The notes beneath the pieces were generated by a model. It was not told the origin of the DNA and did no database searches. It saw nothing but the letters and a program-made list of their open reading frames with translations. From Oceanibaculum nanhaiense (GTDB lineage Bacteria; Pseudomonadota; Alphaproteobacteria; Oceanibaculales; Oceanibaculaceae), in the NCBI RefSeq assembly GCF_002148795.1, contig NZ_MPOB01000006.1:124001-188000 (forward strand): 64,000 nucleotides of DNA, written 5' to 3'. Within the stretch, counting starts at the first letter, position 1, and the number at the start of each line of letters is the position of its first letter. The translations under genes were made by a program, and so were the position numbers. Below, piece by piece: positions 1 through 64,000 of the stretch.

Positions 1-106
1 TGCAACCGCCGATCCCGAAAAATGAGAGCGCTTGCTGGTTGCGCCCTGCTGGAGGACTATATCTGTGATTGCAGTAGTATAGTTTTTCCAACTGCGGGTA
101 CGGCTC

Positions 107-1834
107 ATGGTGGACACACTGTCGGCACGGACTACGGAGAGAAGAACGTCAGGAGCGCCGGTGGAAAGGCTGAACAACAGTTCCCTGCTCTCCGCGACCG
201 CCATCGTGCTTCTGCTGGCGATGGCGACTCTGGCTGTCTATCTGACGGGCGGCACCCAAAACGCAGCCCCCCATCTTTATTATATCCCGATCATTTCTGC
301 CGCCTTCCTGATCGGTCCTGGCAGCGGAATCGCAACCGCCCTCGCCGCGAGCCTGCTGTGCGGCCCCTGGATGCCGCTCGATGTCGAGTCCGGCACCGCC
401 CAGATTCTCGTCAACTGGATCGCCCGCAGCGGCAGCTTCCTGCTTATCGGCATCGTGGCCGCCCTGTTCCGCCGTAACCTTGACGGGCGAATCGACAAGT
501 TCCGCGACTTCGCGCTGCACAATCCGGTAACCGGCCTGCCGAACCGTGCCGCCCTGGAGGACAGGCTGGCACCGCGCCTCGACAAGCCCCCCGACGATGG
601 CAGGATGATTGCCCTCGTGAAAATACGCATCACCCGGTTCGAGGAAGTCGTCTCCACCCTCGGCTACGAGCAGGGCGAAAAGCTGATGAGGCTGCTTGGC
701 GACCGGCTGCGGGAAAGTCAGACGGAAGACGAGCCGGTGCACAACATCAATCACGGCCGCTTCGCGGTCATCGCCGAGATCGGCACCCCGGAAGAAGCCG
801 TGAAGATCGCCCGCCGTATGCTCGACAGCGTACACAAGCCAATCTTGCTGGACGGTATCCCTGTCACCGTCGGCGCGCATGCCGGCATTGCCCTCCATCC
901 GGAACATGGCGGCACAGCGTCGCAATTGCTGCGCGCTGTCTCGCAGGCCACCGAAATGGCCGTCGAGCGCAATGCCGATTGCGTCATCTTCGATCCGGAG
1001 GCGGGCGAACAATACCGGCAAAAGCTGCTATTGCTGTCCGACATACGCGCCGCCCCGCGTACCGGCCAGCTCATGCTGCACTACCAGCCGCAAACCCGGC
1101 TTGGCGACGGACACTGCATCGGCGTGGAAGCGCTGTTGCGCTGGTGCCATCCGACACGCGGCATGATCCCGCCCAACCAGTTCATTCCACTGGCGGAAGC
1201 CACGGGGCTGATCTCGCCGCTGACCCTGTGGGTGGCCCGCACCGCCATCCGGCAGCTGAAACTCTGGGGAGAAGCGGGTATCGACCTCTCCATCGCCATC
1301 AACCTGTCCGCCCGCGACCTCGACAGCAAGACCATCCTGCGCGAGATCGAGGGGCTGCTGGACAGCCACAAGGTGCCCCCCGGCAAGCTGACGCTGGAGG
1401 TAACGGAAAGCGCCATCATGCAGTCCTATAAGACCGCCGTGCCCTTGCTTGAGCATATGGCGGAGATCGGCTGCACCATCGCCATCGACGATTTCGGCAC
1501 CGGTTACTCCTCCCTCGCCTCGCTGCGCCATTTGCCGGCGACGGTCCTGAAGCTGGATGGCAGCTTCTGCATCGATTTGTCCGCCGATGTCCGGCAGCGG
1601 CAGATCGTGCGCTCCACCATCGGCATGGCGCACGAGCTGGGGCTGAAGGTTCTGGCGGAAGGCATCGAGACCGCAGAATCGCTGGCGGAGATGCGCGCCC
1701 TTGGCTGCGATGAGGGCCAGGGCTATCTGATCTCCCGGCCGATACCGGAATCCGAGTTCCGCAGCTGGCTGAGCGCAAACGGGAAAACCCCCGGCCAGGC
1801 GGCCGGGGGTTCCCGAGAAGCAGAGCGTTCCTAG
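107..1834 (+). CDS. Membrane-bound EAL phosphodiesterase with degenerate GGDEF domain
   Basis: Predicted to hydrolyse cyclic di-GMP at the inner membrane. Residues about 26-120 hold four hydrophobic segments resembling a DUF4118/KdpD-type membrane sensor. A GGDEF-fold domain follows (about 135-300), but its signature is replaced by NHGRF (215-219), so cyclase activity is not expected. The EAL domain (about 315-560) keeps E341-A-L, N399, E431, the pair D461-D462, K482, E518 and Q538, so it looks catalytically competent. The ATG at 107 has only a weak ribosome site. It converges on flgE with 6 bp between the stops, next to flagellar genes, which fits a role in switching between swimming and sessile states (inference). 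Confidence 0.9.
   Translation: MVDTLSARTTERRTSGAPVERLNNSSLLSATAIVLLLAMATLAVYLTGGTQNAAPHLYYIPIISAAFLIGPGSGIATALAASLLCGPWMPLDVESGTAQILVNWIARSGSFLLIGIVAALFRRNLDGRIDKFRDFALHNPVTGLPNRAALEDRLAPRLDKPPDDGRMIALVKIRITRFEEVVSTLGYEQGEKLMRLLGDRLRESQTEDEPVHNINHGRFAVIAEIGTPEEAVKIARRMLDSVHKPILLDGIPVTVGAHAGIALHPEHGGTASQLLRAVSQATEMAVERNADCVIFDPEAGEQYRQKLLLLSDIRAAPRTGQLMLHYQPQTRLGDGHCIGVEALLRWCHPTRGMIPPNQFIPLAEATGLISPLTLWVARTAIRQLKLWGEAGIDLSIAINLSARDLDSKTILREIEGLLDSHKVPPGKLTLEVTESAIMQSYKTAVPLLEHMAEIGCTIAIDDFGTGYSSLASLRHLPATVLKLDGSFCIDLSADVRQRQIVRSTIGMAHELGLKVLAEGIETAESLAEMRALGCDEGQGYLISRPIPESEFRSWLSANGKTPGQAAGGSREAERS
1781..1814 (+). terminator. GC-rich hairpin inside the 3' end of the EAL gene
   Basis: An 11-bp perfect stem (1786-1796 pairs with 1801-1811, loop AGGC), with a short outer extension, lies within the last codons of the phosphodiesterase gene. 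No T-tract follows. It sits just before the convergent flgE stop, so it may end or stabilise transcripts from either side. Confidence 0.45.
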
Positions 1835-1840
1835 AGGCGG

Positions 1841-3187
1841 TTACCGCTTCATGCGGATCGCCTCGTCCAGCATTTCGTCGCCGGTGGTGACGATGCGGGT
1901 CGCGGCCGAGTAGGCACGCTGGGCGACGATCAGATCGGCGAACTCCTCCGCCGTGTCGGCGGTGGAGCTTTCCAGCGTTTCCGGCCGCAGGGCGCCATGC
2001 GCGCCCACGCCCGGCCGGTTCAGCACGACATCGCCGGAGTTCGAGGTGATGGTGAAGGCGTTGCCGTTGTCGCGGTCCAGACGTGCCTGCGCCGGGAAGG
2101 TTGCGGTCGGAATCTGGTAGATCGCACGGGTCTGGCCGTTGGCGAACACGCCGGTCACCAGGCCGTTCTCGTCGATGATGACCTGATCCAGGCCGGACGG
2201 CGCGCTGCCGTCCTGGTTGGCCAGCTTCAGCTCATACCCGCCAGCGAATTGGGTCAGGCCGTTCGCCTGCCCCGGCGTGCCGAAGTTCAGATTCAGCGGC
2301 AGGGCGTTCGGCAGCTCCGCACCAGAGACATTCAGGTCAGCCGCAGGGATCGTAAAGTCCAACGTGCCATCGGCATTCGGCGCACCAAATGCCGCACCCA
2401 CCGCCGTGAAGGCATTGGCCGCAGCCGGGCCAGCCAGACCGCCATTACCGTCGAACTGCACGGTCGCGGTGGCACCGGCGATGGCATTGAACGTGCCTGT
2501 GTCGTCAATGATACCGGCCGTCATGTTCCATTCGTTGGCGTTGGCGGTCTTGTCCCACTGGAAAGTCAGGGTCTGCCGGGCGCCCAGCGAATCGAAGATC
2601 GACAGGTTGGTCGATTGATGCGGCGTAACTGCGCCATCATCCTGGCCTGCCGGCAGGTTGGCAGTGATCGCCACGTTCTGTGTCGGCTGGCCGACCGAGG
2701 AGAAGCCGGCGACGTTCACCGTCTGCAGGCTGGTCAGCTGGTCCTGGCTGTTGGCGTTGACGACACTGCCATCGGAATTCAGCAGCCAGCCCTGCAGATA
2801 ATAACCGCCGGAATTGACGAGGTTGCCGTCCTTATCCGCGGTAAAATCGCCAGCGCGGGTGAACAGGAAGCTGTCGGAATTGTTCGCAGCGCTCGCCGCC
2901 TTGTTCACCACGAAGAAGCCGTTGCCGGTGATCGAGATGTCGGTCTTGCTGTCCGAGGTCTGCAGCAGGCCCTGCTTCTGCGGGTCATAGAACGGCCGCA
3001 GCGTCACGCCACCCGGCGAGAAATTGCGCGACACGCTTTTCGAGGTAACGAAGTTCGAGAAACGGCCCTCGACCTCCTTGTAGCCAATCGTGTTCACGTT
3101 AGCGATGTTGTCGGAAATGATGCCGAAATTACGGGACTGGGCGCTCAGCGCCGAGATACCCGAATAGAGACCACCAAGAACGCTCAT
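1841..3187 (-). CDS. flgE: Flagellar hook protein FlgE
   Basis: Structural protein of the hook, the universal joint outside the cell, exported by the flagellar type III system. The N-terminus has the rod/hook signature (LYSGISALSAQ, then DNIANVNTIGYK near residue 30) and a conserved ITGNGFFVV motif. The C-terminus ends with the D0 helix motif AYSAATRIVTTGDEML. The 448-aa length is normal; the central domains are variable, as expected. AGGAG precedes the ATG. It is the last gene of fliK-flgD-flgE, 82 nt after flgD. Confidence 0.96.
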   Translation of the reverse strand: MSVLGGLYSGISALSAQSRNFGIISDNIANVNTIGYKEVEGRFSNFVTSKSVSRNFSPGGVTLRPFYDPQKQGLLQTSDSKTDISITGNGFFVVNKAASAANNSDSFLFTRAGDFTADKDGNLVNSGGYYLQGWLLNSDGSVVNANSQDQLTSLQTVNVAGFSSVGQPTQNVAITANLPAGQDDGAVTPHQSTNLSIFDSLGARQTLTFQWDKTANANEWNMTAGIIDDTGTFNAIAGATATVQFDGNGGLAGPAAANAFTAVGAAFGAPNADGTLDFTIPAADLNVSGAELPNALPLNLNFGTPGQANGLTQFAGGYELKLANQDGSAPSGLDQVIIDENGLVTGVFANGQTRAIYQIPTATFPAQARLDRDNGNAFTITSNSGDVVLNRPGVGAHGALRPETLESSTADTAEEFADLIVAQRAYSAATRIVTTGDEMLDEAIRMKR

Positions 3188-3269
3188 TTGCTTCTGCTCC
3201 TTCTCTCAAGGGACGGTTTTCGGCCGTCCATGCTCATGCTCTGCTCGAAAAATTCTTGCTGCGGCCGCC

Positions 3270-3950
3270 TCAGACGGCCGTTTCCTTGACCGTAAGTACC
3301 TTGTCCAGCAGCATGTTCAGGCTCTCGCCAAGCGACAGGACAGGGCCCAGACCATCCGGGTCCTTCGCGATGCCGGTGACCCGGGCGGTCATGCCGATGG
3401 CGGCGCTGACTGCCTTGCCGTCGCGATCCAGGGCGCTGACACGCAGGGTATAGACACCGTCTTCCAGCTGGTTGCCGGCATCGTCCGTGCCATCCCAGAC
3501 CAGATCATGTCGGCCGGCCTTGAACTCGCCTTCCATCGTGCGCACCACATTGCCCTCGGTATCGACGATCCGCAGCGTGTTGCTGATCGCCCCTTCCGGC
3601 AGGACGTAGGCCCAGTTCGCCTCGCCTTCCTGCAGGGCGGTCGTGCCGCCTTCCGCGGTGACATACTTGCCGATATAGGACATCGCCGAGGCCTGCTCGC
3701 CGATCACCTGGAGCGCGATCAGCGATTCCAGATTCTGGTTCTGCTTGATCTGCTGTTCGACGCCGCTGAACATCACCAGCTGATTGGTGAATTCATGCGT
3801 ATCCATCGGGTTCAGCGGATCCTGATTCTTCAACTGCGTCGTCAGCAGCGTCAGGAAAGTGTCGAAATTCGCCGCCAGCCCCGCCTGCGAAACCGAACTG
3901 TCGCGGGTCGCACTGGTACCGCTCGTGCCGCTCACACCATCTACAGCCAT
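3270..3950 (-). CDS. flgD: Hook assembly scaffold FlgD
   Basis: FlgD caps the growing hook and is replaced when filament assembly starts. The conserved N-terminal export and assembly region is clear: FLTLLTTQLKNQDPLNPMD, then EFTNQLVMFSGVEQQIK (about residues 32-70). The C-terminal part looks like the Ig-like/tudor FlgD domains (ADMIW-type loop, then TLRVSALDRDGK). Length 226 aa is typical. A strong GAGGAG ribosome site overlaps the fliK stop codon, so translation of flgD is probably coupled to fliK. Confidence 0.96.
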   Translation of the reverse strand: MAVDGVSGTSGTSATRDSSVSQAGLAANFDTFLTLLTTQLKNQDPLNPMDTHEFTNQLVMFSGVEQQIKQNQNLESLIALQVIGEQASAMSYIGKYVTAEGGTTALQEGEANWAYVLPEGAISNTLRIVDTEGNVVRTMEGEFKAGRHDLVWDGTDDAGNQLEDGVYTLRVSALDRDGKAVSAAIGMTARVTGIAKDPDGLGPVLSLGESLNMLLDKVLTVKETAV

Positions 3951-3962
3951 CTCACTCTCCTC

Positions 3963-5876
3963 CTAGACGCTGACGTCGATAAGGGCATCCAGGCGGCGAA
4001 CAATGCCGTCCGCCGGAGCCTCGACCATTTCATCGCCCTGGCCGAGGACGCCACCGCGCCCGCCAGAGCCCTTGCCGCCGCCTTCACCGCCCGATTGGCC
4101 TTCGCCCCTCAGGTTGAAGCTCAGCGACTGCTGATCCATTTTCATGCCGGCATCCTGCAACGCGCGCTCCAGGTGGTGCGCATCACGCCGCAGCCAATCC
4201 AGTGCTTCGGCCTTGTCGGCGGAGATCACCGCCTGCAGGCGCCCGGCCTGATCGACCTCCATGCTCACCTCGACCTTGCCCATCGCTTCCGGGCGCAGGT
4301 GGATCGTCACCTTGCGCACATCGTCCTTGGCGGCGTTGTGCAGCTGGATGGCAACCTGATTGCTGACCGGCATGGGCGGGCGCGGCACCGATGGCGCCGA
4401 TGACTGTGCGGCGGCGGCAGATGCTGCGGCCTGTGCCCCCGGCGCGCTGGAAGCCCCCGGCGTGACGACGCTACCCTCACCCGGACGGGCGGTGCCGGCA
4501 GCCATCGGGGCGGCGCCGCGTGCATCGCCCTGTGCCCTGGCCAGCAGGGAGGTGAAGCTGTCATTTGCCGCAGGCTTGGCCGTGCCCGGCTGATCCGCGC
4601 CAGCGGCGGCCTGCTGCGGCTGCTTGGCGGCGGCGTTCTGGCCTGCGTTCTGGCCATTGCCGTCGCCGCCGGCATTGGCCTGCGCACCGCCGGATGACGC
4701 GGCACCAGCCGAAGCGGCACCCTGGCCGGAAGCGGCGGGCGCGGCGGGTTCAGCCGCACCGCGGGCGCCACGGCCGGCATCGGCCGCCAGGGATTCGAGC
4801 CCCGGTTCCTGCGTACTGTCCATCTGGCCGCCCATCTGGCCACCCGTCAGCGCAGAGGCGGACGCCCCAGCGTTGGCAGAAGCGGCGGTGGCGGCGCCAT
4901 TCTGCGCCAGGGCCGGCACCCCCTGCTCCGAGGGCTGGGATGGCACCGGCGGCGTTCCGGCAGGGCGCGCATCAACTGACTGCCCCTCTGCCGGCTGCGC
5001 TTTTGCCTCGCCCTCCACCGTCGTCGGCACGGCTGCATTCTGCACCGTCTTTTCACTTGTCTGCGCCGCTCCATCGCCAGATGCGGCAGCATCCACAATC
5101 GCCGGATTGCCGGCATTGGCAGCCGCCTGAGCGGCCTTGGCCGCGGCATTGGACTGCACTGTCTTTCCTGAAGCCGCGCCAGCCTGTGCGTCCGCACCTG
5201 CTGCCTTGGTCTTTTTCTGCCCTGCCATATCGGCGGCAACCGGCTGCGCCGCAACGGCCGGCACAGTAGTTTCGGTCGCGGCCTCTGCGGGCGCGTCGCT
5301 CACGGCAACAGGGGCGGGTACGGTTTCCGGCAGATCGGGCTGATCGGCGGCCTTTGTTGCATCCGGCGCGCCTGCATCCTGCTGCGGCGCCGGCGCCGCA
5401 TCCGCGGTGTCGGTGGCAAGCTTGGTGTCAGCCGCACCATCCTTAACGCTCTCGGCCGGAGCGCTCTCGGCCGGATTATCGGCAGTCTCCACTGGGGCCT
5501 GAGGTCGTTCCTGGGCCGGGGCTGCCGCCTTACCGGTTGCCGCCTGCTCCGCAGGCTGCGTTTCATTCACAAATTCGGTGGTTCCGGTTTTCGCTTCGGC
5601 CCGGTTATCAGCCCGTGTGTCGGCCCGGCTTTCGGCGCGCCTGGCGGCACGCTCATCCCGGCGGTCTGCCGGCGCCGTATCGTCCCCCCGGCCTGCGGAC
5701 TGCCGGTCAGCCCGACGCTCGCCCTGGCGCTCATCGGCGCGGCGCGTTTCGGCATCCTTCAGGAAATTCCGAAAGGCCTCGCTTCGCCCTGCATCGTCGC
5801 GCGCCATCGTATCGCGCCGGTCGAACAGGGAGGAAGCCGTATTGCTGTAAAGCCGGTCGGTCGTCTGCAGGTCCAT
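3963..5876 (-). CDS. fliK: Flagellar hook-length control protein FliK
   Basis: Molecular ruler and substrate-specificity switch of the flagellar export apparatus. The C-terminal Flg_hook domain is recognisable (VTIHLRPEAMGKVEVSM, then LDWLRRDAHHLERALQDAG). Upstream is a long Ala/Gln/Pro-rich stretch with charged Arg/Asp-rich repeats near the N-terminus, usual for ruler regions. The reading frame is open to 5918, but ATG 5876 is chosen because GAGGTG lies 7 nt upstream and the -24/-12 promoter at 5915-5929 would start transcription downstream of 5918. First gene of fliK-flgD-flgE. A second, unrelated-looking FliK-like protein is encoded at 49638-51893. Confidence 0.88.
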   Translation of the reverse strand: MDLQTTDRLYSNTASSLFDRRDTMARDDAGRSEAFRNFLKDAETRRADERQGERRADRQSAGRGDDTAPADRRDERAARRAESRADTRADNRAEAKTGTTEFVNETQPAEQAATGKAAAPAQERPQAPVETADNPAESAPAESVKDGAADTKLATDTADAAPAPQQDAGAPDATKAADQPDLPETVPAPVAVSDAPAEAATETTVPAVAAQPVAADMAGQKKTKAAGADAQAGAASGKTVQSNAAAKAAQAAANAGNPAIVDAAASGDGAAQTSEKTVQNAAVPTTVEGEAKAQPAEGQSVDARPAGTPPVPSQPSEQGVPALAQNGAATAASANAGASASALTGGQMGGQMDSTQEPGLESLAADAGRGARGAAEPAAPAASGQGAASAGAASSGGAQANAGGDGNGQNAGQNAAAKQPQQAAAGADQPGTAKPAANDSFTSLLARAQGDARGAAPMAAGTARPGEGSVVTPGASSAPGAQAAASAAAAQSSAPSVPRPPMPVSNQVAIQLHNAAKDDVRKVTIHLRPEAMGKVEVSMEVDQAGRLQAVISADKAEALDWLRRDAHHLERALQDAGMKMDQQSLSFNLRGEGQSGGEGGGKGSGGRGGVLGQGDEMVEAPADGIVRRLDALIDVSV

Positions 5877-5914
5877 CGGATCGCACCTCGTGCATGAAAG
5901 TCGGGCTTTCAGCA

Positions 5915-5929
5915 GCAAGGTACGGGCCA
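5915..5929 (-). promoter_or_regulatory. Sigma-54 (-24/-12) promoter of fliK-flgD-flgE
   Basis: On the minus strand the sequence reads TGGCCCG-TACC-TTGC. This matches the RpoN consensus TGGCACG-N4-TTGC except for one base, with the essential GG and GC at the right spacing. It lies 39 nt upstream of the fliK ATG, giving a predicted leader of about 30 nt. An FlbD-type sigma-54 activator is encoded at 44216-45604. The match is seen in sequence; its function is inferred. Confidence 0.7.
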
Positions 5930-5950
5930 GTTCTAAAACTGCCCGTTTTT
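5922..5950 (+). terminator. Plus-strand hairpin followed by a T-run, overlapping the fliK promoter
   Basis: ACGGG-C-CAGTT pairs with AACTG-CCCGT around a CTAA loop, followed by TTTTT on the plus strand, the shape of an intrinsic terminator. No plus-strand gene ends here, and the hairpin overlaps the -24 element of the minus-strand fliK promoter. It might block antisense transcription entering from the hook operon, or be a regulator site. Confidence 0.4.
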
Positions 5951-6059
5951 CAAACCATTAGTTGGAATAAATCGTTGCCGCGACGCAAGCTGGGCCGGTT
6001 TCCCCCGGCATTTTCTGCTCGCCTGACGGTGGCGTTGGGCAAATATTGCCGGGCCGTTC

Positions 6060-7415
6060 TCAGCCGCGCGGCAGGCCGACCACGCCCCGCACATCGGCGC
6101 CATTCAGCTTGGCCCCGCGGATATCGGCATTGGTCATGTTGGCATCCAGCAGTACGGCATCGCTGAGATTGGCGCCGCGCAGATTGGCACCGGTCAGGTC
6201 GGCGCCTTCCAGATCGGCGGCGAACAGATCGGCACCGGAGAAATCGCAATTATCCAGCCGCGCATTGTTCAGCTTGGACGGCCAGTAGGCGATGGTCGCC
6301 CCCTCGATCGGCACCGGCCCCAGACGCGCGCCCGTCAGATTGGCCCCCGACAGGGTGGCGCGGGACAGGTTCACACCACGCAGATCGGCATGCGACAGGT
6401 CGGTTTCGCGCAGATCGGCGAAGGACAGGTCGGCCATCATCAGACCGACCTTCATCAGATTGCCCTTCTTCAGCACGACGAAGGTGAACTTCCCGCCGGC
6501 GAGATTGAGGTCGCTGATGTTCTCGCCGGTCATGTCGAGCTCCGAGAAATCGGCCCGCTTGCCCTCCGACCCGCCGCTGTCGATCCAGAGCACATGCTCC
6601 TCGACCGCATTCTTCAGGCTGACCGAAGCATTTTCCAGCCGGCGCGCCATACGGGCATTATCGGTCTTGGCGACAGAGAGATCGACAGCATCCAGGATCG
6701 CGCCCATCAGGTCGGAATCCTTGAGATTGGTGGACAGCAGCGTCGCCTGGCTCAGGATCGCGCCATGCAGGATGGCCCCTTCCAGATTGGCGTGCGACAG
6801 GTCGGCGCCCAGCAGGTTACAGCCGGTCATGTTCGCCTTCGACATGTCGGCGCGGATGAATTTGGCGCCCCGCATGACGGCGTCCGTCAGATCGCTCTGC
6901 ATGATGAAGGCGTTGGACAGCTTCGATCCGCTGAGGTCCGAATTGCGCGCATTGATCGAGCGGGCATCAGACGCGGTGCCGGTATCCTTTTCCATCGGCG
7001 TCAACTCGCCCTTGCTGGACTGGAACAGCATCCCGTCCCGCAGATCGGATTCGATCACCCTGGCGCCGATCAGCTTGGCCTTGCGCATCCGGATGCCGCG
7101 CAAATCCGACTTCTTGATGTCGGCGCCGGTGAGGTCGGCCTCCGACAGGTCGGCAGCGAACAGCACCGATCCATGCAGCTTCGTGTTCTTCAGCGTGGCG
7201 CCGATCAGCTTCGCACCGGTCAGGTCGGCATCGGACAGGTCGGCATCGGTAAAATCCAGATAGGACAGATCGGCCATCTTCAGATTGGCGCGGATGCCGC
7301 CCCGCTTGCGCTCCAGGAAATTCCTGTGCCGTTGGAGAATCGGCACCAGCTCGTCCTGCGTATAGCGTTGCCGCGACATGGCGCCATCGCTCTTCAAGTC
7401 GCCGGCACTGGACAT
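6060..7415 (-). CDS. Pentapeptide-repeat protein
   Basis: A 451-aa protein made mostly of A(D/N)LSxA-type pentapeptide repeats, in blocks at about residues 45-130, 150-245 and 290-450. These should fold as right-handed quadrilateral beta helices. The blocks are separated by a short spacer near residue 140 and a longer one around 255-285 containing EEHVLWIDSGG. No signal peptide or membrane segment is seen. The N-terminus (RYTQDELVPILQRHRNFLERKRGG) is helical and basic. AGGAA precedes the chosen ATG. It lies 105 nt downstream of the kinase gene on the same strand, so it is probably the third gene of the VWA-kinase cassette. Its molecular function is unknown. Confidence 0.85.
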   Translation of the reverse strand: MSSAGDLKSDGAMSRQRYTQDELVPILQRHRNFLERKRGGIRANLKMADLSYLDFTDADLSDADLTGAKLIGATLKNTKLHGSVLFAADLSEADLTGADIKKSDLRGIRMRKAKLIGARVIESDLRDGMLFQSSKGELTPMEKDTGTASDARSINARNSDLSGSKLSNAFIMQSDLTDAVMRGAKFIRADMSKANMTGCNLLGADLSHANLEGAILHGAILSQATLLSTNLKDSDLMGAILDAVDLSVAKTDNARMARRLENASVSLKNAVEEHVLWIDSGGSEGKRADFSELDMTGENISDLNLAGGKFTFVVLKKGNLMKVGLMMADLSFADLRETDLSHADLRGVNLSRATLSGANLTGARLGPVPIEGATIAYWPSKLNNARLDNCDFSGADLFAADLEGADLTGANLRGANLSDAVLLDANMTNADIRGAKLNGADVRGVVGLPRG

Positions 7416-7520
7416 GATCGGTTCCTGTCAAACCCTCCGCCGAAGCGAAGGCAGCCGTTAGCGGCCTCTGGGGACCGTTCTTGAATGGTTGGTCCGATTT
7501 TACCGCGCTTTGGCGGGAAG

Positions 7521-9047
7521 TCACGCTTTGCCGCTAAAGGCCGTTTCCGCAAGCAGCGACGCGGCAGCCTCGGCACGCCGCGCATAGGGGCGCAGGAACC
7601 GGCTGTCAGCCCCGAAAGCATCCGCCGCCAGCCGGTAGGCAGCGACCAGAGCAGGGGCGCTTTCCGGCGTTGGTGGACCGGCGGCGAAGCTTGCCCGCAA
7701 CTGCCGCAAGCGGTCCAGCCGCCCTTCGGCCTCGGCGACGGCCTGCGCAATGGGCCGCCCATCCGGCAGGATCAGTGCCCCAACCAGCGGATTGGCCAGC
7801 GGATTATCGCCAAGATCCGGCATCCGATGCCAGGCCGCGACCAGCGCCTCGGCATCGTCGGGGGTGCGCTCCAGCACGGTCTTCAGCCGCGTGACCGCCG
7901 GCAGGGCCGCCGCCATCCGGCCCAGCCTGTCCGCCTCGCCCGCGAATTCGGCGCGCTGCCACAGCAGCGGATGGTGCGTCCATAAAAAGGCCTGGCGCAT
8001 CAGGTCACCCGCTTCCAGCGCCTTGCGCAGACCAGCGGCCATCAATTCCCCGGCGGCCTCTGAATCGGCAAAGCTGTCGATGCCGAGATCCGCCCGGCGC
8101 GCGCACCACGGGCACGGGCCGGATGACGCCGCCCGGAAATGGCCGGGCTCTTTCGCGCACAGCACCAGATCCTCCAGCGCCGTATCCAGCGCCGCCACCC
8201 ATTCCGACGGGGCCGGCCGCGCCGCCGGCTGGCGGTGCCCATCGACGAAGCAGCGCCGCACCAACCCGCGAAGCGCCGGGTGCAAGGCGTTTGGCGTCAC
8301 CGCGAACGGCCCGGGCCGTTGCGGGCTGACGGCAAGGCCGGGATAATGCCCGGCCCGCACCAGCCCATCCAGCGCCGGCGGGTCGCCCGGCCCCTGCCAA
8401 AGTCCGGCGAAAGGATGGTGCCCCAGCAGCAGCATGTGGATCAGCACGCCCAGCGCAAAGCGGTCATGGCTCTGGTCGCGGTCGATGGCGGCAAGATCCT
8501 TGCCGACCAGTTCCGGCGCAACGAACCCCTCCGCCCCCACCGCACAGCGATGCATCTGGCCGGCCAGCGTGAACTGCACCGAATCGGCGTCGATCAGGGT
8601 GATCCGGGCCTTCGCATCGACCAGCAGGTTTTCCGGCTTCAAATCGCCGACGGTGATCTCCGCCGCGTGCAGCCGCCCCACCAGATCGGCCAGCCGGCGC
8701 GCGGCGACATGCAGGTGATACCAGGTGAAGCCGGGCGCCTGCGCCAGCCGCAGCCGCGCATTGGCCAGCACGGTGAGCGGCTGCGCATCCTCGATCCGGG
8801 GCATCAGGAAGCCGATGGTGCGCCCTGCCTCGTCCCGCAGTGCCGAAACCGGCCAGGCCACGCCCGCGACCGAGCGCGCCGGGTGAAGCAGCAGCGCCGC
8901 CAGCTTCACCGCACGTTCCGGCACGGGCCGGTGATAGAGCTTCGCCACCAGCCCCGGCCGGTCAGTGGCACACAGCCGCCCCTCCCCGCCTTCGGCCAGC
9001 ACCGCCCCCAGCGCGACCGGCTGGCCGGTGGCCGAGTCAACCAGCAT
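7521..9047 (-). CDS. Ser/Thr protein kinase of the YegI / TerY-P type with C-terminal zinc-ribbon-like motif
   Basis: Predicted cytoplasmic protein kinase. A Gly-rich loop (EGGEG, 19-23) and VAK lysine (K36) form the N-lobe. The catalytic loop is VGDLKPENLL (D135, K137, N140), with HR of the HRD motif lost. The metal motif is LIDADSVQF instead of DFG, a form I associate with kinases linked to TerY-like VWA proteins. An APE-like VAPEL and DRFALGVLIHMLLLGHHPF complete the C-lobe. After the kinase domain, C298, H304, C313 and C316 (CPWC) could bind zinc. The remaining 180 residues are helical, with no recognised domain. The ATG overlaps the VWA stop (TGATG), so the two are translationally coupled. 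Confidence 0.85.
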   Translation of the reverse strand: MLVDSATGQPVALGAVLAEGGEGRLCATDRPGLVAKLYHRPVPERAVKLAALLLHPARSVAGVAWPVSALRDEAGRTIGFLMPRIEDAQPLTVLANARLRLAQAPGFTWYHLHVAARRLADLVGRLHAAEITVGDLKPENLLVDAKARITLIDADSVQFTLAGQMHRCAVGAEGFVAPELVGKDLAAIDRDQSHDRFALGVLIHMLLLGHHPFAGLWQGPGDPPALDGLVRAGHYPGLAVSPQRPGPFAVTPNALHPALRGLVRRCFVDGHRQPAARPAPSEWVAALDTALEDLVLCAKEPGHFRAASSGPCPWCARRADLGIDSFADSEAAGELMAAGLRKALEAGDLMRQAFLWTHHPLLWQRAEFAGEADRLGRMAAALPAVTRLKTVLERTPDDAEALVAAWHRMPDLGDNPLANPLVGALILPDGRPIAQAVAEAEGRLDRLRQLRASFAAGPPTPESAPALVAAYRLAADAFGADSRFLRPYARRAEAAASLLAETAFSGKA

Positions 9048-9778
9048 CAGACAGCCCAGCCCTCGACCGGCGGCAGGTCGATATCGTCAGGATCGACCCG
9101 CGCGGTCGAGAGCCGCCGCATTGAGCTGGACAGCCAGCGGAACAGCGCGCCGAAGCGCACGCCCTTCAGCTTCAGCGGCGGCCGGTCGGACGGCGACAAT
9201 TCGGCCAGCAGCGCGAAATCGGCGCCCTCGACGCCGACCGCGAAGAAGGCTAGCTTCTTCTCCCGCTCGCCGTGGCGGATCGCCGCCGCCGCCTCGCGCC
9301 ACACCTCGCCATCGGTCGGCGCGCCGTCGCTCAGCGCGAACAGCCAGGGCCGGTGATAGGGCACGCCGGCCTCCCGATAGAGCCGCTTCCGCGCCTCGAT
9401 CATGTCCAGCGCCACCAGCAGCGCCCCGCCCAGCGGCGTGTCGCCCGCAGCATTCAGCGCCGGCACGGCGAATGCCTCGGTGCGCGCGAAACCCTTGGCG
9501 ACGCCAATGCCGCCGCCACAGGTGACGATGGCGAGATCGAGCCGCAGCCTTGTCAGCGGATCGGCCGAGATGTCGGACAGGAAGGCGGCGATGCCGGCAT
9601 TCAGCTCCGCGATCGGGGCGCCATCCATCGAGGCCGAGCAGTCCAGCACCAGCACGACCGGGCAGCGTGTCTCCAGATTATCGGCGAAATCGCGGACATC
9701 GCCGACCAGTTCGACGAACTCCGCGTCGATGGCCTTGTCGATCCGCCAGCCGGAGGCAACCACCATATCTTGCGCCAT
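9047..9778 (-). CDS. TerY/YegL-like von Willebrand factor A domain protein
   Basis: A single VWA domain with an intact metal-ion adhesion site: DCSAS (46-50), T114 in GDTPLGG, and D151 in LSDGAPTDG. This 243-aa size and the C-terminal FRWLSSSMR motif fit the TerY/YegL family, which works with a dedicated kinase. The reading frame is open to 9946, but ATG 9778 (MAQDM) is chosen because the upstream residues look non-coding and AT-rich; no good ribosome site is visible for any start. The stop overlaps the kinase start by one base. The usual PP2C phosphatase partner is absent. Its target is unknown. Confidence 0.82.
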   Translation of the reverse strand: MAQDMVVASGWRIDKAIDAEFVELVGDVRDFADNLETRCPVVLVLDCSASMDGAPIAELNAGIAAFLSDISADPLTRLRLDLAIVTCGGGIGVAKGFARTEAFAVPALNAAGDTPLGGALLVALDMIEARKRLYREAGVPYHRPWLFALSDGAPTDGEVWREAAAAIRHGEREKKLAFFAVGVEGADFALLAELSPSDRPPLKLKGVRFGALFRWLSSSMRRLSTARVDPDDIDLPPVEGWAV

Positions 9779-9918
9779 GGAAGGAGAATACCACAACAGC
9801 AATGATAAATTGAAGAAGATATGCCATACACCCTCAATGCGCGTATTTATTGGATGTGCAAAACAAACCAACACAACCTTTGCTTGACGCCGCGACGAAG
9901 CACCGCTCATGCTGGCGT

Positions 9919-11058
9919 ATGACCCGCAGCGCCCTGCCTCAGCCACCCACCGCCGAGCAAAGGCTGGACTGGCTGCGCCTGATCCGCACCGAGAATGTCG
10001 GCCCGGTCACCTTCCGTCAGCTCATCGGCCGGTTCGGCGATCCGACGGCGGCGCTGGCGGCCCTGCCGGAGCTGGCGCGGCAAGGCGGGCGAACCAAGCC
10101 GCTGGCCGTCGGCAGCCGGGCGGCGGCGGAGCGCGAGATGGCGGCGCTGCAAAAGCTGGGCGCGCGCCTGCTGACCCTGGCCGACCCGGACTATCCGCAG
10201 ACGCTGGCGGCGACACCGGACGCCCCGCCGGTGCTGTCCGTACGCGGCCATGTGCATCTGCTGGAACGCCCCGGCATCGCTATCGTCGGGGCACGCAACG
10301 CCTCGGCCAATGGCCGCACGCTGGCCGAACGGCTGGCGCGCGATCTGGGCGAGGCCGGTTATCTCGTCGTCTCGGGGCTGGCGCGCGGCATCGACGCGGC
10401 GGCGCATCGCGGCGCCCTGCCCCAGGCCACGGCGGCGGTCGTGGCCGGCGGCATCGACGTGATCTACCCGGAGGAGAATGCCGGCCTTTACGAGGAAATC
10501 TGGCAACAGGGGCTGCTGGTCGCCGAATCCCCGCCCGGCACGCAGCCGACGGCGCGGCACTTCCCGCGCCGCAACCGCATCATCTCTGGCCTGTCCTATG
10601 GTATCGTCGTGGTCGAGGCGGCGGAAAAGTCCGGCTCCCTCATCACCGCGCGCTTCGCCGGCGAACAGGGGCGCGAGGTGATGGCCGTGCCCGGCTCGCC
10701 GCTCGACCCGCGCTGCCGGGGGGCGAACCGGCTGATCCGCCAGGGGGCCACGCTGGTGGAGGGCGCCGCCGACGTGATCGAGGCGCTGGCCCCGATGCTG
10801 CGCCAGCCGCTGGGCGAACGCGAGCCCGATCTGTTCGACCGGTCGCCAAACGCCAGCACAGGCGATGAGAACCTCACCGACGCCCGCAAACAAGTCCTTG
10901 AACTATTAGGGCCTTCCGCCGTCGCTGTTGACGAACTGATCCGCCAGTGCCAATTGTCAGCATCGATCGTCCTGACGATCCTGCTGGAACTTGACCTCGC
11001 GGGACGGTTGGAACGCCACCCGGGCAATCAGGTCTCGTTGCGGTTCACGACCGACTGA
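9919..11058 (+). CDS. dprA: DNA-processing protein DprA
   Basis: Loads RecA onto incoming single-stranded DNA during natural transformation. An N-terminal SAM/HhH-like region (EQRLDWLRLIRTENVGPVTF) is followed by the Rossmann-like core (IAIVGARNASANGR, SGLARGIDAAAHRGAL, GIDVIYPEEN, FPRRNRIISGLS, EKSGSLITARFA). The C-terminal winged helix has LGPSAVAVDELIRQCQ. ATG 9919 is chosen; the frame extends to 9850 only through a TTG codon. It lies 61 nt before topA, in the common alphaproteobacterial dprA-topA-rnr order; plsY, often upstream, is not here. Whether the organism is naturally competent cannot be told. Confidence 0.94.
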   Translation: MTRSALPQPPTAEQRLDWLRLIRTENVGPVTFRQLIGRFGDPTAALAALPELARQGGRTKPLAVGSRAAAEREMAALQKLGARLLTLADPDYPQTLAATPDAPPVLSVRGHVHLLERPGIAIVGARNASANGRTLAERLARDLGEAGYLVVSGLARGIDAAAHRGALPQATAAVVAGGIDVIYPEENAGLYEEIWQQGLLVAESPPGTQPTARHFPRRNRIISGLSYGIVVVEAAEKSGSLITARFAGEQGREVMAVPGSPLDPRCRGANRLIRQGATLVEGAADVIEALAPMLRQPLGEREPDLFDRSPNASTGDENLTDARKQVLELLGPSAVAVDELIRQCQLSASIVLTILLELDLAGRLERHPGNQVSLRFTTD

Positions 11059-11119
11059 AAACGGGATTTGAGCCAATGCCGGCCTGACCCGCAAACCAAA
11101 GAGGCTACGCGGCCCTGTC

Positions 11120-13828
11120 ATGAATCTTGTCATTGTCGAATCCCCCGCGAAAGCCAAGACGATCAACAAGTATCTCGGCAGCGACTACAAGGTCGTGGCC
11201 AGCTTCGGCCATATCCGCGACCTGCCGCCGAAGGATGGGTCGGTCGATCCCGACCAGGATTTCCTGATGATCTGGGAGGTGGATGGGCGCTCCGAGAAGC
11301 ATGTGAAGGAAATCATGAAGGAGGTGAAGGGCGCCGAGCGCGTGTTCCTCGCCACCGACCCGGATCGCGAAGGCGAGGCGATTTCCTGGCATGTGCGCGA
11401 GGTGCTGGAGCAGCGCAAGGCGCTTAAAGGCGTCGAGGTAAAGCGCGTCACCTTCAACGAGATCACCAAGAATGCCGTGCTGGAGGCGATGGCCAACCCG
11501 CGCGAACTGAACCGCGAGATGGTGGATGCCTATCTGGCGCGCCGGGCGCTGGATTATCTGGTGGGCTTCACCCTGTCGCCGGTGCTGTGGCGCAAGCTGC
11601 CGGGCAGCCGCTCGGCAGGACGCGTGCAGTCGGTGGCGTTGCGGCTGGTCTGCGAGCGCGAAGCCGAGATCGAAGTCTTCCGGGCGCAGGAATACTGGTC
11701 GGTGGTCGCCGAGATGACGACGAAGGCCGGCGACAAGTTCAATGCCAGCCTGACCCAGCTGGACGGCAAGAAGCTCGGCAAGATGGATTTGAAGGACCAG
11801 GCCGCCGCCGCGCGCGCCGTGGCCGCCATCGAAGCCGGGCAAGGCCGCTATGCCGTCGCCGAGCTGGAGAAGAAGACGGTCAAGCGGCACCCGCAGCCGC
11901 CCTTCACCACCTCTACCCTGCAGCAGGAAGCCTCGCGCAAGCTGGGCTTCTCCGCCAGCCGTACCATGCAGGTCGCCCAGCGGCTGTATGAAGGCGTGGA
12001 TATCGGCGGCGAGACGCAGGGCCTGATTACCTATATGCGGACCGACGGCGTGCAGATCAGCCGCGAGGCGGTGGGCGCCGCGCGCGGGCTGATTGGCCGC
12101 GATTATGGCGACAAATACGTCCCCGAGGTGCCGCGCGCCTATTCGACCAAGGCGAAGAACGCCCAGGAAGCGCATGAGGCCGTGCGCCCGACCGATCTGT
12201 TCCGCAGGCCTAAGGATGTCGCCCGGACGCTCGAACCCGACCAGCTGAAACTATACGAGCTGATCTGGAAGCGCACCGTCGCCAGCCAGATGGAAAGCGC
12301 CCTGCTGGACCAGACGGCAGCCGACATCACGACGCCCGACCGCACGGTCACGCTGCGCGCCACCGGCTCCATCGTCGCCTTCGATGGCTTCCTGACGCTG
12401 TACCAGGAAAGCCGTGACGAACCGGCCGAGGATGATGAAAGCCGCCTGCTGCCGCCGATGGCCAAGGGCGACGCGATGGGTCTCGGCACGGTCACGCCGA
12501 ACCAGCATTTCACCCAGCCGCCGCCGCGCTATTCCGAGGCCAGCCTGGTGAAGAAGCTGGAGGAGCTGGGCATCGGCCGGCCCTCGACCTATGCCAGCAT
12601 CCTGCAGGTGCTGCAGGACCGGGACTATGTCCGCCTCGACAAGCGGCGTTTCGTGCCGGAGGATCGCGGCCGGATGGTCACCGCCTTCCTGTCGAACTTC
12701 TTCGAGCGCTACGTCCAGTACAATTTCACCGCCGAGCTGGAAAACCAGCTCGACGATATCTCCGGCGGGCGGATCGACTACAAGCAGGTGCTGCGCGATT
12801 TCTGGAACCATTTCCACAGCGCCATCGATGGCACCAAGGATCTGACCATCACCCAGGTGCTGGATGCGCTGGACGCCGATCTGGGGCCGCATTTCTTCCC
12901 CGAGACGGAAGACGGCCGCAACCCGCGCGCCTGCCCGACCTGCGGCACCGGCCGGCTGGGGCTGAAGCTGGGCCGCAATGGCGGCTTCATCGGCTGCTCG
13001 AACTATCCCGAATGCCGCTATACGCGACCGCTGGCAGTCCCGACCGATGGCGACGGCGCCGAGGGCGGCCTGCCCGATGGCGGCACGCGGGAACTGGGGC
13101 GCGATCCCGGCACCGGCCTGCCGGTCACCGTGCGCAAGGGCCCCTACGGCTATTATATCCAGCTTGGCGAGGCGGTGAGCAAGGAAGAGAAGCCCAAGCG
13201 CGTCTCCCTGCCCAAGGGCGTCTCGCCCGGCGATATCGAGCTGGAGCGCGCGCTGGCGCTGCTGTCGCTGCCGCGCGAGATCGGCAGCGATCCGGAATCG
13301 GGCGAGCCGGTCACCGCCGGGATTGGCCGTTTCGGTCCTTATGTGAAGCGCGGCGCGACCTATGTGAACATCCCGAAGGATGAGGATGTGCTGAGCATCG
13401 GCATGAACCGGGCGATGGATCTGCTGGCCACCAAGAAGGGCAGCGCCGCCAAGGCGGTCGGGGCGCATCCGAAATCCGGCAAGCCGATCACCCTGCACAA
13501 GGGCCGCTTCGGCCCCTATGTGCAGCATGACGGCGTCCGCGCCAACCTGAAGAAGGACATGGATGCCGACTCGGTCAGCATCGAGCAGGCAGTCGAATTG
13601 TTGGATGCCAAAGGGCCAGCCAAGGGCAAGAAGACGGCTGCCAAAAAGGCACCGGCGAAGAAAGCCGCCGCCAATGGTGAGAAAAAGACGGCTGTAGCCA
13701 AGAAACCCGCCGCTAAGAAAGCGGCGGCGAAAAAGGCCCCGGCCAAAAAGCCGGCGGCCAAGAAGGCCGCCCCGAAAAAGACAGCAGCAGCCGACGACGG
13801 ACAGTCCCCGCCCTGGAAGGCCGACTAG
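11120..13828 (+). CDS. topA: DNA topoisomerase I (type IA)
   Basis: Relaxes negative supercoils by passing one strand through a transient nick. The N-terminal TOPRIM domain starts MNLVIVESPAKAKTINKYLG, with the metal motif ATDPDREGEA. The catalytic tyrosine is Y305 in ITYMRTDG. One four-cysteine zinc motif is visible (CPTC, then CSNYPEC), followed by three topoisomerase C-terminal repeats with RFGPYV-type motifs. The last about 70 residues are a KKAAAKK/APAKK-rich, histone H1-like tail that probably binds DNA without sequence preference. The stop codon directly abuts the rnr GTG start. Confidence 0.97.
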   Translation: MNLVIVESPAKAKTINKYLGSDYKVVASFGHIRDLPPKDGSVDPDQDFLMIWEVDGRSEKHVKEIMKEVKGAERVFLATDPDREGEAISWHVREVLEQRKALKGVEVKRVTFNEITKNAVLEAMANPRELNREMVDAYLARRALDYLVGFTLSPVLWRKLPGSRSAGRVQSVALRLVCEREAEIEVFRAQEYWSVVAEMTTKAGDKFNASLTQLDGKKLGKMDLKDQAAAARAVAAIEAGQGRYAVAELEKKTVKRHPQPPFTTSTLQQEASRKLGFSASRTMQVAQRLYEGVDIGGETQGLITYMRTDGVQISREAVGAARGLIGRDYGDKYVPEVPRAYSTKAKNAQEAHEAVRPTDLFRRPKDVARTLEPDQLKLYELIWKRTVASQMESALLDQTAADITTPDRTVTLRATGSIVAFDGFLTLYQESRDEPAEDDESRLLPPMAKGDAMGLGTVTPNQHFTQPPPRYSEASLVKKLEELGIGRPSTYASILQVLQDRDYVRLDKRRFVPEDRGRMVTAFLSNFFERYVQYNFTAELENQLDDISGGRIDYKQVLRDFWNHFHSAIDGTKDLTITQVLDALDADLGPHFFPETEDGRNPRACPTCGTGRLGLKLGRNGGFIGCSNYPECRYTRPLAVPTDGDGAEGGLPDGGTRELGRDPGTGLPVTVRKGPYGYYIQLGEAVSKEEKPKRVSLPKGVSPGDIELERALALLSLPREIGSDPESGEPVTAGIGRFGPYVKRGATYVNIPKDEDVLSIGMNRAMDLLATKKGSAAKAVGAHPKSGKPITLHKGRFGPYVQHDGVRANLKKDMDADSVSIEQAVELLDAKGPAKGKKTAAKKAPAKKAAANGEKKTAVAKKPAAKKAAAKKAPAKKPAAKKAAPKKTAAADDGQSPPWKAD

Positions 13829-16111
13829 GTGGCGAAGAAACCGCAAGCGCCCTTCCCGACGCGCGAGCAGATCGCCACCTTCATCCGCGAGAGCCCGGTG
13901 CCGGTCGGCAAGCGCGAGGTGGCGCGCGCCTTCAACATCACCGGTAATGACCGGATGCAGCTGAAAAAGGTCCTGCGCGAGCTGGAATCGGACGGCACCG
14001 TCGATCGCGGCCGCAAGCGCAAGGTGGCGAAGCCGGGCAGCCTGCCGGAAATCGCCGTGGTCGAGGTGACGGAAATTGATTCCGATGGCGAGCCGGTCGG
14101 TGTCCCGGCCGTCTGGAAAGAGCCCGGCAAGCCGCCGCGCATCCTGCTGGCGCCGGACCGGCCGGGCAGCCCGTCCGTCACGACCGGGGAACGGGTGCTG
14201 GCAAAGCTGCGCCGTGTCGGCCCGAACCTTTACGAAGGCCGTGTCATCCGCAAGCTGGGCGGGCCGGCCAACCGGGTGCTGGGCGTCTATGATCTTTCCG
14301 GCGATGGTGGCGTGCTGCGCCCGACCGATCGCAAGCACCGCCAGGAATACCGCATCGAAAAGCACGATGCCGGCGGGGCGAAACCCGGCGATCTGGTGCT
14401 GGCGGAAATCCTCCGCGCGCCGCGCCTGGGGCTGCATAGCGCCCGGGTGATCGAGTTGCTGGGCTCGACCGGCAATCCGCGCTCGATCAGCCTGATCGCG
14501 ATCTACACCAACGACATTCCGACAGAATTCCCGGCCGCCGCGCTGGAACAGGCAGAAAAAGCGAAGCCGGTGGCGCTGGGCAAGCGCAAGGATCTGCGCG
14601 GGATTCCCCTGGTCACCATTGACGGGGCCGACGCCCGCGATTTCGACGATGCGGTGTTCGCCGAGCCCGACCCCGACCCGAACAATCCCGGCGGCTGGCA
14701 CCTGATGGTCGCCATCGCCGACGTGGCGCATTACGTCCGCCCGGGCGACGCGCTGGACAAGAGCGCCCATGAGCGCGGCAATTCGGTCTATTTCCCCGAC
14801 CGCGTGGTGCCGATGCTGCCGGAGGCGCTGTCGAACGATCTGTGCTCGCTGCGCCCGCATGAGGACCGCGCCTGCATGGCGGTCCATATGTGGGTCGATG
14901 CCAAGGGCCGGAAGCTGAAGCATAATTTCGTGCGCGGGCTGATGCGCTCGGCCGCGCGGCTGACCTATGAGCAGGCCCAGGCCGCCATCGATGGCCGGCC
15001 GGACGATACCAGCGGGCCACTGGTGGAAACCGTGCTGAAGCCGCTGTTCAGCGCCTACAAGGCACTGGACGAATCACGGCGCGCACGCGGCACGCTGGAG
15101 CTGGACCTCGCCGAACGGCAGGTGGTGCTGGGCGAGGATGGCAGGGTGGCGGCGATCCGCCTGCGCGACCGCTTCGACAGCCACAAGCTGATCGAGGAGT
15201 TCATGATCCTCGCCAATGTCTGCGCGGCGGAGACCATCGAGAGCCTGCGCCTGCCCTGCATGTACCGCGTGCATGACGAGCCGGACCCGGAGAAGTTGGA
15301 GGGGCTGCGCGAGGTGCTGCACGGCATCGAGCTGAACATGGCCAAGGGCCAGAAGATGACGCCGAAGCAGTTCAACGGCATCCTGCGGCAGGTGCGGGGC
15401 GGCCCGAACGAGCAGATGGTGAACCAGCTGGTGCTGCGCTCCCAGGCCCAGGCGGTCTATAGCCCGGACAATCTGGGGCATTTCGGCCTCGCCTTGCAGC
15501 GCTATGCGCATTTCACCTCGCCGATCCGGCGCTATTCCGACCTGCTGGTGCACCGCGCGCTGATCCGCGGGCTGAAGCTGGGGCTGGGTGCGCTGAGCGA
15601 CGAGGAAATGCTGCGCTTCAACGAGATCGGCGAGCATATCTCGGTCACCGAGCGCCGCGCCGCCCATGCCGAGCGCGACGCCATCGACCGGTTCGTCACC
15701 GCCTTCATGGCCGACCGTGTGGGCGCCAGCTTCGAGGGCCGCATCAATGGCGTCACCCGCTTCGGCCTGTTCGTCACGCTGGACGAGACCGGGGCCGACG
15801 GCCTGATTCCGATCCGGACATTGCCGGCGGATTATTACGATCATGACGAGGCGCATCACCGGCTGGTCGGCCGCGCCCGCGGACTGACGCTGACCATGGG
15901 CGACCGGGTCGAGATACGGCTGGCGGAGGCCGATCAGGTGACCGGCGGCCTGCTGTTCGAGCTGCTGAGCGGCGGCACCCAGGGTGCGCCCGGCGGGCCG
16001 CTGACCGGCAAGAAATCCTTCCGCAAGATGCAGCGCAGCGGCAAACCGCCCGCCGCCCGCGGCAAGGGCGGCCGGCAGGGCGGCAAAAAGGCACCGAAGC
16101 GCGGACGGTAG
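13829..16111 (+). CDS. rnr: Ribonuclease R
   Basis: Processive 3'-to-5' exoribonuclease that degrades structured RNA. An N-terminal winged helix (about residues 10-65) is followed by cold-shock domains, the RNB catalytic domain with DGADARDFDDAV (about residues 270-280), and an S1 domain near 630-710 (FEGRINGVTRFGLFV). A basic Gly/Lys-rich tail ends the protein. The start is GTG, immediately after the topA stop, with GGAAGG inside the end of topA as the ribosome site. The 760-aa length is usual. Confidence 0.96.
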   Translation: MAKKPQAPFPTREQIATFIRESPVPVGKREVARAFNITGNDRMQLKKVLRELESDGTVDRGRKRKVAKPGSLPEIAVVEVTEIDSDGEPVGVPAVWKEPGKPPRILLAPDRPGSPSVTTGERVLAKLRRVGPNLYEGRVIRKLGGPANRVLGVYDLSGDGGVLRPTDRKHRQEYRIEKHDAGGAKPGDLVLAEILRAPRLGLHSARVIELLGSTGNPRSISLIAIYTNDIPTEFPAAALEQAEKAKPVALGKRKDLRGIPLVTIDGADARDFDDAVFAEPDPDPNNPGGWHLMVAIADVAHYVRPGDALDKSAHERGNSVYFPDRVVPMLPEALSNDLCSLRPHEDRACMAVHMWVDAKGRKLKHNFVRGLMRSAARLTYEQAQAAIDGRPDDTSGPLVETVLKPLFSAYKALDESRRARGTLELDLAERQVVLGEDGRVAAIRLRDRFDSHKLIEEFMILANVCAAETIESLRLPCMYRVHDEPDPEKLEGLREVLHGIELNMAKGQKMTPKQFNGILRQVRGGPNEQMVNQLVLRSQAQAVYSPDNLGHFGLALQRYAHFTSPIRRYSDLLVHRALIRGLKLGLGALSDEEMLRFNEIGEHISVTERRAAHAERDAIDRFVTAFMADRVGASFEGRINGVTRFGLFVTLDETGADGLIPIRTLPADYYDHDEAHHRLVGRARGLTLTMGDRVEIRLAEADQVTGGLLFELLSGGTQGAPGGPLTGKKSFRKMQRSGKPPAARGKGGRQGGKKAPKRGR

Positions 16112-16126
16112 GGAAAACGCCTGCCC

Positions 16127-16990
16127 TCAATGGGCCATGAAGACCGGCATCTCGGCGTTCGCCAGAATGTGGCTGGTGGCGCCGCCAAAGATCATCTGGC
16201 GCACCCGGCTCTGCGTATAGCCGCCCTTCACCAGCAGGTCGGCGTCCAGCGCCATCGCCTCGCGCAGCATCACCTCGCCGGCCGGCTTGTCGGGGTTCAG
16301 GATATCCTTGGGTTCGGCGGCAATGCCCTTGCGCGTGAGGTACTGCGCCAGTTCCGCCCCGGTCGGGCCGGGCACCATGGCGCCCTCGACCGACAACACG
16401 ACGACCTTCTTCGCGGCCCGCAGGAACGCATCGGCGAAGGCGATGGTGCGCGCCGTCTCGGTGCTGCCGTTCCAGGCGATGACGACGGTCTCGCCCAGCG
16501 CCTGCGGCGTCTCCGGCGGGGCAATGAGCAGCGGCCGTCCGCTGTCGAACAGGCCGGCCTCCAGCGTGCTCATGCGCGGCGTGCTGGTGTCGCGCGCCGG
16601 TCGTCCGACGACGATCAGGTCGAACAGCCGGCCGCGATTGCCTACCACGGCATCGCCGGGTGCCCCCTGCTCGTTCCAGCTCGCGACGACGCTGTCCATC
16701 GCGGTCAGCGGCTCCACCAGCGTGACGCCATGATCGCCCATGAAGCTGACGAACTTGTCCTTGCAGCGCTGCGCGCGGGTCGCCTCGTCACGCTCGAAAT
16801 CCTCGACCAGATGGGCGGTAGCACCGACGAAACCATCCGGCCCCACGGCCACCACCTCCAGCAGGGCGCGGCGCACCGGCATGCCTTCGATGCTGCCGGA
16901 AAACCGCTTCGCCGTCAGGAAGGCGCACTGCAGCATGGAGGGGAGCAGCGCGCTGTCCTCGATCGGTACCAGAATATTGCGGAAGGTCAT
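16127..16990 (-). CDS. Universal stress protein, tandem UspA domains
   Basis: Two UspA-like domains in 287 residues. The first begins FRNILVPIEDS, and the second (from about residue 165) begins ETVVIAWNGSTE and ends GGATSHILANAEMPVFMAH. The second contains a GGYTQSRVRQMIFGG stretch that resembles the ATP-binding G-2x-G-9x-G motif. Such proteins act in the cytoplasm in stress survival, without a defined reaction. GGAG lies 8 nt before the ATG. It converges on rnr and is divergent from ridA. Confidence 0.9.
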   Translation of the reverse strand: MTFRNILVPIEDSALLPSMLQCAFLTAKRFSGSIEGMPVRRALLEVVAVGPDGFVGATAHLVEDFERDEATRAQRCKDKFVSFMGDHGVTLVEPLTAMDSVVASWNEQGAPGDAVVGNRGRLFDLIVVGRPARDTSTPRMSTLEAGLFDSGRPLLIAPPETPQALGETVVIAWNGSTETARTIAFADAFLRAAKKVVVLSVEGAMVPGPTGAELAQYLTRKGIAAEPKDILNPDKPAGEVMLREAMALDADLLVKGGYTQSRVRQMIFGGATSHILANAEMPVFMAH

Positions 16991-17224
16991 TTTGCCGCTC
17001 CTTTTTCGTTTCGGTCCGTTTTCCGCCCGCTCGCCACATGGGTCACGCGAAGCATATCGCCATTCGCCCGTGGCTTCACCGCAGAATTCACCTGACGCAT
17101 GCTTCTATACTCCCAACGACGGTTGCATGGCGCGCCCGCCTGACGCACCATGCGGCCCCACATCCTATGGCCTGGTGCCTCCGGCGCCGGCCGTCTTTCC
17201 ATCAGCAAGCAAGGAATACAGGAA

Positions 17225-17575
17225 ATGAGCATCAAGCGTCTCCAGGGCGGCCCGCGGATGAGCCAGGCCGTGATCCACGGCAACACCGTCTATCTCGCCG
17301 GCCAGGTCGCCATCGACGCGCCGGGCAAGTCGGTCACCGAGCAGACCAAGAACATTCTGGACCGCATCGACGCGCTGCTGGCCGAAGCCGGCAGCGACAA
17401 GACGAAGGTGCTGTCCGCCACCATCTGGCTGACCGACATGCGCTTCTTCAGTGAGATGAACGCGGTTTGGGATGCCTGGGTTGCACAGGGCAACACCCCG
17501 GCGCGCGCTTGCGTCGAATCCAACCTCGCCACCCCGGATTTCTGGGTCGAGATCGGTATCGTCGCCGCCGTCTGA
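17225..17575 (+). CDS. RidA family enamine/imine deaminase
   Basis: A 116-aa RidA/YjgF/Rid-family protein. These proteins hydrolyse reactive enamine and imine intermediates such as 2-aminoacrylate. The family's substrate-binding arginine is present in TPARACVES, and a glutamate in WVEIGIVAAV. GQVAIDAPGKSVTEQTKNIL is a typical family segment. ATG 17225 is chosen over an in-frame start at 17150 because AGGAA directly precedes it and homology starts there. Subfamily, and so the substrate, is uncertain. Confidence 0.9.
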   Translation: MSIKRLQGGPRMSQAVIHGNTVYLAGQVAIDAPGKSVTEQTKNILDRIDALLAEAGSDKTKVLSATIWLTDMRFFSEMNAVWDAWVAQGNTPARACVESNLATPDFWVEIGIVAAV

Positions 17576-17588
17576 CGGCAGTGAAGAC

Positions 17589-17625
17589 GGCGGTGCGGCA
17601 GTTCTTTGGAATCTGCCGCACCGCC
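17589..17625 (+). terminator. Strong hairpin after ridA
   Basis: A perfect 13-bp stem (17589-17601 with 17613-17625, 11-nt loop) begins 13 nt after the ridA stop. It has no T-tract and ends 4 nt before the -35 box of the tRNA promoter, so it may insulate the tRNA unit from ridA. Confidence 0.55.
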
Positions 17626-17629
17626 GCGC

Positions 17630-17658
17630 TTGACAGGGGCGGACGATCTCTCTTATAT
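17630..17658 (+). promoter_or_regulatory. Sigma-70-type promoter of the tRNA-Ala gene
   Basis: TTGACA (17630-17635), a 17-nt spacer and TTATAT (17653-17658). The -35 box is perfect and the spacing ideal. The start site would lie close to the mature tRNA 5' end at 17676. Confidence 0.75.
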
Positions 17659-17675
17659 CGCCGCTTCCAACCGGC

Positions 17676-17751
<76 letters not shown>

Positions 17752-17769
17752 TTCCTCCCGCCATCGAAC

Positions 17770-18477
17770 TCAGCCGACACCCGCCCTGGCAGCAGGCTGG
17801 GAAGATTCTGCTGCCGACTCCGATGGCTTGGACGGTCCGGCTCCCGGATCGGCTGGCTTTGCCGGCCCGGCACCTGGCTTGTTGGTACTGGGCTTGTCGG
17901 CGCTGGATTTTTCCTTGTTGTCGAGCGACAGCACGCCGATCTCGCCGGCGATTTCCCCGCCATCCTCGATCTCCACGCGCCCATACCGGACCTTGCCGGT
18001 GATTTTTCCCGTGGAGCGCACCAGCAATCTTCCGCGCGCCGTCAGGGTACCCTCGAAACGGCCGGCAATCTCCGCCGTCTCCACCGTCGCCTCGCCGTCG
18101 AACAGGCCCGCTTCGGAAACCTGGATCATCCGGCTGTTCATCGAGGCCTCGACCCGGCCCTCGACGACCAGCGTATCGCAGGCCGTGATCTCCCCCTTCA
18201 GCTGGATGTTGCGGCCGACGATCAGCCGGCTGCCTTCCTCCTCGCTCTCCGCAGACGTCCCCCCGAACGGCATCGGAATGGCCGGCGGACGGCGGTCCGG
18301 AACCGGCATATAGCCGCCTGTCGGGCTGCTGGGCTTTCTGTTTTCCATGGTCGATGCCTTCTGTTGCAGGGAGGATGGGCCTGTAGGGCTCTGGGGCGGG
18401 CTGCCAGGCCGGCCCTCTGGCCTTCCATCGGAATCGTTCTTTTCTTCCGTCTTGCGACGGCGTAGCGCATCCAGCAT
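17770..18477 (-). CDS. Bactofilin-family cytoskeletal protein
   Basis: The central part (about residues 85-190) shows bactofilin beta-helix repeats: LIVGRNIQLKGEITACDTLVVEGRVEA, then GEATVETAEIAGRFEGTLTARGRL and KVRYGRVEIEDGGEIAGEI. Bactofilins polymerise without nucleotide and organise cell-shape or polar complexes. N- and C-terminal tails are Pro/Ser/Lys-rich and probably disordered. AGGGAAG precedes the ATG. It is divergent from the PAS histidine kinase, across a 310-bp region. Length 235 aa is within the family range. Confidence 0.88.
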   Translation of the reverse strand: MLDALRRRKTEEKNDSDGRPEGRPGSPPQSPTGPSSLQQKASTMENRKPSSPTGGYMPVPDRRPPAIPMPFGGTSAESEEEGSRLIVGRNIQLKGEITACDTLVVEGRVEASMNSRMIQVSEAGLFDGEATVETAEIAGRFEGTLTARGRLLVRSTGKITGKVRYGRVEIEDGGEIAGEIGVLSLDNKEKSSADKPSTNKPGAGPAKPADPGAGPSKPSESAAESSQPAARAGVG

Positions 18478-18787
18478 GTCACTTCCCTCTCTCGCATGAT
18501 GACGTCATGCCCCCGCCCCGGCCGGAAATCCGGAACAATACCGGCCCATATAACGGCACGAGCGGCGCATGACCTGTCCGGGATAGGCCGCTGGCATGGC
18601 AGGGATGTGGGGGTGGCACGGCAAGTTTGTGGCCGGCTGCCGCACGGGCGACACAATGCGCGGTACCCCGATCTTATTGGCTAAGTCTTTGTTAAGAAAT
18701 CTCCTCTATTCTCTCTTTCATGTATGATTCCGGGCAGAGCCTCGGCTCTACTGGCATGTGCCAAAGATTTGGCGAAAGGGTCGTTGT
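18478..18787. promoter_or_regulatory. Divergent promoter region between bactofilin and PAS kinase genes
   Basis: No gene is seen. It contains an inverted repeat GCATGA-N5-TCATGC (18494-18510, with ATGACGTCAT as its core) 16 nt upstream of the bactofilin start, which could be an operator or a leader hairpin. An AT-richer stretch (18675-18730) before the kinase gene probably holds its promoter, but no clear -35/-10 pair is seen. A near-palindrome TGGCATGTGCCA lies at 18752-18763. Confidence 0.45.
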
Positions 18788-21553
18788 GTGACGGAGTCGG
18801 TGTCGATATACCCGCTGACACATCTGGATGAGTTGGCGAGCCAGAACGCACTGCTGCGCAACCAGTTGCAGGCGGTGGAAAACCGGCTGCGCGACTTCCT
18901 GGATATCGCCGCGGACTGGATCTACGAGACCGACGCGGCGCATCGCTTCACGATGATCTCCAGCCGCGGGCTGGAGTTGCTGGGCCTGCCGCCGGAGCAG
19001 GTCTATGGCCGTTCCGTCTTCGAGGTGCTGAACGCCGCCTTCGACCTGCCGCTCTGGCAGCGCCAGCTGGCAACAGCCAATGCGCACAAGCCGTTCCGGG
19101 ATTTCAATTTCCTGTATGTCGATCCGCAGGGCGAACGGCATTTCATCCGGGCCAGCGGCAATCCGCGCTTCGACGCCCAGGGCCGGTTCACCGGCTATCG
19201 CGGCGTCTGTACCGACGTAACCGACAGCGCACGCTCGCAGGCCGTGTCGGACCGCAATGCCGCGATGCTGCGCGCGACCTTCGACCATATGGCCGAAGGC
19301 ATCGCCATCGTCGATGGCGACATGCGCGTCACCAGCTTCAACAGGCGGTTCCTGGAACTGCTGGACCTGTCGCCGGACCGATTCGCCATCGGCGACCCGT
19401 TCGAGAAGCTTGTTCGCCTGAATGCCGAGCGCGGCGAGCATGGACCCGGCGACATCGAGAAGATCGTGGCCTCACGCGTGGCCAGCGCCATGCAAGTGAA
19501 AGCGCGTACCTTCGCCCGACGGCGGCCGAATGGCACGGTTCTGGAAATCAAGGACACGCCCCTGCCCGGCGGCGGCTTCGTGACCATCTACACCGACATC
19601 ACGGAGCGCTACCGGATTCAGCAGGAGCTGAAGACAAGCGAGGAACGCTTCCAGGATTTCGCCCAGTGCAGCGCCGACTGGTTCTGGGAAACCGACATGA
19701 CCCAGACCTATACCTATCTGGAATTCCGCCGGCTGACCGGCCCGTTCGTCGAGCGCGACTGGTCCAAGGAAACGCTGCTGGGCCGCAATCGCCACGATCT
19801 GCTGGCCTCAATCGATGCCGACCCCGACTTCACCAGGAAGTTGCAGGCCCATATGGACCGCGGGGAGCCGTTCCAGGATCTCGAATATTCCTTCCTGGGG
19901 TCGGACGGGGAGCGCTATTGGGTCCAGGCCTCGGGCGTGCCGATCCGTGATGAGTCCGGCACCATCACCGGCTATCGCGGGGTTGGCCGCGACATTACCG
20001 GGCGCAAGCGCGACGAGGCCTTGCGCGACGCGAGCGAACACCGCTACCGGGTGATCTCGGAACTCACCTCCGATATGGTCTATTCCTACCGCATCGACCC
20101 GGATGGCACCGCCAATCTGGAATGGAACGCGGGATCGCTGGGCGGCGAGACCTTCATCCCGCTGGCCAACAAGGTGCCTGACGTCTGGTGGGGCCATCAT
20201 GCCCATCCGGAGGATATCGGCATGCTACGCCAGCGCCGGCAGCGCATCATGGAAGGCCATCCGGCCACCGACGAGTTCCGCATCATTGACCCCATGGGGA
20301 CGGTGCGCTGGCTGCGCGTCTATGCGCGGCCCGATATCGATCCCGACAGCGGCCGCGTGATCCGGCTGATCGGCGGCGCCACCGACATCACCGAGCGCAA
20401 GCTGGCCGAACAGGCCCTGCGGCGCAGCGAGGAACGGCACGCGCTGCTGCTCGCCGGCGCGAATGAAGGTGTCTATGAATGGGTTCAGAGCCAGGGCGAC
20501 GTGCTGTTCGTCTCCTCGCGCTTCCGGGAGGTGGCGGGCATCCTCGGCGACGAGGCCGTGGTGCCCAGGGCGCACTGGCTGGAACGCGTCCATGAGGAAG
20601 ATCTGCCGCGCTACCGGCATGCCTGGGAGGCACATCTGGCCGGCGTCAATCAGCGCTTTGCCTGCGAATACCGGATTCATGGCGATGATGGCGTCATCCG
20701 CTGGGTCTATGACCGCGGCGCCGGGCTGCGCGGCCCGGAGGGGATATACCGGACCGTCGGCGCCCTGACCAACGTCACCGCGCGCAAGATGACCGAGATC
20801 CAGCTCTACGAGGCCAAGGACCGCGCCGAGACCGCCAGCCGCGCCAAGTCCGACTTCCTGGCCAATATGAGCCACGAACTGCGCACCCCGCTGAACGCGG
20901 TGATCGGTTTCTCGGAAATCCTGCGCGACGAGCTGTTCGGCCCGCTGGGCGATTCTCGCTACCGCGAATACGCGACCGACATCAATGACAGCGGCAACCA
21001 TCTGCTGCGCATCATCAACGACATCCTCGACCTCTCCAAGGCCGAGGCCGGCAAGATCGACATGATCGACGAGGTGATCGCCTTGTCGGAGCTGTTCGAC
21101 TCCAGCACGCGCCTGCTGCAGCCGCGGCTGCAAAGCGCCGAGCTGACGCTGGTGCAGTCCCTGCCCGATACCATCCCCGGCCTGCGCGGCGACCGCCAGC
21201 GGCTGCGGCAGATATTGCTGAACCTGCTGTCCAATGCGGTCAAATTCACCGGGCCGGGCGGCACGGTCACGCTGTCCGCTGAATTGGAGGCGGGCGGTAT
21301 TGCCATCAAGGTCGCCGACACCGGCGTTGGCATGAGCCAGAGCGACCTGCAGAAGGCGATGCTGCCCTTCACCCAGATCGACAGCGGCCTGCACCGCAAA
21401 TATGCCGGCACCGGGCTGGGCCTGCCGCTGACCAAATCGATGGTCGAACTGCATGGCGGCAGCATGGTTCTGGACAGCACGCCCGGAGTGGGCACCATTG
21501 TCACCGTCCGGTTCCCGGCGGAACGGACCTTCGCCGCAACCGCCCAGAGCTGA
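18788..21553 (+). CDS. Soluble multi-PAS sensor histidine kinase
   Basis: Cytoplasmic sensor kinase with no membrane segment. About five PAS/PAC units are seen (roughly residues 32-150, 158-275, 285-405, 415-535, 540-665), several ending in the PAC-type GYRGVxxDIT or VTDIT motifs. A HisKA domain follows with FLANMSHELRTPLNAVIGF (phospho-acceptor H696) and a HATPase_c domain with DTGVGMS and GTGLGLPL. No receiver domain is fused, so a separate response regulator is expected; none is adjacent. GTG 18788 is chosen because AAGGG lies 7 nt upstream; another in-frame GTG is at 18758. The signal sensed is unknown. Confidence 0.9.
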   Translation: MTESVSIYPLTHLDELASQNALLRNQLQAVENRLRDFLDIAADWIYETDAAHRFTMISSRGLELLGLPPEQVYGRSVFEVLNAAFDLPLWQRQLATANAHKPFRDFNFLYVDPQGERHFIRASGNPRFDAQGRFTGYRGVCTDVTDSARSQAVSDRNAAMLRATFDHMAEGIAIVDGDMRVTSFNRRFLELLDLSPDRFAIGDPFEKLVRLNAERGEHGPGDIEKIVASRVASAMQVKARTFARRRPNGTVLEIKDTPLPGGGFVTIYTDITERYRIQQELKTSEERFQDFAQCSADWFWETDMTQTYTYLEFRRLTGPFVERDWSKETLLGRNRHDLLASIDADPDFTRKLQAHMDRGEPFQDLEYSFLGSDGERYWVQASGVPIRDESGTITGYRGVGRDITGRKRDEALRDASEHRYRVISELTSDMVYSYRIDPDGTANLEWNAGSLGGETFIPLANKVPDVWWGHHAHPEDIGMLRQRRQRIMEGHPATDEFRIIDPMGTVRWLRVYARPDIDPDSGRVIRLIGGATDITERKLAEQALRRSEERHALLLAGANEGVYEWVQSQGDVLFVSSRFREVAGILGDEAVVPRAHWLERVHEEDLPRYRHAWEAHLAGVNQRFACEYRIHGDDGVIRWVYDRGAGLRGPEGIYRTVGALTNVTARKMTEIQLYEAKDRAETASRAKSDFLANMSHELRTPLNAVIGFSEILRDELFGPLGDSRYREYATDINDSGNHLLRIINDILDLSKAEAGKIDMIDEVIALSELFDSSTRLLQPRLQSAELTLVQSLPDTIPGLRGDRQRLRQILLNLLSNAVKFTGPGGTVTLSAELEAGGIAIKVADTGVGMSQSDLQKAMLPFTQIDSGLHRKYAGTGLGLPLTKSMVELHGGSMVLDSTPGVGTIVTVRFPAERTFAATAQS

Positions 21554-21555
21554 TT

Positions 21556-22482
21556 TTAGAGCATGGCCACCAGCGGCCGCGATGGCTGGCCGCTGCCCTG
21601 GCCGGTTTTGCGGGCGGTGACCTTGACCTTCACATCCATTTCGAGGAAGTCGCTGGCGGCGCCGAAAAACGCCCCCTGCAGCGGTACCGCCTGGGACGGA
21701 TCGCGGGCCACCGCGACACGGATCAGATTGGCGCCGCCGATCAGCCCGTTGGTCGGGTCGAATTCCACCCAGCCGGCGCCAGGCAGATAGACCTGAACCC
21801 AGGCATGGGTATCGCCCGCGCCGACCATGGATTCGGAACCGCCATCCATGACCGGGTCGTAGAGGTAGCCGGAGACGAAACGGGCGGCCAGCCCCAGGCT
21901 GCGCACGCCTTCCATCATCAGCAGCGCGAAGTCGCGGCAGCTGCCGCTGCCCTTGCGCAGCGTTTCCAGCGGCGGCTGGGTGCCGAGATCGTAGCGCCTT
22001 GCGTAGGAGAAGCGCGCATTGATCGCCGAATTCATCGCGATCAGCATGTCGTAGGTATGGGTCTCGCCCTCGCGGTTGAGGAACTGGCGCGCCCATTCCA
22101 GAACTTCATGTTCCGGATCCTCGTAATGCCGTTCCAGCGTGCGGCCCAGATCCGCCATCTCTTCCCCGGAATAGGTGAAGGGGAAAATCCGGGCATAGGG
22201 CGCCAGCGTCAGGTCGGGATAATCGCCGCCATAATGTTCCAGCGTGATGGTGCTCACAAACTCCAGCCGGTCCGACATCTCCGAGAAGGAGGCGATCGCG
22301 ATGGAATTGTTGAAAACATCGTGCAGCCAGCGGATTTCGGCCGGTGGCGTGATCTTGATGCCGGTCGAGATCAGCCGGATATCATGGCTGTCGCGCGGGC
22401 GGAACATCAGGCGATGCTCGCCGAACCGCACAGGGCGGGCGTAGCGATAAACGGTACTGTGTTCAACAGTCAGGTGTTGCAT
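21556..22482 (-). CDS. Transglutaminase-like cysteine peptidase family protein
   Basis: The N-terminal beta domain (HLTVEHSTVYRYARPVRFGEHRL) is the bacterial transglutaminase-like N-terminal domain. The transglutaminase core has the triad C182 (GSCRDFA), H226 (THAWVQVYLPG) and D242 (FDPTNG). These proteins are usually proteases or amidases rather than crosslinking enzymes; the substrate is unknown. No signal peptide is seen. The length of 308 aa is typical. It is tail-to-tail with the PAS kinase gene, with 2 bp between the stops. Confidence 0.9.
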   Translation of the reverse strand: MQHLTVEHSTVYRYARPVRFGEHRLMFRPRDSHDIRLISTGIKITPPAEIRWLHDVFNNSIAIASFSEMSDRLEFVSTITLEHYGGDYPDLTLAPYARIFPFTYSGEEMADLGRTLERHYEDPEHEVLEWARQFLNREGETHTYDMLIAMNSAINARFSYARRYDLGTQPPLETLRKGSGSCRDFALLMMEGVRSLGLAARFVSGYLYDPVMDGGSESMVGAGDTHAWVQVYLPGAGWVEFDPTNGLIGGANLIRVAVARDPSQAVPLQGAFFGAASDFLEMDVKVKVTARKTGQGSGQPSRPLVAML

Positions 22483-22670
22483 GCGGGCGTCGCCGATAAA
22501 ACAGAGGTAAATGCGTCAGCCGCTATTAATTGTAGGGTTAGCCTATTCGGCCTACTACATAAAGGAAAAACGAAGCCTGACGCTTCCAGCACGGCTCTTC
22601 CGCGCGGAACAGGGGGATACTAACCCTCTTCACTTTAAAGAAGTGTAAATCCGGCGGCGCCACTACAAGC

Positions 22671-22710
22671 TAAAAATAAAAACAAAGGGCGCCAGCATGC
22701 TGGCGCCCTT
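22671..22710 (-). terminator. Intrinsic terminator of acnA
   Basis: A perfect 26-bp palindrome (22685-22710, AAGGGCGCCAGCA and its complement) lies 27 nt after the acnA stop. On the minus strand it is followed by a T-rich run (22671-22686), the classic intrinsic terminator form. Confidence 0.9.
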
Positions 22711-22737
22711 CACCCTGTAATGATGCGAGAACGGCGT

Positions 22738-25416
<2,679 letters not shown>

Positions 25417-25628
25417 GGTCGCGATTCTCCATGGCTGCGGATCGGGGCGGATAGCGGCATAGAATACCGCTTCCGCGATCCTTTGCGTAGCGTCGGGCGA
25501 GACATAAACGGACTGTCCGGCAGTGTCCAGCCGAGCGCGATGGGATTACGCGCTACCGGTACTGTTTCTGCGGCTTTCCCGCAAGTCCGTTATGCGGAAA
25601 ACGCAGATTCATGCATCACATGGCCTTC

Positions 25629-25655
25629 CCCGAAAGGACTTATCGCCCTTTCGGG
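25629..25655 (-). terminator. Hairpin downstream of the DUF465 gene
   Basis: CCCGAAAGG (25629-25637) pairs with CCTTTCGGG (25647-25655). It lies 30 nt after the DUF465 stop and upstream of acnA. No T-run follows on the minus strand, so it is a weak terminator candidate or a leader hairpin. Confidence 0.35.
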
Positions 25656-25685
25656 AGCAAGGCCAGGCGGCTTGGAGCCAGATAC

Positions 25686-25856
25686 CTAATGATGTGCCAA
25701 ACGGTTGATTTCGTCCTTGAGCCTCAGCTTTTCCTTTTTCAGCGAGGCGATGGCGCTGTCGTCCGGGAGGGGGCGGCTGGTTTCGGACTGGAGGGTATTG
25801 TCGATCTGCTGGTGCTTGACCTTCAGGGCGTCGATCCGGCTATTGGCTGTTGCCAT
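25686..25856 (-). CDS. YdcH / DUF465 family small protein
   Basis: A 56-codon gene. The product reads MATANSRIDALKVKHQQ, then LPDDSAIASLKKEKLRLKDEI and ends NRLAHH. This helical KHxxID...LKKxKLxLKDEI pattern is the DUF465 (YdcH) signature, common as short coiled-coil proteins in alphaproteobacteria. A strong GGAGGT ribosome site lies 6 nt before the ATG, which supports the gene despite its size. It is divergent from ubiX. The function of the family is unknown. Confidence 0.88.
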   Translation of the reverse strand: MATANSRIDALKVKHQQIDNTLQSETSRPLPDDSAIASLKKEKLRLKDEINRLAHH

Positions 25857-26004
25857 ATCCAACCTCCTTGGTTCAGAAGAACTCTACCAATTCGACGTGG
25901 GTATGTTACGCCTCTGTTGCAAGCCTCACAATCGTCCCGCCTTCCGCTGTTTCGGGCAGTTTGCCGCACTGGACCGGAAGGATGAAGCGCGCTAGGTCAT
26001 AGGC

Positions 26005-26610
26005 ATGGAAAAGCAACGCCTTATCGTCGGCCTGTCAGGCGCGTCCGGTGCGCTCTACGGCATCCGGCTGCTGCAGCTGCTGCGTGACCAGCCGGTCGAG
26101 ACGCATCTGGTGATTTCCAGATCGGCCGAGATCACGCTGGCGCACGAAACCGACTGGAAGCTGCGCGATGTCCAGGCGCTGGCCGATTACTGGCATCCGC
26201 AGGCCGATATCGGGGCGGCGATCTCCAGCGGCTCGTTCCGCACGCTGGGCATGGTGGTGGCCCCCTGCTCCGTGAAGACGCTGGCGGAAATCGCCAGTGG
26301 CGTCACCTCCGGCCTGCTGACCCGTGCCGCCGATGTGGTGCTGAAGGAACGCCGCCGGCTGGTGCTGATGGTGCGCGAGACACCGCTGACCGCCGTACAT
26401 CTGCGCAACATGATGACCGTGACCGAGATGGGCGGCATCGTGGCGCCGCCGGTCCCGGCCTTCTACGCAAAGCCGGACAGCATCGGGGCGATGGTCGATC
26501 ACAGTGTCGGCCGCGTGCTCGACCTGTTCGGGCTGGAAGTCGGCGCGGTCCGCCGCTGGGGCGAGGCACCGCCGGCAGATCAGCCAAGGCGCCACCGCAA
26601 GGGCGTGTAG
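26005..26610 (+). CDS. ubiX: UbiX-type flavin prenyltransferase
   Basis: Makes prenylated FMN, the cofactor for UbiD decarboxylases in ubiquinone synthesis or aromatic acid breakdown. The flavoprotein core is clear: VGLSGASGALYGIRLLQ at the N-terminus, SGSFRTLGMVVAPCSVKTLAEIASG near residues 74-98, and ERRRLVLMVRETPLTAVHLRNM near 112-132. The 201-aa length is normal. No ubiD is adjacent. Confidence 0.95.
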   Translation: MEKQRLIVGLSGASGALYGIRLLQLLRDQPVETHLVISRSAEITLAHETDWKLRDVQALADYWHPQADIGAAISSGSFRTLGMVVAPCSVKTLAEIASGVTSGLLTRAADVVLKERRRLVLMVRETPLTAVHLRNMMTVTEMGGIVAPPVPAFYAKPDSIGAMVDHSVGRVLDLFGLEVGAVRRWGEAPPADQPRRHRKGV

Positions 26611-26651
26611 CGCCCCCCAAAAACGACGCCTAAACGAGACCCCCAAACGAC

Positions 26652-26677
26652 AAAGGCCGCCCGAAAGGCGGCCTTTT
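26652..26677. terminator. Bidirectional terminator between ubiX and rpmG
   Basis: The stem AAAGGCCGCC (26652-26661) pairs with GGCGGCCTTT (26667-26676) around a 5-nt loop. A T-run lies on the plus strand, with A residues on the left arm. It is well placed to end both convergent transcripts. Confidence 0.85.
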
Positions 26678-26701
26678 ACCGAAAGCGCGGATGAAACGCG
26701 C

Positions 26702-26869
26702 TTACTTGATCTTCGATTCGCGGAACACGACGTGCTTGCGCACCTTCGGATCGTATTTCTTCAGTTCCAGCTTGCCCGTCATGGTGCGCGGATTCTTCTT
26801 AGCAACGTAGAAGAAGCCCGTGTCGGCGCTGCTGACGAGCTTGATGAGCAGAGTGTTCGACTTCGCCAT
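26702..26869 (-). CDS. rpmG: 50S ribosomal protein L33
   Basis: A 55-aa ribosomal protein L33: [21 protein letters not shown], then [17 protein letters not shown] and ending ESKIK. It lacks the paired CxxC motifs, so it is the zinc-independent form. The ATG at 26869 gives the standard length; the frame continues 15 nt further upstream. Confidence 0.97.
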
Positions 26870-26962
26870 GACGGCAGATCCCATTTCGCTTGGGTTGCGT
26901 GAGAGGCCGAGAACATACAGGCCGGAAACTTCCTGTCAAGCCATAAGCGCCGCTGAAGAGCC

Positions 26963-28555
26963 TCAATCCGTCTTCAGCGCCACCGCCATGACCGACATGT
27001 CCCGCATGCGGCCCAGAAGCTCGCCGTCGCGCAGCAGCAGACGGGCGACATCCATGTCGATCATCTCGTTGTGCGCCGGCTTCGACGGGCAGGCCTCACG
27101 CAATTCCTGCTGGCGCTTCGAATCCAGCTCCGAGACCACCCGGCGCGCGACCAGCAGATTGGCGGGCCGTACCGCGCCGCGCCGCAAATCGCTGATCACC
27201 TGTGCCGGATCGTCGGTGTAGTTCGCCGTGCAGACCGACGGCAGCACGCCATAACCTGACAAGGCATAGCCGGACGGCGCGAACAGCCTGGCCCAGGTCA
27301 GCATCATCTCGCCATCATTGGGCAGGCGGACCACGGTCTGCACCGATCCCTTGCCGAAGGAGCGCGACCCCACCAGCACCGCCCGGCCGCTATCCTGCAA
27401 GGCGGCGGCCACCACTTCCGAGGCGGAGGCCGAGGCTCCGTTGATCAGCACCACCAGCGGCAGCCCCTGGGCGATATCGTCGCTGCGCGCGTCATAGCGC
27501 TGCAGGCTGTGCGGGTGACGGCCCCGCGTCGAGACGATCTGACCGCTGGCGATGAACAGGTCAGCGACCGACACCGCCTGATCCAGCAACCCGCCCGGAT
27601 TACCGCGCAGATCGAGAATCACGCCGGACAGGCGCGGCCCGATGCTGCGCCAGGCCTCGGTCATCTCCCGGCTCAGGCTCGACGCGGTATCCTGATTGAA
27701 ACCGTGCAGCTTGATGATGGCGATGTCATCGACCCGTTCCAGGCTGACGGTTGTCGGCACGATGCGCGCACGGCGCAGCGTGACATGCAGCGTGTCGGTA
27801 CCCGATTCGGTGCCATGTCCGCGCGACCGCGCCAGCCCAAGATCGACCGGGCTGTGGATGCCGCCGCGCAGGTGCCTGACCACATCATGCACATTCATGC
27901 CTTCGGTCAGCACACCGTCGATCCTGGTGATGCGGTCTCCCGCACGCAGCCCGGCCCGCTCGGCCGGGGTATCCTTCATCACATTGGCGATGATGATCTG
28001 GCTGTCGTCCGGCAGCAGCGAGATGCCGATCCCGCCGAAACCCTCGCGCTGAGCGCGGTTGTCGAGCGCGGTCGAATAGTCGGCATAGCGCGAGAACCGG
28101 TCGAGATCCTTCAGGCTGGCCTCGAACACAGTGCGGTAAAGCCGCTCCGGCTCGGCCGTCGCCAGTATGGGAGAGGACGACCGGCCGGCCAGGATGACGG
28201 CGGCGGTCAGCATGCCCCAATGCACCGAATCATTCTGCGGCGGCACCGGAAACTCGCCGATCACCGCACGGCCGACGGTGAGTTGCAGCCGATCCGGCAA
28301 GGCCGTCACGGCAAAATTCGGATCAAGCTGGCTCAGCCCCTGCATGCCATGCAGGGCCAGGCTGGGAAGATCGACCGGGTCCAGATAATATTCGCTGATA
28401 TTGTCATAGCCGGCGGTGAAGATTCGCGCGGCATCGCGGGCCAGGAAATCGCGAGGCGGTTCTGCCATATGCGCCGGTCCGGCGCAGGAATTGGTCAGCA
28501 TAAGCACGGCCGAAATGACCGCCAGCATCTTCGCACGCTTAAAATATCCGACCAT
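26963..28555 (-). CDS. S41 family C-terminal processing peptidase (CtpA-like)
   Basis: Periplasmic serine protease of the tail-specific family. An N-terminal hydrophobic segment is followed by a cysteine (MLAVISAVLMLTNSCAG); the sequence around the cysteine is not a canonical lipobox, so lipidation is uncertain. A PDZ domain (about residues 175-260, GIGISLLPDD...AERAGLRAGDRI) precedes the peptidase core with RGNPGGLLDQAV, the catalytic serine in NGASASASEVV and the lysine in SFGKGSVQTV. ATG 28555 is chosen for a GAGG site upstream; another ATG is at 28576. Its substrates are unknown. Confidence 0.88.
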   Translation of the reverse strand: MVGYFKRAKMLAVISAVLMLTNSCAGPAHMAEPPRDFLARDAARIFTAGYDNISEYYLDPVDLPSLALHGMQGLSQLDPNFAVTALPDRLQLTVGRAVIGEFPVPPQNDSVHWGMLTAAVILAGRSSSPILATAEPERLYRTVFEASLKDLDRFSRYADYSTALDNRAQREGFGGIGISLLPDDSQIIIANVMKDTPAERAGLRAGDRITRIDGVLTEGMNVHDVVRHLRGGIHSPVDLGLARSRGHGTESGTDTLHVTLRRARIVPTTVSLERVDDIAIIKLHGFNQDTASSLSREMTEAWRSIGPRLSGVILDLRGNPGGLLDQAVSVADLFIASGQIVSTRGRHPHSLQRYDARSDDIAQGLPLVVLINGASASASEVVAAALQDSGRAVLVGSRSFGKGSVQTVVRLPNDGEMMLTWARLFAPSGYALSGYGVLPSVCTANYTDDPAQVISDLRRGAVRPANLLVARRVVSELDSKRQQELREACPSKPAHNEMIDMDVARLLLRDGELLGRMRDMSVMAVALKTD

Positions 28556-28811
28556 CAAACACAGCCTCGTGGGCATTTAACGATCACCGGCAACCATCCC
28601 CGATCACAATCTCCGGCCGGCTGCCCCCCGGATCGGGCCGGCCCGGCCACGCCGTTCACCAAGCAAGAAGCAAGCCAGTTCTGGCGGCAAGACACCGACG
28701 AAAAGCACCTTCATGCTGCCTTCTAATATTGTTTGCGCAAACCAGTCCGGAAGGCCAGAGGATTCCAGCATTTCCTGAAGAAAACCATTGGCCCGCACAA
28801 TTGGACAGCGC

Positions 28812-29426
28812 CTATTCCGCATCGACGAGGGCGATCAGGGCCGCCTCATCCTCCGCCTCTATGACCCGGCGGGCGATGTCGTAGGAAAATCCTGCCCGGG
28901 CCAATGCCGCCAGATCGCGGTCGCGATAGTCGGCGCGCGCCGCGGCCAGACGATAGACCCCCAGCCGCCGCCGCCGGGCGAGCGCAATGGCGGCCTGCAG
29001 CTCCACATCACCCTCCACGCGCTCCCCGAGATCCTCCAGCGCCGCCTCGACGGTCGTCGCCGCCACCCCCTTCTGCGCCAGGCTCAGCCTGATCTTGCGC
29101 ACTGACGCGCCACGCCGGTGCAGGCTGGTCGTGCGCGCCTCGGCATAGACCTTGTCGTCCAGCAGCCCGGTCCGCCGGTAGCGGGCGATCAGATCGTCGA
29201 TCCACCCCGCCGCCGCCTCGCGGTCGATATCCTCATGATGCCGGGCCGCGCGCTCCACCTTGCGCAGCAGCACGCGGCGCAGATTCTCCGCCGAGCTGGC
29301 GAAACGCTCCAGATAATGCAGGGCCGCCCGCTCCAGTGATGCCGGATTGGGCTTGCGGGGGATTTTCCGGGGTGGTCTCGTCGGCTGCTTGTTCGGCTTT
29401 GGGGCGCTATTATCCATGCTGGCCAT
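28812..29426 (-). CDS. recX: RecX family regulatory protein
   Basis: Predicted modulator of RecA filaments. An N-terminal Lys/Pro-rich tail (residues 1-30) is followed by three-helix RecX repeats: LERAALHYLERFASSAENLRRVL, then DLIARYRRTGLLDDKVYAEARTTSLHRRGASVRKI. The C-terminal repeat has ARAGFSYDIARRVIE. GGAAG lies 8 nt before the ATG. The length of 204 aa is slightly long because of the tail. recA is not in this window. Confidence 0.88.
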   Translation of the reverse strand: MASMDNSAPKPNKQPTRPPRKIPRKPNPASLERAALHYLERFASSAENLRRVLLRKVERAARHHEDIDREAAAGWIDDLIARYRRTGLLDDKVYAEARTTSLHRRGASVRKIRLSLAQKGVAATTVEAALEDLGERVEGDVELQAAIALARRRRLGVYRLAAARADYRDRDLAALARAGFSYDIARRVIEAEDEAALIALVDAE

Positions 29427-29542
29427 GCTGCCATCTTCCGGCTGCCCCGGCCAGAAGGTGATGGCATGGCGGGTTGTCCCGTGCGGCCGAAGGGACTATC
29501 TGTGCGCCTCTACCTGTACCGGATCCGCAATCGAGAGCCAGC

Positions 29543-30367
29543 ATGTCCAAGCTTGCCCCCCCTCCTTTGGCCCCGCGCCCTCTGGCTCCCAGGGCCATCG
29601 GCCGCGTCAACTGGCTCGGCCTGTGGACGCTTTACCAGAAGGAGGTGCGGCGCTTCCTGAAGGTCTTCGTGCAGACCGTGGCGGCACCGATGGTGACCTC
29701 GCTGCTGTTCCTGCTGGTCTTCACCCTGGCGCTGGGCCGGGGCGACATGGTGATCGGTGGCGTCTCCTACTCCGAATTCCTTGCGCCCGGCCTGATCATG
29801 ATGGCGATCGCGCAGAACGCCTTCGCCAATACCAGCTCCTCCATCGTCGTCGCCAAGGTACAGGGCAACATCGTCGATACGCTGATGCCGCCGCTGGGGC
29901 CGGCGGAGCTGACCGCCGGCTTCGCGCTGGGCGGGGTGACGCGCGGACTGGCCGTCGGCTGCTCGACCCTGCTGGCGATGTGGCTGTTCGTGCCGGTGAC
30001 CTTCGCGCATCCGGAATTCGTGCTGTTCCATGCGCTGTCCGCCGCCCTGCTGCTGTCGCTGCTCGGCATCATCGGCGGCATCTGGGCCGACAAGTTCGAC
30101 CATATCGCCGCCGTCACCAATTTCGTGATCGTGCCGCTGACCTTCCTGTCCGGCACCTTCTATTCGACCGAGCGGCTGCCCGGCATCTGGTACGAGCTTG
30201 CCCATGTGAACCCGTTCTTCTTCATGATCGACGGCTTCCGCTATGGCTTCATCGGCCATGCCGACGCCCCGCCGCTGGCCGGCATCGCGGTCATGACGGG
30301 CTGTAACCTCGCGCTGCTGGCGGTGAGCTACACGATGCTGAAAAGCGGCTACAAGCTGAAAACTTGA
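29543..30367 (+). CDS. ABC-2 type transporter permease
   Basis: A 274-aa integral membrane protein with about six hydrophobic segments starting near residue 45 (VAAPMVTSLLFLLVFTLALG). It has the ABC-2 permease pattern, including LIMMAIAQNAFANTSSSIV and NFVIVPLTFLSGTFYSTERLPG, like YadH-type exporters. No ATP-binding partner is adjacent, so it must use one encoded elsewhere. ATG 29543 is chosen over an in-frame start at 29474, since homology begins near the downstream methionine. It is divergent from recX and 121 nt before argD. The substrate is unknown. Confidence 0.88.
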   Translation: MSKLAPPPLAPRPLAPRAIGRVNWLGLWTLYQKEVRRFLKVFVQTVAAPMVTSLLFLLVFTLALGRGDMVIGGVSYSEFLAPGLIMMAIAQNAFANTSSSIVVAKVQGNIVDTLMPPLGPAELTAGFALGGVTRGLAVGCSTLLAMWLFVPVTFAHPEFVLFHALSAALLLSLLGIIGGIWADKFDHIAAVTNFVIVPLTFLSGTFYSTERLPGIWYELAHVNPFFFMIDGFRYGFIGHADAPPLAGIAVMTGCNLALLAVSYTMLKSGYKLKT

Positions 30368-30382
30368 GGGGCCGCTAATAAA

Positions 30383-30457
30383 GCAACGCAACGGTAATTG
30401 ACATCCTCCGGGCAGGCGCGGATACTCGCGCCCTTTCGCGAAATTCCGTCGCGTTGC
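30383..30457 (+). promoter_or_regulatory. argD promoter bracketed by an inverted repeat
   Basis: TTGACA (30398-30403), a 17-nt spacer and GATACT (30421-30426) form a good sigma-70-type promoter for argD-argF-hslO. GCAACGCAACGG (30383-30394) and CCGTCGCGTTGC (30446-30457) are inverted copies with one mismatch and flank it on both sides. A repressor could bind both arms, or the arms could form a structure; this is inference. Confidence 0.65.
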
Positions 30458-30488
30458 AACCCTTTTACCGATGGGAAGGGATAAATCG

Positions 30489-31661
30489 ATGCTTCCTGCC
30501 GTCATGCCCACATACAACCGGCTTGACCTGAGCTTTACGCATGGCAAGGGGGCGCATCTGTTCGCGACGGATGGCCGACGATATCTCGATTTCGCCGCCG
30601 GCATCGCGGTCAACTCGCTGGGCCATTGCCACCCGCATCTGGTGAAGGCGCTGCAGGCGCAGGCCGAGAAGCTGTGGCATGTCTCCAACCTGTACCGCGT
30701 GCCGGAGCAGGAGAAGCTTGCCCAGCGGCTGGTCGATTCGACCTTCGCCGACACCGTGTTCTTCGGCAATTCCGGCGCCGAGGCGATGGAGTGCGCAATC
30801 AAGGTCGCGCGCAAATACCATTCCGCCAACGGCCAGCCGGAGCGTACGCGCATCATCGCCGTCGAGGGCGCCTTCCACGGCCGTACCCTGACGACGCTGG
30901 CCGCCGCCGGCAACAAGAAGTACCTGGATGGTTTCGGCCCGGTCGCCGGCGGCTTCGACCATGTGCCGTTCGGCAACATGAACGAGCTGCGCAACGCGAT
31001 CACGCCGGAAACCGGCGCCATCATCGTCGAGCCGGTACAGGGCGAGGGCGGCGTCCGCCCGGCAGCGCTGGACTATCTGCGCCAGCTGCGCGCCGTGGCG
31101 GACGAATACGGCCTGCTGCTGATCTTCGACGAGGTGCAGTGCGGCGTCGGCCGGACCGGCAAGCTGTTCGCCCATGAATGGGCTGGCGTGGCGCCGGACA
31201 TCATGGGCGTCGCCAAGGGCATCGGCGGCGGCTTCCCGATGGGCGCCTGCCTCGCCAACGAGAAGGCGGCCAAGGGCATGACATACGGCACGCACGGCTC
31301 CACCTTCGGCGGCAATCCGCTGGCGATGGCGGTCGGCAATGCGGTGATGGATGTCGTGAACGACCCGGCTTTCCTGGCCCAGGTGGATCGTGTCGGCCGT
31401 GATTTCTGGACCCGGCTGGAAGGGCTGGTGGCCAGCCACCCCACCGTGTTCGCGCAAGTGCGCGGCGCCGGCCTCATGCTGGGGCTGAAATGCGTGATGC
31501 CGAACGGCGATGTGCAGACCGCGTTCCGCGAACAGGGGCTGCTGACCGTCGGCGCGGCGGACAATGTGGTGCGCCTGCTGCCGCCGCTGACCATCGGCGA
31601 TGCCGAGGTGAGCGAGGCGATGGGCATGATGGAAAAGGCCGCCCGCAAGCTGGCGGGCTGA
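30489..31661 (+). CDS. argD: Acetylornithine aminotransferase
   Basis: PLP enzyme of arginine synthesis, converting N-acetylglutamate semialdehyde to N-acetylornithine. Class III aminotransferase features are clear: [73 protein letters not shown] and the PLP lysine K243 in [17 protein letters not shown] 30489 follows GGAAGGGA at good spacing. The length of 390 aa is standard. argF follows after 10 nt. Confidence 0.96.
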
Positions 31662-31671
31662 GGATCGTTCG

Positions 31672-32598
31672 ATGAACAAGCTGTTGAAGCACCCCAAGCA
31701 CTTCCTCGATCTCGACCTGATCGACACCGGCACCCTGCGGCATATCCTGGATAGCGGCCGCACCATGAAGGAAGCCCTGAAGGCCGGCGACGAGGCCGAC
31801 AAGCCGCTGGCCGGCAAGACGCTGGCGATGATCTTCGAGAAGCCCTCGACCCGGACCCGCGTCTCCTTCGAGGTCGGCATGAAGCAGCTGGGCGGCGATG
31901 TCGTGCTGCTGAACACCGCCGATATCCAGTCCTCGCGCGGCGAGACCATGGCCGATACCGCGCGCGTGCTGTCACGCTATGTCGATGCGATCATGATCCG
32001 CACCTTCAGCCCGGCGATCCTGCAGGAGCTGGCGGACAACGCCAGCGTGCCGGTCATCAATGGGCTGACCGACCGCAGCCACCCCTGCCAGATCATGGCC
32101 GATGTGATGACCTTCGAGGAACATCGCGGCCCGATCAAGGGCAAGGTCGTGGCCTGGAGCGGCGATGGCAACAATGTCGCCGCCTCCTGGATTCATGCGG
32201 CGGCGCGCTTCGATTTCGAGCTGCGCATCGCCTGCCCGGAGATGCTGACCCCCGATCCCGGCCTCATCGAGTGGGCGCGCGCCCAGGGGGCGCGGATTGT
32301 CGTCACCCATGATGCCGAGGCGGCCGTGGCCGGCGCCGACTGCGTGGTCACCGACACCTGGGTATCGATGGGCGATGCCGATACCGGCAGCCGCCATAAC
32401 ATGCTGCAGCCCTATCAGGTGAATGCGGAATTGATGCGCCACGCCAAGCCGGAGGCGATCTTCATGCATTGCCTGCCGGCCCATCGCGGCGAGGAAGTCT
32501 CCGCCGAGGTCATCGACGGGCCGCAATCCGTGGTCTGGGACGAGGCGGAAAACCGGCTGCACGGCCAGAAAGGCATCCTGCGCTGGTGCCTGACGTGA
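31672..32598 (+). CDS. argF: Ornithine carbamoyltransferase
   Basis: Forms citrulline from ornithine and carbamoyl phosphate. The carbamoyl phosphate loop STRTR is at 59-63, with HPCQ near 137 and the ornithine loop HCLP at 266-269. The 308-aa length is usual. The stop codon overlaps the hslO ATG (TGATG), so hslO translation is coupled. Its place after argD supports the anabolic role. Confidence 0.97.
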
Positions 32599-33599
32599 TG
32601 GCATCCGCCGGTCCCGGCGCGCATGGCGTCACCGAAGACATGCTGCTGCCCTTCCAGATCGAATCTCTGGGCCTGCGCGGGCGCATGGTGCGGCTTGGCG
32701 CGGAAGTCGATGCCGTCCTGACCCGCCATGATTACCCCGAACCGGTCGCCCGCATGCTGGGCGAGGCGCTGGCGCTGGCCGCATTGCTGGCCGGCGCGTT
32801 GAAATATGACGGGGTCTTCACGCTGCAGATCCAGAGCGACGGGCCGATCAGCCTGCTGGTTGCCGACGTCACCTCGGACGGGCACCTGCGCGGCTATGCC
32901 CAGTTCGACGCCAAGCGCTTCGCCGCGGCGGCGGCGGCGCGCGCCCAGACCGGTGCCGGGATCGACCGCTCGGTGCCCGGGTTGCTGGGCGCGGGGTATC
33001 TTGCCTTCACCGTCGATCAGGGCGCGCATACCGAACGGTATCAGGGCGTGGTCGAGCTGACCGGCGCCACCCTATCGGATTGCGCGCATACCTATTTCCG
33101 GGATTCCGAGCAGATCGAGACCTGCCTGAAAACCGCCTGCGAGCGTGTTGCCCTGCCGGAAGGCGGCAGCATCTGGCGAGCGGCCGGGCTGATGGTGCAG
33201 CGCATGCCCGCCGAGGGCGGCGGCGGCAGCCAGGCCGACCGTATATGGCAGTCGCTGACTGAGGACGAGGCGGAGGATGGCTGGCGCCGCGTTGTCATCC
33301 TCACCAGCTCCGCCCGGGATGAGGAAATGCTGTCCCCGGCCCTGCCGCCGCCTGAGCTTCTGTTCCGGCTGTTCCACGAGGATGGTGTGCGGGTGTTCGA
33401 GCCGAACATCATGACGGATCGCTGCCGCTGCTCGCGGGAGCGGGTCAGCGCCGTGCTGGCTGCCCAGCCGCGCGCGGAACTGGATGATATGAAGGAACCG
33501 GACGGCTGCGTGGTCGTTACCTGTCAGTTCTGTAACCGTGCGTACCGGTACGATGATGCCGATCTGGATGCGCTGGCGGAAGAAACGCCGCGGCAATAG
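32598..33599 (+). CDS. hslO: Redox-regulated chaperone Hsp33
   Basis: Chaperone holdase activated when oxidation releases its zinc. The C-terminal redox switch has C276 and C278 (CRC) and C309 and C312 (CQFC). The N-terminal fold shows LPFQIESLGLRGRMVRLG and GFDxxRR-like segments of the family. ATG 32598 overlaps the argF stop. Location behind argD-argF is common in this group. The length of 333 aa is slightly above average. Confidence 0.95.
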   Translation: MASAGPGAHGVTEDMLLPFQIESLGLRGRMVRLGAEVDAVLTRHDYPEPVARMLGEALALAALLAGALKYDGVFTLQIQSDGPISLLVADVTSDGHLRGYAQFDAKRFAAAAAARAQTGAGIDRSVPGLLGAGYLAFTVDQGAHTERYQGVVELTGATLSDCAHTYFRDSEQIETCLKTACERVALPEGGSIWRAAGLMVQRMPAEGGGGSQADRIWQSLTEDEAEDGWRRVVILTSSARDEEMLSPALPPPELLFRLFHEDGVRVFEPNIMTDRCRCSRERVSAVLAAQPRAELDDMKEPDGCVVVTCQFCNRAYRYDDADLDALAEETPRQ

Positions 33600-33715
33600 G
33601 GCGACAATAGGCCGTCTTGCCAGATGGCTGCCACCGCCGCATTCTTGGTCTCCCGCGCTTCGGACATGCCATCGTACCGCAAGCGCGCTTGCCCGTGACG
33701 TTCAAGGAAGCCGCC

Positions 33716-34327
33716 ATGTTCCGCCCGACGACCATCCTTTCACGCTGCCTTGCCCTGTTCTCGCTGGCCCTCTTTTCGCTGGTTCTGGCCGCCTGCGCCA
33801 CGCCGGACCCGGCGCCGCGCTATGCCGATATCACCTTTCAGGGCAAACCGAAGATCGGGCTGGATGTCGGATCCATCGAAGTGGTGAACGAATATCGCGA
33901 GCCGCTGTCGCGCCCGCATGTCGAGCATCTGGTACCGGTCAACCCCGGGCGCACGGTGGAACGCTGGGCGAGCGACCGGCTCACGGCATCCGGCAGCCAG
34001 TTCAACCGTGCCGTGCTGCGTGTGAAAGAGGCCAGCATCGTCGAGGAAAAGCTGAAAACCACCACCGGCCTGCGGGGCAGCCTTACCAACGAGCAGTCTG
34101 AGCGCTACACCGCGACCGTCGAGGCCGTGCTGGAAATCCTCGATAATCGCGGCGCGCGCATCGGCATGGCGGAAGCACGGGTGCAGCGCAGCCGCACCGT
34201 GCCGGAGGACATCACGCTGAACGACCGGGAACGCGCCTGGTACGAGCTGACCGAGACCACCCTGCGCGATCTGGACACGACGCTGACCCGCAACGTCGAA
34301 ACCCATCTCGGCCGCTTCCTGCGCTAG
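33716..34327 (+). CDS. Predicted outer- or inner-membrane lipoprotein of unknown function
   Basis: A 203-aa protein with a clear lipoprotein signal: basic MFRPTTILSR, a hydrophobic core, then LVLAAC with the lipidated cysteine. The mature part is mixed helix and strand (DVGSIEVVNEYREP, then LTNEQSERYTATVEAVLEILD and a helical C-terminus). I do not recognise a domain. AAGGAAG precedes the ATG; the frame continues upstream to 33617 without a ribosome site. Confidence 0.8.
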   Translation: MFRPTTILSRCLALFSLALFSLVLAACATPDPAPRYADITFQGKPKIGLDVGSIEVVNEYREPLSRPHVEHLVPVNPGRTVERWASDRLTASGSQFNRAVLRVKEASIVEEKLKTTTGLRGSLTNEQSERYTATVEAVLEILDNRGARIGMAEARVQRSRTVPEDITLNDRERAWYELTETTLRDLDTTLTRNVETHLGRFLR

Positions 34328-34614
34328 AGATGGGCGGTGATGTCCATCCGCTGATGCAGGATGCGGACAAGCTGCAGGGGATGATCCGCCGGAACTGTGT
34401 AGAAGAGCAGGTGTGAACCGACCCGGCATTTCCAGTAGCCGGGCCGGATTGACGATGCGTCGGCGCCGATCAGCGCCCCTTCCGAAAGACGCAGACAGCA
34501 CTCGGCGATCTGACGCACATAGGCGTCGGCCCGCTCCTCGCCCCATCGTTCGTTGGAATAACGCCAGATATCAGCCAGATCCCGCCGCGCCCTCGGCGTC
34601 AGTACATACATCAT
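34324..34614 (-). CDS. parE: ParE/RelE-superfamily toxin
   Basis: A 96-aa type II toxin with the ParE pattern: YVLTPRARRDLADIWRYSNERWG, RQIAECCLRLSEG and the C-terminal FYTVPADHPLQLVRILHQRMD. ParE toxins poison DNA gyrase; RelE relatives cut mRNA, and sequence alone favours ParE because of the ParD partner. It begins ATG ATG and lies 28 nt after parD. That gap is filled by three 11-bp tandem repeats encoding mini-ORFs (see findings). The gene tail overlaps the stop of the preceding plus-strand lipoprotein gene by 4 bp. Confidence 0.9.
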   Translation of the reverse strand: MMYVLTPRARRDLADIWRYSNERWGEERADAYVRQIAECCLRLSEGALIGADASSIRPGYWKCRVGSHLLFYTVPADHPLQLVRILHQRMDITAHL

Positions 34615-34642
34615 TCCGGCGTCATCCCGGCGCCATCCCGGC
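34610..34642 (-). repeat. Three 11-bp tandem repeats between parD and parE
   Basis: On the minus strand the units read GCCGGGATGGC (34632-34642), GCCGGGATGAC (34621-34631) and GCCGGAATGAT (34610-34620). They exactly fill the space from the parD stop to the parE start, and the last unit carries the parE ATG. The first two encode ATG-led four-codon reading frames. Confidence 0.85.
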
Positions 34643-34882
34643 TTATCGGCCCTGACGTTGCTCGGCTAGGAAGGCCTCGACATCCAATGGCTGCGCGAGG
34701 CCGCTTTCCTCGCCTTCGATCAAAGCCGCCTGTAATGCCGCAAGATTGGCCTCCCGCTCTTCAAGCAGGCGCAACCCGGCGCGTATGACGTCGCTCGCAG
34801 AGCCATAGCGGCCTTCCTTGACCTTTCGATCAACAAAGCCCGCGAAATGCGTGCCGAGCGAAACCGAGGTGTTACGGGACAT
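34643..34882 (-). CDS. parD: ParD-type antitoxin
   Basis: A 79-aa antitoxin. The N-terminal ribbon-helix-helix (NTSVSLGTHFAGFVDRKV, then GRYGSASDVIRAGLRLLEERE) should bind its own promoter DNA. The C-terminal part (ALIEGEESGLAQPLDVEAFLAEQ) wraps the toxin. It is the first gene of the pair and has its own promoter and candidate operator at 34907-34935. Confidence 0.92.
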   Translation of the reverse strand: MSRNTSVSLGTHFAGFVDRKVKEGRYGSASDVIRAGLRLLEEREANLAALQAALIEGEESGLAQPLDVEAFLAEQRQGR

Positions 34883-34906
34883 GGCGCCACCTTTCTGACG
34901 GCAGGC

Positions 34907-34935
34907 AGGATACCAAAAACTGGTACCCCACTCAA
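34907..34935 (-). promoter_or_regulatory. parDE promoter with overlapping operator palindrome
   Basis: On the minus strand TTGAGT (34935-34930), a 17-nt spacer and TATCCT (34912-34907) form a promoter. TACCA-N5-TGGTA (34911-34925) overlaps the spacer and -10 box, the expected position for ParD autorepression. Confidence 0.6.
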
Positions 34936-34946
34936 CCGAGACTGCC

Positions 34947-36065
34947 CTACAGCGCCAACGCGTCCTCCGCCGGGGTGTAAGGCAGGTTCAGCGCGTCGGC
35001 GACGGCCTTGTAGGTGACCCGGCCGGTATGAACGTTCAGGCCGTTGCGGAGATGGATATCGTCGGCCAGCGCCTTGCGATAGCCCTTGTCGGCCAGCGCC
35101 AGGGCGAACGGAAGGGTCGCGTTGTTCAGCGCCACGGTGGAGGTGCGCGCAACCGCGCCCGGCATGTTGGTGACGCAGTAATGCACCACCTCGTCCACCA
35201 CATAGGTCGGTTCGGCATGGCTGGTCGGGCGCGAGGTCTCGAAGCAGCCGCCCTGATCGATCGAGATATCGACCAGCACGGAGCCGCGCTTCATGCGCTT
35301 CACCATGTCGGCGGTCACCAGCTTGGGCGCCGCAGCTCCCGGCACCAGTGCGGCGCCGATAACGAGGTCGCTGGACAGTACATGCTGCTCGATGGCGTCG
35401 CGCGTCGCGAAGATGGTGTGCAGTTCGGAGCCGAAACGCTCGTCGAGCTGATAGAGCCGGTCGAGGCTCTTGTCGATGACGACGACATGCGCCTCCAGCC
35501 CCATCGCCATGCGCGCCGCATTGGTGCCAGCAACGCCGCCGCCCAGCACGGTCACCTTGGCCGCCGGCACGCCCGGCACGCCGCCCAGCAGAATGCCGGC
35601 GCCGCCGCGTTCCTTCTCCAGGCAGTGCGCGCCGACCTGGATCGACATGCGCCCGGCGACCTCGCTCATCGGGGAGAGCAGCGGCAACCCGCCGCGCTGG
35701 CTGGTCACCGTCTCATAGGCGATGGCGATGCAGCCCGATTCCATCAGCCCCTTGGTCTGTACGGGATCGGGGGCGAGATGCAGATAGGTGAACAGCAGCT
35801 GGCCCTCGCGCAGCAGCTTGTATTCCGCCGGCTGAGGCTCCTTCACCTTCACGATCATGTCGGCTTTCGCGAAAATGTCTTTCGCGCTGCCCGCAATGCT
35901 GGCACCGGCAGCCTCGTAATCGGCATCGTCGAAGCCGATGCCGTGGCCGGCCATGGTCTCGACCATTACCTGATGCCCATGCTCGACCAGTTCACGGACC
36001 GAGGCCGGCACCAGACCGACCCGGTATTCGTGGATTTTCACCTCTTTCGGCACACCGACAAGCAT
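34947..36065 (-). CDS. ald: Alanine dehydrogenase
   Basis: NAD-dependent reversible deamination of L-alanine to pyruvate and ammonia. Signature segments: [20 protein letters not shown] at the N-terminus, [12 protein letters not shown] near 75, the Rossmann loop [15 protein letters not shown] near 172, and [15 protein letters not shown] near 298. ATG 36065 is chosen because GGGAG lies 10 nt upstream; the frame extends to a TTG at 36074. The length of 372 aa is standard. It follows the E1-like gene on the same strand, with a palindromic site in the gap. Confidence 0.96.
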
Positions 36066-36094
36066 GGCAGGCAACTCCCTTGATCTGACTTATT

Positions 36095-36118
36095 TGTAAG
36101 TTCTGATTGCAACTTACA
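36095..36118 (-). promoter_or_regulatory. Palindromic operator candidate upstream of ald
   Basis: TGTAAGTT (36095-36102), an 8-nt spacer and AACTTACA (36111-36118) form a perfect 8-bp inverted repeat starting 30 nt upstream of the ald ATG. Its position and symmetry suggest a dimeric regulator, for example of the Lrp/AsnC or GntR type; the protein is not identified. Confidence 0.6.
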
Positions 36119-36174
36119 GGTAGCATTCCGGCGGCAGAAAGCCAAGGAGGGGCAAGTTCAGAGCGGCGGCACGC

Positions 36175-38583
36175 TCAGTTCAGACGCCCCCCGATACGCC
36201 CCAGACACGCCGTCGCGACCGCGTCGATGATCGCGTCGGCATCCAGGCCATGGACGCGGTAGATGTCTGGCAGGTCGGCGGACTGGCCGAATTTGGTGAC
36301 GCCGAGCGCATGCACCGGCCGGCCGGCTGCCGCACCGATCCAGGACAGGGCGGCCGGGTGGCTGTCATGCGCCGTCACCAGCGCGGCCGCCGGGGCCTGT
36401 GCCAGCAGCCGGTCGAGATGGGTCGGCTGCACCGGCTGGCCCTTGCGGCGTGCCTCGGTCTGCTTGTGCCAGTCGCCATAGAGCCGGTCCGGCGAGGTGA
36501 CGGCCAGCACGCCCAGGCCCGGCATATCCTCGGCCAGAGCGGCATGCGCCTCCATCACTTCCGGCGCCACCGCGCCGCAATAGACCAGCGCCACTTCTGA
36601 CTCCGCCGAGGGTTCGACCAGCCAGTAGGCACCGGCCACCACCTGATCGGCGAAATCACCGGCAAGCGGGCGCTGCGGCTGGTCCAGCCCACGTGTCGAG
36701 AGGCGCAGATAGAGCGAGCCGCCGTCCGGCGCCTGCATATGGCCGAAGCCCCAGCGCATGATCGCCGCCAGCTCGTCGGCATAGGCCGGCTCGAAATAGG
36801 TCAGGCCGGGCTGGCCCATGCCGATCAGCGGGGTGGAGATCGACTGATGCGCCCCGCCTTCCGGCGCCAGGGTGATGCCCGACGGGGTGGAGACCAGCAT
36901 GAAGCGGGCATCCTGATAGCAGGCGTAATTCAGCGCATCGAGGCCGCGCGCGATGAACGGGTCGTACAGCGTACCGACCGGCAGCAGCTTCTCGCCGAAC
37001 AGCGGCCCAGCGAGGCCAAGGGCGGCCAGCATGATGAACAGATTGTTCTCGGCGATTCCCAGCTCGATATGCTGGCCGGTCAGCGAGCGCGCCCATTTCT
37101 GCGCCGAGACCACCTTTTCCGTGCGGAAGATATCGTCGCGCGCCCGGCGGCTGAAAATGCCGCGCTGGTTCACCCAGGCGCCCAGATTGGTCGAGACCGT
37201 AACGTCCGGCGAGGTCGAGACGATGCGCCCGGCCAGATCGCTCTGCCCCTTGCCGAGGGCGTTCAGGATATGGCCGAAGGCGGCCTGGGTCGAAATCCGC
37301 TCGGCCTTCACGGTGGGGAAATCGTCCGGCACGGCAACTGCTGCACTCTGCTTGATGCGGCTGCCCGGCTGGTTGAAGGGCGCCTTGGCGATAAAGTCGC
37401 GCAGCTTGGCGACCGGCAGGTCGCGGTCGTCCAGCGCATCCCACTCCGCGCCATCGGCAATGCCCATCTGGCTCCTGAAGCTTTCCATCTGCTCCACGCT
37501 CATCAGCCCGGCATGATTGTCCTTGTGGCCGGCCTGCGGGGTCTGCGCGCCCTTGATGGTGTAGGCGATGAAGCAGTGCGGCGTGTCGTCCTCGGCCTGG
37601 GCGAAGCCTTCCAGCACGGCCGCCATGTCGTTGCCGCCCAGATTGGTCATCAGAAGGTGCAGGCCCTCATCATCATAGTCGGCCAACAGCTGCGGAATGC
37701 CGTTATGCCCGGCGAGATCCGCCAGGATGTGGCTGCGCCACACGCTGGGGTCACCGTTCTGCCCCTTGAAGACCAGCGCGGAATAGAGGTCGTTCGGGCA
37801 ATCGTCGAGCCAGTTGCGCAAGGCCTCGCCGCCCGGCTTCTTGAACGCCTCCTCCTGCAGCTTGCCGTACTTGATCATCACGACCTTCCAGCCGACCGCG
37901 GCGAAGAAGCCCTTGATCTTCTGGAACAGCTGGTCGTTCACCACGCCGTCTAGGCTCTGCCGGTTATAGTCGATCACCCACCAGGTATTGCGGATGTCGT
38001 ATTTCCAGCCTTCCAGCAGCGCCTCGTAGATATTGCCCTCATCCAGCTCGGCATCGCCCATCACGGCGATCATCCGGCCCGGCTTCGAAGCCTTCTCCTT
38101 TTCCGGGAAATGCTGGCGCACATAATCCTGGGTGATCGAGCCGAACAGCGTCATCGCCACGCCGAGGCCGACCGAACCGGTGGAGAAATCCACCTCATCC
38201 TTGTCCTTGGTACGCGACGGATAGGATTGCGCGCCGCCCAGCGCCCGGAAATTCTCCAGCGCGGCGCGGTCCTGCCGCCCCATCAGATACTGGATGGCGT
38301 GGAAGATCGGGCTGGCATGCGGCTTCACCGCGACCCGGTCCTCAGGGCGCAGAATGTCGAAATACAGCGCCGTCATCAGCGTCGCCACCGAGGCGGAGGA
38401 AGCCTGATGGCCGCCGACCTTCAGCCCGTCGCGCGATGGGCGCACATGGTTGGCATTATGGATCAGCCAGTGCGACAGCCACAGCACGCGGCGCTCCAGC
38501 GCCTTCAGATAGGCCAGCCTGTCCGCCGGCGCATCCTTCTTATCGTCGGAAACCAGCGCCAGTTGCGTCGTCTTGCCCGCCAT
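36175..38583 (-). CDS. AceE/MdeB-like 2-oxoacid dehydrogenase E1 (transketolase superfamily)
   Basis: A thiamine diphosphate enzyme of the homodimeric E1 type, 802 aa against about 890 for AceE. N-terminal GGHQASSASVATLMTALYF and KPHASPIFHAIQYLMG contact the cofactor. The ThDP motif is GDAELDEGNIYEALLEG ending in DYNRQSLDG. The pyrimidine and C-terminal transketolase domains follow (HIELGIAENNLFIML, APEGGAHQS, GVTKFGQSADLPD). ATG 38583 has GGGAG 8 nt upstream; other in-frame starts lie within 15 nt. It resembles MdeB, thought to act on 2-oxobutyrate, and lies upstream of ald. No E2 or E3 subunit genes are adjacent. The exact substrate is unproven. Confidence 0.85.
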   Translation of the reverse strand: MAGKTTQLALVSDDKKDAPADRLAYLKALERRVLWLSHWLIHNANHVRPSRDGLKVGGHQASSASVATLMTALYFDILRPEDRVAVKPHASPIFHAIQYLMGRQDRAALENFRALGGAQSYPSRTKDKDEVDFSTGSVGLGVAMTLFGSITQDYVRQHFPEKEKASKPGRMIAVMGDAELDEGNIYEALLEGWKYDIRNTWWVIDYNRQSLDGVVNDQLFQKIKGFFAAVGWKVVMIKYGKLQEEAFKKPGGEALRNWLDDCPNDLYSALVFKGQNGDPSVWRSHILADLAGHNGIPQLLADYDDEGLHLLMTNLGGNDMAAVLEGFAQAEDDTPHCFIAYTIKGAQTPQAGHKDNHAGLMSVEQMESFRSQMGIADGAEWDALDDRDLPVAKLRDFIAKAPFNQPGSRIKQSAAVAVPDDFPTVKAERISTQAAFGHILNALGKGQSDLAGRIVSTSPDVTVSTNLGAWVNQRGIFSRRARDDIFRTEKVVSAQKWARSLTGQHIELGIAENNLFIMLAALGLAGPLFGEKLLPVGTLYDPFIARGLDALNYACYQDARFMLVSTPSGITLAPEGGAHQSISTPLIGMGQPGLTYFEPAYADELAAIMRWGFGHMQAPDGGSLYLRLSTRGLDQPQRPLAGDFADQVVAGAYWLVEPSAESEVALVYCGAVAPEVMEAHAALAEDMPGLGVLAVTSPDRLYGDWHKQTEARRKGQPVQPTHLDRLLAQAPAAALVTAHDSHPAALSWIGAAAGRPVHALGVTKFGQSADLPDIYRVHGLDADAIIDAVATACLGRIGGRLN

Positions 38584-38785
38584 GCCCATCACTCCCAAGC
38601 TTTTGCGCAGCCCTAACCTGAGGGTTAACCGAAATATGGCGCAACCCGTCCGTGAAGGCCAGACACTGCATCCGCCATTCTGTTTAGCGGCGCCTTGCCG
38701 AATCCGGTCATCGCAAATTCATGCAATAATCCAGAAACACGCCATAAAGGATTGTTCTTTCACTGATTCATCTGATATATCTGTC

Positions 38786-38804
38786 CTAGGCAAAAGTTGC
38801 CTAG
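38786..38804. promoter_or_regulatory. Perfect inverted repeat, operator candidate
   Basis: CTAGGCAA, 3-nt spacer, TTGCCTAG. It is followed by an 8-bp palindrome GTTGCAAC (38804-38811). It lies in the AT-rich part of the divergent region between the E1 gene and fliF, so it could control either. Confidence 0.5.
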
Positions 38805-39045
38805 TTGCAACAGTGGGGGTAAAATCGGCTCTGGTCGGCCAGCGCGGCGCGTAAATCACTTCATTGTAATTAAAATTTTAGGTAATTTACTGACTACCGG
38901 ATTTGCAGCCGCCTGGATGTTCGACATCGCGGCCGGATAACGTGGTCAGTTGCGCAGAATTCAGGACGCACAGGCATCCGCGAGAGCCGGAACGCAAGCC
39001 GGGGAAGCAAAGCCGAAGAACCGAAAGCCGGGCCGTTCCGGCGAT

Positions 39046-39128
39046 GACAGGGTCATAGACGACCAGAGCCTCATCTAGAGGCAGGGCCCCACCAGGGACA
39101 GGGGCCCCACTCAAAGACAGGGCCATAG
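39046..39128 (+). repeat. Four imperfect repeats and a hairpin in the fliF leader
   Basis: GACAGGGTCATAG (39046-39058) and GACAGGGCCATAG (39116-39128) are the outer copies. GGCAGGGCCCCAC (39080-39092) and GACAGGGGCCCCAC (39097-39110) are the inner ones. GGGCCCC (39084-39090) can pair with GGGGCCC (39101-39107). The array ends just before the AGGAAGGG ribosome site of fliF. Confidence 0.7.
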
Positions 39129-39147
39129 CGGCGAGGAAGGGCTAACC

Positions 39148-40842
39148 GTGAACCCGATTCTGCAATTCTTCCGAAATCTTGGTGCCGTGCGCCTCGCCGT
39201 CCTCGGCGGCGTTGCGGTCGCCCTCATCGCCTTCCTGTTCTTCCTGACCAGCCGTCTGGCCTCGCCCAGCATGCAGCTGCTCTATTCGGGCCTGGAGCCG
39301 GGAGATTCCCGCGAGGTCGTGAATTACCTGTCGCAAAGCGGCGCGCAATTCGAGCTGCGCGGCCAGAACGGCAGCGAAATCTATGTGCCCGGCGACCAGA
39401 TCAACACCCTGCGCATGTCATTGGCCCAGCAGGGCCTGCCGACCGAAGGCTCGATGGGCTACGAGATCTTCGACAAATCCGACGGTTTCGGCACCACCAA
39501 TTTCGTTCTCAACATCAACCAGTTGCGCGCGCTCGAAGGCGAGCTGGCACGCACTGTCGGCTCGATCCGCGGCGTGCGCTCGGCGCGCGTCCATCTGGTG
39601 ATGCCGCGCCGCGAACTGTTCAGCCGCGAACGCATGGAGCCGAGCGCCTCCATCGCGCTGCGCATGCAGGGCGCACAGCGCCTCGACCGCGAGCAGATCA
39701 AGGCGATCCAGTATCTGGTCGGCGCCGCGGTGCCGGGCCTGACCCCGACAAAAGTGTCGATCATCGACGACAAGGGCAGCCTGCTGGCGCGCGGCGTCGA
39801 TGACCCGAACGATCCGAGCCATCTGTCGGCCACTGCCGAGGAGCGGCGCATCGCCTATGAAAGCCGCACGGCGCGGGCGATCGAGATGCTGCTGGAGCGC
39901 ACTGTCGGCTTCGGCAAGGTGCGCGCCGAAGTGCATGCCGACCTGGATTTCGACCGCATCGTCACCAACAAGGAGGAGTACGACCCGGACGGCCAGGTCG
40001 TGCGCTCCACCCAGAATGTGGACGAAACCCGCGAAAGCACGGAAAACGGCGCCAACCAGGCGGTCACGGTGCAGACCAATCTGCCGGAAGCCCAGCAGGG
40101 CCAGCCCGGCGGCGGTTCCAGCAGCCGCGATTCGCGCACCGAGGAAACCGTCAATTACGAGATCACCCGCACCGTCCAGAACACCGTGCGGGAGACCGGC
40201 AACGTGCGCCGCCTCACCGTGGCGGTGCTGGTCGATGGCAATTATGTGCGCGGCGACGGCGGCGAAGCCGTCTATGAGGAGCGCAACGCCCAGCAGCTCG
40301 AGCAGATCGAATCGCTGGTACGCTCGGCGATCGGCTTCGATGCCAACCGCGGCGACCAGATCGAAGTCGTGAACATGCGCTTCGCGCCGCTGGACGATAT
40401 CGGCATGGGCGCCGATTCCACCCTGTTCGGCCTGTCCAAGAACGACTTCCTGCAGCTGGCCGAGATCATCGTGCTGGCGGTCGTCGGCCTGCTGGTCATC
40501 CTGCTGGTCGTCCGCCCGGTGCTGAGCCGCCTGTTCGAATCGCTGCCGGCTGCCGGCGCGATCCTCAGCGGCCCGGCCGGCATGCTGCGTGACCAGTCCG
40601 GCGCTGCCGCCGCCCTGACCGGCCCCGGCATGCCCGGCATGGAGATGTCGCCCGAAGGCATGGGGGCGCTGGCCCTGCCGGAAGAGGAAGAGGACGATAT
40701 GCTCGATACGATGATCGACATCAGCCGTGTCGAGGGCCGTGTGCGCGCCTCCTCGCTGCGCAAGATCGGCGAGATCGTGGAGAAGCATCCGGATGAGGCC
40801 GTCTCGATCATCCGCAACTGGATGTATCAGGAGCAGAGTTGA
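39148..40842 (+). CDS. fliF: Flagellar MS-ring protein FliF
   Basis: Builds the MS ring in the inner membrane, base of the flagellar rotor. Two membrane helices are seen, near residues 11-34 (VRLAVLGGVAVALIAFLFFL) and 432-455 (LAEIIVLAVVGLLVILLVV). Between them are the ring-building motifs (LYSGLEPGDSREVVNYL, GSMGYEIFDKSDGFGTTNFV, SVRGVRSARVHLVMP-like). The C-terminus (RVRASSLRKIGEIVEKHPDEAVSIIRNWM) is the FliG-binding tail. The start is GTG with AGGAAGGG upstream. First gene of the large flagellar operon. Confidence 0.97.
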   Translation: MNPILQFFRNLGAVRLAVLGGVAVALIAFLFFLTSRLASPSMQLLYSGLEPGDSREVVNYLSQSGAQFELRGQNGSEIYVPGDQINTLRMSLAQQGLPTEGSMGYEIFDKSDGFGTTNFVLNINQLRALEGELARTVGSIRGVRSARVHLVMPRRELFSRERMEPSASIALRMQGAQRLDREQIKAIQYLVGAAVPGLTPTKVSIIDDKGSLLARGVDDPNDPSHLSATAEERRIAYESRTARAIEMLLERTVGFGKVRAEVHADLDFDRIVTNKEEYDPDGQVVRSTQNVDETRESTENGANQAVTVQTNLPEAQQGQPGGGSSSRDSRTEETVNYEITRTVQNTVRETGNVRRLTVAVLVDGNYVRGDGGEAVYEERNAQQLEQIESLVRSAIGFDANRGDQIEVVNMRFAPLDDIGMGADSTLFGLSKNDFLQLAEIIVLAVVGLLVILLVVRPVLSRLFESLPAAGAILSGPAGMLRDQSGAAAALTGPGMPGMEMSPEGMGALALPEEEEDDMLDTMIDISRVEGRVRASSLRKIGEIVEKHPDEAVSIIRNWMYQEQS

Positions 40843-40937
40843 TCCCGCCGGGCCAGGGGGCGGCCATTGGGGGCGGCCATCGGGCGGGCAGACCATGAGG
40901 CTGCGGCAGGACAAGCCGCGGCCGGGAGAAAAAGACG

Positions 40938-41954
40938 ATGCGTGTGAGAGAAGATTACCGCTCGCTGGGCGGGCCCGAGAAAGCGGCGATCCTGCTGATG
41001 AGCCTCGGCGAGGAACATGCCGCGAAAATCTTCGCCCTCATGGAGGACGAGGAGATCAAGGAAGTCTCGCAGGTGATGGCCAATCTCGGCACCGTCAGCT
41101 CCAACATCGTGGAGCGGCTGTTCGTCGAGTTCGCCGAGCAGATTTCCTCGACCGGCTCGCTGGTCGGCAGCTTCGATTCGACGGAACGCCTGCTGAACAA
41201 GGTCCTCGACCCCGACCGGGTCGGCGACATCATGGAGGAAATTCGCGGCCCGGCCGGCCGCACCATGTGGGACAAGCTCGGCAATGTGAACGAGCTGGTC
41301 CTGGCGAACTATCTGAAGAACGAATATCCGCAGACCGTCGCCGTCGTCATGTCGAAAATCAATCCGGCGCACGCCGCCAAGGTGCTGGCGCTGCTGCCGG
41401 AAAACTTCGCCATGGAAGTGGTGATGCGCATGCTGCGCATGGAATCGGTGCAGAAGGACATTCTGAACGACGTCGAGCGCGTGCTGCGCACCGAGTTCAT
41501 GAGCAACCTCGCCCGCTCCAACCGCCGCGATCCGCACGAAATGATGGCGGAAATCTTCAACAGCCTGGACCGCGCCACCGAGACCCGCTTCGTCACCGCG
41601 CTGGAAGAGCGCAACCGTGACGCGGCGGAGAAGATCAAGTCGCTGATGTTCACCTTCGAGGATCTGTCCAGGCTCGATCCAGGCGGCGTACAGACCCTGC
41701 TGCGCACGGCGGAGAAGGACAAGCTCGGCCTCGCCCTGAAGGGGTCCACCGAGGATCTGCGCGACCTGTTCTTCTCGAACATGTCGGAACGCGCCGCCAA
41801 GCTGATGCGCGAGGATATGGCGGGCATGGGCCCGGTGCGCCTGAAAGAGGTCGAGGAGGCACAGACCTACATGGTGCAGCTGGCGAAAGATCTCGCCAAC
41901 CGCGGCGAACTCGTCATCGCCGAGGGCAGTGGCGACGATCAGTTGATCTATTAA
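40938..41954 (+). CDS. fliG: Flagellar motor switch protein FliG
   Basis: C-ring protein that meets the stator and sets torque. It begins with [21 protein letters not shown], and E129-Y-P-Q132 is the EHPQ motif in variant form. The C-terminal torque domain has the charged helix [23 protein letters not shown]. The length of 338 aa is standard. It lies 95 nt after fliF; that gap has a repeated GGGGCGGCCAT. Confidence 0.97.
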
Positions 41955-41978
41955 AGGCCTGGAGCCATAGCGCGCAGC

Positions 41979-42905
41979 ATGAAACCTTTCCTGTTCGAAC
42001 GTGACTTCGACATCGACCCGGCAGAGCTGAAGCGCCGGCGCGAGGCGGAGCGTACGGCCAAGCGCCAGGCGGAACAGGAAGCCGCCGAGGCCGTGGCCGA
42101 ACCGCCGCCGCCCAGCTATGGCCAGGAGGAGCTGGACCAGGTCGCCGCCGACAGTTTTCAGCGCGGTGTCGAGCAGGGACGCGCCGAGGCGATGACCGGC
42201 ATCGAACAGCGACTTGCCGATAGCTGGCAGACCGTCGGCGACCGGTTCCGGCAACTGCAGGGGGCGCATCAGGCAGCACTGGAAACCCTGTCTACGGAAG
42301 TGACGGAACTGGCCTACACCATGGTGCGCCAGATTTCGCCGACCGTGGCGAAGACCGGCGGCATGCAGGAAATCGAAGCGATGATCGCCGAGGTCTTCGG
42401 CTCGCTGCGCGACGAACCGCGCATCATGGTGCGCGTCCATCCGGATCTGGTCGAACAGGTCCGCGCCAGGATGGCGGAGATCGCGGCGGATAACGCCTTC
42501 GAAGGCCAGATCACGGTACGCCCGGAACCGGAATTGTCGGAAGGCGACTGCCGGCTGGAATGGTCGGAAGGCGGCGCCGAACGGCTGCAGTCGGATATCT
42601 GGCGGCGCATGGCCGGCGCGCTGGAACGCCTGCTGGGGCACCCGCCCCGCGAACGCACGCCGCCTGAGGTGGGGCCTGAAGTGACGGCGAAGGAAATGCC
42701 GGAGGAGATGCCGGAAACCTCCGACGACGAGACCAAGGACGACGAGACCAAGGCTGACCTGCCACCCGATTCGATAACCGATTCGGCGGATGAAGATCGG
42801 CAGGATGCCGCGTCACCCGTGGCCGCAGCCACACCGCAGGCGGATTCACCCGAAACGCCCGCCCGAAACGCTCACCCCAAGACGCCACATAGCCAGGGAG
42901 AATAG
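41979..42905 (+). CDS. fliH: Flagellar export ATPase regulator FliH
   Basis: Binds FliI and links it to the C ring. The N-terminus MKPFLFERDFD matches alphaproteobacterial FliH proteins. A charged coiled-coil stretch (residues 17-45) and the conserved C-terminal domain (PDLVEQVRARMAEIA, DCRLEWSEGGAERL) follow. The last 90 residues are acidic and Pro/Asp-rich, unlike enterobacterial FliH. It sits between fliG and fliN; the fliN start comes 2 nt after the stop. Identity rests on context as much as on sequence. Confidence 0.85.
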   Translation: MKPFLFERDFDIDPAELKRRREAERTAKRQAEQEAAEAVAEPPPPSYGQEELDQVAADSFQRGVEQGRAEAMTGIEQRLADSWQTVGDRFRQLQGAHQAALETLSTEVTELAYTMVRQISPTVAKTGGMQEIEAMIAEVFGSLRDEPRIMVRVHPDLVEQVRARMAEIAADNAFEGQITVRPEPELSEGDCRLEWSEGGAERLQSDIWRRMAGALERLLGHPPRERTPPEVGPEVTAKEMPEEMPETSDDETKDDETKADLPPDSITDSADEDRQDAASPVAAATPQADSPETPARNAHPKTPHSQGE

Positions 42906-42907
42906 AC

Positions 42908-43258
42908 ATGGCTGACGATGACGATCTCGAACTGTCCGAGCTGGAAGGCCAGGAACAGCCCTTCGCCGAAGAGGATGGCGGCAGTCAGGACGACGATATC
43001 CAGCGCTCCGCCCGCGATCTGGAGGCTGTCTATGATATTCCGGTGCAGGTCTCGGCGGTGCTCGGCAAGGCGACCATGCAGGTCAGCCAGCTGCTGAAGC
43101 TTGGCCGTGGCGCGGTGGTCGAGCTGGACCGCAAGGTCGGCGAAGCCATCGACATCTACGTGAACAACCGGCTCGTCGCGCGCGGCGAGGTTGTCATCGT
43201 CGATGAACGGCTGGGCGTCACCATGACGGAAATCATCAAGTCCGACCGGTCGAGCTGA
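42908..43258 (+). CDS. fliN: Flagellar motor switch protein FliN
   Basis: C-ring protein of the SpoA family. After an acidic N-terminus (residues 1-38) the SpoA domain is typical: YDIPVQVSAVLGKATMQVSQLLKLGRGAVVELDRKVGEAIDIYVNNRLVARGEVVIVDERLGV (seen in shorter motifs VQVSAVLG, LLKLGRG, DIYVNN). The length of 116 aa is usual. GGGAGAATAGAC precedes the ATG. Confidence 0.97.
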   Translation: MADDDDLELSELEGQEQPFAEEDGGSQDDDIQRSARDLEAVYDIPVQVSAVLGKATMQVSQLLKLGRGAVVELDRKVGEAIDIYVNNRLVARGEVVIVDERLGVTMTEIIKSDRSS

Positions 43259-43286
43259 CCCGCATCTGACGTAAGGATTTTCGTGC

Positions 43287-44171
43287 ATGTCGGATGTATC
43301 CAGCAAAGCGGAAGCCACCGCCGCCGGCAGGGCTGCGCCTGCAGGCGGCACCAAGATGGCCACGAACCGGGCCGATCTGGTGCCGCCGGGGTCGCGCATG
43401 ACCGTCGATTTCGCGACCATACTGGGGCTGATCGGCGGCTTCGGCATGATCTTCGCGGCGATGAGCATCAGCGGCTCCTCCGCCGCCTTCCTCGACATAC
43501 CGTCGGTGCTGATCGTGGTTGGCGGTACCTTCGCCGTGACGCTGGTGTGCTATTCGCTGCGCGACATGCTGCGGTCGCGCGAAGTGATCGGCAATGTGCT
43601 GCTGCGCCCGGCGCGCAACGCGCAATCGGCGGCTGTCTGGATGCTGCACCTGGCCGAGATTGCCCGCGCCAAGGGCGTGCTGGCGCTGGAAAACGGGCTG
43701 GCTGACATGCGGCGCGAACCCTTCCTGCACAAGGCGGTGCAGATGGTGGTCGATGGCTCCCCCGCCGAGGAGGTGGAGCGCATCATGCGCCAGGAAATGG
43801 CGGCCACCGCGATGCGCCAGACCCAGACCGCCGGCATGCTGCGCAAGGCGGCCGAGGTGGCGCCGGCGATGGGGCTGATCGGCACGCTGGTAGGCCTGGT
43901 GCAGATGCTGGGCCGGCTCAGCGATCCGTCCTCCATCGGGCCGGCCATGGCCGTGGCCTTGCTGACCACCTTCTACGGCGCGGTGCTGGCCTACATGGTG
44001 TTCGCGCCGCTGGCCTCCAAGCTGGAGCGCAATATGGGCGAGGATCAGATGGTGTCGCAGATCTACCTGATCGGCGCCGCCTCGATTGCCCGGCAGGAGC
44101 ACCCGCGCCGGATGGAAATGCAGATCAACACCGTGCTGCCGCCCGCGCAGCGCATCGACTTGTTCGACTGA
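43287..44171 (+). CDS. MotA/PomA-like stator protein
   Basis: Inner-membrane stator subunit or a relative. Hydrophobic segments lie near residues 43-62, 70-88, 190-213 and 226-247. The region APAMGLIGTLVGLVQMLGRL, then SSIGPAMAVALLTTFYGAVLAYMVF, is the MotA/PomA signature and is closer to PomA-type sequences. ARAKGVLALEN is the conserved cytoplasmic motif. No motB/pomB follows, so the partner must lie elsewhere. A 37-residue N-terminal extension rich in Ala is unusual. AAGGA precedes the ATG. Confidence 0.88.
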   Translation: MSDVSSKAEATAAGRAAPAGGTKMATNRADLVPPGSRMTVDFATILGLIGGFGMIFAAMSISGSSAAFLDIPSVLIVVGGTFAVTLVCYSLRDMLRSREVIGNVLLRPARNAQSAAVWMLHLAEIARAKGVLALENGLADMRREPFLHKAVQMVVDGSPAEEVERIMRQEMAATAMRQTQTAGMLRKAAEVAPAMGLIGTLVGLVQMLGRLSDPSSIGPAMAVALLTTFYGAVLAYMVFAPLASKLERNMGEDQMVSQIYLIGAASIARQEHPRRMEMQINTVLPPAQRIDLFD

Positions 44172-44215
44172 AGGAAGACTCCCAGTAGGCAACCGGGGTC
44201 AATGGAGAGTTAGGT

Positions 44216-45604
44216 ATGCGTTTGCTCATTCTCGGCGCCCTCGAAGGGCATCTGACGGCCGCAAGCCAGATCGCGCTTGCGCGTGGGGCAAAGGTCAGCC
44301 ACGCCGACACGATCGACAAAGGGTTGCAGGCGCTGCGCTCCGGCCAGGGCGCAGACCTGGTGATGATCGATGTCAGGCTGCCGATCGCCCGGTTCATGGA
44401 GAGCCTGAAGGCCGAACGCATCACGATCCCCGTGGTCGCCTGCGGCATCAACACCGATGCCGACACCGCGGTACGGGCGATCAAGGCCGGTGCCAAAGAA
44501 TATGTGCCGCTGCCGCCGGATGCCGACCTGATCGCCGCCGTACTGGAGGCGGTGGCCGAGGAATCCAACGCCGTCATCTTCAAGGATGTGGCGATGGCGC
44601 AGGTCATCAAGCTGGCCGATCAGGTCGCCCCCTCCGACGCTTCCATCCTGATCACCGGCGAATCCGGTACCGGCAAGGAAGTCATGGCGCGCTACCTGCA
44701 CAGCAAGAGCCGCCGCTCGGACCAGAAATTCGTCGCGCTGAACTGCGCCGCCATCCCTGAGAACCTGCTGGAATCCGAACTGTTCGGCCATGAGAAGGGC
44801 GCCTTCACCGGCGCCGTTGCGCGCCGCGTCGGCAAGTTCGAGGAAGCCAATGGCGGCACGCTGCTGCTGGATGAAATCAGCGAGATGGACCCGCGCCTGC
44901 AGGCCAAGCTGCTGCGCGTCATCCAGGAACGCGAGATCGACCGCGTCGGCGGCTCCACGCCGGTGAAGGTGAATGTCCGGCTGATCGCCACCTCCAACCG
45001 CAATCTGGAGGAGGAGGTGAAGAACGGCAATTTCCGCGAAGATCTCTATTTCCGGCTGAATGTCTTCAACCTGGCGCTGCCGCCGCTGCGCAAACGGCCG
45101 CAGGATATCCACGTCCTGGCCGAGCATTTCGTGAAGAAATATTCGGAAGCCAACGGCATCGACATCAAACCGCTGTCGGCCAAGGCGATTACGCGGCTGC
45201 AGGGCCATCACTGGAAGGGCAATGTGCGCGAACTGGAAAACACCCTGCACCGCGCCGTGCTGCTGGCCAGCGGCGATGAGATCGGGCCGGAAGCCATTCT
45301 GCTGACCGGCGAACAGCAGGGCGCACCGGCCGCCGCCGCCCCCTCGATCCAGGCTGGCGCCGATGGTGCCGACGAGGAAACCCGTTCCACGGTGGAAGCG
45401 CTCGGGCTTGGCAAGATGGTTGGCCGCACCGTCGCCGACGTGGAACGCGACCTGATCATCGACACGCTGAAGCACTGCCTCGGCAACCGCACCCATGCGG
45501 CCAACATCCTGGGCATCTCGATCCGCACCCTGCGCAACAAGCTGCGGCAATATACTGACGAGGGCGTCCCGGTGCCGATGCCCGGAGAAGCGGAAACGGC
45601 ATGA
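44216..45604 (+). CDS. flbD: Sigma-54 transcriptional activator FlbD
   Basis: Flagellar enhancer-binding protein. The N-terminal receiver keeps D52 but lacks the acidic pair near residues 8-12, as known for FlbD, where FliX rather than a kinase controls activity. The AAA+ domain has GESGTGKE (148-155), GAFTGA (195-200), the sigma-54 contact, and EANGGTLLLDEISEM. The C-terminal Fis-type helix-turn-helix is HAANILGISIRTLRNKLRQY. GGAGAGTTAGGT precedes the ATG. It likely activates the -24/-12 promoter of fliK (5915-5929). Confidence 0.93.
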   Translation: MRLLILGALEGHLTAASQIALARGAKVSHADTIDKGLQALRSGQGADLVMIDVRLPIARFMESLKAERITIPVVACGINTDADTAVRAIKAGAKEYVPLPPDADLIAAVLEAVAEESNAVIFKDVAMAQVIKLADQVAPSDASILITGESGTGKEVMARYLHSKSRRSDQKFVALNCAAIPENLLESELFGHEKGAFTGAVARRVGKFEEANGGTLLLDEISEMDPRLQAKLLRVIQEREIDRVGGSTPVKVNVRLIATSNRNLEEEVKNGNFREDLYFRLNVFNLALPPLRKRPQDIHVLAEHFVKKYSEANGIDIKPLSAKAITRLQGHHWKGNVRELENTLHRAVLLASGDEIGPEAILLTGEQQGAPAAAAPSIQAGADGADEETRSTVEALGLGKMVGRTVADVERDLIIDTLKHCLGNRTHAANILGISIRTLRNKLRQYTDEGVPVPMPGEAETA

Positions 45605-45636
45605 GGTCGCACCGCCACTGGATGACGGGCTGAGGC

Positions 45637-47766
45637 ATGGCTGACACCTCGCAACAGGGTTCGCCGGGGGATGGGCCTGGCGGCGCTTCCGTACAGGCGC
45701 TGCTAGGCCGTTACGGCGGCATCCTGAACCGGCCGGATATCGCGGTCGCCCTCGGCATGATCGGCATCCTGTCGGTGCTGATCCTGCCGATGCCGACCTG
45801 GCTGCTCGATATCGCGCTGGCGCTGTCGATCACCTTCTCGGTGCTCATCCTGATGACGGTGATGTTCATTCACCGGCCGCTGGACTTCAACGCCTTCCCC
45901 ACGGTGCTGCTGATCGCGACCATGCTGCGGCTGGCGCTGAACCTGGCCTCCACGCGCCTGATTCTCGCCGAAGGGCATACCGGGCCAACGGCGGCGGGGG
46001 ATGTGATCGCGGCCTTCGGCTCCTTCATGATGGGCGGCAATTTCGTCATCGGCGTCATCGTCTTCGCCATCCTGGTGATCGTGAACTTCATCGTCATCAC
46101 CAAAGGTGCGGGCCGCATCGCGGAAGTTGGCGCACGCTTCAGCCTGGATGCCATGCCTGGCAAGCAGATGGCGATCGACGCCGATCTGTCCTCCGGCCTC
46201 ATCAACGAGGACGAGGCGCGCACAAGGCGCAAGGAGCTGGAGGAGGAAAGCGGCTTCTTCGGCGCCATGGACGGTGCGTCGAAATTCGTGCGCGGCGACG
46301 CCATTGCCGGCCTGCTGATCACCTTCATCAATGTGATCGGCGGCATGATCATTGGCGTCGCGCAGCAGGGCATGAGCTTCAACGCGGCGGCGCAAACCTA
46401 CACGCTGCTGACCGTCGGCGACGGTCTGGTGAGCCAGATTCCGGCGCTGATCGTCTCCACCGCCGCCGGCATGCTGGTGTCCAAGTCGGGCGCACCGGGC
46501 ACGGCCGACAAGCAGCTGATGAAACAGCTGGGCGGCTATCCGACCGCGCTCGGCCTGTCCGCCTTCCTGATGCTGGTGCTGGGCGTGCTGCCCGGCCTGC
46601 CCTTCCTGCCTTTCGCGCTGCTGGCGGCGATCACCGGCGGCGCCGCCTTCTTCATCACGCGGCAGAAGAAGTCCGAGACGCTGCGCAAGGCCGCCGCGGT
46701 CGCCACCGAAACGGCGGAAATGCCGGTCGCCGAGGAGCCGATCTCGACGGCACTGCATATCGACCTGATCCGCCTTGAGCTGGGCTATGGCCTGCTGCCG
46801 CTGATCAACAGCACCGACGGCCAGCGGCTGACCGAGCAGATCAAGGCGCTGCGCCGGCAGCTGGCCAGCGAGATGGGCTTCATCATGCCGTCCGTGCGCA
46901 TCCAGGATAATCTGCAACTGCCGCCCAACACCTACATGCTCCGGGTGAAGGAGATCGAATCGGGGCGCGGCGACATCCGCCCCAACATGCTGCTGGTGAT
47001 GGACCCGCGCGGCCAGAAGATCGACCTGCCCGGCGAGAACACCCGCGAACCGACCTTCGGTCTGCCGGCCATGTGGATCAACCCGAGCCACCGCGAGGAA
47101 GCGATGTTCCGCGGTTATACCGTGGTCGATCCGCCCACCGTCATCACCACGCACCTGACCGAGATCGTGCGCGACAACATGGCCGATCTCCTGTCCTACA
47201 CCGAGACCCAGAAGCTGCTGGACGAGCTGTCAGGCCAGCACCAGAAGCTGATCGGCGACATCGTGCCCACGCATATCTCGGTCGGCGGGCTGCAGCGCCT
47301 GCTGCAGAATCTGCTGTCCGAGCGGATTTCGATCCGCGACCTGCCGACGATCCTGGAAGGCGTGTCGGAGGCCAGCACCTACACGCGCAACATCACCATG
47401 ATTACCGAGCATGTCCGCTCCCGCCTCGCCCGGCAGATCAGCGAGCAGTATGTGAACGAGGAAGGCCACATCCCCATCGTGACCCTGTCGCCGGACTGGG
47501 AGCAGGCCTTCGCGGAATCGATTGTCGGCCAGGGTGACGACAAGCAGCTTTCCATGCCGCCCAGCCAGTTGCAGCAGTTTATCGGCGCGATCCGGCAGAC
47601 CTTCGAGCAGCTGGCAGCATTGGGCGAGGCGCCGGTACTGTTGACCAGCCCGGCCATTCGGCCTTATGTGCGGTCGATAATCGAACGGTTCCGGCCTGCG
47701 ACCGTGATATTGTCGCAGAGCGAAATTCATCCCAAGGCCAAGATCAAGACCCTGGGTCAGATATGA
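45637..47766 (+). CDS. flhA: Flagellar export gate protein FlhA
   Basis: Core membrane protein of the flagellar type III export gate. The first about 330 residues carry about eight membrane helices (VALGMIGILSVLILPMP, FSVLILMTVMFIHRPLDFNAFPTVLL). The FHIPEP-type loop appears as TKGAGRIAEVGARFSLDAMPGKQMAIDADL. The C-terminal cytoplasmic domain starts near residue 360 and includes DPPTVITTHLTEIVRDNMADLLSY. The length of 709 aa is standard. Confidence 0.97.
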   Translation: MADTSQQGSPGDGPGGASVQALLGRYGGILNRPDIAVALGMIGILSVLILPMPTWLLDIALALSITFSVLILMTVMFIHRPLDFNAFPTVLLIATMLRLALNLASTRLILAEGHTGPTAAGDVIAAFGSFMMGGNFVIGVIVFAILVIVNFIVITKGAGRIAEVGARFSLDAMPGKQMAIDADLSSGLINEDEARTRRKELEEESGFFGAMDGASKFVRGDAIAGLLITFINVIGGMIIGVAQQGMSFNAAAQTYTLLTVGDGLVSQIPALIVSTAAGMLVSKSGAPGTADKQLMKQLGGYPTALGLSAFLMLVLGVLPGLPFLPFALLAAITGGAAFFITRQKKSETLRKAAAVATETAEMPVAEEPISTALHIDLIRLELGYGLLPLINSTDGQRLTEQIKALRRQLASEMGFIMPSVRIQDNLQLPPNTYMLRVKEIESGRGDIRPNMLLVMDPRGQKIDLPGENTREPTFGLPAMWINPSHREEAMFRGYTVVDPPTVITTHLTEIVRDNMADLLSYTETQKLLDELSGQHQKLIGDIVPTHISVGGLQRLLQNLLSERISIRDLPTILEGVSEASTYTRNITMITEHVRSRLARQISEQYVNEEGHIPIVTLSPDWEQAFAESIVGQGDDKQLSMPPSQLQQFIGAIRQTFEQLAALGEAPVLLTSPAIRPYVRSIIERFRPATVILSQSEIHPKAKIKTLGQI

Positions 47767-47854
47767 GTTTGGCGCGATCGGACGCAGGAGAGCGTTATCT
47801 TGGATAGCGTAACCAGGGGCAGGCAACCGACGCACCGGAGGGCCAGGACGAAGC

Positions 47855-48838
47855 ATGCGCCTTAAGACTTTCAAGGCTCCCTCAATGGCCGAGGCGATGC
47901 GGATCATCCGCGACGAACTCGGCGAGGACGCCATCATCGTCTCCACCCAGAAGGGCGAAGAAGGCGGCGTGCGCGTCACTGCCGCCCTCGACATCGTGGA
48001 AGATCTGGACCCGCTGGGCGACGACCATCACCACAGCCCGATCACGGCTGACCTTGGCGATCTTCTCTCGGAGGCCATGGAGCAGCATAGCGTGCCGGGC
48101 CGCCTCGCCGACCGGCTGCTGCGCGCCGCCACCAGCCTCAACACCGACGATCCGGCGCTGGCGCTGGCCGGTGCGCTGGACAGCCAGTTCCGCTTCGCCC
48201 CACTGCCGGAAAGCGATTTCCGCCGCCCCTTCATGCTGATCGGCCCGCCGGGGGCGGGCAAGACCCTGACGGTGGCCAAGCTGGCGACCCGCTCCGTGAT
48301 GGCGCGCCGGGCGGTACGGGTTATCACCACCGACACTGTAAAGGCCGGCGGCGTGGAGCAACTTTCCGCGCTTACCTCCGTTCTTAAACTGAAGCTGGAG
48401 ACGGCCAACAACCCGGGCGACCTGAAACGGTTCTGCGCGGAACGCGGCAAATGTCTGCAGATCATCGACAGTGCCGGCATCAATCCGTTCGACCCGGCCG
48501 AGCTGAAGGAGTTGAAAACGCTGATCGACGCGGCCGAGGCCGACCCCATCCTGGTGCTGCCCGGCGGCGGCGATGTGCATGAGGCGGCAGAAATTGCCGA
48601 GATGTTCAAGACGCTGGGTGCCAGCCGGCTGATCGCCACGCGGCTCGATCTCGCGCGGCGTCTCGGCTTCATGCTGGTGGCCGCGGAAATCGGCCAGTTG
48701 AGCTTTTCCCATGTCAGCACTTCGCCACGCGTGGCCGAAGGGCTGGCGCCGCTCAACCCGGTTTCTCTGGCACGTTTGTTGCTTTCTCAGGAAAGGGGGA
48801 TCAGCACCCCGGCATTTGGTGACAGGGTCTTCGCATGA
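47855..48838 (+). CDS. flhF: Flagellar placement GTPase FlhF
   Basis: SRP-type GTPase that sets flagellar position and number. The N-terminus MRLKTFKAPSMAEAMRIIRDELGEDAIIVST is the FlhF B-domain start. The NG domain has GPPGAGKTLTVAKLA (G1), DTVKAGGVEQL, IDSAGINPFD (G3) and ATRLD (G4, with Arg in place of the usual Lys of TKLD). At 327 aa it is shorter than many FlhF proteins because the B domain is small. Its stop overlaps the flhG start (ATGA). Confidence 0.92.
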   Translation: MRLKTFKAPSMAEAMRIIRDELGEDAIIVSTQKGEEGGVRVTAALDIVEDLDPLGDDHHHSPITADLGDLLSEAMEQHSVPGRLADRLLRAATSLNTDDPALALAGALDSQFRFAPLPESDFRRPFMLIGPPGAGKTLTVAKLATRSVMARRAVRVITTDTVKAGGVEQLSALTSVLKLKLETANNPGDLKRFCAERGKCLQIIDSAGINPFDPAELKELKTLIDAAEADPILVLPGGGDVHEAAEIAEMFKTLGASRLIATRLDLARRLGFMLVAAEIGQLSFSHVSTSPRVAEGLAPLNPVSLARLLLSQERGISTPAFGDRVFA

Positions 48839-49641
48839 GCAACGCCATACCTCCCGCTTCCTCCGACCCGATTCGCCTGCCCCGCGCCTTGGGCAAGACG
48901 CGCAACATCATCGCCATCGCTTCCGGCAAGGGCGGCGTCGGCAAGACCTGGCTGTCAGTCACCCTGAGCCATGCGCTGGCACTCAGCGGCGAAAGCGTAC
49001 TGCTGTTCGACGGTGATCTCGGACTTGCCAACATCGATGTCCAGCTTGGGCTGATGGCAAAACGCGACCTGGGTGCCTTCATCGAAGGAAAGGCGACGCT
49101 GGGCCAGACTGTCATGCAGCACCCGGATGCCTCCTTCTCGGTGATCGCCGGCCGCTCCGGCTCGGGCAGCCTTGCCGCCCTGCCGGTGCCACGCCTCACC
49201 CATCTGGGCGAGGAACTGCAGCAGCTTGCGCTTGGCTATGACCGGGTGGTGCTGGATCTGGGTGCGGGCATCGACCGCACGGTACGCACGCTGGCCAGCT
49301 GGGCCGGCACGACCCTGGTGGTCACGACCGCCGACCCGACAGCGCTGACCGACGCCTATGCCTTCATCAAGCTGACCCTGCAGGGTGACCCCGGCGCCGA
49401 CATCCGGATCATCGTGAACATGGTGGATTCGGTGAGCGAGGGGCAGCGCACCTACCAGACGCTGCTGAAGGCCTGTCAGAGTTTCCTGAAGGCATCGCCG
49501 CCGCTGGCCGGTATCATCCGGCGCGACCGCAAGGTCGCCGACGCCATCCGCAACCAGACCTCGATCTTGCTCCGCTCGCCGAACAGCGACGCCGCGCGCG
49601 ATGTGGAAAACCTGCTGGAAAGCCTACTGGAGCCGCAATGA
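48835..49641 (+). CDS. flhG: MinD-like ATPase FlhG (FleN)
   Basis: Partner of FlhF that limits flagellar number. A deviant Walker A motif SGKGGVGKTWL (30-40) and DGDLGLANIDVQLGL mark the MinD/ParA family; DYDRVVLDLGAGI-type residues follow. It overlaps flhF and the next gene by 4 bp at each end (ATGA), so the three are translationally coupled. The length of 268 aa is typical. Confidence 0.94.
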   Translation: MSNAIPPASSDPIRLPRALGKTRNIIAIASGKGGVGKTWLSVTLSHALALSGESVLLFDGDLGLANIDVQLGLMAKRDLGAFIEGKATLGQTVMQHPDASFSVIAGRSGSGSLAALPVPRLTHLGEELQQLALGYDRVVLDLGAGIDRTVRTLASWAGTTLVVTTADPTALTDAYAFIKLTLQGDPGADIRIIVNMVDSVSEGQRTYQTLLKACQSFLKASPPLAGIIRRDRKVADAIRNQTSILLRSPNSDAARDVENLLESLLEPQ

Positions 49642-51893
49642 GCCTCGTTCCGCCGACATCGCCCGTCGGGGTCGCCGGTACGGCGCCGGCGGCGACCGTC
49701 GGCACGCTGGTCAATGCTCCGGAATCGCTGAAGGCGGTGGATCCGGGCACCATCGTTAAGGGCACGGTGGAAGGGCGGGACCGGCAGGGCAACATGATCG
49801 TGCGCACCGACCATGGCGTCGTCGCGCTCCGCACGGCAGCCAATTTCCGTCCCGGTACGGCCGTCACCATGGAAGTGCGCGTCGTCGGCGACAGCCAGCA
49901 TGTGGTGGTGCTGTCCGCCGACCGCCGCCCAGTGGCTGCCCAGCAACCTGGCCAGCAACCTCTGCCGCAGCAGCCAGCACAACAGCCCGCCCAGCAGCCT
50001 TCCCAGCAACCGGCGCAACAAAACGCACAGCAGCCAGCGCAGCCAGGCACACAGCCCGCGCCGGCGCAAGGCGCGGGACAGGCCACTGGCGGCGCGCCGG
50101 CCCCATCGGCACCAGCCCAGCCGGCCCCCACCCAGCCGGCGGTCTCCGTCGCCTCCTCGCCGGTCATCGCCGCCAGCACCCAGCCGCCACAGCCCTTGCA
50201 GGCCGGCCAGTCCGTGCAGGCCTTGCTGTTGCAGACGCTCGCCGGACAAGCCCAGGCAAATGCGGGAAACGCCGCAACTGCCGCCGCACAGACGGGCGCA
50301 ACGCAGGTGGGCGCAACGCAGGCGGGCGCAACGCAGGCGGCCCAGATGCCAGGACAAGCCACACCAGCGCAGGCATCTTCGCCACAAACGCCACCTCCCC
50401 CAGGCACAACAGCTCAAGGCAGCGCACCCCAAGCCACTGCCGCGACAAGCAGCCCGGCAACCGCATCCCCTGGCACCGCTGCCCCGAACAACACGGTCCC
50501 CACGACCGGCGGACCGGCACCCGCGCCAGCGGCAAATACGCCAGTGTCGCCCCAGACGGCGCCCCAGACAACGCCCCAGACGGCGGGGCCGCAAGCAAGC
50601 CCTCCCCAAACTGGCGCATCGCAAACTGGCGCACCGCAAACCGGAACAACCCAGGCGGCAGGCCCGGCCACGCCGGCACCGTCCACCGCAGCTCCAGCGG
50701 GTACCGGCCCAGCAGCAGCGCCGACACAAGCTGGCCTGCCTGGGCAGCTCCTGCCGGGGCAGGCCTCTGGGCAACCGGCGCTGCCGCCCTCGCTGCCACC
50801 TTCACTGACCGCGCCCGCCGCAAGCGCCAGCATGGCCGCCTTGCCGGCAGGTGCCCCGACGACCCAGATTCTGCAGGCATTGCCCGCCGGCAGCACTCTC
50901 GCCGTAACGGTGAACAGCGTCCTGCCACCCGCACCGGGACAGGCCACGGCGCCAACGCCCGGTCTGCAGCCCTTGCCCGGCGGCGGCGCCACGCTCACCG
51001 CCACCGTTGTCGGCAGCACGGCCACCGGTCAGCCCTTGCTGCAAACCAGCTTCGGCCTTGTCACCATTCCGGGCGCGCAGGGCCTGCCAACCGGCACCGG
51101 TGTCACGCTGGGGCTGTCACCGACCGCGCTGGGCGGTGCGGAGGCGGCCGCACGCGCGGCCCTCGGCCTGTCTTCAGGGGGAGCCGCCGGAACCACGGCA
51201 GCAGCCGGACAGCCGGGCGGGCTTGGCCGCAGCTGGCCGGCCCTCACCGAAGCCTTTGTGCAGCTGTCGCAGACCAATCCCGCGCTGGCGCAAACCCTGC
51301 TGCAAACCGCCATTCCGCAGCCCGGTCCGCAGATGGCCGGCGCGCTGCTGTTCTTCATGGCGGCGCTGCGCGGCGGCGACGTTCGGGGCTGGATGGGCGA
51401 TCAGGCGGCCCGTGCGCTGGGCGGGCGCGATGGCCGCAACCCGCTGCTGTCGCGCCTCGGCGACGATATGGGCCAGATGACGCGCACCGGCACCGATGCC
51501 GCCGGCAACGAATGGCGCGCTTTCTACATCCCGCTGTTCGACGGGCGCGATCTGCAACAGATCCGGCTGTTCATGCGCGATCCGACGGAGGAAGGCGAAG
51601 GCGGCAAGGATGGCGCGTCAGGTCACCGTTTCCTGATCGACCTCGACCTCAGCAAGCTGGGCGCGCTGCAGCTCGACGGGCTGGCCCGCACGGAAAGGCT
51701 GGACCTGATCGTGCGCACCCACCGCGCCCTGCCGCGCGACATCAAGGCGGAGATCGTCCGCCTGTTCGAGGAAACCGCCGAGCGGGTCGGCCTGAAAGGC
51801 CAGGTCAGCTTTCAGGCGACGCCGCACTTCCCGCCCCTGCCCTTCGTCGAGCACAACGAGATCATCGAGATCCACGGCGAGATCGAAGCCTGA
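49638..51893 (+). CDS. Second FliK-like protein with Pro/Gln/Ala-rich repeats
   Basis: A 751-aa protein in the flhF-flhG operon. Residues about 35-85 form a small beta domain (IVKGTVEGRDRQGNMIVRTDHGVVALRT). About 90-400 are low-complexity: QQPAQQP, GATQ units (GATQVGATQAGATQ) and PQTGASQTGAPQTG. A repeated beta domain like the first occurs near 430-500. The C-terminus (FYIPLFDGRDLQQIRLFM, FLIDLDLSKLGALQLDGL, LPRDIKAEIVRLFEETAERVGLKG) resembles a FliK C-terminal domain. Role inferred from context: hook-length control or an export substrate. Confidence 0.7.
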   Translation: MSLVPPTSPVGVAGTAPAATVGTLVNAPESLKAVDPGTIVKGTVEGRDRQGNMIVRTDHGVVALRTAANFRPGTAVTMEVRVVGDSQHVVVLSADRRPVAAQQPGQQPLPQQPAQQPAQQPSQQPAQQNAQQPAQPGTQPAPAQGAGQATGGAPAPSAPAQPAPTQPAVSVASSPVIAASTQPPQPLQAGQSVQALLLQTLAGQAQANAGNAATAAAQTGATQVGATQAGATQAAQMPGQATPAQASSPQTPPPPGTTAQGSAPQATAATSSPATASPGTAAPNNTVPTTGGPAPAPAANTPVSPQTAPQTTPQTAGPQASPPQTGASQTGAPQTGTTQAAGPATPAPSTAAPAGTGPAAAPTQAGLPGQLLPGQASGQPALPPSLPPSLTAPAASASMAALPAGAPTTQILQALPAGSTLAVTVNSVLPPAPGQATAPTPGLQPLPGGGATLTATVVGSTATGQPLLQTSFGLVTIPGAQGLPTGTGVTLGLSPTALGGAEAAARAALGLSSGGAAGTTAAAGQPGGLGRSWPALTEAFVQLSQTNPALAQTLLQTAIPQPGPQMAGALLFFMAALRGGDVRGWMGDQAARALGGRDGRNPLLSRLGDDMGQMTRTGTDAAGNEWRAFYIPLFDGRDLQQIRLFMRDPTEEGEGGKDGASGHRFLIDLDLSKLGALQLDGLARTERLDLIVRTHRALPRDIKAEIVRLFEETAERVGLKGQVSFQATPHFPPLPFVEHNEIIEIHGEIEA

Positions 51894-51900
51894 TAATGCC

Positions 51901-53136
51901 TCAGGCCTTGGCGGGCGACAGCCGCGCCAGCGGACGCTCGTCAATCGGCCAGTGCACGATGCCGGCGAAGATGCCGAGCGCGATCGAGCAGTACCAGACC
52001 ACATTGTAGGATCCGGTGGTGTCGTACAGATAGCCGCCGCCCCAGACGCCGAGGAAGCTGCCGATCTGATGGCTGAAGAACACGATGCCGGTCAGCATCG
52101 ACATGTATTTCGGCCCGAACACCTGCGCCACGATGCCCGATGTCAGCGGCACCGTGGACAGCCACAGCAGCCCCATCGCAGCAGCGAACATCAGCACCGT
52201 CATCTCGGTCATCGGGAAGGAGATGAACAGCACGATGATCGCCGAGCGCAGCACATAGAGCGTGCTCAGCAGGTACTTCTTGCTGTATTTGCCGCCCAGC
52301 ACGCCAGCGCTGTAGGAACCGATGATGTTGAACAGCCCGACCAGCCCCAGCGCCCAGGCGCCGATGCGCGGATCCAGCCCACGGTCGATGACGAAGGACG
52401 GCAGATGCGCGGCGATGAAGGCAACATGGAAGCCGCAGACGAAGAAGCCCGCGGTCAGCAGCAGGAAGCCCTTGTGTCGGCTGGCCTCGCGCAGCGCCTC
52501 GCCCAGGCTCTGCGTGCTTGCCGGCCCGCCCAGGCCGCGCTCGCCAACGCCCCGGAAGGCCGCCGCCAGCGGCAGCATGGCCAGCGACGTGAAGCCCAGG
52601 ATCAGCACCGCGGTCTGCCAGCCATAGGCCGACAGGAAGGACTGGCCCAGCGGCACCATGGCGAACTGGCCGAAGGAGCCCGCCGCCGTGACGATGCCCA
52701 GCGCCCAGGAGCGCTTCTCCGGCGCCACCACCTTGCCGACGGCGGCCAGCACGATGGAAAAGCCGGTGCCCGACAGGCCGAAGCCGATCAGAATACCGGT
52801 CGAGAGATGGAACAGCAGCGGCGTGGTGGAAACCGACATGATGAACACGCCGGCGGCATAGAGCATGGCGCCGCCCAGAATGACCCGCATCGGACCGTAC
52901 CGGTCGGCCAGCGCGCCGGCGAAAGGCTGCCCCACGCCCCACAGCAAATTCTGCAGCGCGATCGACAGGGCGAACACCTCGCGGCCCCAGCCCAGCTCTC
53001 CGGAGATCGGCACCATGAACAGGCCGAAGGCGGAGCGCACGCCGAAGGACAGCGCCACGATCAGGCTGCCGCACAGCAGGATGACGAACAGCGGCAATTG
53101 CCAGCCCCGCCCTGTCACAATTGTCTTCTCCGACAT
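51901..53136 (-). CDS. Major facilitator superfamily transporter
   Basis: A 411-aa protein with 12 predicted membrane helices, starting near residue 14 (LPLFVILLCGSLIVALSFGVR). It has the MFS loop GALADRYGPMRVILGG and the helix VLAAVGKVVAPEKRSWALGI. The overall pattern is like the oxalate/formate or monocarboxylate antiporter group, but the substrate cannot be assigned. GGGAG lies before the ATG. It converges on the operon above with 7 bp between the stops. Confidence 0.9.
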   Translation of the reverse strand: MSEKTIVTGRGWQLPLFVILLCGSLIVALSFGVRSAFGLFMVPISGELGWGREVFALSIALQNLLWGVGQPFAGALADRYGPMRVILGGAMLYAAGVFIMSVSTTPLLFHLSTGILIGFGLSGTGFSIVLAAVGKVVAPEKRSWALGIVTAAGSFGQFAMVPLGQSFLSAYGWQTAVLILGFTSLAMLPLAAAFRGVGERGLGGPASTQSLGEALREASRHKGFLLLTAGFFVCGFHVAFIAAHLPSFVIDRGLDPRIGAWALGLVGLFNIIGSYSAGVLGGKYSKKYLLSTLYVLRSAIIVLFISFPMTEMTVLMFAAAMGLLWLSTVPLTSGIVAQVFGPKYMSMLTGIVFFSHQIGSFLGVWGGGYLYDTTGSYNVVWYCSIALGIFAGIVHWPIDERPLARLSPAKA

Positions 53137-53167
53137 TGCCGGCTCCCGTCGCCAAATAAACCCAGAT

Positions 53168-53178
53168 CGATACTATCG
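53168..53178 (-). promoter_or_regulatory. Small palindrome upstream of the MFS gene
   Basis: CGATA-C-TATCG, 32-42 nt upstream of the MFS start codon. It overlaps a TAGTAT segment that could be a -10 box, so it might be a repressor site. Short enough to be chance. Confidence 0.25.
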
Positions 53179-53346
53179 TTCCCGCACCCCGGCACCAGCA
53201 GCCAGCCGGCATAGCCGGAATGTGCCCACGACTGTCGTGGTGACAATCCAGACGGTTCGGAACGCGAGCGACTATGCAGTGAAAGCGCCCGGCAAAACAG
53301 CACCGGGCGCGACATTATCTATTTCGAAATCGGCGGGTAATCGCCT

Positions 53347-53703
53347 TCAATAGGCGTCGCAGCGCATCGTCCGGCCATCGCGCTCGACATAGAGCATCAC
53401 CAGGGCGGCATGCTTCACCGTGCCATTGCAATAGCGCAGGCCGGCGGTCACGTCGGAGACGATGGACATGGCCAGCCGCTTGCCCTTCGCCCGCGCGATG
53501 CTGTCGGCGTCGAGCGTGCGCTCGGTGCACAACTCATAGCCCGGCATGATTCGGGCCTCCCAGGCATAGGCCCCGGCGAGCGAGGCGCGCACCGGCTCGG
53601 CCAGCTGGTTGCGGATGCACACCGCCTCCGCCGCCCCGCCGAAAGACAGGCCTGCTAACAACACTGCCCCGCCCAGAAGCAGCCGAATCGGCATGGTTTT
53701 CAC
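53347..53703 (-). CDS. Small secreted protein with four cysteines
   Basis: A 118-aa protein with a clear signal peptide (MKTMPIRLLLGGAVLLAGLSFGGAAEA, cleaved before VC). The mature part holds four cysteines (VCIRNQ, YELCTER, RYCNGT and MRCDAY), probably two disulphides in the periplasm. I recognise no domain. GTG 53703 is chosen because GGGGA lies 8 nt upstream; an ATG follows at 53694. It is the first gene after a 210-bp gap upstream of MFS, and 36 nt downstream of the EamA start side. Confidence 0.72.
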   Translation of the reverse strand: MKTMPIRLLLGGAVLLAGLSFGGAAEAVCIRNQLAEPVRASLAGAYAWEARIMPGYELCTERTLDADSIARAKGKRLAMSIVSDVTAGLRYCNGTVKHAALVMLYVERDGRTMRCDAY

Positions 53704-53738
53704 GCGGTTATTCCCCAAAGCCCGTTTATGATTTAATT

Positions 53739-54671
53739 CTACTCCGTCCGGGGCTTCTGCCGCAAGCGGCCCAGCCTGGTTTCACGGTGCAGGATATAGA
53801 GGCCGCTGGCGATCACGATGGCCGATCCGACGAAGACCCAGCGGTCCGGTACTTCGCCGAACAGCCAGTAGCCCAGCATCCCGGCCCACAGGATGCCGGA
53901 ATATTCCAGCGGCGCGATCAGCGAGGCCGGTGCCTTGCGGAAAGCCTGGGTCAGCAGATATTGCGCCGTACCGCCGATGATCCCCATGCCGACGATCAGC
54001 ACCCAGTCGAAACCTGCGGGCTGCACCCAGCCGGACAGCAGGAAGGGTGCCGTCGCCAGCGTTCCGGCCAGGGTCATGTAGGTCATCAGCGCGATATTGG
54101 TCTCCGTTCGGGTCAGCAATCTGACCTGCAGCATGGCCAGTGCCAGGAACAGGCTGGCGGTCAGCGGCAGGAAGGCGACCGGCTGGAACAGTTCGGTGCC
54201 GGGCCGCAGGATGACCAGCACGCCGACAAAGCCGACCACCACCGCCGACCAGCGGCGCGGCCCCACGCGCTCACCCAGCAGCGGCATCGACAAGGCGGTG
54301 ATGAACAGCGGCGCGGAAAACGCGATGGCCACCACCTCGGCCAGCGGCATCAGCGCGAAGGCGTTGAAGAACAGGATCATCGAGGTCAGGCCCAGCACGG
54401 CACGCACCAGATGGCCTTTCCAGTTGCGCGTGCGCAAGGCCGCCAACCGGTCCCTGCGGGCGGCAAGCATCAGCCCGATGGGGATGAAGGCGAAGAAATT
54501 GCGGAAGAACACGATATGCATGACCGGATATGTCACGGCCAGCCATTTGATCGTCGCATCCATCACCGAAAAGGCGAGGATCGCCGCCAACATGAACAGC
54601 GCCCCCGCCGCGACGGTGCGGTCTTCGGTCTCGGCGGCGGACAAGACGGGGGAGGGTTTGTCGTCGGTCAT
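53739..54671 (-). CDS. EamA/DMT-family transporter
   Basis: A 310-aa member of the drug/metabolite transporter superfamily with ten predicted membrane helices in two EamA repeats. The first starts GALFMLAAILAFSVMDATIKWLAV (about 22-45) and the second near residue 160. FFRNFFAFIPIGLML and VGFVGVLVILRPG are typical DMT motifs. The start is ATG 54671, since the upstream frame (to 55208) is antisense to the ABC gene. The exported or imported compound is unknown. Confidence 0.9.
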   Translation of the reverse strand: MTDDKPSPVLSAAETEDRTVAAGALFMLAAILAFSVMDATIKWLAVTYPVMHIVFFRNFFAFIPIGLMLAARRDRLAALRTRNWKGHLVRAVLGLTSMILFFNAFALMPLAEVVAIAFSAPLFITALSMPLLGERVGPRRWSAVVVGFVGVLVILRPGTELFQPVAFLPLTASLFLALAMLQVRLLTRTETNIALMTYMTLAGTLATAPFLLSGWVQPAGFDWVLIVGMGIIGGTAQYLLTQAFRKAPASLIAPLEYSGILWAGMLGYWLFGEVPDRWVFVGSAIVIASGLYILHRETRLGRLRQKPRTE

Positions 54672-54803
54672 GGCGCCTTGATGCCACGTCCCGCATGGCA
54701 GGGAAAGGCCGCCTCGCGCATGGAAGAGGCGCAGAGCAGAAAACACTATCCAAATCCGCCCCGAAGCCCCAATTAGGGGGAAACCCATCGAACGGATATC
54801 CAG

Positions 54804-56675
54804 ATGACACAGGCCCATGGCGCGGCGACCAATACCGCGCGCAGCGGTTCCGACCTGAAGGCGGACGCCAAGGCGATCCGCGCGCTTGCCCCCTATCTCT
54901 GGCCGAAAGACGAGCCGGGCATGCGGGGGCGCGTCATCGTCGCCATCATCTTCCTGGTGATCGCCAAGATCGCCACCGTCTATATTCCCTATGTCTACAA
55001 GCTGGCGGTCGATGCTCTGACCAACCCCGAGCTTGCCGCCATCGTGGTGCCGGTCGGCCTGCTGGTGCTGTACGGCGTGGTGCGCGTCGCCTCCTCCGGC
55101 TTCAACGAGTTGCGCGACTTCGTGTTCGCCCGGGTGGCGCAGCGCGCGATCCGCAATGTCGCGCTGAAAACCTTCCAGCATCTGCACGATCTGGCCCTGC
55201 GCTTCCATCTCGACCGGCAGACCGGCGGGCTGTCACGCGTCATCGAGCGCGGCACCAAGGGCATCGAGTTCCTGCTGAACTTCATGCTGTTCAACATCGT
55301 GCCGACGATCCTGGAAATCCTGCTGGTCTGCGGCATCCTGTGGGTGCTGTACGATTTCTGGTTCTCGCTGGTCACCTTCGCGACCATCGCCGGCTATATC
55401 GCCTTCACCCTGTCGATCACCGAATGGCGCATCAAGTTCCGCCGTGCCATGAACGAGACCGACCAGGAGGCCAACACCAAGGCCATCGACAGCCTGCTCA
55501 ACTACGAGACAGTGAAGTATTTCGGCAACGAGGCGCACGAGGCGAGGCGCTTCGACGATGCGCTCAGGCGCTATGAATATGCGGCGGTGAAGAGCCGCAC
55601 CACCCTGTCGCTGCTGAATGTCGGCCAGGGCGCCATCATCGCCATCGGGCTGGTCGCCGTCATGGTGATGGCCGGCCATGGCGTGCAGAACGGCAGCATG
55701 ACGGTAGGCGATTTCGTGCTGGTGAATGGCTATCTGATCCAGCTCTACATGCCGCTGAACTTCCTGGGCTTCGTCTATCGCGAGATGAAGCAGTCGCTGA
55801 TCGACATGGAAGCGATGTTCCGCCTGCTGGGCGTCGAGCGTGAGGTCGAGGACCGCCCGGAATCGGTTGATCTCGTCACCGCCAACGCCACCGTGGAATT
55901 CCGCGATGTCAGCTTCGGCTATCGCCCGGACCGGCCGATCCTGAAAGATGTCGGCTTCAAGGTGCCGGCGGGCAAGACCGTCGCCATCGTCGGGCCCAGC
56001 GGGGCCGGCAAATCGACCATCTCGCGCCTGCTGTTCCGCTTCTACGACGTGGATGGCGGCTCGATCCGCATCGACGGGCAGGATATCCGCGAACTGACCC
56101 AAGCCTCCCTGCGCGCCGCCATCGGCATCGTCCCGCAGGACACGGTGCTGTTCAACGACACGATCTACTACAACATCGCCTATGGCCGGCCCGCTGCCAC
56201 CCCGGCGGAGGTCGAGGAGGCGGCGCGCCTCGCCCAGGTGCATGATTTCGTGCTGACCCTGCCGGATGGCTACAGCACGCGCGTGGGTGAGCGCGGGCTG
56301 AAACTGTCGGGCGGCGAAAAGCAGCGCGTGGCAATTGCCCGTACCATCCTGAAGCGGCCGGCGATCCTGCTGTTCGACGAGGCGACCAGTGCGCTCGACA
56401 CCCATACCGAGCGGGAAATCCAGGGCGCGCTGCGCGAGGTCTCGAAGGGCCGCACCACGCTGGTCATCGCGCACCGGCTGTCCACCGTGGTCGATGCCGA
56501 CGAGATCATCGTGCTGCAAGCCGGCAAGATCGTGGAGCGCGGCGCGCATCGCGACCTGATCGACCGGGATGGCATCTATGCCGCGATGTGGCGGCGCCAG
56601 CAGGAAGGCTTCGACCTCGAGCGCGGCCTGCCGGCCGGGCTGGAGGACATAGCAGCGGCGCCGAAGCTGGACTAG
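54804..56675 (+). CDS. ATM1-type ABC exporter (fused permease and ATPase)
   Basis: A half-transporter of 623 aa with the Atm1/HMT1 pattern. An N-terminal membrane domain of six helices (about 45-330) has RFHLDRQTGGLSRVIERGTKGIEFLL and NYETVKYFGNE, both characteristic of this subfamily. The ATPase has VGPSGAGKST (Walker A), LSGGEKQRVAIARTIL (signature) and LLFDEATSALD (Walker B). It probably exports glutathione-linked metals or sulphur compounds. The stop overlaps the fliJ stop at CTAG, tail to tail. Confidence 0.93.
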   Translation: MTQAHGAATNTARSGSDLKADAKAIRALAPYLWPKDEPGMRGRVIVAIIFLVIAKIATVYIPYVYKLAVDALTNPELAAIVVPVGLLVLYGVVRVASSGFNELRDFVFARVAQRAIRNVALKTFQHLHDLALRFHLDRQTGGLSRVIERGTKGIEFLLNFMLFNIVPTILEILLVCGILWVLYDFWFSLVTFATIAGYIAFTLSITEWRIKFRRAMNETDQEANTKAIDSLLNYETVKYFGNEAHEARRFDDALRRYEYAAVKSRTTLSLLNVGQGAIIAIGLVAVMVMAGHGVQNGSMTVGDFVLVNGYLIQLYMPLNFLGFVYREMKQSLIDMEAMFRLLGVEREVEDRPESVDLVTANATVEFRDVSFGYRPDRPILKDVGFKVPAGKTVAIVGPSGAGKSTISRLLFRFYDVDGGSIRIDGQDIRELTQASLRAAIGIVPQDTVLFNDTIYYNIAYGRPAATPAEVEEAARLAQVHDFVLTLPDGYSTRVGERGLKLSGGEKQRVAIARTILKRPAILLFDEATSALDTHTEREIQGALREVSKGRTTLVIAHRLSTVVDADEIIVLQAGKIVERGAHRDLIDRDGIYAAMWRRQQEGFDLERGLPAGLEDIAAAPKLD

Positions 56676-57097
56676 TTGCCTTCGCCGCTGTTGCGGCGGT
56701 GCATGGCGAGGCCCATCTCATCCAGCAGATTCTGCTCGATGCGGTTGGCTTCTTCCTGCTCGCGGCGTTCGCGGTTGGCCTTGGTGATCTCGTATTTCTT
56801 CAGTTCGGCGAAGGCTTCGGCCACCGCATCGCGGGCCTCGCCGGCCGCTTTTTCGAGCACCACGATGCCGGCGTCGATGGCTTCGCGGCGGCGCTTCGCC
56901 GCCTGCAGATAGGCGCCATAGGTATAGACCCCCTCCCCGCCTTCGGCGGCATGGCGCTTTTCCGCCACCAGCTCCTCATCCAGCGCGGTGCGCTGCGCCT
57001 TCGCATTGGCCAGCCGCCGCTCCGCCTCGGCCAGCGCGCGGCGCTTGTCGTCAAGCTGATGATTGTGCAGGCGGATCAGCGTGGAGAGTGCCTTCAT
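56672..57097 (-). CDS. fliJ: Flagellar export protein FliJ
   Basis: A 141-aa, almost wholly coiled-coil protein (LSTLIRLHNHQLDDKRRALAEAERRLANAKAQ, then AFAELKKYEITKANRERREQEE), the FliJ type of chaperone that docks on the FliI ring. It starts 8 nt after the fliI stop. The convergent ABC gene and this one share the CTAG that encodes both stops. Confidence 0.88.
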   Translation of the reverse strand: MKALSTLIRLHNHQLDDKRRALAEAERRLANAKAQRTALDEELVAEKRHAAEGGEGVYTYGAYLQAAKRRREAIDAGIVVLEKAAGEARDAVAEAFAELKKYEITKANRERREQEEANRIEQNLLDEMGLAMHRRNSGEGN

Positions 57098-57105
57098 GGC
57101 CTAGC

Positions 57106-58455
57106 TCATTCCACCGCTTCCAGGATCGTGGCCAGCCGGTCATAGCCTTCAGACAGGCCGGCGCGCTCGTACGGATCCTGGCGCAGGAAGGCCTCCAGCG
57201 GCTCATGATAGCGGATCGCCTCGTCCACCGCCGGGTCGGTGCCCTGCCGGTAGGCGCCAAGCCGGATCATCTCAGCCATGTCCTCATAGGTGGACATCAG
57301 CCGGCGCGCCTGGCCCAGCAGCTTGTTCTCCTCCGGCGAGTTGCAGTTCGGCAGCGCGCGGGAGACGCTGCGCAGGATGTTGATCGCGGGATAACGGCCG
57401 CGCTCGGCGATCTGGCGTTCCAGCACGATATGCCCGTCCAGGATGCCGCGCACCGCGTCGGCGATGGGTTCGTTATGGTCGTCGCCTTCCACCAGCACGG
57501 TGAACAGGCCGGTGATGCTGCCCTGGTTCACACCCGGACCGGCGCGCTCCAGCAGCCGCGGCAGTTCGGAGAAGACGGTCGGCGTATAGCCCTTGGAGGC
57601 CGGCGGCTCCCCGGTCGAGAGGCCGATCTCGCGCTGCGCCATGGCGAAACGGGTGATCGAATCGATCATGCACAGCACATCCCTGTCGGTGTCGCGGAAA
57701 TATTCCGCGATGGACAGGGTGATCTGCGCCGCCTGCCGGCGCATCAGCGGCGATTCGTCGGATGTTGCCACCACCACGACCGACCGCGCCAGCCCTTCAA
57801 CGCCGAGCTGTTCGTGCAGGAATTCACCGACCTCGCGGCCGCGCTCGCCGACCAGCCCGATGACATTCACATCGGCCTGGGTGAAGCGCGCCATCATCGA
57901 CATCAGGATCGACTTGCCGACGCCGGAGCCGGCGAAGATGCCCATGCGCTGGCCACGGCAGGTGGACAGGAAGGTGTTGATCGCCCGCACGCCGAGATCC
58001 ATCTTCTCGCCAATCGGCTGGCGGGCATGCGGCGATGGCGGCTTGTTACGCAAGGGGATGGGATGCTTGCCCTGAGGCAGCGGCCCCTTGCCGTCCACCG
58101 GTTCGCCCAGCGCATTCACGACACGGCCCAGCCAGCCCTCATGCGGATAGACCATGGGTTCGGCATTCTCCATCTCGGCCTTGCAGCCGATGCCGATGCC
58201 ATCCAGTGTGCCGAACGGCATGAGGAGCGCGCGCTCGGCCCGGAAACCGACCACCTCGCACGGCACGCGCTGGCCCTGCCGGGTGACCAGCCGGCAGCGG
58301 TCGCCAATGGACAGCGAGCGGTGCGCGCCCGCGACCTCGACCATCATGCCCAGCACCGCCGAGACGCTGCCATACAGCGTATAGGGCGGAACCCGTTCCA
58401 GCTCTTCGCGCAATTGCCGCAGCGGCGATTCCATCGGCGTGCCTGCTTTCGTCAT
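57106..58455 (-). CDS. fliI: Flagellum-specific ATPase FliI
   Basis: ATPase of the flagellar type III export system, related to F1 beta. Walker A is FAGSGVGKSILMSMM (about residues 171-185), and the DVNVIGLVGERGREVGEF and IDSITRFAMAQREIGLS motifs are intact. The length of 449 aa is normal. AGGTGGG lies before the ATG. It is divergent from ctrA across a 135-bp region with four TTAA sites. Confidence 0.97.
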   Translation of the reverse strand: MTKAGTPMESPLRQLREELERVPPYTLYGSVSAVLGMMVEVAGAHRSLSIGDRCRLVTRQGQRVPCEVVGFRAERALLMPFGTLDGIGIGCKAEMENAEPMVYPHEGWLGRVVNALGEPVDGKGPLPQGKHPIPLRNKPPSPHARQPIGEKMDLGVRAINTFLSTCRGQRMGIFAGSGVGKSILMSMMARFTQADVNVIGLVGERGREVGEFLHEQLGVEGLARSVVVVATSDESPLMRRQAAQITLSIAEYFRDTDRDVLCMIDSITRFAMAQREIGLSTGEPPASKGYTPTVFSELPRLLERAGPGVNQGSITGLFTVLVEGDDHNEPIADAVRGILDGHIVLERQIAERGRYPAINILRSVSRALPNCNSPEENKLLGQARRLMSTYEDMAEMIRLGAYRQGTDPAVDEAIRYHEPLEAFLRQDPYERAGLSEGYDRLATILEAVE

Positions 58456-58590
58456 GCTCGACCCACCTATTGTAGCGCACCGCCAGCCCCTGGCGAATTC
58501 GTTAATTCGTTAACGTTCCCTTTAATTTTTCATGTTAACCTTTGTACATCGCCGCGGAGAAAACCGGGGTGACGGGAGAAGGAGATTGCC
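58456..58590. promoter_or_regulatory. fliI/ctrA divergent promoter region with CtrA-like half sites
   Basis: TTAA occurs at 58502-58505, 58510-58513, 58522-58525 and 58535-58538. The CtrA box is TTAA-N7-TTAA; here the gaps are 4, 8 and 9 nt, so none is exact. The cluster, and the TTCGTTAA direct repeat, suggest CtrA autoregulation and control of fliI. Confidence 0.45.
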
Positions 58591-59343
58591 ATGCGCGTAC
58601 TGTTGGTCGAGGACGATCAGGTCGTAGCCCGCAGCGTCGAGATGATGCTGCAATCGGCGAGTTTCATCGTGGACGTAACCGACCTCGGTGAGGACGGGCT
58701 GGAGATCGGCAAGCTTTACGACTACGACATCATTATTCTCGACCTCATGCTGCCCGACATGGACGGTTATGAGGTTCTGCGCCGGCTGCGCCAGGCGAAG
58801 GTCGAAACCCCGATCCTGATTCTCTCGGGCCTGAGCGAGATGGACCACAAGATCAAGGGCCTCGGCTTCGGCGCCGACGATTACATCACCAAGCCGTTCG
58901 ACAAGCGCGAACTGGTCGCCCGCATCAATGCCATCGTGCGCCGCTCCAAGGGCCATGCCCATTCGGTCATGAAGACCGGGCGCATGGTCGTCGATCTGGA
59001 TTCCCGCACCGTCGAGGTGGAGGGCAAGCCCGTCCATCTGACCACCAAGGAATATGGCATCCTGGAACTGCTGTCGCTGCGCAAAGGCACGACGCTGACC
59101 AAGGAAATGTTCCTCAATCACCTCTATGGCGGCATGGACGAGCCGGAGCTGAAGATCATCGACGTGTTCGTCTGCAAGCTGCGCAAGAAGCTGTCCGTCG
59201 CGCTGGGCGGCGACAATTACATCGATACGGTATGGGGCCGCGGCTATGTGCTGCGCGACCCGGAAACCCCGCCAGAGGCCGCCGACGCCGCAACCGCGGG
59301 CAAGACCCGGAAAGCGAAGGCCGGCGCCAACGCACCGGCATAA
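58591..59343 (+). CDS. ctrA: Cell cycle response regulator CtrA
   Basis: OmpR-family master regulator of cell cycle and flagellar genes in alphaproteobacteria. The receiver has E7-D8-D9 and the phospho-acceptor D51 in [10 protein letters not shown], matching D51 of Caulobacter CtrA. The DNA-binding domain contains the diagnostic [36 protein letters not shown] region (seen as [14 protein letters not shown] and [13 protein letters not shown]). The tail after about residue 228 is Ala/Lys-rich and lacks the AA ending needed for ClpXP in some species, ending NAPA. AGGAG precedes the ATG. Confidence 0.97.
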
Positions 59344-59362
59344 AGCCAGATCATCAGAAAAT

Positions 59363-59393
59363 AAAAAAGGCGGCCTTTCTGGCCGCCTTTTTC
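59363..59393. terminator. Bidirectional terminator between ctrA and cheR
   Basis: GGCGGCC (59369-59375) pairs with GGCCGCC (59381-59387) around TTTCT. Six A residues precede and five T residues follow, so it can end both the ctrA transcript and the convergent chemotaxis operon. Confidence 0.9.
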
Positions 59394-59425
59394 TTGCCTG
59401 TCGGCTCTCGTGCCTATCAGAAGCG

Positions 59426-60307
59426 TCAGCGTCCGCCGGCAGCGCTGTTGATCGGCGGTGTCGTGGGGGCGGCCGCCGTCTTCGCTGCCGTCACGGCTGC
59501 CGTCAGGCCGTACAGCCCACGCTCGCCGGGAATCGGCTGGAACTTGTCGGAAATGCCCAGCACCGTCTCCGCACCGCCCAGATAGAGCACGCCGTCCGGG
59601 GCCATGCGCTTGGCGATCGCCTCCAGCACCTTGCCCTTGGTCGGCTGGTCGAAATAGATCAGCACGTTGCGGCAGAACACCACGTCAAACTGACCCAGCG
59701 GTGACAGGTCGTGCAGCAGGTTATAGACGCGGAACTGGATGTTCTCGCGCAAGGACGGATCGGCCCGCCACTTGTCGCCTTCCTGCTTGAAATACTTCAC
59801 CAGCATGGTGATCGGCAGGCCGCGCTGCACCTCGAACTGGGAATAGACGCCTTCCTTGGCCCGGTCGATCATGTTCTGGGCCAGATCGGTTGCCAGCATC
59901 TCGATTTTCCAGGCGCCGAAGGTCGCCTTCTCCTCGCGCAGCATCATGGCGATGGAATATGGCTCCTGTCCGCTGGAACAGGCCGCGCTCCAGATCCGGA
60001 TGCGCTTTGTCGATTGCCGCGTCGCCATCAGCTTCGGCAACACTAGGCGCTTCAGCTGGTCGAACGGTTTCATATCGCGGAAGAACAGCGATTCGTTGGT
60101 GGTCATCGCCTCGACGACCGCCGGCACGATGCGGCTGTCCTTCTTCTGGCGGATCGCCTGGGTCAGTTCCTCCAGCGACTTCATCCCGTACTGGCGGGCA
60201 ACCGGCATCAGCCGGCTTTCCAGCAGATACACCTTGTCCGTCGTCAGGACGAGGCCGGACTGATCCTTCAGCAGCGTGGCGAGCAGCGAGAAATCGTCGG
60301 GCTTCAT
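59426..60307 (-). CDS. cheR: Chemotaxis protein methyltransferase CheR
   Basis: Methylates chemoreceptor glutamates using S-adenosylmethionine, opposing CheB. An N-terminal helical domain (residues 1-80) is followed by NESLFFRDMKPFDQL, then IRIWSAACSSGQEPYSIAMML, the SAM-binding motif, and NVLIYFDQPTKGKVLEAIA. The length of 293 aa includes an Ala/Thr-rich tail. The ATG overlaps the cheB stop (ATGA). Confidence 0.96.
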   Translation of the reverse strand: MKPDDFSLLATLLKDQSGLVLTTDKVYLLESRLMPVARQYGMKSLEELTQAIRQKKDSRIVPAVVEAMTTNESLFFRDMKPFDQLKRLVLPKLMATRQSTKRIRIWSAACSSGQEPYSIAMMLREEKATFGAWKIEMLATDLAQNMIDRAKEGVYSQFEVQRGLPITMLVKYFKQEGDKWRADPSLRENIQFRVYNLLHDLSPLGQFDVVFCRNVLIYFDQPTKGKVLEAIAKRMAPDGVLYLGGAETVLGISDKFQPIPGERGLYGLTAAVTAAKTAAAPTTPPINSAAGGR

Positions 60308-61458
60308 GCTGCGCTCCTCAGAGCACGCTCATAAAGATACGAGCTCATGCGGTCCAGCGGCAGCACGGCACTGCACAATCCGGCCGTGGCAACGGCGCCG
60401 GGCATGCCCCAGACGACACTGCTCTCCTCGTCCTGCGCGGCGACGACGCCGCCGGCCTGCACGGCAATCTCCGCGCCGGCCTGTCCATCCTTGCCCATGC
60501 CGGTGAGAATCATCACCAGCAGGCGGCTGCCATAGGCCTTGGCCAGGCTGCGCAGCATCGGATCGGCCGACGGGCGGCAGAAATTCTCCGGCGGGTTCTG
60601 GTTCAGCCGGATGATCTTCCGGCCACCTTCCACCTCGACGACCATGTGGTAATTGCCCGGCGCCAGATAGATGCGGTTCGGGGCCACCGTCTCGCCATCC
60701 TTGCCCTCGCGGCAATCCCAGCCGCTGGCGCGCGACAGATGCTCGGCCAGGATCGGCGTGAAGGTCGCCGGCATGTGCTGGGTGATGAAGATCGGCTGTG
60801 GCAGATCCTTGCGCAGATTGCCCAGCACCTTCATCAGGGCCTGCGGGCCACCAGTGGAGGAGCCGATGGCAATCGCCTCCGGCTGCTGGCGATTGGTTTC
60901 GGTGCGCAGCACGATCCGGGCGGCTGGCTTCGCCACGGGCGCGGCGGCGGGACGCCGGTCCGCGCTGAAGCGCGCCGGCTGGGCAACCATCGATGCCTTG
61001 CCGCCGCTAAGCTTGCGGCGCGCGGCGCCCAGCACCTTGATCTTCTGCACCAGCTCGCGCTTGAAATCCTCGGCGGAGACCAGCGCCCCGGTGGTGCTGG
61101 GCTTCGGGATATAGTCCTTTGCGCCGGACTGCATGGCGCGCAGGCTGATATCCGCGTTCTTCAGCGTCAGTGTCGAGGACATGATGATCTGAAGATTCGG
61201 ATTGATCTTCAGCAGCTTGGGCAGCGCCGTCAGACCATCCATACGCGGCATTTCGATATCCAGCACCGCGACCTCGATATCGTTGCGCTCAAGCGCTCGC
61301 AACGCCATCTCGCCATCGCCGACAGAGGCGACGATCTCAATGTCCGGGTCGAGTGAGATAACCTTTGTGTAAAGCCCGCGAATCACTGCCGAATCATCGA
61401 CCAGCATGATGCGATAGGGGTTGGAGCCCGTGCCCCTGCCTGCGGAACCGGCGGGCAT
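60304..61458 (-). CDS. cheB: Chemotaxis protein-glutamate methylesterase CheB
   Basis: Removes receptor methyl groups and deamidates glutamine residues. The N-terminal receiver has D20-D21-type acidic residues and D67 in LDIEMPRMDG. The catalytic domain (about residues 195-380) has the serine in IAIGSSTGGPQAL, a histidine in ITQHMPATF and an aspartate in LTGMGKDGQAG. ATG 61458 is chosen; it overlaps the cheY stop (TGATG). The longer frame upstream is antisense to cheY. The length of 384 aa is usual. Confidence 0.96.
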   Translation of the reverse strand: MPAGSAGRGTGSNPYRIMLVDDSAVIRGLYTKVISLDPDIEIVASVGDGEMALRALERNDIEVAVLDIEMPRMDGLTALPKLLKINPNLQIIMSSTLTLKNADISLRAMQSGAKDYIPKPSTTGALVSAEDFKRELVQKIKVLGAARRKLSGGKASMVAQPARFSADRRPAAAPVAKPAARIVLRTETNRQQPEAIAIGSSTGGPQALMKVLGNLRKDLPQPIFITQHMPATFTPILAEHLSRASGWDCREGKDGETVAPNRIYLAPGNYHMVVEVEGGRKIIRLNQNPPENFCRPSADPMLRSLAKAYGSRLLVMILTGMGKDGQAGAEIAVQAGGVVAAQDEESSVVWGMPGAVATAGLCSAVLPLDRMSSYLYERALRSAA

Positions 61459-61823
61459 CAGATCAGCCCCACTTGCTCGAACTTCGACTGGATGATCTCG
61501 CCGTCGAAGGGCTTCATAATGTATTCGTTGGCGCCGGCCATCAGCGCCTCCTGGATGCGCGACATCTCGTTCTCGGTCGTGCAGAAAACGACGACCGGCT
61601 TGTCGCCGCCTTCCATCGCGCGCAGGGCGCGCAGGAATTCGATCCCGTTCATCACCGGCATGTTCCAGTCTAGCAATATCGCGTCCGGCATCTTCTGCTT
61701 GCACGCCTCCACGGCCTGCTGGCCGTCTGCCGCTTCGGATGTCGCGAAGGAGAGCTGCTCCAGAATTTTCCGGGCAACCATGCGAACCACGCGGGAATCA
61801 TCGACTATCAGACAAGATTTCAT
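61458..61823 (-). CDS. cheY: Chemotaxis response regulator CheY
   Basis: Single-domain receiver of 121 aa that carries the signal to the flagellar switch. The acidic pair D8-D9 and phospho-acceptor D52 (LLDWNMPVMNG) are intact, as is KPF near the C-terminus (IMKPFDGE). It sits between cheW and cheB, 94 nt after cheW. Confidence 0.95.
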   Translation of the reverse strand: MKSCLIVDDSRVVRMVARKILEQLSFATSEAADGQQAVEACKQKMPDAILLDWNMPVMNGIEFLRALRAMEGGDKPVVVFCTTENEMSRIQEALMAGANEYIMKPFDGEIIQSKFEQVGLI

Positions 61824-61917
61824 GGGACCGCTTCTATTGCCGTGACTTGGCGTCTTGATTGCGGAAGCGAAGGGGGTCCGCCCTGGCGGTTACCCCTTCT
61901 ATCGTCAGACCCGGGCC

Positions 61918-62409
61918 TCAGGCAGCCTGGGCACGCGAGAAATCGAGCAAGCGATCGATATCGATCAGCACCAGAAGCTTTTTATCGAGACGGGAAATAC
62001 CGCTCGACACTTCTCGCCAGCGCGGCTCCAGCGTCGGCGGATTATGCTCGAACGCCTGGTTGGAGAGGTTCAGCACCTCACCCACCTGATCCACCATCAA
62101 GCTATACAGCTCACCCTGGCTTTCAACCACGATGCTCATCCCCTTGCTCTCCGCCAGCGGCGGCAGGCCAAGGCGGCGGCGCAAATCGACCGCAGTCACG
62201 ATGCGGCCGCGCAGGTTCAGCGAACCGGCGATCTCCGGCGGGGCCAGCGGGATACGGGTGATCCGCTGCGGGCCCAGAACATCATGCACGAGCAGAACCG
62301 GGAAGCCGAACATCTGATCGGCGACGAACACGGTGACATACTGCCGGGTCAGTTCCGCCGCCGGGTCGAAGACCTCAGTGGATTGACGGGTTACAAGATC
62401 GTTTGCCAT
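61918..62409 (-). CDS. cheW: Chemotaxis adaptor CheW
   Basis: Couples CheA to receptors. The SH3-like CheW domain is clear: QYVTVFVADQMFGFPVLLVHDVLGPQRITRIPLAPPEIAGSLNLRGRIVTAVDLRRRLGLP (seen in VTVFVADQMFGF, NLRGRIVTAVDLR). The length of 163 aa is standard. It follows cheA after 8 nt. Confidence 0.96.
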   Translation of the reverse strand: MANDLVTRQSTEVFDPAAELTRQYVTVFVADQMFGFPVLLVHDVLGPQRITRIPLAPPEIAGSLNLRGRIVTAVDLRRRLGLPPLAESKGMSIVVESQGELYSLMVDQVGEVLNLSNQAFEHNPPTLEPRWREVSSGISRLDKKLLVLIDIDRLLDFSRAQAA

Positions 62410-62417
62410 CTTCTACC

Positions 62418-64000
62418 TCACATGATCCCGATGGTCTGCGACAGGGTTTGCAGCAGAGCGTCACGGTCGTCTTTCGCGACATAATCGTTGAAACCGGCCT
62501 CACGACCGCGGTCGAGGTCGCGCGGGCTGGTGTGCGAAGACAGCGCCACCATCGGCACGTCCTCCCAGCGGCTTCCCCGCACCGCCTTGGCGAAATCGAA
62601 GCCGTTCATGCCGGGCATCTCGATATCGCTGACGATGACGTCGAAGTCGCGGCCTTCCTCGCAATAAGACAAGGCAACATTGGCGTTCTCCGCAGCCGTG
62701 ACCTCATAGCCCGCCACGGTCAGCAGCGGCGTCAGCAGGTTGCGGAAGAACGGGCTGTCATCGACCAGCAGCACGCGCTTGCCGGTCATATCCTTCATGT
62801 CCTCCGGCGCCGTCGCATCGGCGTCGAACCAGTCGGCGAAGGCCTGCGACAGGTAGTGGCCGGCATCGATGATCTCGGTCGCCTTGCCGCCGATGATGGC
62901 ACTGCCCATCAGGCCGCGCCGGTCCGTCTTCATGTTGATTTCGATGCGGTCCTCGATGATATCGACGATCTCGTCCACCATCAGGCCCATCGACCGCTCC
63001 TTCTCGGCGAACACCAGCACCGGCTGGGTGCCTTCGGTCTTCACCTGATAGCCGTCGAAGATCGGCACCAGCGGCATCAGACGGCCGCGGTACTGCACCA
63101 CCGGACGGCCATCCGACCATTCGACCTTGGAGCAGTCGATCTCCTCCAGGCGCGCCACCAGGGCCAGCGGCACCGCCTTCGGGCTGTCATCGCCGGCGCG
63201 GAACACCAGCAGCGAGGTCCGCGACCGCGAGGCGCTGGAGTCGATGGCCAGGGTCTCGCTGCGCTTTTCGTCCAGCGTCACGCCGATCTCGCCGGTCGCC
63301 GCGGCGATGCCGTTGGGATCGAGGATCATGATGACGCTGCCATCGCCCAGGATGGTGTTGCCCGAGAACAGCGAAATCGAGCGCAGGATCGGCGCCACCG
63401 GCTTCACCACGATTTCCTCGGTATCGAACACGCGATCGACGATGATGCCGAAGGTGTAGGTGCCGACCTGGGTAACGACGATGAAGCTGTCGCGCTCGCC
63501 GTCGGTCTCCACGGAGTCCATGTCGAGCATCTTCGCCAGCGAGACCAGCGGCAGCAGGCGGTCGCGCAGGCGCAGCACCGGCACATTGTTCAGCATCTCG
63601 ATCTGATGCTCGGAATTGTTCGACGCCCGCACCAGCTCGACCACACTGATCTGCGGAATTGCGAAACGCTCGCCCCGGCATTCGACGACCAGCGCCGAGA
63701 CGATGGCCAGCGTCAGCGGGATCTTGATCATGAAGGTCGAGCCCTTGCCTTCCTGGCTGTTGAGCTCGATGGTGCCGCCGATCTTCTCGATGTTGGTGCG
63801 CACCACATCCATGCCGACGCCGCGCCCGGAGACCGAAGTCACCTGCGCCGCCGTCGAGAAGCCGGCCTTGAAGATGAACTGCTGAATCTGCTGCATGGTC
63901 ATGCCTTCGAGCTCGGCCTCGGTGGCCAGCCCGTTCTGCAGCACCTTCTGCTTGATCTTCTCGATGTTCAGGCCGCGCCCATCATCGTTGATCTTGATGA
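62418..64000 (-). CDS. cheA: Chemotaxis histidine kinase CheA with fused receiver (5' part beyond window)
   Basis: The frame stays open to the right edge, so the Hpt, P2 and dimerisation parts lie outside. Seen here: the end of the HATPase domain (DDGRGLN at the edge, GRGVGMDVVRTNIEKIGG, GKGSTFMIKIPLTLAI), a CheW-like P5 domain (FAIPQISVVELVR), a second CheW-like region (LVFRAGDDSPKAVPLALVARLEE, GRLMPLVPIF), and a C-terminal receiver with a DDS acidic pair and IVSDIEMPGMNG. Receiver fusion makes this a hybrid CheA. First gene of cheA-W-Y-B-R. Confidence 0.94.
   Translation of the reverse strand, partial: IKINDDGRGLNIEKIKQKVLQNGLATEAELEGMTMQQIQQFIFKAGFSTAAQVTSVSGRGVGMDVVRTNIEKIGGTIELNSQEGKGSTFMIKIPLTLAIVSALVVECRGERFAIPQISVVELVRASNNSEHQIEMLNNVPVLRLRDRLLPLVSLAKMLDMDSVETDGERDSFIVVTQVGTYTFGIIVDRVFDTEEIVVKPVAPILRSISLFSGNTILGDGSVIMILDPNGIAAATGEIGVTLDEKRSETLAIDSSASRSRTSLLVFRAGDDSPKAVPLALVARLEEIDCSKVEWSDGRPVVQYRGRLMPLVPIFDGYQVKTEGTQPVLVFAEKERSMGLMVDEIVDIIEDRIEINMKTDRRGLMGSAIIGGKATEIIDAGHYLSQAFADWFDADATAPEDMKDMTGKRVLLVDDSPFFRNLLTPLLTVAGYEVTAAENANVALSYCEEGRDFDVIVSDIEMPGMNGFDFAKAVRGSRWEDVPMVALSSHTSPRDLDRGREAGFNDYVAKDDRDALLQTLSQTIGIM

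Follow-up and report, generated by a model that had tools for sequence, protein, structure and literature searches.

A VWA-kinase pair of the YegL/YegI type without a PP2C phosphatase, and its pentapeptide-repeat neighbor, in Oceanibaculum

Gene sets that encode a VWA protein, a PP2C phosphatase, and a kinase are widespread in bacteria, and presumably they are the sets that go by the name TerY-P. (A literature search for TerY together with PP2C found no paper.) We know of no established signal or target for these sets, nor of a role for the VWA protein. At one locus of Oceanibaculum nanhaiense, intact VWA and kinase genes occur in a genome without a phosphatase of this kind, and they are followed by a gene for a pentapeptide-repeat protein (PEN). 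How did the pair come to lack its phosphatase, and does PEN work with the kinase? The locus provides a natural test of the need for the phosphatase, and it offers one testable candidate partner for the kinase, namely PEN, with support from gene neighborhood that is confined to one genus.

The window (the whole stretch of 64,000 nucleotides that was analyzed) carries the three genes on the minus strand, in the transcript order VWA, kinase, PEN:

9047..9778, minus strand: VWA protein of the YegL type, 243 amino acids (ATG at 9778, stop codon at 9047; PF00092, E = 5.5e-5)
7521..9047, minus strand: Hanks-type kinase of the YegI type, 508 amino acids (PF00069, E = 2.4e-12)
6060..7415, minus strand: PEN, pentapeptide-repeat protein, 451 amino acids (PF00805, E = 2.4e-70)

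These open reading frames and their Pfam matches bear out the coordinates and features proposed in an initial annotation, which was made from the sequence alone. Its description of the spacing was also accurate: the start codon of the kinase gene overlaps the stop codon of the VWA gene (TGATG, seen in the sequence), and the gap between the kinase and PEN is 105 nt. Upstream of the VWA gene, on the opposite strand, is dprA, while 3' of PEN, on the same strand, are fliK-like, flgD, and flgE genes (all named by inspection of their translations). The GC content has no break across the locus.

Sequence comparisons place the VWA-kinase pair, by descent, among the VWA-PP2C-kinase sets (YegL/YegI, TerY-P type). 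In E. coli K-12, the genes yegL, pphC (yegK), and yegI are in the same relative order as the VWA and kinase genes of the window. Sequence identity is 50% between the VWA protein and YegL and 30% between the kinase and YegI; profiles built from relatives match YegL (2e-94), PphC (5e-63), and YegI (4e-106). In alignments of 15 homologues, residues D46, S48, S50, and D151 of the VWA metal site (MIDAS) are invariant and T114 is nearly so, which agrees with the earlier description of this site as intact. K36, D135, D153, and D155 of the kinase are invariant as well, and so is a cluster of one histidine and three cysteines that is probably a zinc site. The initial annotation was right that a zinc-like motif is present, but its numbering (C298 and H304) was off by one, as the residues are C297 and H303. 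YegL and YegI have the same catalytic residues and the same C/H/CPWC cluster.

9326..9643, minus strand: span of the VWA metal-site residues D46, S48, S50, T114, and D151 (alignment of 15 homologues)
8628..8648, minus strand: catalytic loop of the kinase, GDLKPEN, with D135 (alignment of 15 homologues)
8103..8159, minus strand: C297/H303/C312/C315 cluster of the kinase (invariant in 15 homologues)

We defined a triad by a YegL-type VWA protein with an intact MIDAS, a YegI-type kinase with the catalytic residues and the C/H/CPWC cluster, and a PP2C gene. The window has the first two, and the loci of this genus lack the third. The structure model of the kinase has a mean pLDDT of 92, and the best structural matches listed for it are protein kinases; from about residue 331 onward the model is helical. 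At 508 amino acids the kinase is shorter than YegI (648 amino acids), and its hydropathy indicates no membrane segment, whereas some relatives have one and YegI has one that is predicted to be transmembrane.

The C-termini of YegI-type kinases were of two kinds, with either a membrane segment or a long, apparently soluble region (L010, L011, L047, and L136 versus L043, L045, and L046). Some of the kinases with a membrane segment seem, by eye, to have a helix-hairpin-helix motif.

The phosphatase is the main difference from the E. coli set, which includes a PP2C, whereas in the window there is none and the VWA and kinase genes overlap directly. (A PEN gene after the kinase is another feature of the window that differs from E. 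coli.) According to one report, which cites primary papers, YegI of E. coli autophosphorylates and PphC dephosphorylates it (PMC13232886). The nearest kinases (about 33-43% identity) and VWA proteins (47-53% identity) in the class are those of G209, G127, G101, and G116. All four of these sets include PP2C and none has PEN in the stretch that was read (about 5 kb), and the complete kinases of G209, G127, and G101 are longer than that of the window (600-790 versus 508 amino acids).

As first noted from the sequence, the VWA, kinase, and PEN genes of the window have no PP2C gene among them or next to them. Furthermore, a triad-specific PP2C profile and PF00481 had no match in any of the four genomes of the genus, PF13672 had no match in the window's genome, and no PP2C of the triad type was found in that genome. 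It does encode one SpoIIE-type domain (G000:C4), and this protein could act on the pair in trans.

We checked VWA matches of the YegL type for PP2C and kinase genes within about 1.5 kb. Outside the genus, all three genes were found at 12 loci in the class sample (289 genomes), at 7 more loci in the phylum sample, and at 4 more in another class. VWA and PP2C were found together at 1 further locus in the class sample, where the sequence stretch ended, and at 5 loci in the other class that had no kinase in the stretch. (One contig-end locus in that other class was uninformative and is outside the count, as are G222 and G549, whose VWA is of a more distant type.) Altogether, PP2C lies beside VWA at 29 of 29 informative loci outside the genus, including 23 of 23 at which both VWA and kinase were seen, versus 0 of 4 genomes within it (G000, which is the window's genome, G001, G002, and G003). 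The earlier statement that VWA-kinase pairs come with a PP2C gene holds outside the genus, and among the sampled loci the absence of PP2C is a real exception that extends across the genus. The place of PP2C in the triads is between VWA and kinase, and in the window this place is closed by the TGATG overlap. The initial annotation had PEN occupying the "third slot", which was mistaken, as PEN follows the kinase.

The two genomes left out of this count have a VWA set of another kind, in which two VWA genes are close to each other (L118 in G222 and L127 in G549); in G222 these are followed by a PP2C gene.

The VWA proteins of the genus form a single clade (support 100/100) among PP2C-bearing VWA proteins, which fits one loss of the phosphatase. 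Because support for the deeper parts of the VWA tree is weak (86/72), the argument for loss comes mainly from the presence of PP2C everywhere else, and because the four genomes are one lineage, they represent one evolutionary event. Most likely, PP2C was lost once, in the ancestor of the genus. Our best explanation, with a probability of roughly 0.75, is that the locus is a reduced YegL-PphC-YegI (TerY-P type) set whose PP2C was lost in this ancestor. The kinase would still phosphorylate itself and a target, and the VWA protein would be its metal-dependent partner. With no cognate phosphatase, the phosphate might be taken off by another enzyme, lost with turnover of the protein, or left in place. 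PEN would be a beta-helix binding protein that was placed next to the pair in the ancestor of the genus and was retained there.

PEN is made of tandem pentapeptides that are predicted to form a right-handed beta helix, as judged from the PF00805 profile and the predicted structure. The model (mean pLDDT of 90) has two beta-helix stretches with an alpha helix before each. HetL, Np275/276, QnrB1, and MfpA have the same fold, but PEN is longer than these and differs in having two helix stretches, each after an alpha helix. Against the curated NCBIfam models for Qnr, MfpA, and HetL, PEN scored far below the cut-offs for Qnr and MfpA, and below that for HetL.

Is PEN an independent neighbor, so that the pair and PEN merely lie on a common stable stretch upstream of flagellar genes? 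We consider this about an even bet. The PEN family is present in 90 of 289 genomes of the class (E below 1e-40), often in multiple copies, with five in the window's genome, and outside the genus the distributions of PEN and the pair are independent. The PEN proteins of the genus loci form one clade, whose sister is a single protein from G093 (support 100/99; 52% identity). This sister is encoded among TPR and glycosyltransferase-41 genes, near a different kinase-like protein; no VWA-kinase pair is near it, and none was found in the G093 genome. Of the other PEN homologues that we examined, none neighbors fliK-flgD-flgE or a VWA-kinase pair. The outside triads that we examined all lack PEN in their vicinity. 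The linkage of kinase and PEN was conserved within one genus only. Also, there is a candidate promoter for PEN itself (see below). On the other hand, the block has stayed intact although both of its outer sides changed between congeners.

Namely, all four genomes share the order VWA-kinase-PEN (kinase-PEN gaps of 105, 104, 56, and 43 nt), and kinase identity between sub-lineages of the genus is about 60%. The longer block VWA-kinase-PEN-fliK-flgD-flgE is intact in G000, G003, and G001, and in G002 as far as the contig reaches. By inspection, its left neighbor is dprA in G000 and G003 (so dprA adjoins the block in just 2 of 4 congeners), a GntR-like regulator in G002, and a response-regulator-like gene in G001. 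The gene beyond flgE in G000 and G003 differs from that in G001 (again, named by inspection).

Three features near the ends of PEN bear on how these genes are transcribed:

7497..7524, minus strand: promoter-like hexamers over the kinase stop codon, a possible PEN promoter (a consensus match only)
6004..6053, minus strand: inverted repeat CCCGGCA...TGCCGGG just 3' of the PEN stop codon, ftr-like (from the sequence)
5914..5929, minus strand: sigma54-type promoter before fliK (conserved in four genomes)

All four genomes of the genus keep the hexamers (GTGACT-N16-TA(A/G)A(A/C)T) at the kinase stop codon, as judged by a pattern that was written after the sequences had been seen. The kinase C-terminus that lies under them reads in different frames among these genomes (GKA-stop versus GDFG-stop). 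Judging from sequence, it is possible that they are PEN's own promoter. The gap between PEN and fliK is about 183 nt, and in each of the four genomes it contains a sigma54-type promoter (GG-N10-GC) about 50 nt 5' of the fliK ATG. In the other genomes of the genus, both halves of the inverted repeat have changed and pairing has apparently been kept. We take the repeat to resemble the ftr sites of FlbD from Caulobacter. One paper describes FlbD as a sigma54 activator that acts on flagellar genes, and it cites the ftr sites of FlbD (PMC3096577); a literature search for FlbD ftr consensus sites found no paper. Because the PEN-fliK gap contains a sigma54-type promoter and an inverted repeat, fliK-flgD-flgE is probably a separate transcription unit, and PEN would either end the upstream unit or form one by itself. 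We also considered a place for PEN in the flagellar operon, which is not the simplest reading, given the conserved sigma54-type promoter of fliK itself.

It is doubtful that VWA, kinase, and PEN are one co-transcribed module, in which PEN is a substrate, effector, or regulator that the kinase binds or phosphorylates. The conserved order, with outer neighbors that differ, is consistent with such a module, and fliK's own promoter leaves PEN on the VWA-kinase side. Similarly, in cyanobacterial Ser/Thr kinases of the SpkB type, pentapeptide repeats are fused to the kinase (PMC2176072), while in the window the repeats have a gene to themselves, beside that of a YegI-type kinase. Weighing against the module are the restriction of the linkage to one genus, the G093 sister of PEN that exists without the pair, the possible PEN promoter at the kinase stop codon, and the lack of a nearby PEN gene in the outside triads that we checked. 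A functional link between the kinase and PEN is possible, but we think it unlikely that signaling came to do without a cognate phosphatase because PEN took over, either as an effector that is phosphorylated or as a brake on kinase activity.

The initial annotation had suggested that PEN is the substrate or effector of the pair, which is a reasonable guess, but our results do not support it, given how widespread the family is without the pair. Nor do they support a replacement of the phosphatase by PEN, which is not at the PP2C position. The annotation had also listed findings that would count against its proposal. One of these, an order that is not conserved in relatives, does not apply within the genus, where the order is kept. 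Two others were found: a PP2C gene is regularly with the pair (outside the genus), and the distribution of PEN is unrelated to that of the pair (for the PEN family). A fourth, a promoter of PEN's own, is possible given the conserved hexamers.

More improbable still is that the six genes from VWA to flgE are a motility unit in which the kinase regulates assembly of the flagellar hook. The intact block would agree with this, and SpkB, a kinase with fused pentapeptide repeats, affects motility in Synechocystis (PMC2176072). But fliK has a separate conserved promoter of the sigma54 type, and fliK-flgD-flgE is near neither the outside triads that were checked nor the outside PEN homologues that were examined. 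Finally, a phage-defense kinase system like PD-T4-6 or MADS is very improbable: the kinase core matches the PD-T4-6 and MAD6 models, but this is the common kinase core only, with no match for VWA and no significant match for PEN, and all four congeners carry the genes, which adjoin housekeeping and flagellar genes.

We rejected a general linkage between PEN and kinases. The kinase-like neighbor of the G093 sister of PEN (L086 11502-13517) was treated as a chance neighbor because its orthologue in G000 is on a different contig than PEN, beside apparent type VI secretion genes. These two genes (L141 6164-8209 on G000:C5, which adjoins the secretion genes, and the G093 gene, which is separated by about 650 bp from that of the PEN sister) encode a divergent kinase-like protein of about 680 amino acids, and each is beside a glyoxalase-family gene. 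A paralogue on G000:C3 is about 25% identical to the G093 kinase-like protein. G093 also has a cluster of several TPR and glycosyltransferase-41 genes (L086 and L139, G093:C23), which is perhaps for glycosylation of the surface or of flagellin.
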